A DNA stretch of 59,071 bases, taken from positions 1-59,071 of the IMG/VR virus record IMGVR_UViG_3300049053_000020; one strand, written 5' to 3'. The notes below the pieces were generated by a model. It saw nothing but the letters and a program-made list of their open reading frames with translations. It was not told the origin of the DNA and ran no database searches. The position numbers and the translations under genes were made by a program. The DNA is from a virus. Below, in pieces: positions 1-59,071 of the stretch. Positions within the stretch are counted from its first letter, which is position 1. Each line of letters starts with the position of its first letter.

Positions 1-126
1 CAACCAACTCGTCATAAATATCTCCTGACTGGGATTCGCCTCACAAATACTTATATACCTCGCCCCCTGCAAAGTGTTCAATAACTTCAATACCTGCTCC
101 TGTCTCGGGTGATTATTCAGCGCATT
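1..126. repeat. Terminal direct repeat, left copy
   Basis: Bases 1-126 are identical to 58935-59060. A coding frame (the endolysin) runs cleanly through the joint, so this is best read as overlap of a circular or circularly permuted molecule. The length is close to common assembly k-mer sizes, so it need not be a physical terminal repeat of the virion DNA. Confidence 0.95.
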
Positions 127-543
127 GATTGTGACAGGCCCAATAGCGCCATCTAACTGCAGGTCAGGATAATCTTTCCCATTTCGGTTTGAGACGTTTA
201 ATGAGCGCTGTAAGAACAATGCGGCTATCCCCTGCCCCATGTTGACGGAAGTGTCGAACAGTTCATTGGCGATCTTCTGGTTGTTTACCTGATCGAGCTT
301 CAGGTAGTCCCAAAATTTCACCTTGTAAAACATTTCAACCAGGTTCTGCAGGTTGGGTACGCTGTTTAGATTCGCCGGAAAGTCGCCGTGTTTCGCCTTG
401 TCAACTAACGTCCACCCTGGCCAGTCAGGATGTTTATTACGTGCAATACCGCGCCATGTCTCCCCGCCAGTGTCAGCGGGAGTATTTGCATAACCACCTT
501 CGTGAGCCATGGTAATTTTATAGGCTGTCTTGAAGTCTGCCAT
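1..543 (-). CDS. Endolysin, GH108-type N-acetylmuramidase (cut by the window edge)
   Basis: Peptidoglycan hydrolase that should cleave the host wall at lysis. The protein begins MADFKTAYKITMAHEGGY; Glu15 in the EGGY motif is the expected catalytic acid of the GH108 lysozyme family, followed by the family-like PADTGGETWRGIA. A C-terminal part resembling the PG_binding_3 domain follows (VKFWDYLKLDQV... and DGAIGPVTINAL). 181 codons lie here. Across the circular joint the frame continues for four codons (SRVG) and stops at 58920-58922, giving 185 residues, a normal length. No signal peptide is visible, so it probably depends on a holin. It ends the late minus-strand block and faces the plus-strand cassette. 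Confidence 0.88.
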   Translation of the reverse strand, partial: MADFKTAYKITMAHEGGYANTPADTGGETWRGIARNKHPDWPGWTLVDKAKHGDFPANLNSVPNLQNLVEMFYKVKFWDYLKLDQVNNQKIANELFDTSVNMGQGIAALFLQRSLNVSNRNGKDYPDLQLDGAIGPVTINALNNHPRQEQVLKLLNTLQGARYISICEANPSQEIFMTSWL

Positions 544-551
544 AGTTTCTA

Positions 552-619
552 GGGGTAATTACCCCGTCGTTTTTAGATTAGTTAAACTTGGCCATTACCG
601 ATAAAAGGGTAATTACCCT
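552..619. promoter_or_regulatory. Two near-identical palindromes upstream of the endolysin
   Basis: GGGGTAATTACCCC at 552-565 and AGGGTAATTACCCT at 606-619 share the 12-bp palindrome GGGTAATTACCC, 54 bp apart. The second contains the stop codon of the upstream gene; the first lies 9 bp before the endolysin start. They could bind a dimeric regulator, or form short hairpins. On the minus strand the second is followed by TTTTA, as in a weak terminator. Confidence 0.5.
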
Positions 620-1011
620 AATATTTTAATCACTGTACATATCACCCACACAACCCCATACAGCAGGAACGGCGCTCGCCCATTGTAACCGAATAGCCAT
701 ATCTCAAACCGGTCAGTAATTGACTTTGGTGGGTTGGCTTTCGAAACATAATCCCACGGTAAACCCCTCCGCAGGTTAAGCGGAATGTCGAAACTAAATT
801 GCCGGTTAGTGTAAGCTGATATAGAGAACAGTAATATATCCCACACATCATACCTGCCCAGCCAACACAGCAAGCCAACGAATAACGCATATGCGCCGAA
901 GTTGAGGCCATGGGCAATCTTCTTATTGTGCAGAATGCGGTAGGCATCAATCCGGCTGTTAATGAAGTTAAAGCCGGCAAGGGCAAGCTGGTTGAGGAGG
1001 TAGGAGATCAT
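613..1011 (-). CDS. Predicted membrane protein in the lysis block
   Basis: 132 residues; family not recognised. There are two to three hydrophobic segments (around residues 36-52, 57-66 and 115-131) with a polar middle of about 45 residues. Its ATG at 1011 shares the base pair that ends the upstream gene, so the two are translationally coupled. Position between small membrane proteins and the endolysin suggests a part in lysis or its timing, but nothing in the sequence proves it. Confidence 0.6.
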   Translation of the reverse strand: MISYLLNQLALAGFNFINSRIDAYRILHNKKIAHGLNFGAYALFVGLLCWLGRYDVWDILLFSISAYTNRQFSFDIPLNLRRGLPWDYVSKANPPKSITDRFEIWLFGYNGRAPFLLYGVVWVICTVIKILG

Positions 1012-1226
1012 TAGTCCCGCTTTGTTTTACCGCCAATAAGTGCCATACCGATCAATCCGCCAACAATCAGTATTCCACCTGTCCACATCATTGCAACACC
1101 GCCTTTAGTTCGTTCGGGTATTGTTGATTCGTTCTTATCCCATCCCCAGCCGCCGATTATCATTCCAAGAAAGAAGGCGATAACACATGCGAGTAATACC
1201 GGGTTTGTCTTTTTTTCGTTTGCCAT
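1011..1226 (-). CDS. Small two-helix membrane protein, holin candidate
   Basis: 71 residues with two hydrophobic helices (about residues 9-27 and 43-64), a short polar loop between them and a basic tail (GGKTKRD). That is the layout of a class II holin, which would make holes in the inner membrane and release the endolysin. Small two-helix proteins are common, so the function rests mainly on the neighbourhood; 2758-3054 and 3059-3250 are rival holin candidates. Confidence 0.5.
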   Translation of the reverse strand: MANEKKTNPVLLACVIAFFLGMIIGGWGWDKNESTIPERTKGGVAMMWTGGILIVGGLIGMALIGGKTKRD

Positions 1227-1274
1227 AAAATATAATTTGGTTAAATTCGGTTTTACTATTCTTAATCTGCTCTT

Positions 1275-1303
1275 AGCCTGCCGCGCCTACGGTGGGCTTT
1301 TTT
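1275..1303 (+). terminator. Rho-independent terminator facing the plus direction
   Basis: A 9-bp stem (1275-1283 with 1290-1298, two G-T pairs) and a 6-base loop, followed on the plus strand by a run of six T. The minus strand has no T run after the hairpin. All nearby genes are on the minus strand, so it would stop opposing transcription, or simply form a hairpin in the late mRNA. Confidence 0.55.
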
Positions 1304-1327
1304 ATTTCAAAGAGTATCACTAGCCGG

Positions 1328-1735
1328 TTATTTATCATTAACAAGCCCTGACATCAATAACTTCAATGACGGCCTTTCCCCTGAGATACTTATTCGTGCT
1401 CCAGCTTGGCCTATATTATATTGCAATAATGGATCATGCCAATAGGTTCTATCATAATAGGACACAGGCTTCATAAGTATATTAGTTCCAATGAATATAA
1501 CAGTATCAAAATTCATTTCGTCCCTATACCATTGGTTGTTGTGAGAGCCGTCTTTATTAAGCTTTAAACTCGAATTGTAGCAACCCCCGGAAGACGTTAT
1601 GATATATGCGGGTTTAAAATAATCCAATGCGGGATTTCTTGCGGAGGGCTTATCACCTTCAATTTTTTTTGTACAAGATGAAAGGAATATTATTAATAAG
1701 TATAGATACTTTAACATAGACGTTGTTTTATTCAT
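1328..1735 (-). CDS. Small lipoprotein, outer-membrane spanin candidate
   Basis: The ATG at 1735 lies directly after the upstream stop codon and gives 135 residues starting MNKTTSMLKYLYLLIIFLSS then Cys. This is a type II signal with lipobox LSSC, so the mature protein should be lipid-anchored. The rest is polar with no clear domain. Next to a membrane-anchored coiled-coil protein (1737-2405) it may be the outer half of a two-part spanin, which would bridge both membranes at lysis. It is longer than typical o-spanins and not proline-rich, so an ordinary moron lipoprotein is possible. Confidence 0.55.
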   Translation of the reverse strand: MNKTTSMLKYLYLLIIFLSSCTKKIEGDKPSARNPALDYFKPAYIITSSGGCYNSSLKLNKDGSHNNQWYRDEMNFDTVIFIGTNILMKPVSYYDRTYWHDPLLQYNIGQAGARISISGERPSLKLLMSGLVNDK

Positions 1736-1736
1736 A

Positions 1737-2405
1737 TTATTTAATGATGGCCGCCCCGCCAGCAACCAACGCCAGCAGTGCAGCGATCTTTGTTTTTAAT
1801 CGTTCTCGCCTCACCGACTTCTTCACGCTGCTATAATCTTTAAACAACTGTTCATATAACTTGTACAGTTGTTCGTATTTACTATACAGTTCGTCATATA
1901 GTCTTTTCTGCTCGGTGAGTGCTGCCTTATAGTCAACCTCGTTCTTCGACACAATAACTGTAAGGCTGTCGCTAAAGTCTTTGTATTGCTGGTAGAGATA
2001 GGCCATGTTACCAACTTCGTTAGTCAGGCTATCGAGTGTTGGCCTGCGAACGATCGCCCATTCATCGTCACCCCAACCAGCCATACGGGCAGTATCTTTC
2101 ATAGCCTTAATCTCTTTACTGAGACGCAGGGCGGTGTTGACGCTTTTGTCGAGGTCGTGGCGGGTTATGGACAACTTGTTGTTAAGCTCTGCTTTCTCTA
2201 TGTCACGCTTTTCAATGACACCCTTAAGGCTATCAATCACCCTCAATCCTGAATCACGTTGTTGTCTGACAATCTTTAAATCAGTTTGCGCCTGGTCGTG
2301 CTGGTAGTTGTGATTATCCGGCTGTTTTGGATCTCTAAGTAAAAGCCACAGCAAGAAACCTGCAGCGACTACGAGCATTCCGATTATCAAATATTTTTTG
2401 TTCAT
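1737..2405 (-). CDS. Membrane-anchored coiled-coil protein, inner spanin (Rz-like) candidate
   Basis: 222 residues. An N-terminal membrane anchor (about residues 4-23, MNKKYLIIGMLVVAAGFLLW) is followed by a long, highly charged coiled coil (about 35-195), then a second hydrophobic stretch at the very C-terminus (KIAALLALVAGGAAIIK). The first part matches the shape of i-spanins, which sit in the inner membrane with a periplasmic coiled coil. The C-terminal hydrophobic end is odd for an Rz protein. The next gene is a lipoprotein, as in i-spanin/o-spanin pairs. Assigned from architecture and place only. Confidence 0.5.
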   Translation of the reverse strand: MNKKYLIIGMLVVAAGFLLWLLLRDPKQPDNHNYQHDQAQTDLKIVRQQRDSGLRVIDSLKGVIEKRDIEKAELNNKLSITRHDLDKSVNTALRLSKEIKAMKDTARMAGWGDDEWAIVRRPTLDSLTNEVGNMAYLYQQYKDFSDSLTVIVSKNEVDYKAALTEQKRLYDELYSKYEQLYKLYEQLFKDYSSVKKSVRRERLKTKIAALLALVAGGAAIIK

Positions 2406-2449
2406 GATATAGGGGGAATCCCTGACTTACGGGTCAGGGATGTTTAAGT

Positions 2450-2755
2450 TTACACTTCAGTCGTTGGCTCTGTAGTCTCAGGATTGATAGCTGCAATAGC
2501 TTTCAATTTGTCAGAGGTCGCTTTCAGATCAGCAACAACTGAATCAGCTTCTTCAGCTGTTAACCCGCCTGCGATTTGGCCAGCCAGCCTGTCGAGGTCT
2601 GCAGCAATGTTGTTAGTTGATTCATTGATTGCTGACAGTTCCGCCTTGATGGCGTCTAATTTCTCTCCCATGATTTCAATTTTTGAATTAATAGATTTGA
2701 TTTCGGTAAACAGTTTATCATCACCGTGATGATGGATATGTATATGCAATTCCAT
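2450..2755 (-). CDS. Small coiled-coil protein with His-rich N-terminus
   Basis: 101 residues; function unknown. The protein starts MELHIHIHHHGDDK, a natural cluster of five histidines that could bind metal, then forms a predicted coiled coil (about residues 15-80) and ends in a Thr/Glu/Pro tail. Short coiled-coil proteins of this kind are frequent near the tail-fibre and lysis genes of Bacteroidota phages. No enzyme motif and no membrane segment. Confidence 0.55.
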   Translation of the reverse strand: MELHIHIHHHGDDKLFTEIKSINSKIEIMGEKLDAIKAELSAINESTNNIAADLDRLAGQIAGGLTAEEADSVVADLKATSDKLKAIAAINPETTEPTTEV

Positions 2756-2757
2756 AC

Positions 2758-3054
2758 CTATTGATTTACAGGTGGATTATTTACCTCTACTTTGTTTTGA
2801 TCGCTTTGCGAAAGGTTTGATACGTAATTATCCTCTGTATCAACGAGCATCATGCCAATAAACTTAATAACAGCGGTCAGACCAGTATTAACAATCAGGT
2901 TGATCTTTAATGCTAACGCCTCATCGGCAAACCCCCAACTTTGGATGATCACAGTTGCGGCCGGTATCAGCATTAGCAACATACCGCGTTCCAGGTTACG
3001 CCACCACTTTGGGCTAGGGCGTGTTGCTCCTTGTGCGCTTATTTTTGTAGGCAT
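2758..3054 (-). CDS. Small membrane protein, holin-like
   Basis: 98 residues: basic N-terminus (KWWRNLERG), a hydrophobic helix at about 25-42 and a second at about 51-70 with a polar link, and a long acidic/polar tail. The plan fits a class II holin or phage-holin-family protein. One of three small membrane proteins in this block; which one makes the lethal hole cannot be told from sequence. Confidence 0.55.
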   Translation of the reverse strand: MPTKISAQGATRPSPKWWRNLERGMLLMLIPAATVIIQSWGFADEALALKINLIVNTGLTAVIKFIGMMLVDTEDNYVSNLSQSDQNKVEVNNPPVNQ

Positions 3055-3058
3055 AGTT

Positions 3059-3250
3059 TTACGGGGTTTTAGTTTTACGGTCTTTTATAAATCGATAAAT
3101 ATTATAGCCTCCTGTTGTAACCCCAGCGAATATTGCAGCGATGGCCGCAAGATCACTCAGCGCAAACCGGGCTATAAAGAATAAGACTGTTGTAACAATT
3201 GTCATGTAGACATTGCCGATGCCAGTATCGTGCATATCTGCGTGTTTCAT
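3059..3250 (-). CDS. Small membrane protein, holin-like
   Basis: 63 residues from the ATG at 3250, chosen over one five codons upstream because GAGGG lies eight bases ahead of it. Two hydrophobic segments (about residues 11-28 and 32-50) and a basic C-terminus (RFIKDRKTKTP). It sits 5 bp upstream of another holin-like gene, so the two may act as a pair (holin with antiholin or pinholin partner); that is inference. Confidence 0.55.
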   Translation of the reverse strand: MKHADMHDTGIGNVYMTIVTTVLFFIARFALSDLAAIAAIFAGVTTGGYNIYRFIKDRKTKTP

Positions 3251-3334
3251 AATAATTGCCCTCACTATGATTAGCTACGAATCGGGCAGGGTTAACATTC
3301 AATTAGTACAGGATTGAGGTTTCGGTATAAATAA

Positions 3335-4066
3335 TCAAAGCTTCATTTCCGTTAGGGTCGCTTTCTCGTTACCTATCTTTATCTCATCAAAATATAATAC
3401 CCGTTTATTAGTCGCTGTGGTCTCGCTATAATTCCATGCTGACTTATAAATGCCGAGTTTTAGATTAGGGTTTTTAATGTCCCCCGTTACCCTATACATA
3501 TTCTGGCCGGTACGGCTAAGTATCTTAATCCCGTCCCTCCATATCTCAACTAACCCGTCACTACCCGATGAATGCTTAACATGCATTATGTAGCTATGCC
3601 ATTTCCCCTTATCCAACAGCCCAAGATCAACCCATATGCTACCCATTATCCGCAAATACAACCGGTCATTCTTTGTCCTAAAACACAGTGCCGGCGTTTT
3701 GCCGCCGCCCTGGTGCCATTGCGTAATTACTTCATCACTCCAATCTTTCTTATAATTAGCACTATCAAACAACAGCGCATATGAATACCACCGGTTGAGG
3801 TTGGTTGTTGTTGGGAATGTTATCTCTGCGCGGGTGCCGGAATTATTCATAGGGTCAGTGTCTCTCAATTCAAACCTCGCGGACTGATAGCCGCCGTAAT
3901 GCTTATCCTTTGAGATCGTTATGCCGTATACGGTGGTCGTTTGTTTGGATGCTGTTATGCCTGAGAACTTTGAGGCGAAGAGCGTGGTGCCTTCAGCCGA
4001 TTCGTAATACAGAATGTTCTGACTAATTGCCGAGAACGGGAGTAGTAATAATATTAAAACTCGCAT
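3335..4066 (-). CDS. Exported polysaccharide lyase-like protein
   Basis: 243 residues. The N-terminus MRVLILLLLPFSAISQ is a Sec signal peptide. The rest resembles the heparin-lyase/Polysacc_lyase jelly-roll family: RFELRD and SGTRAEI, then ITQWHQGGGKTPAL, GKWHSYIMHVKHSS, DGLVEIWRDG and LKLGIYKSAW. It would cut acidic polysaccharide by beta-elimination, for example host capsule. It lies between the long fibre gene and the lysis genes, a normal site for depolymerases, but a cleavable signal peptide is unusual for a virion part: it may be released at lysis or exported by the lysogen. Confidence 0.68.
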   Translation of the reverse strand: MRVLILLLLPFSAISQNILYYESAEGTTLFASKFSGITASKQTTTVYGITISKDKHYGGYQSARFELRDTDPMNNSGTRAEITFPTTTNLNRWYSYALLFDSANYKKDWSDEVITQWHQGGGKTPALCFRTKNDRLYLRIMGSIWVDLGLLDKGKWHSYIMHVKHSSGSDGLVEIWRDGIKILSRTGQNMYRVTGDIKNPNLKLGIYKSAWNYSETTATNKRVLYFDEIKIGNEKATLTEMKL

Positions 4067-4110
4067 AGTAATTTGTTTGTGAGTTAGTAATGCATAGGAT
4101 AGGATAATGG

Positions 4111-7100
4111 TTACGGATAAACTCGTATCTCAATTGACAGATTCGTGAAACTATCAGTCACGGAATTGGCATTATCCCTAACGTCTAATGTTAATGCGTT
4201 GTCACTATTCCTGGATAATAAAGCATTAACGAAACTGCCGGTGCCGTCACCCTTCTGACATATGAGCCATGTTTTATTATTCGTAAATGCGCCTGTTAGC
4301 GTACCAGTATAATTCCCTGTGCTATTCCTTGTCCATATAATAGCGCCAATTTCGTTTGTGCCTAATATCGTTGCAGTTGGATCGCTTGTTCCTGACTGAC
4401 TGAGTAAGGCTGTGTATATTTTTGGTGCTATGCGTTCGCCAATTACACCAGATGAACTATATACAGGCGTTGTTGCTGGGGTTACAGTATGAGTGCCGCT
4501 GCCATAACCATCAGCCGTAATCTGACCATTCCCGGCTATGGAGAATTTCTTTGCCGAACTTCCGCTATTAACGCCCCAAATTTCGAATTGTGATACCTCT
4601 GACCCTGATGTTGCAGTTGTTAGCTTACTGATAAGCCTATTCGCAGTGGTTACACTTCCGGCGGCTGTTGTATTATTAATATTGAAATCTAAAGCACCGG
4701 CAATATTATTTGCGCCCGCGCTTGTTGATATCCTTGTTAAATTCAATACTGTGTGTGTTGTATTTGTGCTTGACGGATTGGATATGAATACTCCTGCGCC
4801 ATCAGTGTAAGGGGAAAGGGCATAAAATGCTTGCCCTGTAGTCGATTCGGCCCAAACGCCTGTACCGCTGGATGATATACCTAATACACCAACGCCACTG
4901 CCTCCGCTTGACCCATGCACTCCAGTGCCGGTAGATGTAATTCCGCTTATACCTCTACCGCTGGATGTATTTTCAGCTATTAATGAACTATTTGTAAATG
5001 TTCTGCTACCGGTAAATGTTGTTGTATAACTCGAACTACCGTCTATTGTGGTATTCTGTGTTAACGTACCGCCCAACTTTACTGTGCCACCAGATTCCGT
5101 AACGCCGTTGCTAAATGTATAAGTACTACCACCTGCTGACGCTGAATCAGCAGGGACCTGCCAGCCAGTTACACCATTATACCAGTTAGGCTTGTGGGTT
5201 TCGTTATTAAAGATTAACAACCCATCTTCCTGTACAGCCGTAACCGTAAGTTGACCGCCGCTTCCTGTTCCTCCAACATCAGCCGTAGTAATTGACAATA
5301 CATCGCCTACCAGGTAACCGGTACCGGTATTCATTAGTGTTACGGCCGTGATTACACCGCCCGATATATTTACCCCGAACGTAGCGCCGGTGCCAGAGCC
5401 ACCACTAACAGTTACGTTCGTATATCCGCCATCAGTATATCCAGATCCTGCATTTGATATACTTACGCCTCCTGTGGTTATCTTACCCACGACAATCGCG
5501 TTACGTTGCGCACCTGACATCCGGGGGATGAGTATACCTTTCGTTGTTGAGTTAACGGTGAATTCGGAAACCACTACCTCGTTGAGTGTGCCGGTACTTT
5601 GCTTAACCAGGGACCCTGAAGGGAATAACTTCATTACCATATCCTCAGTACCGTTTACTCCTTTGCTCATTGTCCAATAGGTACTGCCTACGCTTATTCT
5701 ATTCTTAAATATCATATCACCAGTTCCGCCCTCGCTGGTGAATATTCGGTTACCGGACACATCGCCTCCCTGAGCACTCTGTATGTAACTGTTAGTGCCT
5801 ACTTCGATTCTTCCTGTAATTAAAGCAGGCCCGTTTATGTTTGTCTGCTGAAAATCTAAATTCAAACCCAGTGCATAGTTGCTACCCCATGATGCTTGCC
5901 CATTTGGCGCCATTGGTATTAAAGTACTTTGAAACCCACCAACATTCTGGATTATACGCGACCCTTTTCCCAGGTATAAATCTAAGGCACTGTTATAATC
6001 AGTTAAGTTTCGTTGCGTAGCTTCAGCTCGCTGCCCATACCCTTGCAGAACCAAACCGCCACGCATAATCATTTCCCCCTGTGTACTTATATTAGCCGGC
6101 AGTGTTGTAGTTACTCCCACGTTGCCTACGCTATCAATTCCTAGCAGTTGAGGCGCTGCGATAAACTTTCGATTCTTTATAACCGCATTACTGAATTGGG
6201 CACGGCCATCTAATACCAACTCGTTACCTTCGTTATTATACTGAATCATCTTACTTATTGAACCGGCTACGATCTCGCCTAATACCATTGCTTGCTCATC
6301 ACTTGGGTGAATGTCAGGGTTCTGAATGATGTATGTATAGCCCGGCGTTAATTCAGGATTCCAGGCGTCGATGTAATTGATACCGTAGCTCAGGCAGTTA
6401 GTACTATCAACGAAGTTCATGCCCCGCTGTTGAGCAACAGTTCCAACGGCGCCGTATTGTGAACCCATTTGAGAAATGATTGCCAATTCTGACACGGACC
6501 AGCCTCGAGCAATGCAGGTATCAATGAATGTTATTTGATTAGTTCGGTATGTCGCACTGTCAACTGATGTGTTCAATTCATTCGTGCCGAACTCAATAAC
6601 CAATACCCTTAATCCCGGGCGTTTCAGTGGAATATTACCGATCTGGTGAGTGAGCTGAGAACCAGACGCTCCCAAGTTCCATTCTTTGAAACCATAGCCA
6701 TACCGCTTCAGAAATCTTGTTGCCCATGTTGAGTATCGAAACTGCGTAGATGTTGTTCCGGTACCCACAGTTATGGATGTTCCAATATAAACTAAGGTAT
6801 CAGACCCTACCGTCTCGTATGTTACAGTGTCGAGCTTATTAAGCTTTAGATTAATATTCTGATAAATAGTTGTGGTGTCTAATGTACCGCCACCGCCGCC
6901 TGCGCTATCTTTTAAGGCATATTCTACACCATTCTTTGAATAATAAATAGAATCTTGCCCAGCCTTTCTATAAATAGAATCGACACGCGGGCGCCCTGGT
7001 ATAGCAAGCATAAAGTTTTGATCTGGCGTTTCAATAAGTAGTAGCGTGTCATTAATCATGTACGCTGTATCAATGCCATTCCCAATCCCTGTAAGTATTG

Positions 7101-7395
7101 AGTTCCATTGAGTGCCTGTCCATAATTGAAGCGTTGAGTCAGGTACATTGTATCTTATAGCGCCCGCCCGCCACGGCACATGCGGGGATGTAGAACGAGG
7201 GATCATTAACACGCTATCAAATACCATGCGCTTATATTTAAACCCATATCCGTTGATAGGTGAGTACTTCGCGCTGTCTAATTGCGCTGTCGCAATTGAG
7301 CTAATAAGAAGAGCCGCCACCGCAAATAGCACTGCCAGGTATTTATCCCGGAAAGTTTTTTGCTGTTTTGGCTCTAATGATTTTATAGCCTTCAT
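4111..7395 (-). CDS. Long tail fibre with SGNH/GDSL hydrolase domain
   Basis: 1094 residues. A hydrophobic stretch at 20-38 ending ATAQ looks like a signal peptide or anchor. An SGNH hydrolase domain spans about 198-385: GTSIT (Ser207), LGASG (241-245), FGTNE (269-273) and DIHP (Asp361, His363), so the catalytic triad appears complete; such domains deacetylate or de-esterify sugars. Then a beta-rich fibre follows, with two GSGY/GTGY repeats near 655-710, Gly-rich pseudo-repeats (GTGVHGSSG, GVGVLGISS) near 815-850 and a C-terminal tip. It should bind and trim the host surface glycan. The export-type leader is unexpected for a tail fibre. Confidence 0.75.
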   Translation of the reverse strand: MKAIKSLEPKQQKTFRDKYLAVLFAVAALLISSIATAQLDSAKYSPINGYGFKYKRMVFDSVLMIPRSTSPHVPWRAGAIRYNVPDSTLQLWTGTQWNSILTGIGNGIDTAYMINDTLLLIETPDQNFMLAIPGRPRVDSIYRKAGQDSIYYSKNGVEYALKDSAGGGGGTLDTTTIYQNINLKLNKLDTVTYETVGSDTLVYIGTSITVGTGTTSTQFRYSTWATRFLKRYGYGFKEWNLGASGSQLTHQIGNIPLKRPGLRVLVIEFGTNELNTSVDSATYRTNQITFIDTCIARGWSVSELAIISQMGSQYGAVGTVAQQRGMNFVDSTNCLSYGINYIDAWNPELTPGYTYIIQNPDIHPSDEQAMVLGEIVAGSISKMIQYNNEGNELVLDGRAQFSNAVIKNRKFIAAPQLLGIDSVGNVGVTTTLPANISTQGEMIMRGGLVLQGYGQRAEATQRNLTDYNSALDLYLGKGSRIIQNVGGFQSTLIPMAPNGQASWGSNYALGLNLDFQQTNINGPALITGRIEVGTNSYIQSAQGGDVSGNRIFTSEGGTGDMIFKNRISVGSTYWTMSKGVNGTEDMVMKLFPSGSLVKQSTGTLNEVVVSEFTVNSTTKGILIPRMSGAQRNAIVVGKITTGGVSISNAGSGYTDGGYTNVTVSGGSGTGATFGVNISGGVITAVTLMNTGTGYLVGDVLSITTADVGGTGSGGQLTVTAVQEDGLLIFNNETHKPNWYNGVTGWQVPADSASAGGSTYTFSNGVTESGGTVKLGGTLTQNTTIDGSSSYTTTFTGSRTFTNSSLIAENTSSGRGISGITSTGTGVHGSSGGSGVGVLGISSSGTGVWAESTTGQAFYALSPYTDGAGVFISNPSSTNTTHTVLNLTRISTSAGANNIAGALDFNINNTTAAGSVTTANRLISKLTTATSGSEVSQFEIWGVNSGSSAKKFSIAGNGQITADGYGSGTHTVTPATTPVYSSSGVIGERIAPKIYTALLSQSGTSDPTATILGTNEIGAIIWTRNSTGNYTGTLTGAFTNNKTWLICQKGDGTGSFVNALLSRNSDNALTLDVRDNANSVTDSFTNLSIEIRVYP

Positions 7396-7414
7396 GATAT
7401 AAAATTATACTATT

Positions 7415-7432
7415 TTTCAAATGTTTCTGAAA
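7415..7432 (-). promoter_or_regulatory. Late-gene motif, copy 1 (before the fibre gene)
   Basis: TTTCAAATGTTTCTGAAA (plus-strand reading) is an imperfect palindrome 20 bp before the fibre start. It is closely related to copies at 23349, 31211 and 32774. An A/T-rich -7-like stretch lies between motif and start codon. Confidence 0.45.
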
Positions 7433-7435
7433 GTA

Positions 7436-8824
7436 TTAAAACCTCCTTAAAAATATCACACCATTATTATTTACTCGGGTCTCTTTCCCAAAGTTCATTA
7501 TAACATCTTCATCCGGGTGGGGGTGATTAGGATCACCTGGCGCAAACCAGCCAGCGTTCTGAGCACCACCTGTATATCCATTACCTTTATTTAATGAAAA
7601 ACCAACTTGTCCGACCTGATCATCCTGAATACCGCCGGGATAATCGTAGGTCCTTTCCGTATCAGTTCCATAACTATCAAAATCTTTCAACCCTTTATCC
7701 ATCAGCTCTTGCGTGTTTGGCATCCTGAATTTTTTCAAGGCGCTATGAATCACGAATTGCCCCCTTCTTTCTAATGGGTGAGAATAGCCGCCGTTTATCA
7801 CGTTATCATCAACTATATAATGAGAGATAGGTAATTTATTTTTTATCCACCACCAAATACGTGGCCACTCATCGCCATCATACAATGTAGCATCTTCTGG
7901 TTTACAGGAAGGGAAGTCTTTCCAATCCCCGGAAAACCTACTACCAACATTTAGAATATTTTCATGCGCTAGCTCCGCCTCCCAAAATGTACCTGTCTTT
8001 ACGATGCGTAAAAACTCACCTTTCCCAAAAGACATTTCCGTATAGTTCTCACCATTATACTTTATCGTCTCGCTTCCGCTGGGTAATACCCGTGTTTGAT
8101 TTTGACTACCTCCGTTGCTGGTGAAGTGATAAAAGGTTCCATCTGGCGCACTACCTACCGGCTCTAAAGTCACTACGAGTTTATTGCTGGCAGCCGATTC
8201 GGTCCGTAGTCTCTTGTTTCGATAGGTAGTGTCGAGTGTTGTATCTGTATCGATAAGGGCTGTACCATTATATAAACTCCCCCCCGATGAACCGCTACCA
8301 GATGAACCGGTATATGATATTTCAATAGATACAACCTCTTCCCCACTAAACTGCTTGCCACCTAATAACCTTATGCCTCCTCCGGCGACAACTTCCCATT
8401 CTGGTGTAGTCTCTGTCTCTGGCTTAAGATACCTAAACCCTTCCTTGAATACCCCTGAAATAGTTTTACCGTCCAGGTAGGCATCGGTTAAAGTGTCCTG
8501 ATCTGCCGGTGGGTCATTAGGCCCGGTACCCCCAACAGTATAGAACCTGCGTTCTGAAAGGATAACATTATTCTGTAAATCGTATTGGAACGACGACAAT
8601 AGAAGATCAAGCGACACGCCATCACTTGACTCGTAAAAGTCCACGTAATAAATAACCGGATCTATATCACCCGTAGCAGGCAATACTACGTTTTGCGTTA
8701 TTGGATGAGGCGCATCGTATACCTCTTGTGCCTCAATAACCAACGGCGTTGTAGTCTTACGCGCAATCACAATAAGATCGTTAGTGATATTAATTGTCGC
8801 TATGCTTAATCTAATTTGTGCCAT
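7436..8824 (-). CDS. Tail-tip or fibre protein with collar-like end
   Basis: 462 residues. The N-terminal half is beta-rich with a Gly/Ser linker (GSSGSGSSGGS, about residue 173-183). The C-terminus (FRMPNTQELMDKG... ETRVNNNGVIFLRRF) resembles the ends of phage collar and short-fibre proteins that carry a knob. It lies between the tail-tip genes and the long fibre, so it probably joins the fibre to the tail tip or acts as a minor fibre. No enzyme motif seen. Confidence 0.55.
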   Translation of the reverse strand: MAQIRLSIATINITNDLIVIARKTTTPLVIEAQEVYDAPHPITQNVVLPATGDIDPVIYYVDFYESSDGVSLDLLLSSFQYDLQNNVILSERRFYTVGGTGPNDPPADQDTLTDAYLDGKTISGVFKEGFRYLKPETETTPEWEVVAGGGIRLLGGKQFSGEEVVSIEISYTGSSGSGSSGGSLYNGTALIDTDTTLDTTYRNKRLRTESAASNKLVVTLEPVGSAPDGTFYHFTSNGGSQNQTRVLPSGSETIKYNGENYTEMSFGKGEFLRIVKTGTFWEAELAHENILNVGSRFSGDWKDFPSCKPEDATLYDGDEWPRIWWWIKNKLPISHYIVDDNVINGGYSHPLERRGQFVIHSALKKFRMPNTQELMDKGLKDFDSYGTDTERTYDYPGGIQDDQVGQVGFSLNKGNGYTGGAQNAGWFAPGDPNHPHPDEDVIMNFGKETRVNNNGVIFLRRF

Positions 8825-8825
8825 A

Positions 8826-9767
8826 TCATTCTACTTCTGTAATTGGTATTAAATTACTTGCTGCGTTCTCGCTCAGGTCGCCAAACACGGTACCGGGTAT
8901 CTGGTAAACAATCATTAGCTTCTTATTCGGGTTAACATCCACGCCTACTATCTTGCTTGCCCGATTTATTCCTTCCTGTATGTTTAACGTCCATTGGCGC
9001 ATAGGGTAACGAGGGTCAATTTCTTTATCCTCAAACTTGTTATCTTCCAAAACCGCGAACGACTTGCCATCGCATTGCACGTTGTCGCAAGACCATATCC
9101 AATTCATTTTATCAACTACCCAGTCGGGTACGCCAACTCGGTGACCTATGACCAACTCAAAGGCTCTGAAAGGTCTGACCTTTAGCATGGTTGGGTTGAG
9201 CTTCTGATCACGATAGGCCGTTCGTTCGTTTCCCGGATCAAGGCGCCGGATAAGCGCATCGCATCGAAGACCGAACACAATGCCGGTTTCGAATATTACA
9301 TCGCCGTGATACTTTGAATTGTAGTACTGGAATAGAATTGTGCCGGGCCATGTCTCGGCAACATCGATCGGCTCACTGATCATGAACTTGCTACCGAGAC
9401 CGAGATTTAGTTTTAGCCAAATAGTACCAGCGCTAAAGGCATCAAGGCTTAATGTTAGCTCATATACATAATAACCCGCCAAGTATTTATTAGCCCTCAC
9501 CTGCGTAGCTACCTGGGTTAGTAACACCGTTTGCTCGCAGTCTATTACCTGCATTTGAATTGATGCGAAGTTTGCCTCGAACTGTAGATATATGGTGTCA
9601 CTTGTCTGGTACTTTTGCTTGAACTCGACCATAGTTTCGAAGGGTTGTAGTTGCTCTTTGAACCAATAATCGTCAAAATGCTTGGTTAGGTATTGCGGCA
9701 ATTCTACTGGGTCAAGTTCTACGAACCGGACAGGATTTAGCAGTGGTATGTTTATAACGTTAGCCAT
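8826..9767 (-). CDS. Tail-tip/baseplate protein
   Basis: 313 residues, mostly predicted beta structure, no signal peptide and no catalytic motif that I recognise. It overlaps the end of the upstream tail gene by 8 bases, so the two are co-translated. Place (after the tape measure, before the fibres) is that of distal-tail or tail-tip components in siphoviruses; similar-looking proteins recur in Bacteroidota phages. Exact role unknown. Confidence 0.55.
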   Translation of the reverse strand: MANVINIPLLNPVRFVELDPVELPQYLTKHFDDYWFKEQLQPFETMVEFKQKYQTSDTIYLQFEANFASIQMQVIDCEQTVLLTQVATQVRANKYLAGYYVYELTLSLDAFSAGTIWLKLNLGLGSKFMISEPIDVAETWPGTILFQYYNSKYHGDVIFETGIVFGLRCDALIRRLDPGNERTAYRDQKLNPTMLKVRPFRAFELVIGHRVGVPDWVVDKMNWIWSCDNVQCDGKSFAVLEDNKFEDKEIDPRYPMRQWTLNIQEGINRASKIVGVDVNPNKKLMIVYQIPGTVFGDLSENAASNLIPITEVE

Positions 9768-11856
9768 CGATTGATATTAATGGTAATAAATTCGTTGTCG
9801 GGCTGGCAAGCAGCTTGTATGTCTGCGAGCCATTATCACCCGGTTGTACTGACACCTTATCAGGTATGCCGACGAAAGAAAAGCCAGCCCATGTTCCACT
9901 GAACGCCTTTAAAGGATTTGCTCTTAGCAAATCAAGCGTATCGATCGGTACTTTGGTTTCAAATTCCAGGTAGTTGCAACTGAATAGCGCAGGGTCGAGG
10001 GATACAATTTGCACATCAGCATTCTCGGTTATCCCTCCTGCAACAACTAATGCATTCTTATCTGTCGTTTGAAAGGTTAAGTACTTTGCGTCGAGCTTGT
10101 AGAACAATGACCGTATATAATTGCCATTACGCCTGAGTGCACGCGCGGGCGTGAGGTAAAGATTAAATACCGTAGTGGGTGACAAGAGACCGGTAACGCC
10201 TACATTAAGAGCCCGGTCAAGATGATATAACCCGTCACCTCTGACAGCATCTTCAATGTGAATAATGAACACATCATTATCGCTATCGTTATCCGTGGTG
10301 TCCTTGCCATCGAGGTTGAGCCTGGTAAACTCAATCCCATAACAGTCTGCCCGATACACACTTACAAGGTTTAACTCTTTTGCCACCCTGGTTATAGGAG
10401 CAGAGTATTCATGCGTAGTATTGAACTCCTGCTTGCCATTCACATCATCATAGTCTTGATTAGGAGTGCCGACCTTTATATTGTTTACAAGCAGGTCGTT
10501 AGCTGGGGACACCTTCATCTTACTTACTTCGCCGAGGTCAATGAAGTCGGTATACTGTACCCAAAATGATTTAGGTTCGAGGCGAAGGGTGTTGCCTAAC
10601 ATACCGAGACCTAAACCGAAATGAGAATTGTAGGAAGTAAAGAAGTCTCTTAAGCTGGTCTTTATTTTAGCTCCTGTAAGACCGCGTATCGCATCACCGC
10701 AGGTAACAACTACATCGTTGATTGTATTGGTTAGATAGTCTGATTGAACGGTGTATGCTCCGTTGGATATTTTGCTTATTAGTTGTTGTAGAATGTATGC
10801 AGGGCGCAGGGCTTTGATGGTGGTGGGCCTGTATGCCGAAAAATAACTTAAATCAGAAGTACTTTCGTCAATACTAAAAATACCATACATCGGAAGTGCA
10901 GTGCTGGTTGAGTCTAATATTAATAGCAGAAACAACCTGTCATCTTGATTTAGATTTAAAGTAGCCTGAACATCAATATTAACCGGCTCAAATATTGCAC
11001 CTGGCCCTCTGGTTTCGTCAAAGAGTGTTAATAGCTGGTTGCCATCCTGGTCAGCAACCAATATTCTAAAACGCATCGTAAATGGCCCAAGTGTTTTTGT
11101 TAGAGACCCACTAAATTTAAAATGCGTATCCAAATTTACATTTGCCAAGGCCTTTAGAAACCATCGTTCATCTGTTGCCGGATTAAAGCCGGTTGCAATT
11201 TCTCTTGATATATCCTGAGTAATGACATTAACCAATTGCCCCTCCGTTGAGAAATTGTAAAATGTCATGAAATACTCTCTATGTAATGCATTCCCAAATG
11301 GCTGAACATTGTCGTAGCTATCTTGTATCGTTATGAATCCGGTATTATATTTAAACTCCACCCCGTCCATATACACATCAACGGCATCAGGTACATCAAC
11401 CGGTATTTCATATTTGGTATTCTCATAAGCCTTAATAAACTTAACAATACCGCCCTCCATAATGTTAACCGTTACCTTAGCGCCATCATGCTTAAGCTGC
11501 GCGAGATCAATCTCACCCCGATAAAGCAGGGTGTAATAAAACCCGTAATGTGTGCCATCGAAGTATAGACGCTGTTCACATACGGACATGTATACCTTAG
11601 CCTCTACACCGTAGTTGTAGTATATATGCTTCAGTATTTGGGCGCCATCTTTCACGTACTCTAACGGCACAGTAAAGCTGCGATCAATAGCAAAGTATGT
11701 CCCATTACGTTGGTTCTGAATTTGAATTTTCTTCCATCCGTCGGGGGTAAATTCCAATGGCTTCAGCGAGGCAGACAACAACACCGTATCACCATACTGG
11801 TAATAGCTGTTGTTGTTTTCATCGAATAAAAAATACAAAAAATCCTTACCCTGCAT
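9760..11856 (-). CDS. Large tail-tip (Tal-like) protein
   Basis: 698 residues. It follows the tape-measure gene directly, the usual place of the distal-tail/tail-associated protein that forms the tail tip and carries the receptor-binding parts. It starts MQGKDFLYFLFDENNNSYYQYG and is beta-rich throughout; no peptidase or lysozyme motif is visible. Role inferred from order and size. Confidence 0.55.
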   Translation of the reverse strand: MQGKDFLYFLFDENNNSYYQYGDTVLLSASLKPLEFTPDGWKKIQIQNQRNGTYFAIDRSFTVPLEYVKDGAQILKHIYYNYGVEAKVYMSVCEQRLYFDGTHYGFYYTLLYRGEIDLAQLKHDGAKVTVNIMEGGIVKFIKAYENTKYEIPVDVPDAVDVYMDGVEFKYNTGFITIQDSYDNVQPFGNALHREYFMTFYNFSTEGQLVNVITQDISREIATGFNPATDERWFLKALANVNLDTHFKFSGSLTKTLGPFTMRFRILVADQDGNQLLTLFDETRGPGAIFEPVNIDVQATLNLNQDDRLFLLLILDSTSTALPMYGIFSIDESTSDLSYFSAYRPTTIKALRPAYILQQLISKISNGAYTVQSDYLTNTINDVVVTCGDAIRGLTGAKIKTSLRDFFTSYNSHFGLGLGMLGNTLRLEPKSFWVQYTDFIDLGEVSKMKVSPANDLLVNNIKVGTPNQDYDDVNGKQEFNTTHEYSAPITRVAKELNLVSVYRADCYGIEFTRLNLDGKDTTDNDSDNDVFIIHIEDAVRGDGLYHLDRALNVGVTGLLSPTTVFNLYLTPARALRRNGNYIRSLFYKLDAKYLTFQTTDKNALVVAGGITENADVQIVSLDPALFSCNYLEFETKVPIDTLDLLRANPLKAFSGTWAGFSFVGIPDKVSVQPGDNGSQTYKLLASPTTNLLPLISIDG

Positions 11857-11878
11857 AGCGCCTCAAATTAAAATGTAT

Positions 11879-14800
11879 TTAAAACCTAGTTTGCTCGTCT
11901 ATGTAGGCAACGGTGTTAGCTCCATGATTCCATATAGCAGTCAGGCCACTCTCGGTTGCGTTCATGTTGAGCACTGGTTTGTTTCGTATAACCTTAGTCA
12001 ACGTATCGATTTTTCTGCCCACTTCTTTTATGTCATAATTATCAGCCTGCACCAATCGGCCCTGCTGATTTACCGCTAGTCCACTTTCTAAAGCTGCCCG
12101 CGCATCAGGCAATACAATTGAGTGTTTAGGCACATTCATTACCGTTGGTACGGCAGGAGTTTGCATTACCTTTCCTTGAGGGGTGATGACTAATTCCTTC
12201 CGATAGCCATCACCTACCCATGCAAGACCACCAGGCGCATCGTCGGTTCCTTCGGCGAATTTTGGGAGTGGGGCTGCAATAGCTTTGGCTAGCTGTAAGG
12301 CCCCTAGCGCGCCTATAGCGATAGACAAAGGGATAGCCTGAGCGGCGGGGTAATCTTTAAATGTTTTAATGACAGCAAGAGCGGTTGTTGAAATTATCTG
12401 CGCAATATTAGCAGCCTTTTCAAACCTGGCGCGATTAAGCTCATTTTGCCTTTGTCTCTTCTCTAATACATCTCTTTGCGCTTGCGCCCTAGCTTCTATC
12501 TTTGCAATTTCCGTCTCTCTCTGCTGCTTATTTGAAATTGTCGCTTCAGCAACCTTTATGTCATACTCCTTCTTTTTCTCAGCCTCGTCCATCTGTTGTT
12601 GAATCCTATTAGATTCATTATCGAATTGATAATTAAGCAGAGCTATGACTGTTTCGACAGATTCCGCGGCAAGTTGTTTTTTTATATCTGCTAATTTTTG
12701 TGCAGCTTCTATCTCTTTATTAAAGTTTTCATTTCTGAGTTGCTCTTGCTTTTTATTAAGGGCTGCATCTATGGCTATAAATTCTGCACTCTGCTCTTTG
12801 TGCTGCATTATCAACATAGCTTTCTTGCCAGACAGGTCGTCTATTTCTGCCCTTATGGAAAGTATTCTTGCGTCTCTTTCTGCTTTATCTTTTTCCTTAT
12901 TAAACTTATCTATAGAAATCTTGCCATCAACAAGCTGCTTGATAAGCTCCGAATTTGCCGCCGCCGCATCACCCGAAATCTTATCCTGCCTTGCCTGTTG
13001 ACCTTTGGCGATGATGTCATTTATCTTATCTTGATTATTAGTATAGATAACCTGCTGCTGTAGACCGTATTCAATTGTTAATTGGTTAATATCAGAGAGC
13101 GCCTTTTCTTCAATTGCAATCAACTCCTCCGGTATCGCCCCACTCTTTCTCGCTTGCTCTCTTTCGAACTCATAATTGGCGGTTATAAGTTGCCGTCTTT
13201 TTGTATAGCTTTCATATAACGCATCCGTTCTTTCGTCAAATGATTTCTTTTCATTGTCGGCAATCCGTTCAGCCGCTTTTATCTGATCTTCAAGATGTAA
13301 TTTTAAAACCTCTTGAACTGCTGCCCTCTCTCTCTTTCGGTATTCCTCGCGCAATTTTCGTTGAGCTTCAAGGCTGTCCCTTTCAATCTTATTAATCTGG
13401 TAAGTTGCATTTTTGGCAGCTAGCAATCTATCATTGGCTGATGCGCCAGGATCGTTTTGCACATTTTGATTCTGTGCGCGGGCAATACGCTTTTGTTGTT
13501 CAGCAGTACTTTGCATTAAGGCAAGTCGTTGTTTCAAAGTGGCAGCCTCGTTATCAAGAGCACGTTGATTTGCGTCTATGACTGCATTGGCAGAAATAGT
13601 TGCAGTTTCTAAATTGAACTTTCTTCGCTCATCAGCATTGAGACGTTCGATCTGTAGCTGTTTTGCGATTGCTTCATTATTATAATTATAATAATCATCA
13701 ACTATTTTTCTTTGAGTAGCATAATTTTCTTTTGCTAACTCAAGATTAGATGACAATAAATCTTTTTGGGCGGCGGCAACTTTTTCATTTCTATCTGAAG
13801 GGTCTATACCCGCTTGGGTTTTTATAAATTCTTCGTATGCCTTAGCTGCTGATTCCAATTCGACCTTCAATCTCTCGGCTTCACCAGATCCCCCCGTATC
13901 AAAAAACTTAGATACCGCCGCCTCTTGCTGAACCTTTAATAGGGCTTGCTCTGCAGCCAAAACTTCTCCCTGACTTCGACCATAAGCCTGATTTGTAGCT
14001 ATCTTATTTTTTAGAGCCTGAATGTCGGTACCAAAATCAGTACGGGTAATATCGGCCAACTCTTTATTAAGACGAATACTCTCGAGTGTTACCTGGTTTA
14101 GTTCCGCTTGATGCTTAATGAGATTAATATCTGCCTCGCGCCATTCTTGTATTTTCGTTATCAGGTATACTATACCCGCCACCAGTAACCCGATACCACT
14201 CGCAAGTAAAGCTCCTCTAAGAACTTTTGTAGCTACCGTTAACCCCGATGTTGCAACTGCTGCCGTTTCCTGGGCTTCAGCGCTTGCAATTGTAGCTACC
14301 GTGTTTGCTGTAGTTGCAGTTGTATTAACAGATTTAGCAGTAGCGCCTTCGCCGATAATGAAGTTGTATAACTTGTTTAATGCAGTCCCTTTTGTGGTAA
14401 GATCGTTTGCTATCTGTTGTATACCCTGTGAAATATTTTGCAAGGCCACAAGGCGCTGAATGCTTTTTTGAACGTCTTCGTTTTCGCCAGCAAATAGCTC
14501 TGCAGCAGAAGCGCCAACTTGTAAGGCGTTTACTAATCCTGTTACAGCGCCAGCAAATAAGTCAAATTGCCTGGTATCGCTTGCTAATGCTTTGATCTCA
14601 TCTTTAAGATCGCCGACATTATCTTTAAGTTGAGCCGTGTCCGTTAACAGCGCCTTGTAAAATTCTGTGTTTTGTAATCCCGCGGCTCCTAACGCTTGCA
14701 ATGCCTTTTCATTGTTTTTTATTTCGGCAGTTGCGGAAGCAAATCCGGCCATCTGACTTTCTACTATCCTACTTAATAACTGCTCTTGCTTTACTAATTC

Positions 14801-15550
14801 CTGAACTCGATCGCTTGATTGAGCTACAGTTTGGTTGTATGAGACCAATTGTTGCTTGTTGTCAGCTGCACGTATGGGTGTACTACTAGCAGCCCGAACA
14901 CTGGGACCCGGTGCGCTAATTGACAATCCGCCTGCGGCCTGCTTAGTGGCTGTGATCTGCGCACGTACATCAGCGAGATAACCTTCAAGAGTTTTTAATG
15001 CTCCGCCATAATTCCCAACATTGCGTTGAAACCGTCCTGTGCTGCCTTCTAATCCCTTTAACTCTTTATCCAGCGCCTGCACGCTCTTTAATAATTCCTG
15101 TCCTTGTGCGGCATTACGCTCGGCATCTGATAAGTTATCGTATTCCCTTTGGAGTTGTTTTATTTGTAAACGCTTCCTTTCAATTGAACCCTCAGCTGTT
15201 TTATTTAATTGTATCTCCTCTTTAATCTCCCTATTCCTTTGTTGTTGTTGTACTTTAATTTCAGCTATCTTCTTAGCCTCGTCACTGTACAATGTCTGCA
15301 GCTTTGCATTTGCCTTTGCTAACTCATCAACCTGCTTTGCCAATGCTTTTTCATTCGCTGTCATTTCCTGCGTAGCCTTGTTGACCTCCTTGAAAGTACT
15401 TGCATTACCCACCGCCTTATTCAACTCAACGGCCTTAGCAATTAGCTTTTCAAAGCTGGCGGTATTGGCATCAGTTGATGCCTTAAGTTGCTCGAACTGC
15501 TTTAGCGCTTCCGGCGATATGAGTGTTTCTATGCGTTCAGTGTTTGGCAT
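11879..15550 (-). CDS. Tail tape measure protein
   Basis: 1223 residues, the longest gene. Long Lys/Glu/Gln-rich coiled coils fill about 1-190 and 480-1080. A hydrophobic, membrane-like segment (ALLASGIGLLVAGIVYLITK) lies near 445-465 after an Ala/Thr-rich stretch. This pattern is typical of tape measure proteins, which set tail length and enter the host membrane during DNA ejection. At about 0.15 nm per residue the tail would be near 180 nm, a siphovirus length. The start at 15550 overlaps the end of the previous gene by 14 bases. Confidence 0.88.
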   Translation of the reverse strand: MPNTERIETLISPEALKQFEQLKASTDANTASFEKLIAKAVELNKAVGNASTFKEVNKATQEMTANEKALAKQVDELAKANAKLQTLYSDEAKKIAEIKVQQQQRNREIKEEIQLNKTAEGSIERKRLQIKQLQREYDNLSDAERNAAQGQELLKSVQALDKELKGLEGSTGRFQRNVGNYGGALKTLEGYLADVRAQITATKQAAGGLSISAPGPSVRAASSTPIRAADNKQQLVSYNQTVAQSSDRVQELVKQEQLLSRIVESQMAGFASATAEIKNNEKALQALGAAGLQNTEFYKALLTDTAQLKDNVGDLKDEIKALASDTRQFDLFAGAVTGLVNALQVGASAAELFAGENEDVQKSIQRLVALQNISQGIQQIANDLTTKGTALNKLYNFIIGEGATAKSVNTTATTANTVATIASAEAQETAAVATSGLTVATKVLRGALLASGIGLLVAGIVYLITKIQEWREADINLIKHQAELNQVTLESIRLNKELADITRTDFGTDIQALKNKIATNQAYGRSQGEVLAAEQALLKVQQEAAVSKFFDTGGSGEAERLKVELESAAKAYEEFIKTQAGIDPSDRNEKVAAAQKDLLSSNLELAKENYATQRKIVDDYYNYNNEAIAKQLQIERLNADERRKFNLETATISANAVIDANQRALDNEAATLKQRLALMQSTAEQQKRIARAQNQNVQNDPGASANDRLLAAKNATYQINKIERDSLEAQRKLREEYRKRERAAVQEVLKLHLEDQIKAAERIADNEKKSFDERTDALYESYTKRRQLITANYEFEREQARKSGAIPEELIAIEEKALSDINQLTIEYGLQQQVIYTNNQDKINDIIAKGQQARQDKISGDAAAANSELIKQLVDGKISIDKFNKEKDKAERDARILSIRAEIDDLSGKKAMLIMQHKEQSAEFIAIDAALNKKQEQLRNENFNKEIEAAQKLADIKKQLAAESVETVIALLNYQFDNESNRIQQQMDEAEKKKEYDIKVAEATISNKQQRETEIAKIEARAQAQRDVLEKRQRQNELNRARFEKAANIAQIISTTALAVIKTFKDYPAAQAIPLSIAIGALGALQLAKAIAAPLPKFAEGTDDAPGGLAWVGDGYRKELVITPQGKVMQTPAVPTVMNVPKHSIVLPDARAALESGLAVNQQGRLVQADNYDIKEVGRKIDTLTKVIRNKPVLNMNATESGLTAIWNHGANTVAYIDEQTRF

Positions 15551-16115
15551 GCAGCTGTTTTAAATGTTCTACTTTCTGGCTGTACTTCTTTTCAAGCATA
15601 ACGTACTTACTTACCGTCAGTTCTTCAATGTTATAAGTAGCGCCCTGCATTTCTTCAATGTAGATGATCATACGTTCGAAATCTTCTCGCTTAGGCTTCT
15701 CAGTACCTGCCTCCTCCATCAACTGTTCAAGTTGTTTTAACAGCTGCTGAAGCTGTACATATCTTGTCTTACTCTTTTGAACAACCGAATTAAGTTGCTT
15801 TATATAGTCAATAGGCTCTTTCGAAGCAGGACGGAACGAATACCCTAATTGTCGAAGGCTCTCGGCAATGGAATCACTATACCGCTCCAAAAGGAATTGC
15901 ACGCATACATCTACCAGATACAGGTGATTATGTAGTTTTTGTATGTCTCTGCTAAGAGCGCATTGCTCATTGCTTTCAACGCCATCCCCGCGTAGCTCGT
16001 AGTATTCTGAAAGGATTAGCACCCAAGCCTGGGTAAGCTGGTCATTGGTAGCCTTCCCGTCAATAATTAATGAGTTAATATTGTCGTCACACAGCGCATC
16101 GAGAAACGCTACCAT
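15537..16115 (-). CDS. Helical protein before the tape measure, tail-assembly chaperone candidate
   Basis: I choose the ATG at 16115 (MVAFLDALCDDNINSLI, 192 residues). The upstream extension of the frame only shadows the preceding 67-residue gene and has non-protein-like composition. The protein is helical, with a coiled coil at about 95-130. The gene directly before a tape measure commonly encodes the tail-assembly chaperone that coats it; no frameshift product is evident here. Inference from position. Confidence 0.45.
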   Translation of the reverse strand: MVAFLDALCDDNINSLIIDGKATNDQLTQAWVLILSEYYELRGDGVESNEQCALSRDIQKLHNHLYLVDVCVQFLLERYSDSIAESLRQLGYSFRPASKEPIDYIKQLNSVVQKSKTRYVQLQQLLKQLEQLMEEAGTEKPKREDFERMIIYIEEMQGATYNIEELTVSKYVMLEKKYSQKVEHLKQLHAKH

Positions 16116-16125
16116 GGGTAGCTTA

Positions 16126-16329
16126 CTACACGAACGATATATATTTGATGGGGGTAATACCTGATGCGCGGGCGGCGTCTGCGGACATGTAGGAGACTTG
16201 TCCGTCCGGGAGATTATAGAGGATATATATTTTTTGATCCGCGACCGCATGCTGTTTTGCTTCGTTTTCTTTTTGAATTAAAAGATCTTGGCGTTCTCTA
16301 GCCGTTGGTAAACAACCCGGGCATCCCAT
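16126..16329 (-). CDS. Small conserved-type tail-module protein
   Basis: 67 residues: MGCPGC start (two cysteines), a charged helix, then a strand-rich end (KIYILYNLPDGQVSYMSADAARASG). Only one base separates its start from the upstream stop, and the next gene starts 11 bases after its stop. Function unknown; the tight packing between neck and tape-measure genes supports a role in tail assembly. Confidence 0.6.
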   Translation of the reverse strand: MGCPGCLPTARERQDLLIQKENEAKQHAVADQKIYILYNLPDGQVSYMSADAARASGITPIKYISFV

Positions 16330-16330
16330 C

Positions 16331-16771
16331 TTATCCGAATTTTAAACCGAGCTTTTTAGTAACTCGTGATTGAATAGCAGGCAATAAATAAAGTGGTATG
16401 TACTCTTCACGTTTGCTTTCTTTCGTCAACCCCCATATCTTTTTGCCATACTTCTTTTCGAGCTTGGCGGCTTTTGCATCAGCTGATCCCATTTCGTAAG
16501 AGTTATTACCAACGTCAACGAACATATCTCCCCACAACGAACCGGTATCTTTTAACGTCACCCACCTTGATTCGTGGCCTTTATCGTCTTTTAGCATGAT
16601 GGTCAGGTCAGAATACGTGGGGGTTATCTCCGTGCCATCTGCGCGTTTACCCAGCGACAATTGGCCTTGGTTCAATACAATCATATCGCCAGACGTTTCA
16701 ATGACAGCCTGTTGCACTTCTTCTTGAATGTCGAAGCCCTTAAGTCGTCGCTGTAGTTGATGAAGTGTAAT
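16331..16771 (-). CDS. Neck/virion-morphogenesis protein (gp10-like), unusual start
   Basis: The conserved-looking part begins well upstream of the first GTG (16717): the frame is open back to a TAA at 16775-16777 and reads TLHQLQRRLKGFDIQEEV before QQAVIETSGDM. The only start-like codon there is ATT at 16771, giving about 146 residues; GTG would give 128. The helical start, a mid-region with SDLTIMLKD and DTGSLWGDM, and a basic end resemble HK97 gp10-type or virion-morphogenesis proteins. It overlaps the upstream gene by 32 bases if ATT is used. A sequencing error near 16740-16780 is an alternative. Confidence 0.5.
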   Translation of the reverse strand: MTLHQLQRRLKGFDIQEEVQQAVIETSGDMIVLNQGQLSLGKRADGTEITPTYSDLTIMLKDDKGHESRWVTLKDTGSLWGDMFVDVGNNSYEMGSADAKAAKLEKKYGKKIWGLTKESKREEYIPLYLLPAIQSRVTKKLGLKFG

Positions 16772-16931
16772 TGCTTATAATTTTAAATGCCTCTAAAAGT
16801 AATTGCCGCCTCACATCGTCAGGGTGCCTTTTAAATACCTTCTGCTTCATCCCTTGCTCAATGAACTCAGATTCTGTAAACCGGCCCCAGTATTCTACGC
16901 TGAAGCCGGTATTATCGAATATGATTGTCAT
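16740..16931 (-). CDS. Small neck/tail-module protein
   Basis: 63 residues, MTIIFDNTGFSVEYWGRFTESEF, then a basic helix and a Ser/Thr end. Its ATG overlaps the upstream stop by one base (TAATG type). Unknown function. Its C-terminal codons overlap the upstream extension of the next gene. Confidence 0.55.
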   Translation of the reverse strand: MTIIFDNTGFSVEYWGRFTESEFIEQGMKQKVFKRHPDDVRRQLLLEAFKIISNYTSSTTATT

Positions 16932-17884
16932 TAGCTCGATGCTGATTCGACAATGAAGGCAACCCCGTCCTTATCTTCAAAGCCTTCCATTTCTATAGGA
17001 GCGGCTTTAAGGACTGAGGGAATCGCAAGCTTGATTGTCATTTCGGCGCCATCAAACTCAGCCGCCCAGTCAGCATAATTCCCTGTTATATCGAACGCTT
17101 CATCAGCAGCATTGTCTGCAACATTGGTGATGCTACTAGCACTGCCGTCTGACTTGAATAAACGCCAGGCGGTAGTTTCGAGCAGGTTTGTTTTGTAAGT
17201 GCTATACAGATCTACATCGCTGATCTTTGAGCGCACCTTTATAGTCGCTACGTTAGCCGCCTGGTCGATGATAGTAAGTTCCACATCCTGCAGGCCTGTC
17301 AGATCAAGCAAGTTGAAATCAACTTTTAAGAACCCGAGATTACCGCCGTTCAAATAAATCGGATCAATGATGAACCTCATATTGAACAATGCTGATTCGG
17401 CGCCGGTGTTAGGCCTCCATGGTAACACGCGGAACTGATCAACCGGTATTCCCTTCAAGTATACACCTGACTTATAACCGATCAACACACTGTTCTTGTC
17501 AAAGAATAAGAAGTGCTTGTTTGCGCCGCTGTTCTTTGCCAGCTCCTGGTGCAGTTGGACGCCACCATTCAAATACCGGAAGGTCCAGTCGTAAAAGCCA
17601 TCCTTAACATAGATCTTATCACCATAATCAGTTGTATTGATGGTGATATCCTCGGTATTATCCGTGATGTTGGTGAGCTTCGGATAGGGGAATACCCGTG
17701 TGCCAATAGCTGCGTGTATCTTCGTTTCAAAGAATGCCAGCAGGCCGGCTACGTCTGATTGTGCAATCTGGAAATTTGGCGGCACTTGGATAGCGCCGAT
17801 TATTTTATCCAGATCAACAAAGCATTCGCCCACCCCGGTGTTACCGTAGTTGGTCGCGCAAAGTGGTTTATTTAGCGTTGCCAT
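16931..17884 (-). CDS. Putative major tail tube protein
   Basis: 317 residues, beta-rich, no membrane segment or enzyme motif. It starts MATLNKPLCATNYGNTGVGECFVDLDKIIGAI. Its position between the neck genes and the tape measure, its size and an acidic C-terminal domain (GFEDKDGVAF) fit a tail tube subunit. A major decoration or other structural protein is the main alternative. No sequence motif decides it. Confidence 0.45.
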   Translation of the reverse strand: MATLNKPLCATNYGNTGVGECFVDLDKIIGAIQVPPNFQIAQSDVAGLLAFFETKIHAAIGTRVFPYPKLTNITDNTEDITINTTDYGDKIYVKDGFYDWTFRYLNGGVQLHQELAKNSGANKHFLFFDKNSVLIGYKSGVYLKGIPVDQFRVLPWRPNTGAESALFNMRFIIDPIYLNGGNLGFLKVDFNLLDLTGLQDVELTIIDQAANVATIKVRSKISDVDLYSTYKTNLLETTAWRLFKSDGSASSITNVADNAADEAFDITGNYADWAAEFDGAEMTIKLAIPSVLKAAPIEMEGFEDKDGVAFIVESASS

Positions 17885-17901
17885 TTTATTGAATTAGTTT
17901 G

Positions 17902-18423
17902 TTAACATTTGTTTTTAATATTCAGCTTAATGTCTCGTAGTTCTATCGCATCGATCCTGTCGTTGAAAATGTTCTTCTCGTTGATTTTACTACCGTAGTA
18001 GTACATATCTGTTTCCTTGTAAGTCAACTCATCCTCGTATGTGAACTGGCCATGCCTTTCTATTTGCCTGATCAGTTCTTTCTTAATCGGATGTAGGATG
18101 GGCTTAAAGTTTATATCTGTCCTTTGCACCGATGTATATTCAGCTAAGGTGAAATTCGCTACAAGCATCCTGAGTGATGTTGACCCATAGAATCCGAGGA
18201 TTGATTTATCAATGGTTATATCTGTAAACAATATGATCAGCGGGAACTTCTTATGCCCTTCTGTTGGACTATTCGAAAGCTCTTGTAATCTGTTTGCTAT
18301 CTCCATCGGATGACCGTACATGTAATAAACAGGCCTGGTGCCGAAGCTTGCATTAGTCAATGCGGTATTGACTTTTGCAACTACAGCCTCCATTTCTTCA
18401 ACTATGTATACGGTTTCATCCAT
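17902..18423 (-). CDS. Neck or tail-terminator protein
   Basis: 173 residues, alpha/beta with no catalytic motif; ends with a lysine-rich tail. It lies two bases after the connector gene. In siphoviruses this slot holds head-closure or tail-terminator proteins that join head and tail. Assigned by order only. Confidence 0.5.
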   Translation of the reverse strand: MDETVYIVEEMEAVVAKVNTALTNASFGTRPVYYMYGHPMEIANRLQELSNSPTEGHKKFPLIILFTDITIDKSILGFYGSTSLRMLVANFTLAEYTSVQRTDINFKPILHPIKKELIRQIERHGQFTYEDELTYKETDMYYYGSKINEKNIFNDRIDAIELRDIKLNIKNKC

Positions 18424-18425
18424 TG

Positions 18426-19253
18426 TCAGATATTAAACTCATTGATAGGTCTGAACTTGCGATGCATACACCATACATCTTGATTTGCCCACTCGGTATA
18501 ATTATCTTTATTTGCATTCAGATAATCCACTAGTTCGCATATCCATTTAGACATATCATTCCATGCCTTGACAAGTTTCAATGATGGATTAGCAATGACC
18601 GCGTTTTCGTTCTGTGGTTTTACTTCGCCGGTAGTAGCCGTCTGTGTATGGTTGTTACGCTGATACCAGTAGTAAACATAGTTAGCGATCAGACTTTCTT
18701 TATTGGTTCCGGTACTGGTATTGATTGCAAGCGTTGCAGCCTTGTATGTGTATACATCCTCATCAGCGAACTGGCCGCTGGCTAAAGTGAGTATATTACC
18801 TACTACGCTGTATTCGCCTGCTATCAGTTTACCGACTCCTCTTTTTTCAATTATGAAAGTCTTACCAACTAATACCGCCGGTATCGTTGTGCTGGTTGAC
18901 GTAGGCGCAGGATCATACAATTGACCTCGGCCAACAACCACATCAATCGGGTTGAGCGCATCTAAAGCATTTAGGACAGTAGGTGGTTGAGCAACTAACC
19001 CCTTCCAATATCTGGTTTTAGAATTAACGTCAGTATACTCAACCCCCTCAATTAAGTCCGTCCATTTCTGGGCAACAGGTACCTCCTGCAGCCCAGCTTT
19101 CAATGCTTTATTTAGCGTATACCCCAACACATCATTCAGTAGTTTATCTTCGTATTCTTCAATAAAAAGATCAACAGTGCTACCTATGGCAGCCTGTGTG
19201 ATGTTTGGGATATTCAACTCACCAACGAAGTATGTGCGGTCAATAAGGGACAT
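18426..19253 (-). CDS. Head-tail connector-like protein
   Basis: 275 residues, starting MSLIDRTYFVGELNIPNI and rich in helices in its first 60 residues (FIEEYEDKLLNDVLGYTLNKAL) with a beta insertion in the middle. It resembles the DUF6712-type proteins seen after the capsid gene in Bacteroidota phages (weak recognition). The stop of the capsid gene overlaps its start by one base. Likely part of the portal-to-tail adaptor. Confidence 0.55.
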   Translation of the reverse strand: MSLIDRTYFVGELNIPNITQAAIGSTVDLFIEEYEDKLLNDVLGYTLNKALKAGLQEVPVAQKWTDLIEGVEYTDVNSKTRYWKGLVAQPPTVLNALDALNPIDVVVGRGQLYDPAPTSTSTTIPAVLVGKTFIIEKRGVGKLIAGEYSVVGNILTLASGQFADEDVYTYKAATLAINTSTGTNKESLIANYVYYWYQRNNHTQTATTGEVKPQNENAVIANPSLKLVKAWNDMSKWICELVDYLNANKDNYTEWANQDVWCMHRKFRPINEFNI

Positions 19254-20515
19254 TAGCTACCTGAATCGATGAGTGAAACAATGCGATCCAGTTGGTCGTA
19301 CAACAGCGCATTCTTGCGGTTGTCACTGATGTAATCGTGGTAACGCACCTCGGCAATTACACTGAATTGATTACGACGGAAATCATCGCTATTGTAGCCA
19401 ACTTTCAGCACCATGTTTTTGTAAGTATCAACATTGTATTGATTGATGTCACCCACCAGTGCATACCCTTCGGTTACCTTATTGCCTTCGCGCATCATGC
19501 TTTGCAATCTCTGCAGGAATGGCGGCACCAAGTATAATCGGTCAGTGGCGCTTTTCTGCATTTCAATCAAAGCGCCGGTAACTGGGTTAACACCAATGAA
19601 ATTTGCATTGAAATTGTATTTGCCGATCTGTGCAATTGCAGCACGGAGCGCATCGTACAGGTTGGCATCATCCACCTTCCCATTCAGGCCTGTGATGTTG
19701 TAGAGCTTCGCAACGTCGATTACAGCGGCATAGATTGCATCATCCCACTTACGGGCCACTTCTTCAGTAAGTAAGCGTTGAACAATCGTGGTGAACCCTG
19801 GCAAATCCTGGTCGAACTCCTCGGTGATAGTGGACATTGCCGCGATCTTCTTTGCGGTTGACATTTCCACTTTAAACCGAGTGTTCCATAGGGGCTTCTG
19901 CGCGCCTTCATGTACTTCAGCGGCTGCACCCTCAACGCTCGTTTCATTCACCCAAGGCAACATGCTGAAGTTTGTACTTCCTCTGTTTACGTAATTGATA
20001 ATGAAATTTGGGTTGTACATGATGCCGAAAAAGTTATTAGCATCAAGCGGGGCAGCGGCAGGCAAGTAAGGGCTGTTAGGCGGCGGCGTCATTGGCTGAA
20101 TACTGTTGCCAATTGATGTGCTGCCGGCAGTCTTCAGTGTAATACCATCCAATGGTATTTCTACATTACCCTGGCCTGCTTTCTGAACAGCTTTAATTTC
20201 TGCCAACACTTCTTTATCTGCCAATACATCTTCCAATGTCTTTGGCTTTGCGGTATTTCCATTTTCTTTAAGTGCATTAATAGCTGTGCCTTGTTCTTTA
20301 AGGATTGACTCAAAGCCTGTGAGCTTTTCGGTTACTTTTGCAAGTTCTTCGGCTTTGAATGTTTCAAATTCCTTGGAGGTCATCAGACCTTTTTTCACAT
20401 CTTCGATCTTATCGTTGATGGATTTTTCCGACTCAGCAAATTGTTTTTTTATCGCTGTTGCGGATTCGTTACCCAACTTTGCAGTTAGGTCGTTGAATTG
20501 TTGTTCTGTTAACAT
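19253..20515 (-). CDS. Major capsid protein, HK97-like with N-terminal scaffold
   Basis: 420 residues. Residues 1-105 form a charged coiled coil like the delta domain of HK97 capsids, which acts as internal scaffold and is cut off by the protease. The body follows: SMLPWVNETSVEGAAAEVHEG, the helix TTIVQRLLTEEVARKWDDAI (spine-helix-like), a turn with FIGVNPVTGALIEMQK, and a C-terminal strand set ending RIVSLIDSGS. The order portal, protease, capsid supports the call. Confidence 0.85.
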   Translation of the reverse strand: MLTEQQFNDLTAKLGNESATAIKKQFAESEKSINDKIEDVKKGLMTSKEFETFKAEELAKVTEKLTGFESILKEQGTAINALKENGNTAKPKTLEDVLADKEVLAEIKAVQKAGQGNVEIPLDGITLKTAGSTSIGNSIQPMTPPPNSPYLPAAAPLDANNFFGIMYNPNFIINYVNRGSTNFSMLPWVNETSVEGAAAEVHEGAQKPLWNTRFKVEMSTAKKIAAMSTITEEFDQDLPGFTTIVQRLLTEEVARKWDDAIYAAVIDVAKLYNITGLNGKVDDANLYDALRAAIAQIGKYNFNANFIGVNPVTGALIEMQKSATDRLYLVPPFLQRLQSMMREGNKVTEGYALVGDINQYNVDTYKNMVLKVGYNSDDFRRNQFSVIAEVRYHDYISDNRKNALLYDQLDRIVSLIDSGS

Positions 20516-20534
20516 TGTGAACCTTAGTTATAGG

Positions 20535-21386
20535 TTAAACAATAATTTTTACTTCTTTTATAGCACGACTCAGATCGAATGTAGACGGCTCGTTTCCAGT
20601 GCCTACCGGCGGCTGGTCCTTAGTGTCATCATCTGAATCAGTTTTGCCTTGAATTAATGTGACCTCCATGGTAGGAGTAACCGGATTGCTACCGAATAAT
20701 ACTGCACTCCCCTCTATAATCTGCGCTTCCAGTATTGCCCAGAAATAACCATCGGCCTCAGCCTCCTCACGATTAGCAACCATCTCGATATATTTGTCCC
20801 AGTTTTCTTTTTGTACTGGATAATCATCGTCGTTAATGCAGGTTACCATTTTCACGTACCTCATGCCCACACTATGCTTCTTTACGCGCTTCTTTGAATA
20901 CTGTTCGAACATGTATTCATTGCGCTCTTTCTCAATGATGCCATCGAATATCAACGCCTCGGTAATGCCGGGTATGTCAACGCCTAATTCGCTCCATGAC
21001 AATTTCTTTGTCAACCCTTTTAGGCCGTCACCGATCACATCCTCGAACTCGCGACCATGAGATTTAAGTAGATAGAATCCCGCTTTCTTATTATCAGATA
21101 GCGACTTCTTCCATATACCAGGGATATGCACATCGCCATGAGAGTCTAACCAATTGGTGGTATTGATTACCGCTACAACCTTCAGCTTATTAGGATCGAT
21201 TTGAATTTGATCCACTTCAGCCTTTGTAACTAGGTTGCCTTTATCGTCTATATAAAGCGGTTGAGCATAGACTTCATCCGCTCTCTTGGTGGTACTTTTC
21301 TTAGTATGAAATATCAATCCCTCATTCTTTACCAGGTAGTCGTAAAGAGATTTGCCGGTTAGATTATGCGGTATGATACTTTTCAT
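20535..21386 (-). CDS. Prohead protease (S78/HK97 gp4-like)
   Basis: 283 residues. The fold signature is present: VVAVINTTNWLDSHGDVHIPGIW, then LLKSHGREFEDVIGDG with the probable catalytic His, and KKHSVGMRYV with the probable catalytic Ser. It would cut the capsid delta domain and itself during head maturation. The last 45 residues are a polar tail probably removed by self-cleavage. It overlaps the small upstream gene by ATGA. Confidence 0.82.
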   Translation of the reverse strand: MKSIIPHNLTGKSLYDYLVKNEGLIFHTKKSTTKRADEVYAQPLYIDDKGNLVTKAEVDQIQIDPNKLKVVAVINTTNWLDSHGDVHIPGIWKKSLSDNKKAGFYLLKSHGREFEDVIGDGLKGLTKKLSWSELGVDIPGITEALIFDGIIEKERNEYMFEQYSKKRVKKHSVGMRYVKMVTCINDDDYPVQKENWDKYIEMVANREEAEADGYFWAILEAQIIEGSAVLFGSNPVTPTMEVTLIQGKTDSDDDTKDQPPVGTGNEPSTFDLSRAIKEVKIIV

Positions 21387-21508
21387 TTCTTAATTATTTT
21401 TTTGTCAGCAACTTGCTTTTCCTTTTCAAGCAGCTTTTTTTCAAGCACTTCCTTTGGTAACTTAGGCTGCTGCTTGTCCTTGTCCTTCTTGTTGTTGTCC
21501 GGCTTCAT
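21383..21508 (-). CDS. Tiny lysine-rich protein between portal and protease
   Basis: 41 residues from the ATG at 21508 (MKPDNNKKDKDKQQ), almost entirely charged with about 40% Lys, ending KQVADKKIIKK. It overlaps the portal end by 47 bases and its TGA overlaps the protease ATG (ATGA), which supports real translation and coupling. It could also be only a coupling device. Function unknown. Confidence 0.45.
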   Translation of the reverse strand: MKPDNNKKDKDKQQPKLPKEVLEKKLLEKEKQVADKKIIKK

Positions 21509-23045
21509 TGGTATTAGTTTGTGGTTCTGATTGCACTGACATCCTTGCGGCGTCTTGCGATGATAATCCAAACACTACCTCAAGGGTAGCCTGCTTTGCT
21601 TCTTCACTCATGCCCTGTGCAGTTATCACGGCAATCAATCCCTGAACACCACCCACGCCAATGGTCACTGCCAATGGCACGTTGGATGACTTAGGATCAG
21701 TAGCTCGCACTTGCCCCAGCCCGTTGGGCAATGGGTCTTCGCCCAGCTTCTCAAGCCAGTCGTCAAGTGTTATTAATCCGTTTTGGAACTCGATTGTAAG
21801 CGCATCGTCGAGGGTCTTACGAGCCTGTGCCGATTGCTGTTTATCTTCCTGCAATACCGCTACATGGCTGTAGTCCTTGTCTATCTTAAGGTTGTACTTC
21901 TTGGTATTAAAGAATTGATTCCACTGCTCGTATATGCTTTCAGCTTCGGGTAGTGTGGCATCTTGATATAGCAACTTCTTGCCTTCATTAAGGTTGCTAA
22001 AGGTTGTTCCCTTAGCGCTACTCATTAGTTGGTAAGGGTAATTGTAGTTATCGCAGATAGCCATTGTGTCAGCTTCGATTTCCTCGAACAACATAAGGTC
22101 GCGTGTCGCTACCCCCATCTGTTGCCACTTCAAAGCGGCTGATGTTATGATAAACTGCCATTGATGGTTCTTAAGGCCATAGCGACGTAGGTCTTGTTGT
22201 AGGTTCTCCTTTTCCTTTTCGGACATTGGTATGGATCCATAATTACCGTTGCCGGGGTCCTGCGATAGTATACCCAATGCGCCCCGGTAATTGATTAATA
22301 CGTTGCGGCTCTCGTAGGCGCCGATAATATTGTTGATAGGAAGTTCCAGTGAGTGAATGCGACTGTCAGGAATAACCAGGCTACAGAACGAAGGGGTGAA
22401 GTCTTTTATAATGTATATATCATCAACGTTCAATATTGTTTGTACCCCCTTGTAGTTAAGTACAATCTGCTTGATGATGCCTTTATTATCGCTCTGGTAA
22501 AAGAGCTTGTTGGTCTCCTCAATATCCACCATGGACGGCGGGATATTCCATAGGGCTGTCGCATCGATATTCTCTTTGAAGCCTAATGGCTTAATAGGCA
22601 GTACGATAGTATAGCCAAACAACTGTTGGTAGATATACCCTTGCGCCTCAAATTGCTTCCAGGACTGTAATAGATTAGGCTTTTCAAATAAGGCCTGTAG
22701 CTTTTTCGCATCTGCCGTTGTAGCTTCCTTGCCCTTCTCTTTGCCAGCGAGATTCAGTACCCATGTCTTACCGTTGATGTACGCCTGTGCCTTCTTATTG
22801 ATAATCGCATTAACAGGTGGGCAATATTCATATGCCTTTACCGAGCTATTATGCCCGGCGTATTTGAAATGAAAAACCGACTTACCATTCGCTTCAAAGA
22901 ACCAATTGTCGCCGGCGCCCGTTGCAGAAGGTCGATAGTCGTTAGGAACAAGTTCATAGGAGTACGGTGTCAATGACTTAAGGGCGGTATCAAAATCGCC
23001 TTTAATCAGTTCTCTACCTGCGTTTATCAGTCGTTGTACTTGCAT
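21462..23045 (-). CDS. Portal protein
   Basis: 527 residues, the usual length. The family pattern is visible: YEYCPPVNAIINKKAQAYINGKTWVL (clip/stem entry), YIYQQLFGYTIVLPI, WNIPPSMV, then GAYESRNVLINYRGALGILS and the stem and wing helices with DTMAICDNYNYPYQLMSS. A Gln-rich tail ends the protein. It forms the 12-mer ring for DNA entry and exit. The ATG at 23045 directly follows a hairpin and T tract (23046-23087), with no room for a Shine-Dalgarno site outside it. Confidence 0.88.
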   Translation of the reverse strand: MQVQRLINAGRELIKGDFDTALKSLTPYSYELVPNDYRPSATGAGDNWFFEANGKSVFHFKYAGHNSSVKAYEYCPPVNAIINKKAQAYINGKTWVLNLAGKEKGKEATTADAKKLQALFEKPNLLQSWKQFEAQGYIYQQLFGYTIVLPIKPLGFKENIDATALWNIPPSMVDIEETNKLFYQSDNKGIIKQIVLNYKGVQTILNVDDIYIIKDFTPSFCSLVIPDSRIHSLELPINNIIGAYESRNVLINYRGALGILSQDPGNGNYGSIPMSEKEKENLQQDLRRYGLKNHQWQFIITSAALKWQQMGVATRDLMLFEEIEADTMAICDNYNYPYQLMSSAKGTTFSNLNEGKKLLYQDATLPEAESIYEQWNQFFNTKKYNLKIDKDYSHVAVLQEDKQQSAQARKTLDDALTIEFQNGLITLDDWLEKLGEDPLPNGLGQVRATDPKSSNVPLAVTIGVGGVQGLIAVITAQGMSEEAKQATLEVVFGLSSQDAARMSVQSEPQTNTNEAGQQQEGQGQAAA

Positions 23046-23087
23046 AAAAAGAAAAAGGGCCAGTCACCCATTGCTGAGTGCTGGCCC
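23046..23087 (-). terminator. Terminator-like hairpin ending at the portal start codon
   Basis: On the minus strand the stem GGGCCAG/CTGGCCC (23057-23063 and 23081-23087) extends by three pairs past a bulged base. It is followed by TTTTTCTTTTT (23046-23056) and then the portal ATG. It looks like an intrinsic terminator or attenuator that must be passed to express the head genes, or a protein-bound RNA hairpin controlling portal translation. Confidence 0.75.
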
Positions 23088-23117
23088 TCTTGGGGCGCTA
23101 GTATTTTTGATTAAGCG

Positions 23118-23327
23118 TTAACCTCTACCTATTCTACCTACAAATGCATTTGCCCTTTCAGGCCACTGGGTCGCTTGTTGTATGTTTTGCTCTGGCGCCA
23201 ACTGTGTTGGCAATATCTCTACAGTCGTATAGGTGCCGCAGTGTTTGCACTTGAATTCGGCTTTGCCGGACTCAAGTCTTCCAACTACTTTATTGCATTT
23301 GGTACCGCTGCATCTAATCTCCTGCAT
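23118..23327 (-). CDS. Com-like zinc-ribbon regulator
   Basis: 69 residues. MQEIRC....C (Cys6, Cys11) and CKHC (Cys27, Cys30) form a four-cysteine zinc site, laid out like phage Mu Com and the Zn_ribbon_Com family (EIRC..CNK....EFKCKHCGT). Com of Mu is an RNA-binding activator of mom translation. No mom-like gene is next door; instead a strong hairpin and the portal gene follow. The C-terminal 30 residues are polar with a basic end (VGRIGRG). Confidence 0.65.
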   Translation of the reverse strand: MQEIRCSGTKCNKVVGRLESGKAEFKCKHCGTYTTVEILPTQLAPEQNIQQATQWPERANAFVGRIGRG

Positions 23328-23348
23328 ACTACGAAATTAGAAATATAT

Positions 23349-23366
23349 TTTCAAATTATTCTGAAA
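23349..23366 (-). promoter_or_regulatory. Late-gene motif, copy 2 (before the com-like gene)
   Basis: TTTCAAATTATTCTGAAA on the plus strand, 22 bp before the com-like start and differing by one base from the copy at 31211. TAATTTCG, close to the Bacteroidota -7 box, lies at 23332-23339 on the minus strand. It would start transcription into com, hairpin and head genes. Confidence 0.5.
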
Positions 23367-23976
23367 TATTTGAAAGATTGTCGTTTGTCTCCATTTTACC
23401 ATGCCCTCTGGCGCTGGCATTGACTAATGGAAGGGCTATAAATTTGGTGGGGGCCTGGTTGGTAACCGCCTTGATATATCGGTAATCCCCGGCTTTATAG
23501 CCATCGAGCCCTGACAACGCCTTGTACTGCGAATGTAGTACCAGGCAGGGAAGGCCGATCTTTCCCTCGGCTATCACCTTCTTTCGGATATAGGTGTCGG
23601 CGGGCTTAGGTACACCGTTACGTATCATCTGGCAGATAATGGCGCCGGGTAGCTTCAGTTGATCAGCCAGTTCTTCAAGTACTGTATTGCTTGCTAATGT
23701 GTCATCATCGTCTAGGAAAAAGAACCAGCCGTGGGTAACTAACAACTTCAGGGTATTACAATGTATGTCGTAGAAGTATGGATAATTGCAAAATGGTTCA
23801 ATAAATAACTTCCTGATATTGTCTCCAATAGGGATATACCGAATCGCTTTTGGATTATCAAACCCGACGATAATCTGAATGTTCTTATACGTCTGATTCC
23901 TTATCGACTCCAAGCACCGGGCGAATTGGATGGGGCGGTTGGATGTACGGATGAGGATGTTCAATAGTTCTGACAT
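23356..23976 (-). CDS. Family 2-type glycosyltransferase
   Basis: 206 residues. The start LLNILIRTSNRPIQFARCLESIRNQTYKNIQIIVGFDN is the GT-A nucleotide-binding opening, and FFLDDDDTLA supplies the metal-binding DXD. It is short for the family, with the acceptor part reduced. It should move a sugar from an NDP-sugar to an unknown acceptor in the cytoplasm. Last gene of the sugar island; overlaps the upstream endonuclease-like gene by 16 bases. Confidence 0.78.
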   Translation of the reverse strand: MSELLNILIRTSNRPIQFARCLESIRNQTYKNIQIIVGFDNPKAIRYIPIGDNIRKLFIEPFCNYPYFYDIHCNTLKLLVTHGWFFFLDDDDTLASNTVLEELADQLKLPGAIICQMIRNGVPKPADTYIRKKVIAEGKIGLPCLVLHSQYKALSGLDGYKAGDYRYIKAVTNQAPTKFIALPLVNASARGHGKMETNDNLSNISE

Positions 23977-24611
23977 AATGCCTCCTGCAAAGTTTTACCT
24001 TTCTTTATTCTACCATATACTGTGCGTCTGTTTAATTTTAGGGGCTTGCAAATTTGGGAGAGTGTTAAGTATTGACCATTATATTCATACTTTACGCTTA
24101 CGGACCGGTTGCTCATATTTTCAAGAGCAGTTACCCATGAGCATGTTGCTGACGAATAATGTTTGCCATCCCCTCTAATGTCCTTATCCAATTGCAGGCC
24201 CTTAACCCATCCATTATTTAAAGCCCAATGCAAAAAAGATTCATAGTTGTTTCTCCATTCATCACATACCCTAACGCCTTTAGCGCCGTATGTTTTATAG
24301 ATTTTTGTTTTTTCATTATAACATCGATTAATCATTGTCTTATATGCAATATATATATCATGATTAACCACAGAATACTTTCGTCTTGTAAATTTGTCCG
24401 CTCTTGAACATCCACATGACTTACTGCGAAGGTTTTTAATTTCACTTAAATTCGTTCTTTTAATAGTTCCGCATTCACATTTGCACACTACCGCCACAGC
24501 ATTTCTTCCTATGCTTGTCTTTATAGCGCCATCGAATTGCAGTACAACCCATTTGCTTTTGCCTGTCAGCAAGTTATTGATCTGCTCAATTGTTAGACTA
24601 TTTGTATACAT
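23961..24611 (-). CDS. Homing-endonuclease-like DNA-binding protein
   Basis: 216 residues. A zinc-type segment (VCKCECGTIKRTNLSEIKNLRSKSCGC split over residues 43-70) is followed by IAYKTMINRCYNEKTKIYKTYGAKGVRVCDEW, a layout seen in many phage genes of the HNH/AP2-linked selfish type, and a C-terminal NUMOD1-like helix-turn-helix (LTLSQICKPLKLNRRTVYGRI). The HNH residues are not clear, so it may be only DNA-binding. Probably a mobile gene that entered the island. Confidence 0.55.
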   Translation of the reverse strand: MYTNSLTIEQINNLLTGKSKWVVLQFDGAIKTSIGRNAVAVVCKCECGTIKRTNLSEIKNLRSKSCGCSRADKFTRRKYSVVNHDIYIAYKTMINRCYNEKTKIYKTYGAKGVRVCDEWRNNYESFLHWALNNGWVKGLQLDKDIRGDGKHYSSATCSWVTALENMSNRSVSVKYEYNGQYLTLSQICKPLKLNRRTVYGRIKKGKTLQEALCQNY

Positions 24612-24626
24612 ATGGTTTTATTTTTT

Positions 24627-24845
24627 TCACGCTATTATCACCGGTCTTTCCCATAGTTCAACTTTTAAATGTGGTTTTAACCGTTCAACCGACCATTGGC
24701 CGTCTTGCCACCAGGTATATATTTCGCGGCCATCTACGAGCTTAACACGAAACCGACCATTTATCTGCTCGCCTTTCCCCCAGCGTTCTACAGCCCACTG
24801 ATCAGGCGTCTCGTCGCTTGCTGTTATCCATTTGTGGTCTGTCAT
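24627..24845 (-). CDS. Small DUF551-like protein
   Basis: 72 residues from the ATG at 24845; a TTG 12 bases upstream is the alternative. The text KWITASDETPDQW and WSVERLKPHLKVELWERP is weakly like DUF551 phage proteins (W....P at start, W..P at end). Its start overlaps the stop of the upstream gene by ATGA. Function unknown. Confidence 0.5.
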   Translation of the reverse strand: MTDHKWITASDETPDQWAVERWGKGEQINGRFRVKLVDGREIYTWWQDGQWSVERLKPHLKVELWERPVIIA

Positions 24846-25105
24846 GAATACGGCCAATCGAGTTGAAAATCAACTACTGTTTTATACTTCAATAAACACT
24901 CCCAGCTGAAACTGCACCCAGTTGATTGCCGAGTCATGCCGTTACGAGCTGGCTTGAAGTCGTGCCGGGCTAGTATTTCAACGATGGCAATCAAGACCTC
25001 CGGGTCTTCGCATACTACTACTGGTCTCTGACTGAATGCTTCGGTTAACTGTTTAGCAAGCTCGGGCGAACAGTTGATAGTGAAGGTGAAATCTAGCTTA
25101 CTCAT
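24842..25105 (-). CDS. Small hypothetical protein
   Basis: 87 residues from the ATG at 25105 (MSKLDFTFTINCSPELAKQL), which overlaps the previous stop by 8 bases. Not recognised. Pattern strand-helix-strand-helix (LTEAFSQRPVVVCEDPEVLIAIVEILARH), followed by a polar, Cys-containing end. Co-translated with its neighbours in the sugar island. Confidence 0.5.
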   Translation of the reverse strand: MSKLDFTFTINCSPELAKQLTEAFSQRPVVVCEDPEVLIAIVEILARHDFKPARNGMTRQSTGCSFSWECLLKYKTVVDFQLDWPYS

Positions 25106-25676
25106 TATCAAAAGTATAAGGCCCCAAAGATAAACCTCTGAACCGGTTAACATCAATCTTATTGCTCACCAGGGTAGCCCCTGCACCGCCGCCTGTCTTG
25201 TTGTAGTTGAGGCGGTATTTGAAGTGCGGCCATGCCTTTGACCATGAATAATTGCCCGCCCCTCCTTCTTCCGTGTCATGCAGCACCAATACATCAGCGG
25301 CATTGGCAAGGGCAATAGCATCGAGGTAACGGCGTTCACCTGGCGCGTGGTCGATGAAGATAAGACCATGATGATGTTTAGCTATCAGCGTAACAAGAGT
25401 GTCCCATTCAAGCGCGAAGTCGGCGCCTGTTTTATGGCACCAATCAACGTTATTGTCGTAAGATCTAAAAACGCGGCCGGTCGCCTCGCAATACTTTCGC
25501 AGGTATGACGTACTGCCATCGCCGCTGCCAAGCTCCATAACGGCGCCGGTTGTAAGCTCAAATCCTAATAAGAGTAACGGCCTGTGATTTTCCCAGTTCC
25601 CTGTTATACCCTGCAAGAATCCATGAATGTCGGTAGCCGCAATGTTATTCAGATAAGACTGATTTAACTTATCCAT
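25098..25676 (-). CDS. Class I SAM-dependent methyltransferase-like protein
   Basis: 192 residues. VMELGSGDGSTSYLRKY is the SAM-binding motif I, FRSYDNN marks strand 2, and LIFIDHAPGERRYLDAIALANAADVLVLHD the later strands. The layout resembles Methyltransf_24-type enzymes that act on sugars or small molecules. Placed between glycosyltransferase genes, it probably methylates the glycan they build. Overlaps the upstream gene by 8 bases. Confidence 0.65.
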   Translation of the reverse strand: MDKLNQSYLNNIAATDIHGFLQGITGNWENHRPLLLLGFELTTGAVMELGSGDGSTSYLRKYCEATGRVFRSYDNNVDWCHKTGADFALEWDTLVTLIAKHHHGLIFIDHAPGERRYLDAIALANAADVLVLHDTEEGGAGNYSWSKAWPHFKYRLNYNKTGGGAGATLVSNKIDVNRFRGLSLGPYTFDNE

Positions 25677-26391
25677 TTAACGCCTCCCTGAATTTAGTAA
25701 TGAATGAATGATCTTCACCGGGCCACAGCCTTTCTGCAACTTGGATCTGTGCATTCCAACTATTGCGGAGCATGTGTACGTCAATGATAGTATCGGGGAT
25801 AATATCCCAACATGCTCTATCCCATCTGCCCGTAGGTAAGCCTTTAGGGTGGTCGTGTAGGCGGTCAACGAAAGTTATTCGCCCCATGCCGTATTCGCGT
25901 GCGCGTTGGGTTAACAGTTGTTGATCAGTAGACCAATATCGGTTCCAATCTTCGCTGTATGCTGCGTCGGGGATATGGAACTCACCCATCAGTTCGCGCC
26001 ACTTTACGGCTGTGGCAATGTTATAACATATTGGTAATTCTGATTTACCAGTCAGGTCGTACCCGTAATTGGTAAACCCATCATTGCAATTGAATATATC
26101 TTTCGCAATTATCATATCTGAATCGCTGGTAATGATGATATCCTTGTCGCTGAATATGGGAGACTGACAGGCGAACAGCCTGAATAGTTGCGCAATGGTT
26201 GAATCCTTTACTAATGGCGTTTGCCTTAAAGGCATAAAGTCTGCATCGCAGAACGATTTGATAACCTCCGGCACATCCCCGATAGTTAGAACCACAGGCC
26301 TGTATCCAATCTTATTCCAGCTGTGGCAGGCCAATGGAACAAGAGAAAAGTAGTCAGGGTTGGCATCAGTTGAAATTATAGCATATTTCAT
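25669..26391 (-). CDS. Glycosyltransferase-like protein with DXD motif
   Basis: 240 residues. The start MKYAIISTDANPDYFSLVPLACHSWNKIGYRPVVLTIGD and the core DIIITSDSDMIIAKDIF (DSD metal site) match GT-A retaining-type transferases related to GT8. WSTDQQLLTQRAREYG and DRLHDHPKGLPTGRWDRACW follow. Likely uses an NDP-sugar in the cytoplasm; acceptor unknown. Overlaps its neighbour at 26388 by ATGA. Confidence 0.68.
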   Translation of the reverse strand: MKYAIISTDANPDYFSLVPLACHSWNKIGYRPVVLTIGDVPEVIKSFCDADFMPLRQTPLVKDSTIAQLFRLFACQSPIFSDKDIIITSDSDMIIAKDIFNCNDGFTNYGYDLTGKSELPICYNIATAVKWRELMGEFHIPDAAYSEDWNRYWSTDQQLLTQRAREYGMGRITFVDRLHDHPKGLPTGRWDRACWDIIPDTIIDVHMLRNSWNAQIQVAERLWPGEDHSFITKFREALNG

Positions 26392-26741
26392 AAAGACTGC
26401 ATTTGTTTTTTAATCGCCCTTTCATTTAACAATAACCGGCGGTTGTTTTCAAAATATGAAGCAAGCAATTCATTCGATCGCTTCTTTAGGTCAAATATAT
26501 CAGGTGGCCATATCTCCCGCGTTCCTCCGAATTGATATTGCAAGGTCAGGTGCTTACCCCATAAATCATGACCTGGAATATACCCCCAATAGTTATCCAC
26601 TTCAATGTCCTGAGTTAGCATAGTATACCAGAACATCCACCGCTTTTCCTGAACTTTCAGAACAATTAGTTTAGTGCCAACAAAGTCTTTTTTATTTACT
26701 ACTTGTACGCGCAACTTGTCGCTATGGTAGATGTGTTTCAT
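26388..26741 (-). CDS. Hypothetical protein of the sugar island
   Basis: 117 residues, aromatic-rich (KRWMFWYTMLTQDIEVDNYWGY), with a basic helical C-terminus. No motif recognised. Starts directly after the tiny gene at 26742 and overlaps the glycosyltransferase after it by ATGA, so it belongs to the same operon. Confidence 0.55.
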   Translation of the reverse strand: MKHIYHSDKLRVQVVNKKDFVGTKLIVLKVQEKRWMFWYTMLTQDIEVDNYWGYIPGHDLWGKHLTLQYQFGGTREIWPPDIFDLKKRSNELLASYFENNRRLLLNERAIKKQMQSL

Positions 26742-26870
26742 TTATCTTATTTTAATTTCCATTAACTCCACATCTTGCAATAGTTTCTCCTTGCCTTCTT
26801 CTGATATACGCGGAAGCAGTTTCTCTAATCTTGATGGAGGCAGTACCAGTATTGTAAGTTCGTTATCCAT
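26742..26870 (-). CDS. Very small hypothetical protein
   Basis: 42 residues: MDNELTILVLPPSRLEKLLP then a charged helix ending VELMEIKIR. Its TAA is immediately followed by the ATG of the next gene. Composition is protein-like and its place in the tight operon supports it, but there is no other evidence. Confidence 0.45.
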   Translation of the reverse strand: MDNELTILVLPPSRLEKLLPRISEEGKEKLLQDVELMEIKIR

Positions 26871-26953
26871 TTATTATGACCCCAGTATTGTTTTTAAATA
26901 TACCTTCGCCCTAAAGCGGCAGAAAGGAAGATGATGTCGATCATGCGTTATTT

Positions 26954-27085
26954 TTAATCAGTATAGAAAACCCATATAAAAGGAATATGCCTAAAGTGAT
27001 TACTCGAAAACGTCTTACTTACTTCGCATCTGCATATGTAACCGATTATATCAATGATAACTAATACAACTATTGACAGTATCAT
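26954..27085 (-). CDS. Tiny single-pass membrane protein
   Basis: 43 residues. MILSIVVLVIIDIIGYICRC is a membrane helix, followed by a polar segment. The ATG overlaps the TGA of the glycosyltransferase upstream (ATGA). It might anchor the sugar machinery at the membrane; that is speculation. The 83 bases after it (26871-26953) hold no convincing gene, only a 16-codon frame. Confidence 0.42.
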   Translation of the reverse strand: MILSIVVLVIIDIIGYICRCEVSKTFSSNHFRHIPFIWVFYTD

Positions 27086-27930
27086 AGCATCCAATAAAAA
27101 ATTGACGGATATTGTTTCTCGATCCCCTCCCAATACTCATTATCCTTGCCATGCTTCTGCAGGAACTTGACCACCGCATCAGTTTGGAAACCCGAGGCCC
27201 CGATGTGGAACCCATACCCGTTCGTCTCCTTAAGCTCATCCGGCACGCCTATTTCTTTCAGGTCAATATCATGTATGAAGTTGTGGCAATCGCCCCTAAA
27301 CGTCTGAGGATGGCCTAAAACGAAATGCTCCGTGATGCTGTCGGCTACCTTTGGCAACACGTACCGGTTCAGAAAGTCCTGATCGGCGCCTTTGTTATTA
27401 AAGTCAATACCCTGGCTGAGTGATAGTAGTTCGTCGAATGACTTAACGCCCATGCGTGCGCGGAAGGGGCCGGACTGGAACCCGATCATACCGCCCATAA
27501 GGGTTATGTTATGGCTTACGCTGTCGGTAATTGCGTGTGCCATCTTGGGGCCTCGTTCCCAATAGGAAACTGCTTGTCGTTCGCGGTAGGATAACAAGCT
27601 GTCAGTGTCGCGGCAGATAATGCGGTCGTATTTGTTTTTATCATCCTCGATCATGAACATAGGCAACAACCGATACAGCATCATTTCGCACAAAGGGCGG
27701 GTAGCCTGTAGATAAACATCTAATCTTTTATCCAATGCCAGGTTGGTGAAGTATTCCCTATATGGCGAATAATGCACCGATTGGTCTATTGCCACGCAAA
27801 TAGACCACCCTGGATAAAGCAGTTCTGCAATGCGAATATTAAGATGTAGACCACGTAGGTATGCCCGGAAGTCGTAACAATTTTCATGTTGTTGGTTGTA
27901 ACCGAATAATGAATATGCGATCGCGTTCAT
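27082..27930 (-). CDS. Glycosyltransferase-like protein
   Basis: 282 residues. YDRIICRDTDSLLSYRERQAV holds a DTD metal-binding motif and FQSGPFRARMGVKSFDELLSLSQGIDFNNKGADQDFLNRYVLP resembles the nucleotide-sugar and acceptor part of GT-A enzymes with DQ/EDQ acid motifs. N-terminal MNAIAYSLFGYNQQHENCYDF is an opening I have seen in phage and bacterial sugar transferases. Overlaps the small upstream gene by ATGA. Confidence 0.62.
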   Translation of the reverse strand: MNAIAYSLFGYNQQHENCYDFRAYLRGLHLNIRIAELLYPGWSICVAIDQSVHYSPYREYFTNLALDKRLDVYLQATRPLCEMMLYRLLPMFMIEDDKNKYDRIICRDTDSLLSYRERQAVSYWERGPKMAHAITDSVSHNITLMGGMIGFQSGPFRARMGVKSFDELLSLSQGIDFNNKGADQDFLNRYVLPKVADSITEHFVLGHPQTFRGDCHNFIHDIDLKEIGVPDELKETNGYGFHIGASGFQTDAVVKFLQKHGKDNEYWEGIEKQYPSIFYWML

Positions 27931-28082
27931 TTGTCCTTGTTTAATAAGCCCCTTAATATTGATTTATAATACTCGGCATACTCCTTGCCGTCCTCTCGAT
28001 TCTCCCAATATTCAATTCTAGCTATGATTTCACGTCGGAACTCTTGTTCAGCGGTTAATGTTGGTCCTAGTTTCATACCCAT
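27927..28082 (-). CDS. Small hypothetical protein
   Basis: 51 residues, MGMKLGPTLTAEQEFRREII then a charged helix (YWENREDGKEYAEYYKSILRG). Its TGA overlaps the ATG of the glycosyltransferase at 27930 and its start lies right after the stop of 28084-28659. Shape resembles a short helical adaptor; function unknown. Confidence 0.5.
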   Translation of the reverse strand: MGMKLGPTLTAEQEFRREIIARIEYWENREDGKEYAEYYKSILRGLLNKDK

Positions 28083-28083
28083 A

Positions 28084-28659
28084 TCAATAATTTTTATCGC
28101 TTACGTAATCATAAAAATATAACGTCTGCTCGACCTTATACTCCACTTTCAGTAGTCCACTATCCCGGAGTTGGAAACAATAGTTGCTATCCTCGCTTCG
28201 CTGCCAATCAGGGAATGTCATCTGTTTGGCAATCGATGATCTCACGGTATTGAGGTGATTGGGTGGCCGGTAGTAAACACCGTCGCGCTCATACATCGAA
28301 TCATAATCTATTGAATGCTTGAACGGTTTCGGGTCTTTGCTGTCTGTGGTAATGATCCCGTTAAGCGAACAGCAGTCAGGATTGGTCGCAATGCCCGCCA
28401 TTACCAGTTCAATGTAATCATCGGCTATTCGATCGTCATCATCGATGAAACAGATGTATTCGCCGCGCGACTCCTGCAATAATAGATTTCGTTTGGCACC
28501 TATCGATATATCGGTTGTCTTGTCTGAACGTATTTCAATGTCGACGCCGTGCTTTAAGTAATAATCAACCGTTTGACTTGACACGTGTTTCACTATCCTA
28601 TCAAAGAATTGCTCTCGTCCTGGCACCGTTGGAATGAGTATTGATAGTTTTGGTGTCAT
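28084..28659 (-). CDS. Family 2 glycosyltransferase
   Basis: 191 residues. LSILIPTVPGREQFFDRIVKHVSSQ opens a GT-A fold, IGAKRNLLLQESRGEYICFIDDDDRIADDYI carries the DDD metal site, and PDWQRSEDSNYCFQLRDSG the ED acid motif. All expected GT2 landmarks are seen. Likely transfers a sugar from an NDP-sugar. Overlaps the upstream HNH gene by ATGA. Confidence 0.8.
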   Translation of the reverse strand: MTPKLSILIPTVPGREQFFDRIVKHVSSQTVDYYLKHGVDIEIRSDKTTDISIGAKRNLLLQESRGEYICFIDDDDRIADDYIELVMAGIATNPDCCSLNGIITTDSKDPKPFKHSIDYDSMYERDGVYYRPPNHLNTVRSSIAKQMTFPDWQRSEDSNYCFQLRDSGLLKVEYKVEQTLYFYDYVSDKNY

Positions 28660-29207
28660 TTGAATGATACATTTCGCTTATTAGGTACAATTGGCGCACC
28701 TGTTATGTGATTCCAGGTTCTGCCTGTTTTTATATTCGATATTGCGGAGTGATTGACACCGTATTGACGCCCCAATTCTCTGGTCCCTAAGTTTGATTTA
28801 TATATTTCCATAACATCCGCATCGGTCAATTGCGACTTATTACAGCCTTCTCCCCTTGCCTTATTCTTAAGCCCCATTCGTTCAGCATGGCGTTCATTAT
28901 GACTCTTATCGCACCATTCAAGGTTAGATATATGGTTATTTGTTTTATCGCCGTCAATGTGGTTAACCATAGGTAACCCTGAAGGGTTAGGAATAAACGC
29001 CTCCGCTACAAGTCGGTGGATGCGTAAATTAACTCCTCTTATATGCTTTGCTGGGTAGCCGTTCCCGTTTATTGTTATGCTAAGCATTACAGGCTCTTTA
29101 GATTTTTTTCTGGCGCCCTGCCCTAAATATGACCTGAGCCGACCATAGTTGCTTACTTCATACGCGCCATTGGTGTTTGGGATAGCCTTCCACTTTTCGT
29201 CACTCAT
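28656..29207 (-). CDS. HNH homing endonuclease with NUMOD4
   Basis: 183 residues. NUMOD4 (WKAIPNTNGAYEVSNYGRLRS), HNH core (IHRLVAEAFIPNP...VNHIDGDKTNNHISNLEW with His/Asn residues), and a C-terminal helix-turn-helix (LTDADVMEIYKSNLGTRELG..YGVNHSAISNIKTGRTW). A free-standing homing endonuclease that cuts DNA lacking its gene and spreads by repair. It sits in frame with operon overlaps at both ends, so it has adapted to this place. Confidence 0.85.
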   Translation of the reverse strand: MSDEKWKAIPNTNGAYEVSNYGRLRSYLGQGARKKSKEPVMLSITINGNGYPAKHIRGVNLRIHRLVAEAFIPNPSGLPMVNHIDGDKTNNHISNLEWCDKSHNERHAERMGLKNKARGEGCNKSQLTDADVMEIYKSNLGTRELGRQYGVNHSAISNIKTGRTWNHITGAPIVPNKRNVSFK

Positions 29208-29860
29208 AAGTCAAAGTTTAGCAATTGTCGTTTTAAAAACACTTCTTTATCCTTATTATAAGTATCGTTTCTCCAATACAATTCATCTTTTTTTGCCTTT
29301 GCATTATTTGTATAATGTAGATGCTCAATATGAGTACCAGGCACTAAAATATATTTACCTCTCAGCTGGGCAACAGCTTGCGCTTCATCATCGCACCACA
29401 TCGAATAATAGTCAGGGTGATATATGTACCCATCGCGTTCATAATACTTGCGGCCCAATATACTCACCGTGCATACCCGGTCTTTAGCGTAATCATCCAT
29501 TAAATGAACAAACCCGTCAAGATCGGCCGGCATGTGTTGACGGATAAGGTTGTCGAATCCGTGAGTACGAAAGCGCATATCATCACTGAGGCAGACAAGA
29601 ATGTCCCAGTGGGGTAAGTTATCTAATGATCTATTAATTGCGTGTATCTTACTTTGACTGGTACCCCACCTTGAAATGATAGGGGTCTGAGCCTGTTCGA
29701 TGCGACATCTTACGTTATCATTGTACATCATTAGGTCGTCGGTGTCCAGCTTAGCCACTACGAAATAATCATCACTGGCGCTCATAGTGCGCACATTATC
29801 GAGTGTCTCAAAGAATCGCTCCGGCCTTGACCGGCTGGCAAATGAATAACAGATGGTCAT
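29204..29860 (-). CDS. Glycosyltransferase-like protein
   Basis: 218 residues from the ATG at 29860, which overlaps the upstream TGA as ATGA; an ATG at 29866 is equally possible. MTICYSFASRSRPERFFETLDNV opens like GT2 enzymes, VAKLDTDD and LVCLSDDMRFRTHGFDNLI supply acidic metal-binding motifs, and HPDYYSMWCDDEAQAVAQLRG resembles the acceptor part. No membrane segment. Confidence 0.65.
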   Translation of the reverse strand: MTICYSFASRSRPERFFETLDNVRTMSASDDYFVVAKLDTDDLMMYNDNVRCRIEQAQTPIISRWGTSQSKIHAINRSLDNLPHWDILVCLSDDMRFRTHGFDNLIRQHMPADLDGFVHLMDDYAKDRVCTVSILGRKYYERDGYIYHPDYYSMWCDDEAQAVAQLRGKYILVPGTHIEHLHYTNNAKAKKDELYWRNDTYNKDKEVFLKRQLLNFDL

Positions 29861-30063
29861 TCCCATACTAATTTTAAGTAACCGCCAAAAACTAACAATG
29901 CCGCGCCCCATGGCGTAAATTGGGCGCCTACTAAATCCCTTGCTGTCACCATGCCGCCCGACGACTTTAACTCATCTATCCACCACTCTGTTGCAGATGC
30001 AGCAATGCAATAAGCAACACCAGCCAAGAAAAGCGCAATGAATATATGCCTGAGTGTTTTCAT
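29857..30063 (-). CDS. Small membrane protein of the sugar island
   Basis: 68 residues with two hydrophobic helices (about 7-23 and 51-67) around a polar middle. It lies between glycosyltransferase genes and overlaps the next start by ATGA. It may hold a glycan-related step at the membrane, or be unrelated; no family recognised. Confidence 0.5.
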   Translation of the reverse strand: MKTLRHIFIALFLAGVAYCIAASATEWWIDELKSSGGMVTARDLVGAQFTPWGAALLVFGGYLKLVWE

Positions 30064-30064
30064 A

Positions 30065-30292
30065 CTACTTTTTAATTAACGCATTAAGTTGACTTGCGAA
30101 GTGGCCGAGCAGCAAAGAGCCGTTTATCCCCTGCCAAAAGGTTAAATGAAAAGGAATTAACAATAAGGCAATCCCTATCGAATAGGCCAACCACCTCACA
30201 ATTGATAATGGTATCTTCACCGGTAGTCCCGGTTCGCCCTTATTCACTTCAGCGTTCTTTGATGTATCAATATCAATCGTTTCCTTTTTCAT
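30065..30292 (-). CDS. Small membrane protein of the sugar island
   Basis: 75 residues: a polar N-terminal 28 residues, then two hydrophobic stretches (about 30-46 and 50-66) and a short tail (QLNALIKK). Overlaps the upstream gene by 20 bases. Unknown; together with 29857-30063 it forms a pair of membrane proteins within the island. Confidence 0.5.
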   Translation of the reverse strand: MKKETIDIDTSKNAEVNKGEPGLPVKIPLSIVRWLAYSIGIALLLIPFHLTFWQGINGSLLLGHFASQLNALIKK

Positions 30293-30992
30293 ACTTGCTT
30301 GGTATTGGATATAAGTCTTGTAATATTTCTTTCATCCCATTGGGCGTCCAGCACCGGTCGCCGATGCTGAACCATGTACGGCCGGCAATAGCCTGGTTTA
30401 TCTCATCTGCCTGTAAGGGCATGCGTATTTTTATATCATCCATATACTCGCCCTCAATCCCGTTCATTACACAGTACAACGTCTTTAGGCAGTAACCATA
30501 CCATCTATTCCAGTCGGCCAAAGGTGCACTCCGCATAAACCTCTCTTTATTAAAGAGTATTGGGCAATGGGTATCAAAGTTCTTTACCTCGTCATAAATC
30601 GGCCTTCCCAGAATTGATAATGTATTTCGCTTTGTCTCCCCATATTGCCCGTCCCCCGGCACCATATGCCCACAATGGTAATAAGGGAAAGCTCTTGCTA
30701 CATAGTTTACCAACAGGAAATGATCATCATGCACCATCAGGAAGTCATCACTCACGCGCTCATCCTTGCACGCCGCCAGCATCTTGTTCATGATATTACG
30801 ATCTCTGAACCGGTTACGCGGGTCTTCGTCGAAAGGGATGTGGATGCATCCGGTAACCCACTCTGGCATGTGCCCAATGATGAAGATGTTACCGACGCCG
30901 GTTAGATGCTTCTCAATGCTACGCAGGCAATACCTCAATTCCAGGTTGCGCTGAGTTGAGCGGTTATTGAGGGGGATAACGATGTCAGTCAT
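30273..30992 (-). CDS. Stealth-like sugar-phosphate transferase or glycosyltransferase
   Basis: 239 residues. TDIVIPLNN, ELRYCLRSIEKHLTGVGNIFIIG, PEWV, NRFRDRNIMNKM and DDFLMVHDDHFLL follow the order of the conserved regions of Stealth proteins (capsule polymer hexose-1-phosphate transferases). The DD of VHDDHF would be catalytic. It may transfer sugar-1-phosphate rather than sugar. First larger gene of the island; GGAGGAGG precedes its start. Confidence 0.6.
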   Translation of the reverse strand: MTDIVIPLNNRSTQRNLELRYCLRSIEKHLTGVGNIFIIGHMPEWVTGCIHIPFDEDPRNRFRDRNIMNKMLAACKDERVSDDFLMVHDDHFLLVNYVARAFPYYHCGHMVPGDGQYGETKRNTLSILGRPIYDEVKNFDTHCPILFNKERFMRSAPLADWNRWYGYCLKTLYCVMNGIEGEYMDDIKIRMPLQADEINQAIAGRTWFSIGDRCWTPNGMKEILQDLYPIPSKYEKGND

Positions 30993-31089
30993 TTTTCCTC
31001 CTCCACCCTTTGAAGAATATACACAACCCGGTCAATTCGAGGACTTGCTGTAAAATAAGTAATGGTATATAGTATATCTTATCCTTCAT
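30985..31089 (-). CDS. Tiny membrane peptide leading the sugar island
   Basis: 34 residues, MKDKIYYIPLLILQQVLELTGL then a basic end (FKGWRRKND). Its stop overlaps the start of the Stealth-like gene. It starts nine bases after a strong hairpin (31099-31138), so it may serve as a leader peptide as well as a membrane protein. Confidence 0.42.
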   Translation of the reverse strand: MKDKIYYIPLLILQQVLELTGLCIFFKGWRRKND

Positions 31090-31098
31090 GTATAAAGC

Positions 31099-31138
31099 AA
31101 AAGCGCCGGTCCGGGGGTAGCCAGAACGACGCTCTTTT
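31099..31138 (-). terminator. Terminator-like hairpin between terL and the sugar island
   Basis: On the minus strand AAAAGAGCG pairs with CGCTTTT (one bulge) and an inner stem TCTGG/CCGGA closes around a 5-base loop; GCTTTTGCTTT follows. It should end or weaken transcription from terS-terL before the island. Confidence 0.6.
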
Positions 31139-31210
31139 GTTGACGAATGCCAACATACTCACTACCCCGTTGTGTATGTCGGAATAGCGAAGTTACATTA
31201 TTTCCTGAAC

Positions 31211-31228
31211 TTTCAAATTATTTTGAAA
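31211..31228 (-). promoter_or_regulatory. Late-gene motif, copy 3 (after terL)
   Basis: TTTCAAATTATTTTGAAA is an 18-bp perfect inverted repeat (7-bp arms). On the minus strand TTTG in it is followed 18 bases later by TAACTTCG (31188-31195), near the Bacteroidota TTTG/TAnnTTTG spacing. It should drive the sugar island. Confidence 0.5.
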
Positions 31229-31229
31229 C

Positions 31230-32423
31230 TTATTGACCTGTAACAAGGGAATGAGTATGGCACGCTCCTCTGCTACCATCCATATGGTGATTGAACTCGT
31301 CAATAGGGGTGTTAGTTACAATCCCCTCTATCTCAAGGAACTTATACTTTCTGACCTCAGTTCTTATATTCTCGCTACGTGACGTATATGCTACCTTCTT
31401 GTTTCGCATAAATAGCACCCCGGCAATAATACTGCCGGGACCCTTTGAGAACGGGAATGCGGCGATTCCTTTTAGCCTGAGTGTTCTTATGCCCTCGGGT
31501 GAATGATCGCAATAGCAAGGCTGTCCTGTCTTGTAGCCTGCCTTCAATATCATATCTGCAAGCACATCGGGCGCCAGGCCTCGCGCATAACACAACTCAT
31601 CAATCACATAGTCGTATTCGCTATCATGTGGCTTATATGCTATGCGACCTGAAGCTGTAGGGTCTGCCGTCTCTTTCTCAGAGAAGCCCCAGTCAACATA
31701 CCAGATAACACCATCGGTCCATGGGAAAGCCTCAACCTCATCCCAACTGTAGATGGTTCCCCTCAGCTTACCTGTCAATCCACGGGCATACACCTTGAAC
31801 AAATCCTTATTGCCTATACGCTCAATACGGGCATGTTCAGCATCTGTTAGGTACGGGTTATGTTCATGCCAACTACGTATAACCTTCACACTGTCAAACT
31901 CCTTACCCTTCGGCCCCGTGGGGCAATTGATCACCTTATCATGCACCCAAAAGGACGAAGTAGGATTATAGTCCATGTAGGTTCTAACCTTGGTACGCAA
32001 ATCAGCCTGGTAGAAGATTGAGTATGGTATACGGGTAGCCTCATTAATGTAGAGTATGTGACGCTTACCCCCCTTCGCTTCCTCTTCATCCTCGAAGCTC
32101 TTAAACTCAATTATAGAGTCGTTATTGAAAGTATATGTACGGTCAGTACTATTGTAGTCTTTTATAAATAACTTGATCTCAGGTATCTTAGCAATGTTCT
32201 TAGCGATGCGGAGAGCATCTTCCTTTAACTTTGGTACCGTGTTAGTGGTGACTGTTATTACATACCCTTTGCGGATAATAGCGATAGTAAATAATACTCG
32301 CATAATTGCCTCGGTTTTCCCGCTGGATGTTCCACCCTGATTGATTACAATCTTCTGTTGAGCAGTAAGGTTGGCCCAATACAAGGGGCTTTTCTCATTC
32401 TTGAATAGTTGGACTTCCTTCAT
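31230..32423 (-). CDS. Terminase large subunit
   Basis: 397 residues. The ATPase has Walker A GGTSSGKT (30-37) and Walker B HILYINEATRI. The nuclease has YVDWGFSEKE, YCDHSPEGIRTLRLKG and the final DEFNHHMDGSRGA, matching Terminase_3 (PBSX-like) enzymes. It pumps DNA into the prohead and cuts concatemers. Overlaps the small subunit by 29 bases. It is followed by a hairpin and the sugar island rather than by portal. Confidence 0.9.
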   Translation of the reverse strand: MKEVQLFKNEKSPLYWANLTAQQKIVINQGGTSSGKTEAIMRVLFTIAIIRKGYVITVTTNTVPKLKEDALRIAKNIAKIPEIKLFIKDYNSTDRTYTFNNDSIIEFKSFEDEEEAKGGKRHILYINEATRIPYSIFYQADLRTKVRTYMDYNPTSSFWVHDKVINCPTGPKGKEFDSVKVIRSWHEHNPYLTDAEHARIERIGNKDLFKVYARGLTGKLRGTIYSWDEVEAFPWTDGVIWYVDWGFSEKETADPTASGRIAYKPHDSEYDYVIDELCYARGLAPDVLADMILKAGYKTGQPCYCDHSPEGIRTLRLKGIAAFPFSKGPGSIIAGVLFMRNKKVAYTSRSENIRTEVRKYKFLEIEGIVTNTPIDEFNHHMDGSRGACHTHSLVTGQ

Positions 32424-32730
32424 CTTCTAGGTTGTCGGGTTCTTCGGTATTATCAGGCAGGTCAATATTGGTTCCGGCCGGCATTTGAATGATGACAGCA
32501 GGGCCCCCAACGAGACTCGTATCAACATCCATCTTATCCCTCGGCTTACCTACCGCATGCTCCCATACGAATTTTATAAGGCTGGGCTCATTGCTTTCTA
32601 ATAGCTTCATAAACCCAGTCTCAAGATCTCCATGCTTCTTTTCTATTGCAGAAACAGCTAACCCGCGGATCTTTTCCTCGTCCACCTTGGGCTTGCGCCC
32701 TGCGCCTGGTCTTGCTCCTCCTAATGCCAT
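32395..32730 (-). CDS. Terminase small subunit-like protein
   Basis: 111 residues. The basic opening MALGGARPGAGRKPK is typical of small DNA-binding terminase subunits, followed by helices (EEKIRGLAVSAIEKKHGDLETGFMKLLES) and an acidic tail (EEPDNLEDEGSPTIQE). Directly before terL and overlapping it. It would recognise the packaging start site. Confidence 0.72.
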   Translation of the reverse strand: MALGGARPGAGRKPKVDEEKIRGLAVSAIEKKHGDLETGFMKLLESNEPSLIKFVWEHAVGKPRDKMDVDTSLVGGPAVIIQMPAGTNIDLPDNTEEPDNLEDEGSPTIQE

Positions 32731-32761
32731 ATTATGATTTGGTCATGAATATTCAGTCTCA

Positions 32762-32791
32762 CAAAGATATGACTTTCACTTTATTTTGAAC
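32762..32791 (-). promoter_or_regulatory. Promoter for terS-terL with late-gene motif, copy 4
   Basis: On the minus strand TATCTTTG (32762-32769) is an exact match to the Bacteroidota -7 consensus TAnnTTTG, 32 bp before the terS start. Just upstream lies TTTCACTTTATTTTGAAC (plus-strand 32774-32791), which matches the late motif at 15 of 18 positions. Confidence 0.6.
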
Positions 32792-32993
32792 TTTCAATAT
32801 GTTCCACGACAAACAAATCACAAAACAGGTATTCCGCCTTATTGGTGCTCAAATTCAAACACCACCGTTTAGTCTGGGCAACCCACCTGACCGACTCCAT
32901 ATGGTCAATAGTCCGGTAAAGCGTTTTACGACCCTTAATCCTGAATTGAATGGCTATATCAAGTTCTCCCAGTTGTTTTGGTTTTGGTTTCAT
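32781..32993 (-). CDS. Small hypothetical protein
   Basis: 70 residues from the ATG at 32993 (MKPKPKQLGELDIAIQF); the in-frame start at 33026 would overlap the upstream gene. RTIDHMESVRWVAQTKRWCLNLSTNKAEYLFCD suggests a small beta-rich fold. Unknown. Its end overlaps the terS promoter region. Confidence 0.5.
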   Translation of the reverse strand: MKPKPKQLGELDIAIQFRIKGRKTLYRTIDHMESVRWVAQTKRWCLNLSTNKAEYLFCDLFVVEHIESSK

Positions 32994-33004
32994 AGTATAA
33001 AGTT

Positions 33005-33304
33005 TCACCCCCTCTCCACTACCCATTTACTCACCATCGCGGCCAACTCTCTCCCATACTTCACCTGGCCTGGTATATCCTCTTTCTCAATAGCGGTCTT
33101 TAGCTTAGCGAATGTGGTTTCCATATCGGCGAGGGACGGGGTTATGTTTTCGGATTGTTTGCCTACCTCGATAAGGAAGGTTTGTAGTTTGAGTTGGTAG
33201 GGGGTCACCTTTCGGGGCTGATTCCTTCCGTTTTTATAGCCCACTACGTAACCTGAAACAATACATACAGCTATTAGAATTGCCAGGTAGATTAAACTAT
33301 CCAT
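33005..33304 (-). CDS. Membrane-anchored helical protein
   Basis: 99 residues. One N-terminal membrane helix (LIYLAILIAVCIVSGYVVGY), then a helical cytoplasmic or periplasmic part. No family recognised. Its ATG overlaps the end of the upstream gene by 8 bases. Confidence 0.5.
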   Translation of the reverse strand: MDSLIYLAILIAVCIVSGYVVGYKNGRNQPRKVTPYQLKLQTFLIEVGKQSENITPSLADMETTFAKLKTAIEKEDIPGQVKYGRELAAMVSKWVVERG

Positions 33305-34067
33305 TGGGTACCTCCTTTCTTTTCGGCGGGTCAGGTAGTTTGCGCCAGTGGGTTACATTCTCGCCATTGGTTAAGGTGCTGTCGGAGAAACGACGTTCAT
33401 TAGCATTGTAGGCGCAATTCCACTGAAAGTAACTGAAGCCCAAATCCGTTAACTCTTGTATATAACACCAGTACCGACCCGATTCGGTTGGCAATTGGTC
33501 ATCAACGCTTATCCAGTCGTCTATTTCTCCGCTTTCTGGGGTGGCTGCTGAAATAAATTTTGGAAAGCCATCCACTAACTTATCAATAGTTATCTCCCAA
33601 TCATCACCTCCTGGTAACGCATCAGAAAATAAACACAATAGCTGTTTGGCCTCATGCGCCCATTTATAAATCGCTGGCTGAGAGATTTCCCCTCTCGCTG
33701 CTTCTGCTGGGGGCTGATAGACATGTTCCGTATAATGTACGTCGTGGATTTCCTCCTGATAGGTACGGTCTATTAATTTGCAGGGAGCGCCGCACTCAGG
33801 GCATTTGCCTACCTCTTCCTTCACCTTCTTCAGATCATCTTCTTTAGTTGTCTCTGCTTCTTGCATTACATTGAGAAGGTCGGGCGTGAATTGTTCCCCG
33901 CTAATTTTTAATAAGGGCATGTACCCAGGGTGAAACTCATCGAGTATACTTACTTTGTGTGACCCACCAGGTTCACCGGTACTACACTTAGGACATCCAT
34001 TTACATACTCACTGTATTGTGCATTGCATTCGGGGTTATGGCATTGCCAGATTGTTTTCTTTTCCAT
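33297..34067 (-). CDS. Double zinc-ribbon protein with DUF551-like C-terminus
   Basis: 256 residues. The first zinc ribbon is WQCHNPECN...CPKCS (residues 8-27), the second CPECGAPC (about 89-96). The last 75 residues resemble DUF551: DDWISVDDQLPTESGRYWCYI ... VTHWRKLPDPP. DUF551 is a common phage accessory domain of unknown function. The fusion with zinc ribbons suggests nucleic-acid or protein binding. Confidence 0.6.
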   Translation of the reverse strand: MEKKTIWQCHNPECNAQYSEYVNGCPKCSTGEPGGSHKVSILDEFHPGYMPLLKISGEQFTPDLLNVMQEAETTKEDDLKKVKEEVGKCPECGAPCKLIDRTYQEEIHDVHYTEHVYQPPAEAARGEISQPAIYKWAHEAKQLLCLFSDALPGGDDWEITIDKLVDGFPKFISAATPESGEIDDWISVDDQLPTESGRYWCYIQELTDLGFSYFQWNCAYNANERRFSDSTLTNGENVTHWRKLPDPPKRKEVPNG

Positions 34068-34088
34068 TTATTTATTGTTGTGGGTTAG

Positions 34089-34475
34089 TTACTGATTGAA
34101 TGAAAGGCCGCAGGATCTGCAATTTGCCCATATATGCCCATTTAGGTTTGCGACAACATAGTTTAAATCACCCCCGGACCGGCACTTTATTTGACCTGCC
34201 TTTATTTTTGTTTTCTCTACATACTCTTTAATATCTGCAATAGCCCGGATTGCTTTTAACCCAGAATCCTCTATTGATTTTAATTCCTCAGTGATCTGTT
34301 CTTCTGTCGGGAATTGGGCAGTTGCACACTTGCCACCCTGCTTTAGGCACGGGAACTTGTATGGTTTATCAACTCGAACATCCGCATAGTTGATTCCTGC
34401 CTTGCATGCTTCATTCATCACTCCATTAAAGTGAATGCACTTGCAAGCTATTTGTTCGTGTAGTGTTTTACTCAT
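34089..34475 (-). CDS. Cysteine-rich small protein
   Basis: 128 residues with an N-terminal Cys/His cluster (CKCIHFNG, CKAG, CLKQGGKC) and a C-terminal pair-like site (IKCRSGG, NCRSCG). Likely binds zinc. Middle part helical. Function not recognised; one of several small zinc-site proteins in this segment. Confidence 0.5.
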   Translation of the reverse strand: MSKTLHEQIACKCIHFNGVMNEACKAGINYADVRVDKPYKFPCLKQGGKCATAQFPTEEQITEELKSIEDSGLKAIRAIADIKEYVEKTKIKAGQIKCRSGGDLNYVVANLNGHIWANCRSCGLSFNQ

Positions 34476-34481
34476 TATCCA

Positions 34482-35048
34482 TCATTTAACGGTTAGTGTT
34501 TGAAGATATGCTTCGTAGTCGGCGGCGGTTGCGGGAACTACGTTCTTACAATTCATTCGAGTAAGGCCACGTATTTCAAAATGTTTATCACGAAGCAACA
34601 CGTAGGGTTCGCCCATATTATCAAACATAGGGTCATCAAACATGCCAGAGCCTTCTACCTTAACAATAGAATTTTGGATAATAGAACACCCTACGCCTGT
34701 AATTTTCACATACTGCGGCATATTTTCAATTGACAATTCCTGCCACCACTCCTTTCCTTCCCTGTTCAGGGCTTCGTTGGCGGTGGCCCGCGCAGCGCTG
34801 ATCCAGAAGTCTAAATCGTTTCTTGTTACAGGCACTGGCGCATCTTTTATAGTACTCAACGCCTTCTCGTACCTGTCGCAGCGGGATTGGAGGGCAGCGA
34901 TCATGCCTTCTGCATATCGCTTAGCTATCTCCGTTATATCACGCGGCACAATGTTCACATTGAGCGCCATACTAGCAAAAGACTTATACCCTTCCTCTTT
35001 CGCGTATGCTTCCCTGATTTGCTTTATTAGATCAATATTGTGTTCCAT
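34482..35048 (-). CDS. Hypothetical accessory protein
   Basis: 188 residues. Helical N-terminal half with DLDFWISAARATANEALNREGK (about 78-100), and a beta-rich C-terminal half (YVKITGVGCSIIQNSIVKVEGS, PYVLLRDKHFEIRGL). The helix WISAARAT...AL is echoed in the protein at 35914-36189, so the two share a domain. Unknown function. Confidence 0.5.
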   Translation of the reverse strand: MEHNIDLIKQIREAYAKEEGYKSFASMALNVNIVPRDITEIAKRYAEGMIAALQSRCDRYEKALSTIKDAPVPVTRNDLDFWISAARATANEALNREGKEWWQELSIENMPQYVKITGVGCSIIQNSIVKVEGSGMFDDPMFDNMGEPYVLLRDKHFEIRGLTRMNCKNVVPATAADYEAYLQTLTVK

Positions 35049-35341
35049 TAAAGAATGATGTTTAGCAATGAAAGAATTTTGAAATAGTCTTCTTTGGTCA
35101 AGGCCGGATTAATCGTCGTAAACTCACGCTCAGGCGTTTTATTACACCAATGGAGTTGGCAAATACTGAATTCACCATACAAGCCAATAGCGCAAATCAT
35201 ATCAGAGTTCTTTGAGTGAGCAAACGATTCGTATAGCGGGAACTCTTTTTTAAGTACCCATCCTTGCGACAAAAGGAACTCTCTGTTTATTTGCACTTGC
35301 TCTTGTGTAGCGATTGCGCATGGAGTTGTTGGCTGCTTCAT
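35048..35341 (-). CDS. Small hypothetical protein
   Basis: 97 residues, alpha/beta, with three cysteines and no zinc pattern. LLSQGWVLKKEFPLYESFAHS and TTINPALTKEDYFKILSLLN are its clearest parts. It overlaps both neighbours by 1-4 bases. Not recognised. Confidence 0.5.
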   Translation of the reverse strand: MKQPTTPCAIATQEQVQINREFLLSQGWVLKKEFPLYESFAHSKNSDMICAIGLYGEFSICQLHWCNKTPEREFTTINPALTKEDYFKILSLLNIIL

Positions 35342-35730
35342 TTTAGGAACGTTTTTATTTCGTCATAAATAAACCGGTCAGGTAGCAATCCTGCCTCGTG
35401 CCGGGAAATGAATTTTTCGAGAAGGGCGCGGCCTTTATTATGCTTAATATTGTACATTTCAATAAGCAGGTCTTTATCTTCATTCTCCTGCCTTAACACT
35501 TTCATATTTTCATCCGCTACCTTACTGTGATTCTTTAGCTGGTTGGTCAGGCTTTCGATCTCCTGCTGTGCCTGGTGGAGCTTGGTGGCGTATTCGGTGG
35601 CACCGGAAATTTCACCACTATAATATCCCCGATAAAATGAAGTGTTGCCGTTTCTAATTAACCTTAACTTTGCGTTGTTCTCTATTTCTTTCACCGCCTC
35701 AGCCGGTAATTGTTGTGTGTTATTACTCAC
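35338..35730 (-). CDS. Coiled-coil accessory protein
   Basis: 130 residues. A central coiled coil (YATKLHQAQQEIESLTNQLK through LLIEMYN) follows a segment with YRGYYSGEISGATEYA. Such proteins recur in accessory regions of Bacteroidota phages. Unknown role. Confidence 0.5.
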   Translation of the reverse strand: MSNNTQQLPAEAVKEIENNAKLRLIRNGNTSFYRGYYSGEISGATEYATKLHQAQQEIESLTNQLKNHSKVADENMKVLRQENEDKDLLIEMYNIKHNKGRALLEKFISRHEAGLLPDRFIYDEIKTFLK

Positions 35731-35924
35731 TTTGATTTGTTTAATGTTTTCAAAATATTATCAACTTCTTCGTCACTCAACAACCCTGTATGATCATACC
35801 CCTTTTCTATAGCATATTCCAAAACTGCTTTCACCTCAGCCTTGCTCATTGGCTTATCATTGTGCACAAAGGCCTTATATGATTTATTTATCTGCGCTAA
35901 TGCGCCTTTGCAATCAGCGTTCAT
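35727..35924 (-). CDS. Small helical protein
   Basis: 65 residues, all helical and charged (LLSDEEVDNILKTLNKSK at the end). ATGA overlap with the next gene. Not recognised. Confidence 0.48.
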   Translation of the reverse strand: MNADCKGALAQINKSYKAFVHNDKPMSKAEVKAVLEYAIEKGYDHTGLLSDEEVDNILKTLNKSK

Positions 35925-36189
35925 TACTTACCTCCTTGTATTTGGCGAGGGCGTCAACCACGGTGGCTCTTGCGGCTATCACCCATGATTCTCTTTCACT
36001 GTCATTGGTTGGCATGGGAGCTTTAGATATTATTACGAACGCATCCACTAACCCCTGCGCCCTTCCCACCTCATGTAACGCACCTTCCAGATAATCTTTG
36101 TTTACATCGTCATGGCCGTATTGGTTCTCTGACCAGCTAATCGCATCAGTCTTTATGCGGTCAATCGTTTCCTGACTTATTTTGATCAT
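35914..36189 (-). CDS. Hypothetical protein sharing a motif with 34482-35048
   Basis: 91 residues. It contains ESWVIAARATVVDALAKYKE, matching FWISAARATANEALNREGKE of the protein at 34482-35048. The N-terminus (ISQETIDRIKTDAISWSENQYG) is helical. Probably a short paralogue or a shared small domain. Unknown function. Confidence 0.5.
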   Translation of the reverse strand: MIKISQETIDRIKTDAISWSENQYGHDDVNKDYLEGALHEVGRAQGLVDAFVIISKAPMPTNDSERESWVIAARATVVDALAKYKEVSNER

Positions 36190-36200
36190 TTGATTGTTGT

Positions 36201-36377
36201 TTATAACCTGGTATTCAATTTAGATTCCTTGCCGCACCTGTCGCAGTACATCTTTGAATAGTGCTTAAAACCAGTATAAGACCTCAATTCTGTATCGGTT
36301 GGCGGTATATTCTTAGCAGCCTTACTTGTCCATTTGTGGCCGGTGATAAAGCAGGCCAGAAGTTTAATGAGTTTCAT
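36201..36377 (-). CDS. Small zinc-site protein
   Basis: 58 residues. The ATG at 36377 is chosen because AAAGGAGG lies just upstream, one of the best ribosome sites in the window. MKLIKLLACFITGHKW looks hydrophobic, followed by YCDRCGKESK, a single CxxC. Likely half a zinc ribbon. Overlaps the gene upstream by 14 bases. Confidence 0.5.
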   Translation of the reverse strand: MKLIKLLACFITGHKWTSKAAKNIPPTDTELRSYTGFKHYSKMYCDRCGKESKLNTRL

Positions 36378-36588
36378 TGTTGGCCTCCTTTTGTTGTATC
36401 TCTTCAATAATAACTACCAGTAGCAATAGTATAATTGCGCCTACAAATAATCCACAAGCGGCAAGGAAAAACATTACAGGAACCGGATATGCATATTTAC
36501 CCTGAAAGGCGGCGGAAATTAACAATATGCCTAAAATACCCGCAAGTGCAGCCATTATAAACCCTATAAATTTGATGCGATTTAACAT
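36364..36588 (-). CDS. Two-helix membrane protein
   Basis: 74 residues. Helices at about 5-25 and 38-61, then an acidic/polar tail (EEIQQKEANNETH). One-base overlap with the upstream gene. Unknown; may act at the host membrane in early infection. Confidence 0.52.
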   Translation of the reverse strand: MLNRIKFIGFIMAALAGILGILLISAAFQGKYAYPVPVMFFLAACGLFVGAIILLLLVVIIEEIQQKEANNETH

Positions 36589-36866
36589 TATAAGTATGAT
36601 TGTAACGGTGAGCCTGGTTTTGTGTGGTCGAAGTAAGCCGCGATCGGGCCGTTAGATTCAGGAATAAACTTAGAACAGAATATCGCAGCGGCAATCTTTA
36701 TACTCTTCACCGCTCCTGACTTCCGGGTGTAAGTCTCAGAACTGCGAGCTATGATGCGACCGTTGCGGGCGACGATGTGCCAAAAGTATTCTGGTTTACC
36801 AGTTAGAATATTTTTCCATTTTGTGGGGAGTAGGTGTATGCCCGGTTTGTTTTTAATCTTGCTCAT
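36588..36866 (-). CDS. DUF1508/YegP-like protein
   Basis: 92 residues from the ATG at 36866. FWHIVARNGRIIARSSETYTRKSGAVKSIKIAA is the DUF1508 (YegP/UPF0339) signature, a small fold often found as tandem repeats; here there is one copy. Function of the family is unclear, it is common in phages and plasmids. Confidence 0.68.
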   Translation of the reverse strand: MSKIKNKPGIHLLPTKWKNILTGKPEYFWHIVARNGRIIARSSETYTRKSGAVKSIKIAAAIFCSKFIPESNGPIAAYFDHTKPGSPLQSYL

Positions 36867-37158
36867 TGGTTGTTCGTTTTGGGTATTCAAATGTTAATGT
36901 TTTATCTTTTCGATTATCGCCGAAGATTAAGCGCAGATAGAACATTGGATTTAGGAACCTGAAGTAGTACAACACCCTCTCAATCTTTTCCACCTTCTTT
37001 GTCATTGCAACGCAGCTATCGTACTCTTCTTGAGTTAAAAGGTTATTACCACAATGCGGGCATGGCTTGCCGATACAAGCAGGGTAATCTTCGAACGGGA
37101 TAGCATCGTTTCGCCAGTCGCAATTATCGCACTTAAGGCCAGATATTTTAATGGGCAT
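36853..37158 (-). CDS. Zinc-ribbon protein
   Basis: 101 residues. CDNC at residues 10-13 and CPHC at about 33-36 form a zinc ribbon around DWRNDAIPFEDYPACIGK. The C-terminal half is basic and aromatic (VLYYFRFLNPMFYLRLIFG), possibly membrane-near. Function unknown. Confidence 0.55.
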   Translation of the reverse strand: MPIKISGLKCDNCDWRNDAIPFEDYPACIGKPCPHCGNNLLTQEEYDSCVAMTKKVEKIERVLYYFRFLNPMFYLRLIFGDNRKDKTLTFEYPKRTTNEQD

Positions 37159-37159
37159 C

Positions 37160-37522
37160 TTATCCTTTTTTAATGATTAACCAATTATTATTCACATCAC
37201 ACCCTTTCACCGTCAACAACGACCGCAATGAATCAAACGGACTCATGAGCGGCAGGTCGTGGTGAAAGTTGTCTTCGTTGTAGTCCTTAAATCCGTCGCC
37301 GTCACTTTCCACAATCTCAGCGGCCTGAGTATAGCTTGCGTCTTTAAGGGTACAGATGATTTGCCATGTGCCGGGTGGGAGGTCATCAACTCTGTATGCA
37401 TTTACTCCATCTATCTTATGAACGAACTCAATTGTATCATTCAATCCGTAGTTACATACTTCAAATTGTTCGGCCCCCTCCGGCACCTCGATGGCCCAAT
37501 AATTATCTCGTAATTCTATCAT
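37160..37522 (-). CDS. Hypothetical protein
   Basis: 120 residues, beta-rich N-terminal part (IEFVHKIDGVNAYRVDDLPPGTWQIICTL) and acidic middle. LPPGTWQIICTLKDAS suggests a small beta-sandwich. Not recognised; ATGA overlap with the upstream gene. Confidence 0.5.
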   Translation of the reverse strand: MIELRDNYWAIEVPEGAEQFEVCNYGLNDTIEFVHKIDGVNAYRVDDLPPGTWQIICTLKDASYTQAAEIVESDGDGFKDYNEDNFHHDLPLMSPFDSLRSLLTVKGCDVNNNWLIIKKG

Positions 37523-37920
37523 AAGTCAAGGAGTTTAATTGATCCCATCCGGCTCTTTAACAACCAACCAAGTATTGCGTAATAGTTAGTAGGTAATTGC
37601 TCCATGATGCCACCGGTATTATTTACAATAACAGTTTCACCTTTTTTTTGGTAATCCAGGCAAATACAGCAATACTGGTTCGCGAAATCGCGGCTCGCTT
37701 CTTCGGTCTGCTCAAAGCCAGCTTTCAATAACAGGTTCAGTATTTTTTTATATCTATCACTTTGAAGTATTATTCTCACACAGTCTTTACAGGTTACGGC
37801 ATCTTCTTCATTGGTCAGGTCATCGGACTGCTTGCCGCAAATTGGGTCACCCCAGTATTCGCAATTGTCGCCCTCATGCGGAGCTTCATAGCTTGCGTAG
37901 TGTGTTTTACCTTTACTCAC
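37519..37920 (-). CDS. Cysteine-containing accessory protein
   Basis: 133 residues. THYASYEAPHEGDNCEYWGDPICG and VTCKDCVR at the start look like a zinc site seen in Bacteroidota phage proteins; the rest is alpha/beta (YYAILGWLLKSR). Role unknown. Confidence 0.5.
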   Translation of the reverse strand: MSKGKTHYASYEAPHEGDNCEYWGDPICGKQSDDLTNEEDAVTCKDCVRIILQSDRYKKILNLLLKAGFEQTEEASRDFANQYCCICLDYQKKGETVIVNNTGGIMEQLPTNYYAILGWLLKSRMGSIKLLDL

Positions 37921-38242
37921 GGCCCACCTCCTTCCTTATACACCTCCACACGTCATATGGCGGCTTTATTTCGACGAACTTCTTACGACGGTATACAAGA
38001 TGCCTACCCGTACAGACATCATTCACAACAATGCAGTAACCCTCTATGCTATGTCCGAATGATGGGGGACGGTGGGAGACTAATAGGTGAGAACATAGGG
38101 TGTCGGGGCGGGCGGCTACTATACATTGGGAGCACTTACATGCAAGCCCAAACTCATGCAGGTAAATACCGTTATTATCAGCCGTCTGACTATACCCATC
38201 TAAGCTACCCTGGCAGAGCAGGAAGAGGAGGAGGCGTTTCAT
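37913..38242 (-). CDS. Small exported cysteine-rich protein
   Basis: 109 residues. MKRLLLFLLCQGSLDGYSQ is a likely Sec signal peptide, then about seven cysteines (CKCSQC, LCSH, YCIV, VCTG, RCIR), which could form disulfides in the periplasm. Unusual within a block of cytoplasmic early genes. Function unknown. Confidence 0.5.
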   Translation of the reverse strand: MKRLLLFLLCQGSLDGYSQTADNNGIYLHEFGLACKCSQCIVAARPDTLCSHLLVSHRPPSFGHSIEGYCIVVNDVCTGRHLVYRRKKFVEIKPPYDVWRCIRKEVGRE

Positions 38243-38703
38243 TGTGTTATAGTTTTAGCGTCTAAGGCGAGGCCGTTATCGATAAGGTTGAATAAGTCGA
38301 AATGTTGGCGAAGGAGGTAGTGGACGGCTTGGTGCTCATTTACTATATTCCTGCAACCAGGTTCTTTCTCATCGAAATAGTGCCGATACCATGCGCAACC
38401 ATCTGATCCAATAACTAATTGCTCACAGTCTTCATTGTCATTGAAGTGACAAAAGAAGTAATGCCAGTTACTTGCTACACCTTGCGTTTTAATCACCTTT
38501 TTGGCGCCACTATAGATAAGGGCCAGATGGGCAGCTTCTTCTTCGGTCAGATCGGTCGTTCGCCTCAAGTGCAACCGTACATCCATGCCCCTCTTAACCA
38601 TATCAATAACATCAGGCAGTGTTTTCGCATTCAGGTTGCCTTGGCTGTTATTAGTCCAGTAGTCGCAGCCGAGGTAGTAAGGGAGATAGTCTATTAGGTT
38701 CAT
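38239..38703 (-). CDS. Hypothetical protein
   Basis: 154 residues, alpha/beta. MNLIDYLPYYLGCDYWTNNS and GVASNWHYFFCHFNDNEDC, LVIGSDGCAWYRHYF are its clear parts. Overlaps neighbours by 4 bases on both sides (ATGA). Similar proteins appear in Bacteroidota phages, but no function is known to me. Confidence 0.52.
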   Translation of the reverse strand: MNLIDYLPYYLGCDYWTNNSQGNLNAKTLPDVIDMVKRGMDVRLHLRRTTDLTEEEAAHLALIYSGAKKVIKTQGVASNWHYFFCHFNDNEDCEQLVIGSDGCAWYRHYFDEKEPGCRNIVNEHQAVHYLLRQHFDLFNLIDNGLALDAKTITQ

Positions 38704-39509
38704 GCGTTCACTTTTGAGGTGAGGGGTAAGGGTTTACCAGAAGTGCTTAATACTTTGAAGGAGTTGGCCCACACCCAATCGTGCCACGTTTCCGCGCCAT
38801 TGATTTTATACCACAGGCTCTTAAATGCTTCTACGGGGTTCGTGTACCAGTCTTGCCATGCCCAACCGATATTACCGGTGCCAGGCAAGCCGTCAAGGTC
38901 AGGAATGCCATATTTCCATGTACCGCCATTGTCCTTGGTTATACAGGCCATGCCTTCAGCAATTGCATCTTCTCGGTCAATTTCACTTGCCTTTTGAACG
39001 AGTGTATATTCTTTTTCCAACCATATCCTCGCAGCATGGTGTGGCATGAAGATAGCCGGACGTTTATACCATCCTACCTTTTTAGCTGATCGCTTTTCAA
39101 CTGTACTTGCTGGAGGATTTGTTTCGTAGTGATATAGACCCTTCTGATCTTCAGGTGTGAAATCTTTAAATGACCATCCAGGTTTGCCTGTTTCGGTTAC
39201 TCCTTCCTGAATCCAGTAGCCCCATGCATAATGGGTTTCTTTTACCCATAAATGATCACCACCTTGCCCGTATGGGCATTTTAACGGGCCGGATAAGTCG
39301 ATGTACTTTTTCCCTTTGTACCCCCGATGATAGAACCACGGCCACCAACCACCGCCCTGTGGCTTTTCTAACTGACAGGGTTCATAATCCCAATTATGCC
39401 AATCCGGAACCCTCGGCCATTTAACCAAACGCCTTGTTTGCGTTTTCCTCCCTTCCAGTATAGCCTTTACCATAGGAGTAGAAAACAATATTGGTATCTC
39501 TTTTATCAT
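38700..39509 (-). CDS. ASCH/PUA-like domain protein
   Basis: 269 residues. PILFSTPMVKAILEGRKTQTRR is the well-known start of a phage protein family with an ASCH (PUA-like) fold, followed by LWVKETHYAW and the FMPHHAARIWLE strand. ASCH domains bind RNA or modified bases. The role in phages is not established. Confidence 0.68.
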   Translation of the reverse strand: MIKEIPILFSTPMVKAILEGRKTQTRRLVKWPRVPDWHNWDYEPCQLEKPQGGGWWPWFYHRGYKGKKYIDLSGPLKCPYGQGGDHLWVKETHYAWGYWIQEGVTETGKPGWSFKDFTPEDQKGLYHYETNPPASTVEKRSAKKVGWYKRPAIFMPHHAARIWLEKEYTLVQKASEIDREDAIAEGMACITKDNGGTWKYGIPDLDGLPGTGNIGWAWQDWYTNPVEAFKSLWYKINGAETWHDWVWANSFKVLSTSGKPLPLTSKVNA

Positions 39510-39511
39510 AC

Positions 39512-39647
39512 TTAGTCTTTTAAATATTTCTCAATCGTCGCCTCATACCCACTGCTATACTCCCCTTTCGGTCGCTCAATTGCCGGTGTCTCAGGCGGTG
39601 AATATCGAATGATCTCTTTCGGCGGGGGCGTATGGGCTTATTGGCAT
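39512..39647 (-). pseudogene. Small frame-broken gene
   Basis: From the ATG at 39647 the frame reads MPISPYAPA and stops soon after, while the other frame reads PPKEIIRYSPPETPAIERPK and on to EATIEKYLKD and TAA just before the next gene. Removing one base from the C/G run at 39624-39628 joins them into a 44-residue protein. Either a sequencing error at a homopolymer, a real frameshift, or a decayed gene. The remaining bases to 39704 hold nothing I recognise. Confidence 0.4.
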
Positions 39648-39704
39648 CTTCTATCCCTCCCACTCCACGACCGCCGATTAGGAGCCGGGGAGTTGATTTT
39701 GTTG

Positions 39705-39983
39705 TTACAATCCAATTACTTTTAGTATTTCTTCCAATGTTTCACACTTGCTTACCTGGCCGCGCCACTCATTAAAAAAATCCTCCTCGTCCGGCGTTAG
39801 CTTCTTTTTACTTTCAGGTTTTGATTCATCCTTTAACTCTATTAGAAAATTCCTACCTCTAATACCCAGTAGCAAATCCGGACAGCCTTTACCGATAGTA
39901 TGCAAGTGCTGGACTGAAATGTTCAGCCGTCGCAACTGTTCTACTATTCGTTTCTGGTTATCATCTACTCGTTTGGCGCGCAT
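39705..39983 (-). CDS. VRR-NUC-type nuclease
   Basis: 92 residues. IGKGCPDLLLGIRGRNFLIELKDESK holds the PD...(D/E)xK core (Asp36 and the ELK motif), typical of stand-alone VRR-NUC proteins of phages. LTPDEEDFFNEWRGQV is the usual ending. It probably resolves or cuts branched DNA during replication or recombination. Confidence 0.75.
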   Translation of the reverse strand: MRAKRVDDNQKRIVEQLRRLNISVQHLHTIGKGCPDLLLGIRGRNFLIELKDESKPESKKKLTPDEEDFFNEWRGQVSKCETLEEILKVIGL

Positions 39984-39993
39984 AGGTTACTGA

Positions 39994-40638
39994 TTAAAAT
40001 CTGAAGGATCTAGCTCTTTTATAAGCCTCCTCAATTTTATCGATATACACCTTAACATCTTCCTGTTCAATTAACAGCTCACCTTTATGAGGCGTGGATG
40101 GTGCAATTAGGCCTCCTTCAATTGGGTTACCACTCCCTGATGGTGTGTTATAATCACAAGGGAAGCACTGGAATACAAATTCATTCCGGAGCCCCGACGT
40201 TGCTCTTGATACATTAAATGCTGCACACCTCGGGCACATCACAAATCTTTGTCTCAAGTGGAACCATCCACCATTCCATTCTTTCAAAGACTCAATGCTA
40301 GGCTGAAAAATATCATATGGATCACCAGAAAAAACGTCGAACTCTGTATCGAAATCATCTGGGCATTTCGCATGGTGATCCAATCGAAGCTGCTGCAGCT
40401 TTCCATCCCCAGCATCATCAAGAGGTTTAATTTCTACCCACCACGTTTGCTTATTTATAGTAGTGATTTTAAAGTCTGGCAAATAATAATCTCCATTAGT
40501 AAGTTGAAAACCCTCAACCTCATATTGCCATTGAAGCCCTATCGCATCAAAAAAAACCGCCCACCTTGCTTCCAATCTACTTCGGAATTTATATCCCTTG
40601 TATTCGGTTTCTATTGGTTTAAGAAAATCATTACTCAT
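39994..40638 (-). CDS. PD-(D/E)XK nuclease-like protein with zinc site
   Basis: 214 residues. YKGYKFRSRLEARWAVFFDAIGLQWQYEVEGF and YYLPDFKI...WWVEIKP is the signature of a phage nuclease-like family: E of SRLEARWA, D of LPDF, and ExK in VEIKP. A zinc-like segment CPRC...CFPC follows (about 135-160). Likely acts on phage or host DNA; exact role unknown. Confidence 0.68.
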   Translation of the reverse strand: MSNDFLKPIETEYKGYKFRSRLEARWAVFFDAIGLQWQYEVEGFQLTNGDYYLPDFKITTINKQTWWVEIKPLDDAGDGKLQQLRLDHHAKCPDDFDTEFDVFSGDPYDIFQPSIESLKEWNGGWFHLRQRFVMCPRCAAFNVSRATSGLRNEFVFQCFPCDYNTPSGSGNPIEGGLIAPSTPHKGELLIEQEDVKVYIDKIEEAYKRARSFRF

Positions 40639-40648
40639 ATCGAATTAA

Positions 40649-40882
40649 TTAAAACGCTTCAGTGTGTACGAAAAAATGTTTTGCATATTCGGGATCACCG
40701 GCACTTCTCGCCTTTTCACGCGACCTCTCGCACGTTTTGCAGACGTTCATGTATCCATCTTTTATCTTGTTGTTTTTCCGAAAACCTGCAATTGGCTTTT
40801 CCTCCTTACACTTTGTGCATGCCTTCTTAGTTGGTGCCTGAAAATTATTGCCGGTTGATAATGGCGCAAGTTTGATTTTCAT
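40649..40882 (-). CDS. Small zinc-finger protein
   Basis: 77 residues. CTKC (residues 22-25) and CKTC (48-51) around KPIAGFRKNNKIKDGYMNV form a zinc site like those before some HNH nucleases, but no HNH follows. ATGA overlap with the DnaC-like gene. Probably nucleic-acid binding. Confidence 0.55.
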   Translation of the reverse strand: MKIKLAPLSTGNNFQAPTKKACTKCKEEKPIAGFRKNNKIKDGYMNVCKTCERSREKARSAGDPEYAKHFFVHTEAF

Positions 40883-41751
40883 TTTCTTCTGTCTTTACCA
40901 GGTAATTCAATCCAGTTAAACATTTCGCGCATGCGAGACCGAACCCGTTTGTCATACTTCTGCTCTATCTCATCACCGGTAAGATTGGTTGTCATGTGAA
41001 AGAACGGGAACATATCATGACTGGGACTATCGCTGTAAATAGAAGTTATGATTCTGTTCATAACGTTCTCCCTGTTGCCGTAGTGGTTTTTAATTTCCTC
41101 GTCGCCAAAGTCATCAAAGCATATTCCAATCGGACTTTGATAGAAGTAAGACGGTATACGTTCACATGCCCATGGCTGGTTAAACCGTTCGATGATCTTA
41201 TCTCCATCTTGCTCGAAAAACCTTGTTATTTTGGTTGTAGGCATGACCACAAAGCATGCGCGTCGGTTGATCGAGAATAGTTCCATGAAAACAGTTTTGC
41301 CCGTCCCGCGTTCTTTACTGTGCAAGCAAATGCCTTTCTTTAGCGAGTAAGGTTGCACGATATTCCCGGCCTTGTCCTTAAATCCATGCTTTTCAAACTC
41401 GGGATTGGCAGAAAAGTAAAGGCACAACAGATTGAATATGCCCCGATTATCTTCATCAAGTTCAAAATAAAAGGGTAAAGATTTTGCCCGGGCCCGTATG
41501 TGTAATCTCAATTCGTCTGTTGACCAGGGTGACAACATGTCTTTAATTTTTTCAGTTTGGTCTTGTTTCTTTTTCTGCTCTTCCAGTGTTCGAAACTTTG
41601 TCATTCGTGCGTAATTGAGCGCCGCCTCGGTTTCTTCTGGCGTCAACTCAACGCCGCTAAAGTCCGGTATGCCCTGTGGAAGCAGTTTGTTTAGTGGTTG
41701 TGCGTCCTGATTGGTTCTTTCCATTTCGATCTGAGTTAAACGATTGGACAA
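40879..41751 (-). CDS. DnaC-like helicase loader ATPase
   Basis: 290 residues. The P-loop is HSKERGTGKTVF, Walker B GICFDDFGDE, sensor-1-like MTTNLTGDEI and an arginine-rich end (KRVRSRMREMF). This is the plan of phage DnaC/DnaI-type loaders, which put host replicative helicase on DNA. The start at 41751 overlaps the initiator-like gene by 95 bases; an ATG at 41724 would cut that to 68. Confidence 0.72.
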   Translation of the reverse strand: MSNRLTQIEMERTNQDAQPLNKLLPQGIPDFSGVELTPEETEAALNYARMTKFRTLEEQKKKQDQTEKIKDMLSPWSTDELRLHIRARAKSLPFYFELDEDNRGIFNLLCLYFSANPEFEKHGFKDKAGNIVQPYSLKKGICLHSKERGTGKTVFMELFSINRRACFVVMPTTKITRFFEQDGDKIIERFNQPWACERIPSYFYQSPIGICFDDFGDEEIKNHYGNRENVMNRIITSIYSDSPSHDMFPFFHMTTNLTGDEIEQKYDKRVRSRMREMFNWIELPGKDRRK

Positions 41752-42472
41752 TGCTTTGAAAATGTTTGTTCACCTGAGAAAGGGAATAGCCGCCAAACAG
41801 CGTGTGAGCCCGAATAAAGACCACTAACTCTCCCCACCTACATTTTATCGGCTCGATGTTTTTAGGCCGCGTAACATCTCCTGGTAGCTTCTGCCAGCTT
41901 GCAATCTTCTTTGCTGTCTCCAGCAACGCCGGGAAGTCTGTCGTTTGATCGGTGGGGTAATCTGGGTTAAGGGCTTTGAACTGCTGAAGCATGTCAGGCA
42001 CGATGCCTTGCGGAATTGTTTCCCCCACACCCCCTTCTTTATTTTCTTCTTCATATTCATCTCCATCTCCATCTCCTAAAGGCTTTTTTTGGCTTTCAGT
42101 TGGGTTATCGTTGGGTTTTGTTTGGGTTTCATCTGGGTTTTGTTTGGGTTTATTTTTAGGGGGTCGGCCGCCATTTTTCCCATTATTGGACTGTTTTGAA
42201 GAATGTCGCTTTGCGCGTTGTAATGAATTTTCTAGCCATTCAATGAAATATTTACCGTCCTCATCTTGCTTTAAAACCAGTTCGATTCCTGGCCAACATT
42301 CTTCAAAATCTTTACTAAGAACTTTTTTAATTTGATCTAAAGACAAATGGCCAACTTTGCGCTGAAACACTCTCAGGTCTGTGTAGGCGCCACGCTCCAG
42401 CCGGTTCATATGAGCCATGTCCCGCGCTTCGTCTCCATCGTAATGCGTATAGCAAAAATCTTCTTTAGCCAC
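41657..42472 (-). CDS. DUF1376-like replication initiator protein
   Basis: 271 residues. The N-terminus (DGDEARDMAHMNRLERGAYTDLRVFQRKVGHLSLDQIKKVL) resembles DUF1376/winged-helix initiators of phages. A hydrophilic Asn/Pro/Glu-rich linker spans 90-150, then a C-terminal helical region. In many phages such a protein precedes the helicase loader and binds the origin. Pairing with the DnaC-like gene supports it. Confidence 0.6.
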   Translation of the reverse strand: MAKEDFCYTHYDGDEARDMAHMNRLERGAYTDLRVFQRKVGHLSLDQIKKVLSKDFEECWPGIELVLKQDEDGKYFIEWLENSLQRAKRHSSKQSNNGKNGGRPPKNKPKQNPDETQTKPNDNPTESQKKPLGDGDGDEYEEENKEGGVGETIPQGIVPDMLQQFKALNPDYPTDQTTDFPALLETAKKIASWQKLPGDVTRPKNIEPIKCRWGELVVFIRAHTLFGGYSLSQVNKHFQSIVQSFNSDRNGKNQSGRTTTKQTASTGHTGL

Positions 42473-42502
42473 AGTGACAGTTTTATAGGTTGGCGTTTTG
42501 GG

Positions 42503-42706
42503 TTATCTTCTCATTTCCCAGTTAGCTTTCTTTACTTCGCTCTCGTATCGCTCTCTTCTTTCTTCAATGTATTTTTTCAGGTCAGGTCTAAGATCCAGAT
42601 TTGCCAATATCCACAGCATATACCTGGCAGGGACGTTCTTTAGTTCATACCCCTGGTATTTGCCGAACAGCATAAGACTTGTATCTGTGAGTGGCTGGCC
42701 GGTCAT
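42503..42706 (-). CDS. DUF3820-like small protein
   Basis: 67 residues. LMLFGKYQGYELKNVPARYMLWILANLDLRPDLKKYI is the DUF3820 signature (fGKykG..l..vP..Yl.W). The family is common in phages next to exonuclease or replication genes, function unproven. Confidence 0.7.
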   Translation of the reverse strand: MTGQPLTDTSLMLFGKYQGYELKNVPARYMLWILANLDLRPDLKKYIEERRERYESEVKKANWEMRR

Positions 42707-42708
42707 AG

Positions 42709-43452
42709 TTAAAAGGGTAAGTCGTCTTTAAACTCATCAGGAATCTTAGCCTTAGCCAATTCCATGTTTTGTTTCAGGCGGTCGTTTTCTTCTTTCAGGG
42801 CTTTATATCGCTTCAGTAAGTCGCCTTCAGGTGATTCTGATCGGAAGTAATTGAAGTGCTCATACATGCTGTTCTGATAATCCCACTTTACCCGGTCAAT
42901 TCTGTCAACATTACTGCGCAGGATATTAATAACGTGATTGGCAATAACACGCTTCTGCCCATGGTTGTAAGCTTCACTGGTTACGCCTTCCAGCGCTATT
43001 TCAAGGGCTTTAAATTGCGTCTTAACATCTTCAAGGAAATTTTTCCCCTTCCATGTAGCTTGAGTTGCTGCTTGATGAAACTGATTTAATACATGGCCGA
43101 GGCGATCGCTCATGTCATTACCGTATCGGTAACTAAGCTTCGATTCGTAGTCTGATATTAACCGTTCAAGCTTTGCGAAGTCACGAATAAAGTCAGATTG
43201 AAGTGTTGTATGTTGCGCAAATAGGCAGTGGCTTTCAGGAATACCAAACACACCGCCTTTAATGACATAGGTAATGGTTGCCCAGCACTGCCGGCCTGTT
43301 TCCTTTTGTTCTGCGTTATCCCATTCAGTATGCTGAACCTCGTCGCCTACTTTGTAATTTCGATCGTTAAGGCGAAACTCAAACGGTTTCTTACCGTCTA
43401 TTATATCCTGAAAGTATGGCGCCCAGGTTTTGATTTTATGAGTTGTTGACAT
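42709..43452 (-). CDS. DUF3850/ASCH-like protein with coiled coil
   Basis: 247 residues from the ATG at 43452 (MSTTHKIKTWAPYFQDIIDG); the upstream in-frame start would translate a hairpin. THKIKTW.PYF..I..G.K.FEFRLNDR.YKVGDEV is the DUF3850/ASCH start, which may bind RNA. The C-terminal 150 residues are helical. Unlike stand-alone DUF3850 proteins it is fused to a long helical part. Confidence 0.58.
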   Translation of the reverse strand: MSTTHKIKTWAPYFQDIIDGKKPFEFRLNDRNYKVGDEVQHTEWDNAEQKETGRQCWATITYVIKGGVFGIPESHCLFAQHTTLQSDFIRDFAKLERLISDYESKLSYRYGNDMSDRLGHVLNQFHQAATQATWKGKNFLEDVKTQFKALEIALEGVTSEAYNHGQKRVIANHVINILRSNVDRIDRVKWDYQNSMYEHFNYFRSESPEGDLLKRYKALKEENDRLKQNMELAKAKIPDEFKDDLPF

Positions 43453-43466
43453 TTTGTCTAATTTAA

Positions 43467-43488
43467 CCCGCCCCCTTTCGGAGACGGG
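43467..43488 (-). terminator. GAAA-tetraloop hairpin before the 42709-43452 gene
   Basis: On the minus strand a 9-bp stem (two G-U pairs) closes a GAAA loop, 14 bases before the ATG at 43452; TTAAATT follows. It may be a weak terminator for the upstream gene or a stabilising leader hairpin. Confidence 0.5.
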
Positions 43489-43714
43489 CAATACTTACGA
43501 CTGTGAAACTATTGTTGATAAAATACCGGTTCAGTATTACGCTCTCTTCCGGCATGAGCTATTTTAGACGGGTTAGTATACGAAGGGCAGTGGATTAATA
43601 ACGGAATATAAAGTTGCTAATAAATTATCATGGAGTGAGAAAGATAATTACAACATTATTTCCACACCGTATAACGGTCATATTTACACGGTTTATTTCC
43701 TCACACTATCCACA
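43489..43714. other. AT-rich gene-free region, candidate replication origin
   Basis: About 210 bp without a gene, beside the replication genes. It holds two DnaA-box-like sites (ATTTCCACA 43658-43666 and CTATCCACA 43706-43714, each one base off TTWTNCACA), the inverted repeat ACCGT-ATA-ACGGT (43666-43678) and repeated ACGG steps in an AT-rich stretch. Suggestive of an origin, not proof. Confidence 0.35.
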
Positions 43715-43886
43715 CATTGAAGGCGAACCGACCGCTGTTGTCTCTACTTTGAATCCTGGTAGATAATCGAATCTTTGCTGCACTCTCAATCTTCTCAATA
43801 TCTTTTAGCAGGTCGATAAAATCCCTGCAGGTTGCATCAGGGTTTTCGGCAATCATTTCATCTACCAGCTTTATCTGCTGTTCCAT
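43701..43886 (-). CDS. Small hypothetical protein
   Basis: 61 residues from the ATG at 43886. A helical, acidic N-terminal half (MEQQIKLVDEMIAENPDATCRDFIDLLKDIEKIESA) and a basic end. Unknown; its end overlaps the candidate origin. Confidence 0.48.
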   Translation of the reverse strand: MEQQIKLVDEMIAENPDATCRDFIDLLKDIEKIESAAKIRLSTRIQSRDNSGRFAFNVWIV

Positions 43887-43919
43887 CGTCACGGTAAAGG
43901 GGTTGGGTCACTAAAGGGG

Positions 43920-44261
43920 TTACGCCTGGCTGAACAGTGTCCAATCTTCTTCGGTCATTTGTTCAGTAAATACTTCCGCTGTATCAATGCGCGTGATTTG
44001 CTTTTGTCCGGTCGCTGGCTTATTGTATTCTACCCAACACTGAATAGGACGCATTTCGAATCCGTCAGAAACCTTAACAGAAAGATCATCGCATGCGAGT
44101 TTTACTTTGTCGGCATCGGCTGTATACTTCTTTACAACCTCCTTCTTCTCGGCAAGAATGGCTTTTAGTTTTTTGATCCCTTCGGCAAGGTCGATGGCTA
44201 GCGCATGTGCCTCGGCTTCGCTGTAGTCATGCCGAAACTCTTTTGTTATTAACTCGGGCAT
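43920..44261 (-). CDS. Hypothetical protein next to recombination genes
   Basis: 113 residues from the ATG at 44261 (MPELITKEFRHDYSEAEAHAL). Two long helices (about 11-60) suggest a coiled coil, then a beta part with MRPIQCWVEYNKPATGQKQITR. The upstream bases 44262-44337 are AT-rich and hold no gene. Not recognised. Confidence 0.52.
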   Translation of the reverse strand: MPELITKEFRHDYSEAEAHALAIDLAEGIKKLKAILAEKKEVVKKYTADADKVKLACDDLSVKVSDGFEMRPIQCWVEYNKPATGQKQITRIDTAEVFTEQMTEEDWTLFSQA

Positions 44262-44337
44262 AGTGTTATTGTTTTTGTTAATTGTGATTTTGTTATTTAT
44301 ATATTCACAAGATTCGATATGTTGGGGGTGAAAAAAA

Positions 44338-44946
44338 TTAACCCTCGCGTGACATTTGTTCGTGAGCGACACATTCACCACTACAGAATTTCATTGGTTC
44401 GTGTGTTACAACAGCTTTATCTTCATACCGGTTCTTCCAACTGTTATAGACCGCTTTTCTTCCTCGGCCAATAATTGTGTGATTTATGATTTGTGCTTTA
44501 GGGACAACCTTTCTACAGCGTTGACAACGGTCATGGTCTCCACCGGCTAAAAGGCTATTTTCCTCAGCAATGCGATCTGAAATTTCTTTGGCTAATCTCG
44601 ACGCTTCTGTTCTGTCTATGAAAAGGCGCGGGTTATCATCAATCCATTGCTGGCTATAACTATTATATTGATCATACTTATACCGAACAAACTTTCGATC
44701 AAGCACAAGATTATAGTATACGCTTTCAATCTTCCGAACATCTTCTCTCGTTGGCTTCTTGCCTTGATAGTATGGCAGTTGTTGACTGTTCAAGTGTTCG
44801 TAACCTAACACTGGGATTTCTTTTAATTGCCCATTGTAACCAACCTCGTACACCATAGTCGGCAACCCCGTAAGCGATTTGACAAATTCCTCTGTCTTTT
44901 GCTCAATCAGCCCTTTTATTTCATCCCACTTTTTCTGTAGTGTCAT
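44338..44946 (-). CDS. Zinc-site protein of the recombination block
   Basis: 202 residues. A helical N-terminal half and a C-terminal treble-clef-like site: CQRCRKVV and FCSGECVAHEQ, about 40 residues apart. Likely DNA-binding or nuclease-associated; no HNH motif is certain. Unknown family. Confidence 0.5.
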   Translation of the reverse strand: MTLQKKWDEIKGLIEQKTEEFVKSLTGLPTMVYEVGYNGQLKEIPVLGYEHLNSQQLPYYQGKKPTREDVRKIESVYYNLVLDRKFVRYKYDQYNSYSQQWIDDNPRLFIDRTEASRLAKEISDRIAEENSLLAGGDHDRCQRCRKVVPKAQIINHTIIGRGRKAVYNSWKNRYEDKAVVTHEPMKFCSGECVAHEQMSREG

Positions 44947-44949
44947 AAA

Positions 44950-45384
44950 TTAAAATTTCATTGTTAAATCTGCATTCGCAGGGGGAATCTCAACGTTTAA
45001 ATATTCAGCCGCGAACTGCGCTATTCGTTCTATGTATTCGGAAAACTCTACCTTGTTCAATTGGGTCGTTGTGCCTGGCACCTCGATCAGTAACCCGCCA
45101 TTACCAGGCAATTGAACCGGATTAAACTTTTGCTTTAAAAAGAAATGCGTTTCGTCGTGAGATAAAGAATAACCTATATCACGGAGTCCTTGCTGTATCA
45201 TTTGAACGATTACACCGTGATAATACCGATTTTGGTTGCTGGAACGTTTACTACCTCGCTTCTCGAATTTGATTCGAACATTACGGCCTGGGTTCTGAGC
45301 CGCCCATTCTTTCACTGCGATCTTGTTGTGAATGGCAAGCACCCCGCTGTCGTCGATATGACCTGTCAATTCCAGCTTTTCCAT
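44950..45384 (-). CDS. NinB-like recombination protein
   Basis: 144 residues from the ATG at 45384, which shares a base with the upstream TGA. KRGSKRSSNQNRYYHGVIVQMIQQGLRDIGYSLSHDETHFFLKQKF matches the core of NinB/Orf-like proteins of phages. These bind single-stranded DNA and help RecA-independent recombination. It sits after a RecB-like exonuclease, as in a recombination operon. Confidence 0.65.
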   Translation of the reverse strand: MEKLELTGHIDDSGVLAIHNKIAVKEWAAQNPGRNVRIKFEKRGSKRSSNQNRYYHGVIVQMIQQGLRDIGYSLSHDETHFFLKQKFNPVQLPGNGGLLIEVPGTTTQLNKVEFSEYIERIAQFAAEYLNVEIPPANADLTMKF

Positions 45385-46427
45385 CACTCAACAATTGTGG
45401 CGTTAACTTCAGGGTCGTGGTGGGCAACTACTACCGGCGCCATAAGATCACTGTACTTTCCATAGCAGTACTCCTCTGCAGTCTGGTTGACGATGCAGTC
45501 GGTTACGGGCCGGGTGCTGAATGCCTGCCCTTCTATACGCATGTACTTTTTATTGATAGCCTTGGATGCGTAACGGATTTCAGCTAACGCAAGCATAGCA
45601 TCAACTTCGGCCTGCTCAATATCGCCCGTCCAATCTTTCAGAGACCAATCAGGAGCGATACGCCACTCTTTAGGCGCCCAATTCATGGCTGCATCTATCT
45701 TTACATCAGGGAAGTTTTCCTCCCACAATTGGCGCTCACATTCGATCTGAATGCCATTCGAGCGGTAGAACCCATGCTTGCCTGATTTAAAGTTGATAAT
45801 GGCAGTCTTTTCGACAACCTTGAAGGTTTCCTTTGGCTGGCCTTTATTATCGCCGGTCTTATATACTTCGCCGTGAAAGCCTTTTTCTTTGATCTTCATT
45901 TTGCATACCAGGTCGATAAGAGTGCCGAATCCCTTTTCAGATAGCAACACATACTCAATACCCATCGGCACTACTTCGTGTTCTTGTGCGAAGGCTATGA
46001 AAGCTGTTATATCGTATTTCAGATCATCAGCCCATTTATCGGTTTCAGGCTGCCAGTAGTTGTGTGCTGACAAATACCCGGATACTCTTTCCTGAATGGT
46101 ATCAAAGTCGTAATAGTTCATTGTGAGATAGAACCCGATCTCTTGGTGCATCAATGTGCCGTAATGCTGGCTGAGTTTAACAAGCCGCTCAGCTTCAGCT
46201 AACCCCCACTTGCAGTACCATTCAAGTAATGGCCGTTCCATTGGCGCACATGAGTTAATGGCGGTAGTGAGTGAGGTGTATAGTCGGAACGGCTGTTCAA
46301 GTGAACCGTCTTCGTTTAGACGGATGTATGACCGGCCATTACCGTAGTTCACCCGTCCTACTTTATAAGATGGCAATCGTATTGCATTGGGGTCAAACCA
46401 TTCAGTAGGGACTAATTCGAATTTCAT
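45384..46427 (-). CDS. RecB-like PD-(D/E)XK exonuclease
   Basis: 347 residues. H of YGTLMHQEIG, then GTLIDLVCKMKIK (Asp), and TAIINFKSGKHGF (the DFKxG-like xK motif, here INFKSG) form the active site order of Cas4/RecB-type nucleases. QIECERQLW provides the QxxxY-type helix variant. It should resect dsDNA for annealing recombination. Confidence 0.72.
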   Translation of the reverse strand: MKFELVPTEWFDPNAIRLPSYKVGRVNYGNGRSYIRLNEDGSLEQPFRLYTSLTTAINSCAPMERPLLEWYCKWGLAEAERLVKLSQHYGTLMHQEIGFYLTMNYYDFDTIQERVSGYLSAHNYWQPETDKWADDLKYDITAFIAFAQEHEVVPMGIEYVLLSEKGFGTLIDLVCKMKIKEKGFHGEVYKTGDNKGQPKETFKVVEKTAIINFKSGKHGFYRSNGIQIECERQLWEENFPDVKIDAAMNWAPKEWRIAPDWSLKDWTGDIEQAEVDAMLALAEIRYASKAINKKYMRIEGQAFSTRPVTDCIVNQTAEEYCYGKYSDLMAPVVVAHHDPEVNATIVE

Positions 46428-47191
46428 TGCGCACCTCCCTGTGTTGAATCGGTTAATAATTTTTTATCTGCATCAGCTAACACTTTCTTTTGTTCGATCA
46501 TGGCCGTAGTAATCTTATGCACATTACCACCAGCTGCAACATACTCGCTAACCATTTCAATAGCGTCCTGAGAGAAATTCGGCACCAGGCTAACTACTGG
46601 GTAATTCTTAGCCTCGCCTGGGCTATAACCCGTTTTGCGTTCTATCGTAAGGTTGAAAGGGAAGCCGATAATTGTATTGGCGCGTTCTTTTACAAAGTCG
46701 AATGCCTTTACTATCGATGGAATGGTAGTTGCTTTTGCTTTTGTTTCGAATCTCCAATAACCCATTATGCCTTTAAGTTCCAACAACACGAAACGAAGGG
46801 TAAGCATCACATCCCATTTGAGGGCTTTAACACGCGGGTCGGCAGCGGGTAAGCCATGCACATATGTTCCCTTGCCTTCAAGCGCTGTTGCATCCCATAC
46901 GGAGAACGTAGATCCGTCGCCCCAACCCCAACGTTTACCTTTAACCCAGCTTTCAAAACGTTCATTACAGACCTCGTTGAGGTCATCGCTGATAAAGCAT
47001 ACTGAGAGCTTTGTTGGCTTATCACCGTACTTCATGGTAAACTCATTAGCGAAGTTGCCAGTAGGTTTAAAGTAGTCTAACGAGCGAGGGTAATTACCGT
47101 TGGGGGCTTTCTCCCCTATTTTTACCTTGCCGATCTCCGGCAGCGTACTAGCGGCAGATTCTGATTTTCTGCTCTGTATACGTCCTGTCAT
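46424..47191 (-). CDS. Gp3-like protein, possible recombination partner
   Basis: 255 residues. The start IGKVKIGEKAPNGNYPRSLDYFKPTG and YGDKPTKLSVCFISDD resemble the Gp3-like family (named recombination directionality factor in mycobacteriophage). Here, directly before an exonuclease, a DNA-annealing or ssDNA-binding role is as likely as excision control. ATGA overlap with the exonuclease. No known catalytic residues. Confidence 0.58.
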   Translation of the reverse strand: MTGRIQSRKSESAASTLPEIGKVKIGEKAPNGNYPRSLDYFKPTGNFANEFTMKYGDKPTKLSVCFISDDLNEVCNERFESWVKGKRWGWGDGSTFSVWDATALEGKGTYVHGLPAADPRVKALKWDVMLTLRFVLLELKGIMGYWRFETKAKATTIPSIVKAFDFVKERANTIIGFPFNLTIERKTGYSPGEAKNYPVVSLVPNFSQDAIEMVSEYVAAGGNVHKITTAMIEQKKVLADADKKLLTDSTQGGAQ

Positions 47192-47242
47192 AAAAAAATG
47201 ATTTAACTTTAATCCGATTATGTAATGATTGTGTTTTTAAAA

Positions 47243-47264
47243 GGAGCCCCCGTCTGAGGGCTCC
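47243..47264 (-). terminator. Rho-independent terminator
   Basis: GGAGCCC and GGGCTCC (7 bp) around an 8-base loop, then TTTTAAAAAC on the minus strand. It follows the gene at 47281-47724 and precedes the recombination operon, so it probably divides two early transcripts or allows partial read-through. Confidence 0.7.
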
Positions 47265-47280
47265 GCACCTCCCACTTTAA

Positions 47281-47724
47281 CTATTCTTCAGTTGCTTCGG
47301 CGCTTTCTGTTACTTCCATAGCAGTGTCCTGCGCTGCTGATTCGGTTGCTGCTACTTCCTGGCCTTCTGCTTGCTGTTGAATTGCTTCCTGTTTTGCAGG
47401 GGCTGCTTGCGCGTTAGGGTCCATCATACTCATTGATAACTGATATTGCTCAGTCAGGCATTTAATAGTGTTATTGAATGCGGTGTCGAATTCTTGTTTG
47501 GTAATATTTTGATGATGAGGTTTATCATTCATCAGCTCCGCAATCTTTGCGCTATACCTTTCATCCGATGCAGGAGTAAATGAAATGAGTGCATTATCAG
47601 GCCATACCTGTATGATAGAATGATCGGTAATCGAAACACTTATCGAAAACCGCTTGAAGAAGCTGGGAATTTCAACTTCAATAAATTCTGTTGATTTCTT
47701 TGTCACTTCAATTTGCTTTTTCAT
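47281..47724 (-). CDS. Hypothetical early protein with Ala/Glu/Gln-rich tail
   Basis: 147 residues. Beta-rich N-terminal half (IEVEIPSFFKRFSISVSITDHSIIQVWPDNALISF), then helical, then a low-complexity acidic tail (EVAATESAAQDTAMEVTES). The tail is reminiscent of ssDNA-binding protein tips, but no OB-fold is certain. Ends before a terminator. Confidence 0.5.
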   Translation of the reverse strand: MKKQIEVTKKSTEFIEVEIPSFFKRFSISVSITDHSIIQVWPDNALISFTPASDERYSAKIAELMNDKPHHQNITKQEFDTAFNNTIKCLTEQYQLSMSMMDPNAQAAPAKQEAIQQQAEGQEVAATESAAQDTAMEVTESAEATEE

Positions 47725-47726
47725 AT

Positions 47727-48293
47727 TTATAACTGCTCCTGCGCAGTGTTTAATGTTTTTAGACCTAGCAAAATGTTCTTATTATCCTGTATCTTGAATT
47801 CAAGGCCGCTGCATTCTGTTTGCAACTCTTTTAGTCTTTCTTCTAAATAATTTACCCTTGATTCATACTCTCCTACTCCATATTCAATCGCCTCTGCTAT
47901 TGTTTTGAAATAGGTGTTATCATGCATCATATAACCTTCAACCGTAGTGTTGGGCCAGCCGTAAGCGTCTGTAATAGTGCATAGCAGGGCACCATTTTTT
48001 ACAGTATAAACAGGTAGCGGATTTTCAATTAAATCATTGCTATTTATGATTTCTGAAATTGCCCCACTTTCAACTAATTCATGCAGCTTATCCCAAATGA
48101 AGGTTAGCTCTGTACTGCCTATTGAGGCGCGACCTTTACGGAATGTATCAAGAGCGTAAGTAATTTTATTCGTATTGATATCCAGCTTAATTAGGTCGTG
48201 ACAGAGCGGGCTGCCAATACCGATATAGTCCCCGTAAAAGGCAACCGTATACTCAGTGTCATTTAATAGCTTCCTTAACTTTCTTGCTTGCAT
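47727..48293 (-). CDS. Hypothetical early protein
   Basis: 188 residues from the ATG at 48293 (MQARKLRKLLNDTEYTVAFY). The longer frame start at 48344 would run through a hairpin, so I reject it. The first half is beta-rich (YIGIGSPLCHDLIKLDINTNKITYAL), the end a coiled coil (ESRVNYLEERLKELQTECSG). Not recognised. Confidence 0.52.
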   Translation of the reverse strand: MQARKLRKLLNDTEYTVAFYGDYIGIGSPLCHDLIKLDINTNKITYALDTFRKGRASIGSTELTFIWDKLHELVESGAISEIINSNDLIENPLPVYTVKNGALLCTITDAYGWPNTTVEGYMMHDNTYFKTIAEAIEYGVGEYESRVNYLEERLKELQTECSGLEFKIQDNKNILLGLKTLNTAQEQL

Positions 48294-48517
48294 AGTGTCT
48301 CTTTTTAAAACCCTCTCGCCCCGATCTGACGAGAGGTAATCCATGAAAAATCCGTAGGTGAAGGGCGAGTAAGACTAAACACCCCGATCCACATAAACCG
48401 AGTTCAGAACTACCGGTTGGCAATATTATTCACCGACCGGCTGCGCCCGTACGTGAGCGAATCGTGTGCTGTTTTTAGAAGGTCGGCACCGAGACCACAG
48501 GCGTAAGCCTGAAAGAG
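48294..48517 (-). ncRNA. Structured leader region, possible small RNA or attenuator
   Basis: 224 bases without a convincing gene. On the minus strand it has a GGTC/GACC hairpin (48481-48496), a CAGGC-TTAC-GCCTG hairpin (48498-48511), a GC-rich middle, and a terminator-like stem CCTCTCG/CGAGAGG (48312-48336) followed by GTTTTAAAAAG and then the ATG at 48293. It may be a regulatory leader. No known riboswitch recognised. Confidence 0.42.
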
Positions 48518-48925
48518 TTATTTACAGCTACACTCCATCATTGCGAAGTATTTTCCATCAACTTCATATAGGTTACAGTTGCTATGCCAGCCGCCGCCTA
48601 ACGAATCCAGATAGTTACCAGCATTATTTATTTTCACTCCAAACTCATCTAATGGCCGGGATATCCTCACTGCGAAATAATCTGCTTCAATGCCTCTTTT
48701 ATCAAATCGTTTTTCATTTTCCATGAAATGGTGCCGGTTGCCTTCCTTATCAACTACAGTGATATCGCAAGCCCTATACACGAGTTTCTTTTTGCCGGTG
48801 TGTTGACTGGTTTTCCAAACACTTTTGGTAACAATCTCTTTATTGACGCTTATGCCCGTCTTTTGCGCTAAGTATTCAATCAATCTATGGTAGCAACCTG
48901 GGTCTGATTTATCAAATGTTCTCAT
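48518..48925 (-). CDS. Hypothetical early protein
   Basis: 135 residues, alpha/beta: KSDPGCYHRLIEYLAQKTGISVNKEIV, then VYRACDITVVDKEGNRHHFME, ending in a Cys pair (MECSCK). Unknown. Its stop lies just before the structured region at 48294-48517. Confidence 0.5.
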   Translation of the reverse strand: MRTFDKSDPGCYHRLIEYLAQKTGISVNKEIVTKSVWKTSQHTGKKKLVYRACDITVVDKEGNRHHFMENEKRFDKRGIEADYFAVRISRPLDEFGVKINNAGNYLDSLGGGWHSNCNLYEVDGKYFAMMECSCK

Positions 48926-48999
48926 ATTGATTTTTTAAGAACCAGGCTGGGCGATACCATGCCCGGTTTGCTTTGATCGTACCATTTTAATAAGAGCGT

Positions 49000-49101
49000 T
49001 TAATATCTTCTACGCCAGCAATATCTCCATATCTTCACCGTCAAGTATGCTGCTAACAGCAACCACATCAATGTCTCTATTATCTCAGCGATGGCGGTCA
49101 T
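49000..49101 (-). CDS. Tiny single-pass membrane protein
   Basis: 33 residues: MTAIAEIIETLMWLLLAAYL then a strongly basic end (KIWRYCWRRRY). Its ATG shares a base with the upstream stop (TAATG). The bases 48926-48999 after it hold only a weak hairpin (GGGC/GCCC). Confidence 0.42.
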   Translation of the reverse strand: MTAIAEIIETLMWLLLAAYLTVKIWRYCWRRRY

Positions 49102-49415
49102 TAGTTATACATTTCATAAGGGTTATACGGTTGTTCACTGAATGTGTGATCATATTCATAGCCTGATATATCTTTTACGTCGATAATCTTTGCTCTGCCT
49201 TGCGCCCTTTTTATACGCCGCGCCTCTTTCCTCTCGGGCCGGAAAATGTTACGGATAATGCGAATCAGAATCACAACCAGCGCGAAAAAAACAAAGGCGA
49301 GTATTCCAGGTATCATACGTAAAGGGTTAGGGTTATAGAATTTAATAATTAGTATCACTACGCTGATCACTGCTACAATGGACAATCCAACTGATGTCCA
49401 GAATATAAGTTCCAT
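49101..49415 (-). CDS. Membrane protein with basic tail
   Basis: 104 residues. Two membrane helices (about 4-25 and 36-55), then a basic stretch (RPERKEARRIKRAQGRAK) and an aromatic C-terminus. The basic part would face the cytoplasm. Unknown early-gene function. Confidence 0.52.
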   Translation of the reverse strand: MELIFWTSVGLSIVAVISVVILIIKFYNPNPLRMIPGILAFVFFALVVILIRIIRNIFRPERKEARRIKRAQGRAKIIDVKDISGYEYDHTFSEQPYNPYEMYN

Positions 49416-49435
49416 TGGGTAGATTGTTTTTCGTG

Positions 49436-49509
49436 AGACACTCAGGATTCGAACAAGGAATCTTGCGGTTACGTTACCCGCCTGTTTTATCCAGTTAAAC
49501 TAAGTGCCT
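49436..49509 (-). tRNA. tRNA-like element, probably degenerate
   Basis: On the minus strand a 7-bp acceptor stem (AGGCACT with AGTGTCT) encloses a good D-arm (TTTA-ACTGGA-TAAA), a GCGG/CCGC stem with an enlarged 9-base loop containing GTAACG, and the T-loop text GTTCGAATC. The T stem does not pair and the anticodon loop is not standard, so I assign no amino acid. It lies between an HNH gene and a membrane-protein gene. Confidence 0.4.
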
Positions 49510-49523
49510 AGTTCGCCGCTCAC

Positions 49524-49976
49524 TTACCTGATAACATTCAGTGAAGCAAATTCTTTATGAAGTTCTTTAGCTGCATTATTGTAAGCGATAGCGGCATCAT
49601 TTTCATTAATGAAATAACCCAAATGGCGCCTACTATTATTGTGTTTAATTTGCGCCTGCCATTTGCCCTCCAATTTGTGCCAACTAACCCCTCTGTATTT
49701 TGATGTTCCGGAGATACGCTTAACTACATTTCTATTGTTTTCTGCTATAGTACACTGCCTAAGATTGGCTCTTCGATTATCCAAGCCGTTTCCGTTCTTG
49801 TGATCAACGAGTATATTTTTGTCCATCAACCCTAGAATGACCCTATGCATCATACCTTTTTTATTTCTGGCATATCTCGTATACTTTTTTACTGATATCC
49901 ACCAATTAATCCCTTTTATCAAGTTATAGTCATCGTCGTCAATTAATACTTTGCAGCCATGAATTATTAACTCCAT
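49524..49976 (-). CDS. HNH homing endonuclease with AP2 domain
   Basis: 150 residues. HNH core: MHRVILGLMDKNILVDHKNGNGLDNRRANLRQ with NN pairs; then AP2: SKYRGVSWHKLEGKWQAQI and RHLGYFINENDAAIAYNNAAKELH. This is a common free-standing homing endonuclease of phages. Downstream lies a tRNA-like element. Confidence 0.85.
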   Translation of the reverse strand: MELIIHGCKVLIDDDDYNLIKGINWWISVKKYTRYARNKKGMMHRVILGLMDKNILVDHKNGNGLDNRRANLRQCTIAENNRNVVKRISGTSKYRGVSWHKLEGKWQAQIKHNNSRRHLGYFINENDAAIAYNNAAKELHKEFASLNVIR

Positions 49977-50014
49977 AATGAACGCTATTAATCAATTAAA
50001 GAGCTTTTAAATAA

Positions 50015-50048
50015 GCGCCCACTGGGTAAGAGTACGGATGTGAGGCGC
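50015..50048 (-). terminator. Hairpin after the gene at 50067
   Basis: GCGCC-CAC pairs with GTG-A-GGCGC around a 17-base loop; on the minus strand TTATTTAAAAG follows. Weak terminator candidate before the HNH gene. Confidence 0.42.
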
Positions 50049-50066
50049 TGTGAACCTGTCCTATAA

Positions 50067-50360
50067 TTATTTTATATAAGGCGCAAAGCCTGTTAATATT
50101 CCTGTCATTACATCCGCTGGTCTATTATCCCAATAGTCTTTTGCATTACCTCTCGCCGCCGCCTCTGCATCCCTTACCAATCTCTCACGGTCGGTAATGG
50201 CGATTAATAAGGTCGGGCCCATTTCGATGCCATAGACCTCAACTATTATGTCATGCCCCCACCTCATTGTTCCATAGCTCACAGTTGCATAGTTGTCGTC
50301 AGCGAACTTGAAGCCGTACAGTGACGGGTCGATGTGGAGTTGAAATTCGAGGGTGGTCAT
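50067..50360 (-). CDS. Hypothetical early protein
   Basis: 97 residues, beta-rich first half (LEFQLHIDPSLYGFKFADDNYATVSYG) and helical second half (DRERLVRDAEAAARGNAKDYW). Not recognised. Confidence 0.5.
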   Translation of the reverse strand: MTTLEFQLHIDPSLYGFKFADDNYATVSYGTMRWGHDIIVEVYGIEMGPTLLIAITDRERLVRDAEAAARGNAKDYWDNRPADVMTGILTGFAPYIK

Positions 50361-50363
50361 GGG

Positions 50364-50588
50364 TTAGGGTTTTGATAGTTCGTTAAGAAGAGCATCAGCA
50401 TAATGAATTGCTGCCTTTGCGGTGTTCATCGTTGTTACAATATCTTTTGGCCGGGAAGGGCAATTGTAATCTGGGTTCGCTAACAATCCCTGTAAGGCCT
50501 TTGCTGCGAAATATTCGCGTTTAGTTAATCCATTAAGGCCAATGTTTTCTGTTACAGGGTATGCTGGCATGTTCTTATTATCTTCCAT
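50364..50588 (-). CDS. Small phage accessory protein (MPAYP type)
   Basis: 74 residues from the ATG at 50588. NMPAYPVTENIGLNGLTKREYFAAKALQGLLANP is the signature of a small protein common in phages and prophages. Function unknown. It overlaps the upstream gene by 11 bases. Confidence 0.6.
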   Translation of the reverse strand: MEDNKNMPAYPVTENIGLNGLTKREYFAAKALQGLLANPDYNCPSRPKDIVTTMNTAKAAIHYADALLNELSKP

Positions 50589-50766
50589 CTTTGCCTTTAT
50601 TAAAATGTTTAAAAAACGTTTCGTCCGCCGCCTCTCTCCCTTGCTCGTCAAACACTCTCATATACTCCGCAATCGCCTTATCTTCGAGGGCCTGCATGGA
50701 GCCGCGACGGATGGCTTTGAGGCGGTGGTAGTCGGTGATTTTATCTGGGTGGTCAAGGTTGAGCAT
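50578..50766 (-). CDS. Small helical early protein
   Basis: 62 residues, basic and helical (DYHRLKAIRRGSMQALEDKAIAEYM). Starts MLNLDHPDK. Unknown. Confidence 0.47.
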   Translation of the reverse strand: MLNLDHPDKITDYHRLKAIRRGSMQALEDKAIAEYMRVFDEQGREAADETFFKHFNKGKDGR

Positions 50767-50770
50767 ATAC

Positions 50771-50965
50771 CTAGTTTAAATAAACTAACACAGGTGTTCG
50801 TAAGTGATAAGTGCAATCGGTATAACAAGGGTCAATCTCGACATCACGTATCAGCCACAATACATCAGTGATCTTTAAATGAGCTTTTCGTTGCTTTATA
50901 AACCCCATAGCATCGTCGGTGCCTGTTAGTGACCACCCTTTAATATCGATACGATAATACCTCAC
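50771..50965 (-). CDS. Small early protein
   Basis: 64 residues, alpha/beta, MRYYRIDIKGWSLTGTDDAM; three beta strands suggested at both ends. ATGA overlap with the upstream gene. Unknown. Confidence 0.47.
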   Translation of the reverse strand: MRYYRIDIKGWSLTGTDDAMGFIKQRKAHLKITDVLWLIRDVEIDPCYTDCTYHLRTPVLVYLN

Positions 50966-51168
50966 TTTAATAATTTCAAAGACTTCTTATAATCTGCAAT
51001 AGCGGCGTTATGATTCTTGATTTCATCTTTAAGAGCCTGGGCATAGTCCTTACTATATACGCCTTTGTTATCTTCAAGGTCTGACTTGAGTATATAAACG
51101 ATTAGCGCTCTTTCCGCTATCTGGGTTTGAAATACTAGCTTTTGCTCCTTGGGTGTTAGGTCAGGCAT
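50962..51168 (-). CDS. Small coiled-coil early protein
   Basis: 68 residues, helical throughout (LKDEIKNHNAAIADYKKSLKLLK at the end). MPDLTPKEQKLVFQ start. Unknown. Confidence 0.48.
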   Translation of the reverse strand: MPDLTPKEQKLVFQTQIAERALIVYILKSDLEDNKGVYSKDYAQALKDEIKNHNAAIADYKKSLKLLK

Positions 51169-51174
51169 GGTTAA

Positions 51175-51255
51175 CTATTTTTGAAGATTCATAATCCTTT
51201 CGCAAGCTCTCAGCGCCTGCTCAACGGTCAGGGGTACGGTGTTTCGGTCTTTCAT
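51175..51255 (-). CDS. Very small early gene
   Basis: 26 residues, MKDRNTVPLTVEQALRACER with a helical end, set between two tightly packed genes. Short, but protein-like and well placed. The 36 bases before it carry no other feature. Confidence 0.35.
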   Translation of the reverse strand: MKDRNTVPLTVEQALRACERIMNLQK

Positions 51256-51291
51256 ACATGTTGCGGTTACAGGTTTGTCACAGGGCTAATG

Positions 51292-51486
51292 TTATTTAAT
51301 GTCGATCCTGATCTTAATGCCCTCTTTTGTGATCACAAAGCCAGTGATCTGTTCGTCATCGTCAAGATCGCAATGTTGGATCAATAACCTTCTTATCCAC
51401 TCGAAGCTCGTACTGGTGAACTCCCCATCAGTATCAATATCTGATTCTTTTTTACCGTCGAAAGGGATGATTAGTTTGTCAATCAT
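51292..51486 (-). CDS. Small early protein
   Basis: 64 residues, acidic (DTDGEFTSTSFEWIRRLLIQHCDLDDDE), ending in a strand (FVITKEGIKIRIDIK). Could be a DNA-mimic-type small acidic protein, but that is only composition. Confidence 0.48.
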   Translation of the reverse strand: MIDKLIIPFDGKKESDIDTDGEFTSTSFEWIRRLLIQHCDLDDDEQITGFVITKEGIKIRIDIK

Positions 51487-51495
51487 GGTATTGGG

Positions 51496-51777
51496 TTAAC
51501 AGGTCACTGTTTCTGAATTCAAAGATTCCAGCTTCTCCATCATACGAGGTACATTGTAATAATAATTGGTGCAGATATTGTCAGCATCCGCGCTCTTTTC
51601 AAAAGGAATGCTAATAACCTTCTCAACCGTGTAAGGTGTCAATCCAACAACAGTAACGTTTTTGCCGTCCTTAGTTTTCGGAAGGTTTATAAGCGGACCA
51701 TCAAACACGAAGGGCAAACCAAAAGAAACAGTACACTCTTTAGTGTTATAGTTGGTGTGAAAACAAGTAAGTTCCAT
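51496..51777 (-). CDS. Hypothetical early protein
   Basis: 93 residues, beta-rich (ECTVSFGLPFVFDGPLINLPKTKDGKNVTVVGLTPYTV). Not recognised; no signal or membrane segment. Confidence 0.48.
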   Translation of the reverse strand: MELTCFHTNYNTKECTVSFGLPFVFDGPLINLPKTKDGKNVTVVGLTPYTVEKVISIPFEKSADADNICTNYYYNVPRMMEKLESLNSETVTC

Positions 51778-51795
51778 GGAAATAATAATTGAGGG

Positions 51796-51963
51796 TTAAT
51801 TATGACTTGTAATTTCTTTCGCTTCAGCCTCAATCACCTCACCCGGCGCTGATTTCTTCGCCCGATCAATTGCTCGTTCACTGTTATACGCTGGTATCAC
51901 TGTTGATAAGACGTGAGTGTGATCGTTGATAATGTACTTAAGGGTTACGCGGTACGGTTTCAT
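51796..51963 (-). CDS. Small early protein
   Basis: 55 residues from the ATG at 51963 (MKPYRVTLKYIINDHTHVLS), then AYNSERAIDRAKKSAPGEVI. The pattern strand-helix resembles small proteins that bind nucleic acid, but no family is known to me. Confidence 0.45.
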   Translation of the reverse strand: MKPYRVTLKYIINDHTHVLSTVIPAYNSERAIDRAKKSAPGEVIEAEAKEITSHN

Positions 51964-51982
51964 GGGGTGTGGATTGTTACGG

Positions 51983-52060
51983 TTACTGAAATAATGAGTT
52001 AACAAAATAGATGGCGGCAATAATTACGGCGCCTAATAAAACAGTGTAGAGTTTTTTCAT
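51983..52060 (-). CDS. Tiny membrane peptide
   Basis: 25 residues, MKKLYTVLLGAVIIAAIYFV then NSLFQ: a single membrane helix. It sits between the early regulators and the small early genes. Supported only by composition and place. Confidence 0.38.
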   Translation of the reverse strand: MKKLYTVLLGAVIIAAIYFVNSLFQ

Positions 52061-52076
52061 GATGTTATGTTTGATG

Positions 52077-52316
52077 TTAGGAAACTTTTTTGATGAACTG
52101 TTCGGGTATAGATTCGAGTTTGTAGAGGTAGCCGCCGCCGGGGCTTTCTTTATACTCAATAATATGTTGTTGCCTTGCCATCTGTAGCTTACTCTTATTC
52201 CATCCTGTCACATCAGATACCCAGCTACAGCTTACCCAGGTTTCCTTGTCCTGCACCTTCTTCAAACTCTGCACTTCACGTAACAGGCGGTCTATCTTTT
52301 TTTCGATGTCAGACAT
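52077..52316 (-). CDS. Excisionase/MerR-like DNA-binding protein
   Basis: 79 residues. A coiled coil (IEKKIDRLLREVQSLKKV) leads to TWVSCSWVSDVTGWNKSKLQMARQQHIIEYKES, a winged helix like those of excisionase-type proteins common in Bacteroidota mobile elements. It may control early genes or excision. Confidence 0.58.
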   Translation of the reverse strand: MSDIEKKIDRLLREVQSLKKVQDKETWVSCSWVSDVTGWNKSKLQMARQQHIIEYKESPGGGYLYKLESIPEQFIKKVS

Positions 52317-52378
52317 AAAATATTGTTAAGTGAGTTGGTTGGGCTTTGACGTATGAAACTTTTTTAGCAGGTTTGCGA

Positions 52379-52594
52379 CTACTTTACTGGCTCGGGTTGT
52401 TCGAGCAAATCCTTATCCTCCATACATAATTCTTCCCGTAAAACTGATAGCGCAGAAGGGGTTGTAAGGGGGCCGTTTTTCTTGTTCTTCTCAACTAAAC
52501 GGCCTACCCAATACTCTGAAAACCCCAGAGCTATCGCCAACTTTTGCTTGGTCTCCCGTGTGATCTTCTTGATAGCCTTTTTAGAAAGTTTCAT
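52379..52594 (-). CDS. Cro-like early regulator
   Basis: 71 residues. KKITRETKQKLAIALGFSEYWVGRLVEKNKK is a helix-turn-helix of the lambda-repressor type. It is the first leftward gene, divergent from the CI-like gene with 120 bp between their starts, which is the classic Cro/CI layout. It would repress the lysogeny promoter. Confidence 0.65.
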   Translation of the reverse strand: MKLSKKAIKKITRETKQKLAIALGFSEYWVGRLVEKNKKNGPLTTPSALSVLREELCMEDKDLLEQPEPVK

Positions 52595-52619
52595 CCTATA
52601 ATCTGTTTTAGTATATTCG

Positions 52620-52714
52620 TTGAATCGTTTGTTGAAACAAATGTAGAACGTTTATGTAACGTTTCAAAATTTCAATGGAACATTTTTAGAACTATTTATG
52701 AAACATTGTTGCAA
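52620..52714. promoter_or_regulatory. Operator region between cro-like and ci-like genes
   Basis: Two AACGTT palindromes (52647-52652, 52658-52663) are spaced 11 bp, one helical turn. Related half-sites GAAAC/GTTTC and GAACATTT surround them (52633-52702). Likely repressor and Cro binding sites controlling both divergent promoters. Confidence 0.5.
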
Positions 52715-53215
52715 ATGTTAACCCAGGAGACAATAGAAAAGTTTTACAAAGACGTTGATTCGTTGAATATCAAGAAGAAGGGCGCAGCCATCACCAAGGC
52801 GACAGGTTTCCCCAAAAGTAATGTAAGTGAGTACCTTAATAGAAAGAAGGTGCCAAGTGAAAACTTTATAATAGCTTTTTACGATAACATGAGTCACATG
52901 CTTGCAAAAAGTTCTACAGATGTTACATTTAAATCTAACAGTACAAGCGACGGGATAGCGGATAAGTACATTGCCTTGTTAGAGAATAACGACAAATTTT
53001 TTAAGAACGAGTACGCTCAGATGCTACTTAGTTTAAAAGAATTAATTGGCTTGAATAAGAAACAGGAGGCACTATTGAAATTGAATTTACAACATGTTGG
53101 GGCTGTAGAGGCATTACAGAAAGGTGTTGAGCCGGAGGTTGTTCAAGAACAAATAAACAATCAAATCGCCGACATGGGGGCTTCTGAAGAAACGGACAAC
53201 GACGTTGACAATTAA
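52715..53215 (+). CDS. CI-like repressor
   Basis: 166 residues from the ATG at 52715. The N-terminus has a helix-turn-helix (GAAITKATGFPKSNVSEYLNRKKVPSENFIIAFYDN). The C-terminal half is a coiled coil (LLENNDKFFKNEYAQMLLSLKE and LEAVQ-like repeats) for oligomerisation, not a LexA-type peptidase. So it lacks the RecA-induced self-cleavage domain, and induction may work differently. Confidence 0.68.
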   Translation: MLTQETIEKFYKDVDSLNIKKKGAAITKATGFPKSNVSEYLNRKKVPSENFIIAFYDNMSHMLAKSSTDVTFKSNSTSDGIADKYIALLENNDKFFKNEYAQMLLSLKELIGLNKKQEALLKLNLQHVGAVEALQKGVEPEVVQEQINNQIADMGASEETDNDVDN

Positions 53216-53898
53216 GACAGCTATTAGGGAGCCGAATAGCATTCATGGCAGTAGCAGTTAAATATTTATGTTGCGCCTCTGGAGAGGGTGTCTGATAGAA
53301 AAACAGCGCGGCCTCATTGCAGGATCTAGGCCCTGGCAGGCCCCGCAACCACAACTACATGCCGCGCCGATAAGGCGCCACTGTAGCTACCGGATTGCGT
53401 AAGAAAACTGCCAGGTTTAGATCGCGAGGTAGTACAATAACAATATTTTTATAGCTGGGGTTAACCAGCAGAAGGCCGCAAAAGTAATTAAAATAGATTA
53501 CCCCGAGGGTGAAAAATAAAGTCGCATGGTCTGGTACTTTAAGGGCGCGTTAGGAATTAGTTATCAGTTCTCGGAAAAGGTTTCTGTTCTCGTAGGTTGG
53601 GATAATAAATTTAGTAAATATTTGATGGAGAAAAAATTTAGGAAGTCACTTAATCACATTTTAACATTATACCGCAATTATACCCACTTAGTTTAAGGGT
53701 TTATATATATTAAAGTTATAACTCTAACATGTATGATTAAACTATTCTTTTCTTGTTTTTTTAATCCATGCCAATTAATACTATCACAAACGATAGCGCT
53801 TATGAATATGTTTACATTATTAGCAATCCTATTTTATCGATCTCAATCAACACTATATCTAAACAATAATTATATTAATAACCCTCAATAATACACAT
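53216..53898. other. 683-bp region between repressor and morons, mostly gene-free
   Basis: It starts with a GC-rich part holding an inverted repeat, GCGCGGC (53306-53312) and GCCGCGC (53361-53367), possibly a structured RNA or terminator after the repressor. The rest is AT-rich, with one short frame (53526-53696) and another open stretch before it (KAAKVIKIDYPEGEK). It looks like decayed coding DNA followed by a moron promoter region. Confidence 0.45.
53526..53696 (+). pseudogene. Short frame resembling an outer-membrane protein remnant
   Basis: 56 residues: MVWYFKGALGISYQFSEKVS then VLVGWDNKF and a basic end. The GALGISYQFSEKVSVLVGWD stretch looks like beta-barrel strands of a Bacteroidota outer-membrane protein, without its signal or remaining strands. 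Could be a fragment brought from a host or a chance frame. Confidence 0.3.
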
Positions 53899-54489
53899 AT
53901 GAAGCATTTGATGATTGCTATTTTCTTCTTTGTAAAAAGCGTTTATAGTTATTCACAGGACACATTGCATTATGCATTTTCTCTTAAGGATAATAAAATA
54001 TATTATGAGCGCATAGTGGATGTTCCTGGTAAGAAAAAAGAAAATTTATACACGATTGCTAAATCGTGGGGAGTAAACAATTTTAATTCCCAGAAGGATG
54101 TCATGCAAGCTGACGATAAAGAGTCTGGCATCTTAGCGTATAAATTCTTTTTTAAAAAAGCATTTCACCAACCAAAACTTCTTGGTGTAGAAAATATTAT
54201 GGATTGGCAATACTGGCAGGTAATGAAGGTTTTTTTGAAAGATGAAAAAGCGAAAATTATCATCGAAGATGTTCAACTAAAAGATATTGGCTATAGCGGC
54301 TACACGATAGAAACATTTAAAAGTTCAACTGAGTCTTATTTCAAAAAAAACATGATGGGAAAGGGGTATCGGGAGAAGTATTACGCGGAAACATATAAAA
54401 GTTTTAAAAATGCGAATAGTGAGATATTAGCGATTATGGATAGTTTAGAAAAAACCCTTAAATCGGGAAAGTCTGATTTCGATTTTTAA
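53899..54489 (+). CDS. Exported DUF4468-like protein (moron)
   Basis: 196 residues. Signal peptide MKHLMIAIFFFVKSVYSYSQ, then YERIVDVPGKKKENLYTIAKSWGVNNFNSQKDVMQADDKESGILAYKF, the DUF4468 pattern (a TBP-like fold found in exported Bacteroidota proteins). Expected in the periplasm. It is on the plus strand with its own AT-rich upstream region, so it could be made in the lysogen. Role unknown. Confidence 0.62.
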   Translation: MKHLMIAIFFFVKSVYSYSQDTLHYAFSLKDNKIYYERIVDVPGKKKENLYTIAKSWGVNNFNSQKDVMQADDKESGILAYKFFFKKAFHQPKLLGVENIMDWQYWQVMKVFLKDEKAKIIIEDVQLKDIGYSGYTIETFKSSTESYFKKNMMGKGYREKYYAETYKSFKNANSEILAIMDSLEKTLKSGKSDFDF

Positions 54490-54555
54490 CCAACCTTTCA
54501 ATACCCACCGCGCATACTGAGATTCCCGACATTTTTAACCATTTAAAAACTCAGT

Positions 54556-54807
54556 ATGAAGAAATTGTTTTTGAAAGTTCTTTTACCTTTTTTAATTATT
54601 GTTACCTCTTGTAGCAAGTCACCCGACCCCGAACCTCAAAATAATCCACCAAGCGGGTCTGGTTCAGGCAGCGGCACCGGCTCTGGTTCTTCAGGGGGAT
54701 GCGGTACTTATAATGGACATCCTGTTTATAAAGGCTCTGGTGGCGGGTGTTATTATATAAATAGTAATGGCAACAAAACGTATGTATCTGGCAGTTATTG
54801 CTGCTAA
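54556..54807 (+). CDS. Small Gly/Ser-rich lipoprotein (moron)
   Basis: 83 residues. MKKLFLKVLLPFLIIVTSC is a lipoprotein signal with Cys19 as the anchor. A Gly/Ser linker (35-51) leads to CGTYNGHPVYKGSGGGCYYI and NSNGNKTYVSGSYCC, a small repeat-like module seen in exported proteins and phage adaptors. Probably exposed on the cell surface or in the periplasm. A superinfection-blocking role is possible but unproven. Confidence 0.6.
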   Translation: MKKLFLKVLLPFLIIVTSCSKSPDPEPQNNPPSGSGSGSGTGSGSSGGCGTYNGHPVYKGSGGGCYYINSNGNKTYVSGSYCC

Positions 54808-54829
54808 CACCAACCCAACCAAACAGCAC

Positions 54830-54919
54830 ATGAAACCCCACTACCGCGACCAGCTTATTTTAGGGCTGATTATCGCCGGACTTATTGTACTTTGGCGCCT
54901 GGCCGTGTGGCTTTTTTAG
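54830..54919 (+). CDS. Possible tiny membrane peptide overlapping the integrase end
   Basis: 29 residues, MKPHYRDQLILGLIIAGLIV followed by LWRLAVWLF. It follows the lipoprotein gene by 22 bases but overlaps the last 38 bases of the convergent integrase gene. Plausible but weak. Confidence 0.3.
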   Translation: MKPHYRDQLILGLIIAGLIVLWRLAVWLF

Positions 54920-56060
54920 TCCACGCCCCAAAACATTCCTTATCAATCTTGCGGTTGGTTATTTTATAGTAGTTTTCAACGCAGGTCTTAATTGTGATCC
55001 CCATCAACTCGCTGCATGTCTCGGCACTAATTCCTTGATCAGCACACATAGTAATGGCGAATGTATGCCGACCTGTATGTGTTGTTATCTTCTTTTTAAT
55101 GCCGCCTACATTCTTTAATGTGCGGTTTATTTCCTGTTCTGTGATAATTAGCGGCTGCGCTTTTACGTGCTCAAGGTGATTAGCTAACCGTCCCACAACC
55201 GGCATTGTCACCCATTCACCGTTCTTTTTTGCACGCAGGTATAGTCGGCCATCCTTTACGTGCTGGTCGTAATTGAATTGCTGCCAATCGGATAAGCGAA
55301 GGCCGGAGTAACACCCTAACAGGAAGTAGGTAAGCGTTTGCTTTAAGGTGCTGTTACTGGTCTTACTCAGTACATCTTCAAGATGATCAAGCTCCTGAAG
55401 TGTCAGGTAGTCTTTATGAGGCGCATCGTACTCTGGATTCTCGTAGGTTGAGAATGGGTAACAAGCTGTTACCCCGCGTTTACGAGCGGCGTTAAAAAAG
55501 GTCTTGATTGTCTTCCAGATATTATGAATGTAGTTGCCTCCTAGACCCTCGCGCACCCCTGCAATCGGGTTGCGTAGATGACTTTCAAACTTAACCAGGT
55601 AGTCATGGGTAATTTCCTCAAAGGCTAGGGACCGGGAACCATGGTATTGCTCCAGGACTTTCAAATGCTTGCGGTAGTTGTCAAGGGTACCGCCTTCGCG
55701 CTTATGTTCCACTTCGGCAGCAAAAGCTTCAACGAACTCAAAGATATTGTGCAGGTCCGCTTTGGCAGTTACCAGGTTCTTAAGATGCGATGCTGTGATG
55801 TTTTCGCCTTTCACCTGGTGATCGACTATCCTTTTAATAATAGTCTGTTTGCGGGTGGTAATGTCGGGATTAATAACCGTGGCCTGCATGTGGCCGGCCC
55901 GGACCTGTTCAGCTTTCTTGTCCCAGAGTTTGGGATCTATGAAATGACCAGTAGATATGTAGGACTGCTTACGATTTATAGTTATTCGAATATAAATCGG
56001 ATATTGCCCTTTGGCGTTGGCAGGTCGGTAGAGTATGAGGCTGACTGAGTATTTAAACAT
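54882..56060 (-). CDS. Tyrosine recombinase (phage integrase)
   Basis: 392 residues. An arm-binding N-terminal domain (1-95, QYPIYIRITINRKQSYISTG), a SAM-like core-binding domain (100-200), and a catalytic domain with Arg255 (SGLRLSDW), HTGRH (His328, Arg331) and the nucleophile Tyr364 or Tyr365 (VENYYKI). It matches Bacteroidota phage and ICE integrases (Arm-DNA-bind_5, Phage_int_SAM_5). Next to the candidate attP. It confirms a temperate life cycle. Confidence 0.9.
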   Translation of the reverse strand: MFKYSVSLILYRPANAKGQYPIYIRITINRKQSYISTGHFIDPKLWDKKAEQVRAGHMQATVINPDITTRKQTIIKRIVDHQVKGENITASHLKNLVTAKADLHNIFEFVEAFAAEVEHKREGGTLDNYRKHLKVLEQYHGSRSLAFEEITHDYLVKFESHLRNPIAGVREGLGGNYIHNIWKTIKTFFNAARKRGVTACYPFSTYENPEYDAPHKDYLTLQELDHLEDVLSKTSNSTLKQTLTYFLLGCYSGLRLSDWQQFNYDQHVKDGRLYLRAKKNGEWVTMPVVGRLANHLEHVKAQPLIITEQEINRTLKNVGGIKKKITTHTGRHTFAITMCADQGISAETCSELMGITIKTCVENYYKITNRKIDKECFGAWTKKATRPGAKVQ

Positions 56061-56299
56061 TACTTATACATTACTCATACAATTTAGGCTTTTTGAAATA
56101 CTTTTCTACTCCTTTATTTTCTTTCTCATTCTCGGCTAAAGCCCGTCAGTACTGCATTTAATGAGAAAACCCGCGACTAGCGCGGGTTTCGAAAAAGTGC
56201 CATAGAGGTCCCGACCAGGTGCGAATCATACCTCATATGCAATTGATTATCATTGCTATGCTATGTACATAATTACTCATACTCATACATGCCTTATAC
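56059..56299. other. Candidate attP site
   Basis: Repeats of ATTACTYATAC lie on both sides: 56059-56069 and 56070-56080 (tandem), then 56272-56282, ACTCATAC 56281-56288 and CTTATAC 56293-56299. They resemble arm-type integrase sites. Between them, 56190-56232 holds a tRNA-3'-end-like text (GAGGTCCCGACCAGGTGCGA) flanked by GAGGT/ACCTC, the likely core. It starts at the integrase start codon. No complete tRNA is present. Confidence 0.55.
56167..56189. terminator. Perfect hairpin next to attP core
   Basis: AAACCCGCG and CGCGGGTTT (9 bp) around ACTAG. It can act in either direction (TTTTC after it on the minus strand, TTTC on the plus). It lies between two divergent genes, where a terminator is unneeded, so it may be copied host DNA from the insertion site. 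Confidence 0.6.
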
Positions 56300-56338
56300 G
56301 ATAATCATATTTTCTCCCCTTTTCCCGACCTTCGCCGA

Positions 56339-56632
56339 ATGAAAGACCCGCGTTACCAAACTATCAAAGGACTCCTGAAGGCCGGAGCAATCAAACAATT
56401 CACAGATATATTCGCCTGGATTCCCTATACTGTACTAGCTACCGATTACGGCACTAACAACAACCGGATGAAGAAGATGATCAAAGACCCTTCGCTATGG
56501 CAATTGGCTGAAGTGTATAAATTAGCAGAGTTGATAGAGTATGATGCCAAGAAGCTGGCATTAATGGCGGTTGAGCAGGTGGAGAGGATGAAGAAAGAAA
56601 GCCCAGACTCTGAGCAGTCCGAGGAAGTGTAA
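56339..56632 (+). CDS. Small regulator found beside Bacteroidota integrases
   Basis: 97 residues. The N-terminal MKDPRYQTIKGLLKAGAIKQ FTDIF helix pair and IPYTVLATDYGTNNNRMKKM resemble a family of small helix-turn-helix proteins near integrases in Bacteroidota (DPRY..IK.L...G.I..F..IF..IP). It ends in an acidic helix. It could control integrase or the cassette. Confidence 0.6.
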   Translation: MKDPRYQTIKGLLKAGAIKQFTDIFAWIPYTVLATDYGTNNNRMKKMIKDPSLWQLAEVYKLAELIEYDAKKLALMAVEQVERMKKESPDSEQSEEV

Positions 56633-56722
56633 TATTTCACAAAGAAAGTGACAAGGTAGGCAATAGTTGAATTGATCGTGGTCAAGAAGTTGGGGGAATA
56701 GGTATCCGTTTATACGTATATT

Positions 56723-56736
56723 CCATTTTATCGTAT
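56723..56736 (+). promoter_or_regulatory. Shared upstream motif, copy 1
   Basis: CCATTTTATCGTAT, 34 bp before the GIY-YIG gene, repeated at 57637-57650. In both copies TATACG lies upstream and an AT-rich tract downstream, so it may be a promoter or operator. Bases 56633-56722 hold nothing else. Confidence 0.5.
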
Positions 56737-56770
56737 TACCTTCATTTCCTTAAATGGATTAATATTTTAC

Positions 56771-57352
56771 ATGCAAACACATTTCATCTACCTCTTAGAG
56801 TTTACGGATAATTCATTTTATATCGGTCAAACAATCAACATTAAAAAAAGAATGAATCAACACAAGATGTCGTTCGGCGATTCATTCACATGCATTATAA
56901 TAGATGAATGCGAAACGGATAATGTCCTCCTGTTTGAGCGGATGTGGATGCAATTATTTTATTCGTGGGGAGTTAAATTAAAAAATAATAAGCCATGGAT
57001 TAATGTTAATTTAAACCAACGGTTGACAGCAGGCTCAAAAGTTATCGACGACAGTATTGATATTACGCCATATCTGGTATCTGAAAGGCTTATAAAGCTA
57101 CCTAAGAATATTCCAGGTGTGAATAATTTCGAGCAATATAAGCTATTCAGAAGGAGAATTATTGGAAGCTGGATTCAACACCTAAGAAAACTTGAGGGTG
57201 TTACTCAAAAACAAGTAGCTGCTGAATTAGGGATGGAGCAATCTACTTTAAGTAAAATAGAATCTGGGAAGCGAAACTTTTCAGCCGTAACACTTTTATT
57301 AATTTGTAAGTTTTTAAAGGTTGATTTTGACTCAACATTGGGAATATTATAG
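56771..57352 (+). CDS. GIY-YIG nuclease fused to an XRE helix-turn-helix
   Basis: 193 residues. GIY-YIG domain at 1-90: FIYLLEFTDNSFYIGQT, then KKRMNQHK (Arg and His) and FERMWMQLF (catalytic Glu). A link of about 45 residues leads to an XRE domain at about 130-193: IQHLRKLEGVTQKQVAAELG and MEQSTLSKIESGKRNFS. The nuclease should cut DNA; the HTH may direct it or regulate its own gene. I know of no standard phage protein with this order. Confidence 0.75.
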   Translation: MQTHFIYLLEFTDNSFYIGQTINIKKRMNQHKMSFGDSFTCIIIDECETDNVLLFERMWMQLFYSWGVKLKNNKPWINVNLNQRLTAGSKVIDDSIDITPYLVSERLIKLPKNIPGVNNFEQYKLFRRRIIGSWIQHLRKLEGVTQKQVAAELGMEQSTLSKIESGKRNFSAVTLLLICKFLKVDFDSTLGIL

Positions 57353-57358
57353 CACACT

Positions 57359-57589
57359 ATGGCAAAGACTAAGAAATCCAACCACGAAAAGTTCAGAGCC
57401 GAGTTAGGCGCTGCAATTAAAGGCAAGCGCAAAGAGATGGGCATGAGCACCCGGCAGCTTGCAGAACATATCAATAAAACACAGCCACGCATCCCCGAGA
57501 TCGAGGGCGGTCGCACCAAAGAATTAGACACCTATCTGAAATGCCTTGAAGTGCTGGGGGGTAAGCTACAAGTTGTTTGGGATAATTGA
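57359..57589 (+). CDS. XRE/HipB-like helix-turn-helix protein
   Basis: 76 residues. FRAELGAAIKGKRKEMGMST RQLAEHI NKTQPRIPEIEGG is an XRE domain; the end YLKCLEVLGGKLQVVWDN resembles HipB-type antitoxin ends. Starts 6 bp after the GIY-YIG-XRE gene, so same transcript. It could repress the cassette or act as an antitoxin-like partner. Confidence 0.75.
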   Translation: MAKTKKSNHEKFRAELGAAIKGKRKEMGMSTRQLAEHINKTQPRIPEIEGGRTKELDTYLKCLEVLGGKLQVVWDN

Positions 57590-57636
57590 CTATGATCAAG
57601 AACTATTAAATATCTATACGATTATTTGGATACTAT

Positions 57637-57650
57637 CCATTTTATCGTAT
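57637..57650 (+). promoter_or_regulatory. Shared upstream motif, copy 2
   Basis: CCATTTTATCGTAT 49 bp before the ATG at 57699, identical to 56723-56736. TTTG lies at 57625-57628 and TATCTTTA follows the motif, a fair Bacteroidota -33/-7 pair. So the next gene may have its own promoter. Confidence 0.5.
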
Positions 57651-57698
57651 ATCTTTATTTCAGCAACGGCAATTAAGCCGGAGCGAAAACGAAAGACT

Positions 57699-58118
57699 AT
57701 GGTACTTGATAAATTAACAGAAGCTAAAAAGAAAGAGTTGCTTTTTTTCGTCTTAAAAAAAGCGCCTGTTTGGTTATTCAATATTTCAATTACCAGCTTT
57801 TCTGTTCAGCGTTTATACAGCCGCTACAAACGTGAATTAATGAGCGAGTACCCGGATTTAATGCCCAGCGTATTGGATTATTCAATAGCCATGGCCGAAG
57901 TTTTTAGGGAATACAAATGCGACGAAATCCGTTGTCCTGACCTAAGGCGCAAGATCGATAATTTAAAATATAAGGCCAAGATTCAGAAGAGATATGACCC
58001 TAAAGGCTACCATGCCACAGTTAATGAATGCAATCAACTTGTTGACGAATACAGCGCATTACTTAGGCCGCAGAACAATTTAATTAAATTATACAAATCA
58101 GTTAATAAAGTAGCATAA
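57699..58118 (+). CDS. Unrecognised cassette protein
   Basis: 139 residues from the ATG at 57699; earlier in-frame codons would run through the promoter-like repeat. MVLDKLTEAKKKELLFFVLK, then helical throughout with basic patches (YSRYKRELMSEYPD, CPDLRRKIDNLKYKAKIQKRYD). No catalytic motif seen. Likely a soluble helical protein of unknown function. Confidence 0.55.
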   Translation: MVLDKLTEAKKKELLFFVLKKAPVWLFNISITSFSVQRLYSRYKRELMSEYPDLMPSVLDYSIAMAEVFREYKCDEIRCPDLRRKIDNLKYKAKIQKRYDPKGYHATVNECNQLVDEYSALLRPQNNLIKLYKSVNKVA

Positions 58119-58148
58119 CCAACCCCACGCCGGGTAGGCGAAAGAGTT

Positions 58149-58598
58149 ATGAATATTTACGACATACGTCTTGTGCAAACTTGTGGTGCTTGTCCTGAGC
58201 AATATGATGCATTTATTGGGGATAAGCAAGTAGGTTATTTACGCTTAAGGCATGGATATTTTAGGGTAGATTATTTAAAATGCGGAGGCCAAACCGTTTA
58301 TGAGGCGCATCCTCATGGCGACGGAATTTTTGCAGACCATGAGCGTGAGCACTTTTTAAGTGTCGCAAAACTTGCACTACTTGATGCTTATTTGAAAGAT
58401 AATAAAAATAAACAACTTGACTGGCTTGATGCAACTTTAGTTCAGCCACCACCTCAAACTAAGAAGAACTATTCAGAATTAGTGATGATGAAATTTAATG
58501 ATAAGAACGAAGTTGCAGGTTGCGCAGTATATGACGGCATTAAATTTATAGGATGGTCAACGACAAGCACAGTTGTAGAATGGGCGTATTATAAATAA
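58149..58598 (+). CDS. Unrecognised cassette protein
   Basis: 149 residues. MNIYDIRLVQTCGACPEQYDAFIGDKQVGYLRLRHGYFRVDY is beta-rich with CGAC, then FADHEREHFLSVAKLALLDAYL, a helix with acidic residues. The first half (ACPEQYDAF..DKQVGYLRLRHG.F) has a layout I have seen in phage proteins of unknown function. AGAGTT precedes the ATG, as before 58657. Confidence 0.55.
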   Translation: MNIYDIRLVQTCGACPEQYDAFIGDKQVGYLRLRHGYFRVDYLKCGGQTVYEAHPHGDGIFADHEREHFLSVAKLALLDAYLKDNKNKQLDWLDATLVQPPPQTKKNYSELVMMKFNDKNEVAGCAVYDGIKFIGWSTTSTVVEWAYYK

Positions 58599-58599
58599 A

Positions 58600-58642
58600 C
58601 CCCGACTCTCGCCGGGGCGCCCTATTCCCTGCAACCGCAGGG
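58600..58642 (+). terminator. Two hairpins after the 58149-58598 gene
   Basis: CCCCG/CGGGG (58600-58604 with 58613-58617) and CCCTGC-AACC-GCAGGG (58627-58642), the second followed by TTTAAAAAA. Terminator-like or spacer hairpins. Confidence 0.55.
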
Positions 58643-58656
58643 TTTAAAAAAGAGTT

Positions 58657-58911
58657 ATGAAAAATGCAATTATAGTTTTCCTGTTAATTTGTATAGGCGT
58701 TCTATACTTTAAGAATAAAGTATTGGATAAACAATTGAAGCGTAAACCGGTTGTTTATTACCAAACCAACCTGACGCGCGAGGAAATGAAAGAAGTTCTT
58801 AGCACTGTCGCTATTGATACGATTGCCCTTATGATTCCCGGTGACACATCGGTTATGCCTTATCTAATTAAGTCGAAAAGACCAGTGCCACGCGAAGTGG
58901 TACGGCGTTAA
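58657..58911 (+). CDS. Small membrane-anchored protein
   Basis: 84 residues. One N-terminal membrane helix (AIIVFLLICIGVLYF), then a polar part with LTREEMKEVLSTVAIDTIAL and a basic end (KSKRPVPREVVRR). Convergent with the endolysin, nine bases from its end. Unknown function. Confidence 0.5.
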   Translation: MKNAIIVFLLICIGVLYFKNKVLDKQLKRKPVVYYQTNLTREEMKEVLSTVAIDTIALMIPGDTSVMPYLIKSKRPVPREVVRR

Positions 58912-58919
58912 TTAGAGCT

Positions 58920-59060
58920 TTACCCCACCCTACTCAACCAACTCGTCATAAATATCTCCTGACTGGGATTCGCCTCACAAATACTTATATACCTCGCCCC
59001 CTGCAAAGTGTTCAATAACTTCAATACCTGCTCCTGTCTCGGGTGATTATTCAGCGCATT
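58920..59060 (-). CDS. C-terminal end of the endolysin (second copy)
   Basis: The end of the GH108-type endolysin whose main part is at 1-543. It reads ...EIFMTSWLSRVG and stops with TAA at 58920-58922. Bases 58935-59060 duplicate 1-126. Confidence 0.85.
   Translation of the reverse strand, partial: NALNNHPRQEQVLKLLNTLQGARYISICEANPSQEIFMTSWLSRVG
58935..59060. repeat. Terminal direct repeat, right copy
   Basis: Identical to bases 1-126. It ends in CAGCGCATT, after which the last 11 bases (59061-59071) no longer follow base 127 onward but match 58061-58071 instead. Confidence 0.95.
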
Positions 59061-59071
59061 ACTTAGGCCGC

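Follow-up and report, generated by a model that had tools for sequence, protein, structure and literature searches.

A Com-family protein and a conserved RNA hairpin probably form an autogenous switch at the head operon of uncultivated Bacteroidota phages

Introduction

Com is known as a translational activator of one DNA-modification gene. The Com protein of phage Mu is a small protein with an N-terminal CCCC zinc finger, whose gene lies directly upstream of the gene that it controls, and there a short hairpin, AUGC[CUGCGA]GCAU, adjoins and partly overlaps a larger inhibitory hairpin (TIS) (PMC6483171). SELEX and footprinting with a Mu-like Com from Haemophilus yielded in 2019 the motif CC(N)2-3GAG, or GAGNNCC(N)2-3GAGNNCC in its bipartite form (PMC6483171). 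Two further systems invite comparison with the locus described here. In lambda, Q-type and nut-type control also places a terminator before structural genes that is passed by read-through with the help of a phage protein. The Ogr/Delta proteins of P2-like phages are likewise four-cysteine proteins of ~70 residues tied to head-gene expression; they are DNA-level activators, and our protein has no match to their Pfam family.

Here we analysed a virus genome record of 59,071 nt, referred to as the window, in which a four-cysteine protein gene lies upstream of the portal gene. As in Mu com-mom, a C..GA hairpin overlaps a larger hairpin downstream of that gene. The locus differs from Mu in that the portal gene and head operon would be controlled instead of a DNA-modification gene. 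Moreover, the Mu start codon (GUG) lies within the TIS stem, whereas here a U tract follows the stem, which in most loci ends 10-18 nt before the AUG. A limited literature search found no head operon with an associated Com homologue and no other use of Com. The head operon as a Com target in place of DNA modification appears to be new.

Results

A Com homologue lies upstream of the portal gene

The order of portal, capsid and terminase genes in the 59-kb record is typical of a tailed phage. The features of the com-portal region, all on the minus strand, are as follows.

23349..23366 (-): palindrome TTTCAGAATAATTTGAAA, 18 bp, upstream of com; a copy of the recurring TTTCA-N8-TGAAA and putative part of a phage promoter module
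23332..23339 (-): -7-box-like TAATTTCG directly before com, resembling the Bacteroidota consensus TAnnTTTG; putative promoter of com and the head operon
23118..23327 (-): com homologue, 69 aa, recognised by an HMM of outgroup Coms (E 1e-12) and through syntenic relatives that pass PF10122
23083..23098 (-): bipartite motif GCGCCCC-AA-GAGGGCC, a single mismatch away from the Com motif obtained by SELEX
23084..23096 (-): small Com-type hairpin GCCC[CAAGA]GGGC, its form recurring in relatives with covariation of 4/4 pairs
23053..23091 (-): big hairpin with a terminator-like or translation-inhibitor-like stem, from folding and basal pairing across loci
23046..23056 (-): T tract TTTTTCTTTTT from stem to portal start codon, T-rich relative to other gene starts
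21462..23045 (-): portal gene (PF04860, E 2.6e-16; PHROG portal families), presumably the first structural gene of the head operon under the proposed control

The sequence-only reading of this DNA had placed a four-cysteine, Com-type protein at 23118-23327. This open reading frame was confirmed; its cysteines, C6, C11, C27 and C30, form a predicted C-x4-C...C-x2-C zinc ribbon. All four are invariant in an alignment of 11 sequences, where the window clade spaces the first pair as C-x4-C and L015 has C-x2-C; a few distant Com members have only three of the four. The window protein itself has no match to PF10122 (Zn_ribbon_Com) at E values up to 1, short of the curated cut-off, and reaches PHROG 6417 ('translational regulator') with E = 0.015 only. 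Proteins at the same place in relatives do pass PF10122, with 26.2-32.0 bits for L015, L033 and L036 (cut-off 22.9) and 33 bits for L034. Furthermore, an HMM built from 21 Coms outside the window clade and run against all window ORFs found the window protein at E 1e-12 (next ORF 0.035). Judged by sequence comparison, through the same-place relatives and the outgroup HMM, the window protein is a Com homologue.

A strong hairpin and a T tract precede the portal start codon

The big stem begins 26 nt after the com stop codon. Its GGGCC...GGCCC core spans 23087-23057 (31 nt), and flanking A-U pairs extend it to 23091, with a ΔG of -27.1 kcal/mol. The T tract (11 nt, 23056-23046) abuts the portal ATG at 23045, and both elements are thus positioned as the initial reading had described them. 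Folding of the region gave -30.7 kcal/mol (z = -4.17), which 0/200 shuffles equalled. Within the 59-kb window this is by a wide margin the strongest combination of hairpin and T tract (-27.2 versus -21.4 for the runner-up), and it has the make-up of an intrinsic terminator: a GC-rich hairpin of -27 kcal/mol, then 8 T of 9. No Rfam family matched in the window.

The hairpin accompanies com in related phages

Portal relatives were collected from IMG/VR in three overlapping scans (17, 25 and 80 loci), together with five loci from genome contigs. Among the loci examined, a Com HMM detected 37 with a homologue upstream of portal, and in 36/37 com is followed by a strong hairpin. Automatic search found 33 of these; those of L033, L036 and L112, which have shorter T tracts, were recognised in the sequence itself. 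The hairpin lies 18-63 nt past the com stop codon (488 nt in L003, owing to an HNH insertion), with the next ATG usually ≤18 nt further on. By comparison, strong hairpins at most 20 nt from the portal start are present in 0/40 com-less portal loci. Two loci initially counted as com-less carry a Com-like ORF, with a hairpin in L114 and without one in L146. Among the five portal loci from genome contigs none has a clear com, L160 giving a weak match only. A small membrane ORF separates hairpin and portal in L034 and L035, so the hairpin travels with com. At first sight L003, L034 and L035 seemed to carry the hairpin and to lack com; this was wrong, as com is present in all three. The cultured relatives Freya and Danklef were considered as models and set aside: they lack com and show the ordinary order of terminator, promoter and portal.

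The one exception, L097, has Com and no terminator-like hairpin. Upstream of its portal gene at 2179, a TTCGC...GCGAA stem closes immediately at the ATG and may represent a version of the switch that is purely translational. In L003 (5265-5925), a homing-type HNH gene, apparently broken by an in-frame stop, has inserted downstream of com and ahead of the hairpin; beyond it, the motif AAGAGCTCC and the hairpin are still present. The Com of L003 is unusually divergent.

The hairpin persists in related phages with full covariation; its loss there would have spoken against the first reading of the locus. Big-stem sequences are wholly different among phages and yet remain paired: across 20 distinct loci the basal 7 bp are paired in 99.3% of cases, compared with 61.6% when 3' arms are permuted. 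The T tail after the stem is similarly widespread. Relatives have a mean of 6.8 T in 9 positions, versus 2.3/9 at -12..-4 of 38 other window genes, and at least 6 T of 9 occur in 24/31 loci versus 1/38 control genes; other start regions of the window phage are A-rich. The U tract is weak in one clade (L033, L036, L101, L103, L105 and L117), which retains hairpin and AUG spacing. In 27/31 loci the AUG lies 10-18 nt past the last GC pair, and in most loci the portal start codon is outside the big stem, unlike in the Mu TIS.

A small Com-type hairpin shares the foot of the big stem

The big hairpin was rejected as the sequence read by Com. Its loops vary (AGCAAU, UACG, UUCG, GUAA), its stems are wholly unlike among phages with ~87-90% identical Com proteins (L006, L007), and L003 has the same big hairpin beside a very different Com. 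When the 42 nt preceding the stem were searched by EM, a conserved motif emerged, WAWWAG[AC]GCYCC, with a log-likelihood ratio of 125 versus 34-39 for shuffled sequences. Elsewhere in the window the motif has four comparable PWM matches, none of them followed by such a hairpin.

In the window this region can form a 4-bp hairpin, GCCC[CAAGA]GGGC; the big stem uses the 3' strand of this hairpin (23087-23084) as its foot. Small hairpins with a C..GA loop are present in 23/31 leaders, compared with 2.6±1.4 after shuffling and 8.3 when upstream segments were swapped between loci; these leaders were picked for having com and the big hairpin and include near relatives, and the shuffles ignore phylogeny. 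Examples are ACUC[CAAAGA]GGGU in L033, ACUC[CAGAGA]GGGU in L036, AUCC[CAAAGA]GGAU in L113, GCUU[CAUAGA]AAGC in L126, GCGU[CAGGA]ACGC in L114 and GCACC[CCAGA]GGUGC in L007. With stems trimmed to X4-C-GA-Y4, 11 distinct stem types gave a covariation score of 0.873 versus 0.339±0.072 (0/500 shuffles; slid controls 0.08-0.19), and all four pairs changed on both sides. The strict form is missing in 8/31 leaders, comprising near misses (L015, L115, L091, L096, L111), two that keep only 3 bp (L109, L029) and one without a clear form (L099).

Agreement with the published Com target was found as well. The bipartite SELEX motif (PMC6483171) occurs within 2 of 10 mismatches in 18/31 leaders, where 0.6 are expected. 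The window has one mismatch, and L034 (GAGCCCC-AG-GAGGGCC) matches exactly. Loops differ in length, with 5 nt in the window clade versus 6 nt in the SELEX RNAs. The initial proposal, control of portal and hence the head operon by Com through RNA ahead of portal, is well backed by the comparisons across phages; its target changes from the big hairpin to the small one overlapping the 5' foot.

Since Y4 serves the small hairpin as its 3' strand and the big stem as its foot, the two hairpins are mutually exclusive. When the small hairpin was enforced in folding, the upper big stem stayed and the GC base adjoining the U tract became unpaired, at a cost of 9-15 kcal/mol. The small hairpin would therefore lose without Com, so that tight binding or co-transcriptional timing would be needed. 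It is the predicted nascent fold, before the 3' arm is made, in most of nine leaders including the window, though not in L033, L034 and L036, which favours action on RNA that is still being transcribed. Plain complementarity energies did not set own leaders (-6.9 kcal/mol) apart from swapped ones (-6.5 kcal/mol); a clear signal came only from the structured C..GA comparison.

Promoter-like elements lie before com

No promoter was found between the hairpin and the portal ATG, where a transcript start would have spoken against the original proposal; promoter-like boxes lie before com. An exact TAnnTTTG precedes com in 10/31 relatives (1.6 expected), and at least 5 of 6 letters are kept in 26/31 (16 expected). 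The palindrome TTTCA-N8-TGAAA was counted 3 times in the window; related genomes have 2-5 copies each, apart from G007 (0), and a backwards-pattern control gave 0. It precedes com in the window clade and in the distant L033 and L036. Further copies stand ahead of a tail gene, of the terminase operon and of the region after terminase. Sites of the palindrome followed by a TAnnTTTG-like box are, in the window (minus strand), 31228-31211, 23366-23349, 7432-7415 and 32791-32774, and such sites are present in G001-G006 and G008. The palindrome with a TAnnTTTG-like box is a candidate late-activator site marking the starts of late transcription units.

In L016, which has no com, palindrome and box stand directly before portal; the com promoter is therefore probably the head-operon promoter. 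Several com-less loci, and likewise the cultured Freya/Danklef, have a TAnnTTTG box directly before portal. Com and the switch thus probably sit between the head-operon promoter and the head genes.

The same layout occurs in com loci of Pseudomonas phages

Two known loci served as positive controls, com-mom in Pseudomonas phage JD024 and com-adenine methylase in Phipami28; both have C..GA hairpins in the stretch that separates com from the gene after it. In Phipami28 (L164, 2113-2170) the hairpin is AGGC[CGAGA]GCCT, its 3' strand shared with a stem that hides the ribosome site. As in the window, the loop has 5 nt and the 3' strand also serves as 5' arm for a large hairpin before the next gene; the differences are that a methylase is the target and that the large hairpin covers a Shine-Dalgarno sequence. 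The com-DNA adenine methylase locus of this cultured phage is an unexploited natural Com target. From the like architecture in JD024 and Phipami28, the layout appears to be a general one, with variation only in how expression is blocked.

Discussion

With a probability of about 0.74, we favour an autogenous RNA switch of the Com family as the gate to the phage head operon, with Com binding to the small hairpin suggested by the comparative data. Because com lies ahead of the head genes with a conserved Com-type hairpin in between, Com probably decides when head genes are expressed in a broad group of uncultivated Bacteroidota phages. Transcription would start at the promoter in front of com, and Com would be made from the first gene. 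In the off state, the long hairpin, followed by the U tract and portal AUG, would end transcription and/or keep ribosomes off the start. The on state would be the short 4-bp hairpin with its C..GA loop, the structure recognised by Mu-type Com. By binding this hairpin as it emerges, Com would block the base of the long hairpin from forming and free the GC-U junction and ~10 more bases before the AUG, so that head genes would be expressed once Com has accumulated. Both Com binding and the direction of its effect, turning head genes on, are read from these patterns. Antitermination seems somewhat likelier than purely translational control, because a U tract follows the stem; exposure of the start site as in Mu would be the other route. 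The T-rich tails, in contrast to other gene starts, point to termination, and the weak T tail of one clade points to translation. Unlike lambda Q or nut-type factors, Com would refold RNA at one local terminator and not travel with the polymerase; no Q or N homologue was noticed.

A purely translational switch as in Mu com-mom, in which Com opens the hairpin and the U tract serves only as a ribosome landing site, would fit the Mu precedent (PMC6483171), the narrow AUG spacing in 27/31 loci, its retention with the hairpin in the weak-U-tract clade, and the com-methylase locus, where the ribosome site is hidden and no U tract is present. We nevertheless regard it as rather unlikely, as the T-rich tails resemble intrinsic terminators and not the A-rich starts, and the stem does not cover the AUG.

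Two other roles of the hairpin appear less probable still. It could be an ordinary com terminator, com being a moron with its own promoter, and the head genes being read by a termination-resistant polymerase. The U tract, the variable stem, the promoter-like box before com with the hairpin after it, and the joint gain and loss of com and hairpin would all agree with this. We consider it improbable, since it leaves unexplained the pre-stem motif, the covarying C..GA hairpin sharing the stem foot, the SELEX-motif match and the nearly constant distance (10-18 nt) from the stem to the following ATG; the palindrome and box kept before portal in L016 also make the promoter appear to serve the head operon. 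Finally, intergenic hairpins can in general act in mRNA processing or stability, and the conserved position would suit an element setting the ratio of com to head message while Com regulates something else. This would predict neither a U tract nor a Com-type small hairpin, and we judge it very improbable.

In dozens of Bacteroidota-type phages, the proposed autogenous Com switch would give Com control over entry into virion assembly, and both of its alternative folds are conserved. Hosts of the Bacteroidota type generally lack Shine-Dalgarno sites, and for phages of such hosts the switch is a possible late-gene timer. More tentatively, and with less than even confidence, Com-family proteins may be antiterminators of phage late transcription that refold nascent RNA at a dedicated terminator as a self-reinforcing head-operon timer; the translation switch of Mu com-mom would then be one derived use within a larger family of autogenous RNA switches built on Com. 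For the unsolved Com-RNA complex, the leaders also provide natural variants whose sites covary, and they yield a simple rule for finding Com-controlled genes: X4[C..GA]Y4 overlapping a hairpin downstream of com.

Further elements of the window genome

A second conserved leader follows the terminase-side promoter (window ~31190-31090, minus strand) and recurs in L053, L057, L066 and L072. It contains a 9-bp helix, an apparent pseudoknot, CCGACAUAC...GUAUGUUGG with CUAUUCC/GGGGUAG, and then a terminator-like hairpin just before an ATG, with weak covariation among 5 sequences. As the loop ends in GA, this leader may be either a further target of Com or an RNA element of its own. Between terminase and com, a cargo island (23356-30992, minus strand) carries at least one glycosyltransferase gene (PF00535) and an HNH endonuclease gene, and is flanked by the two strongest late terminator-like hairpins of the minus strand.
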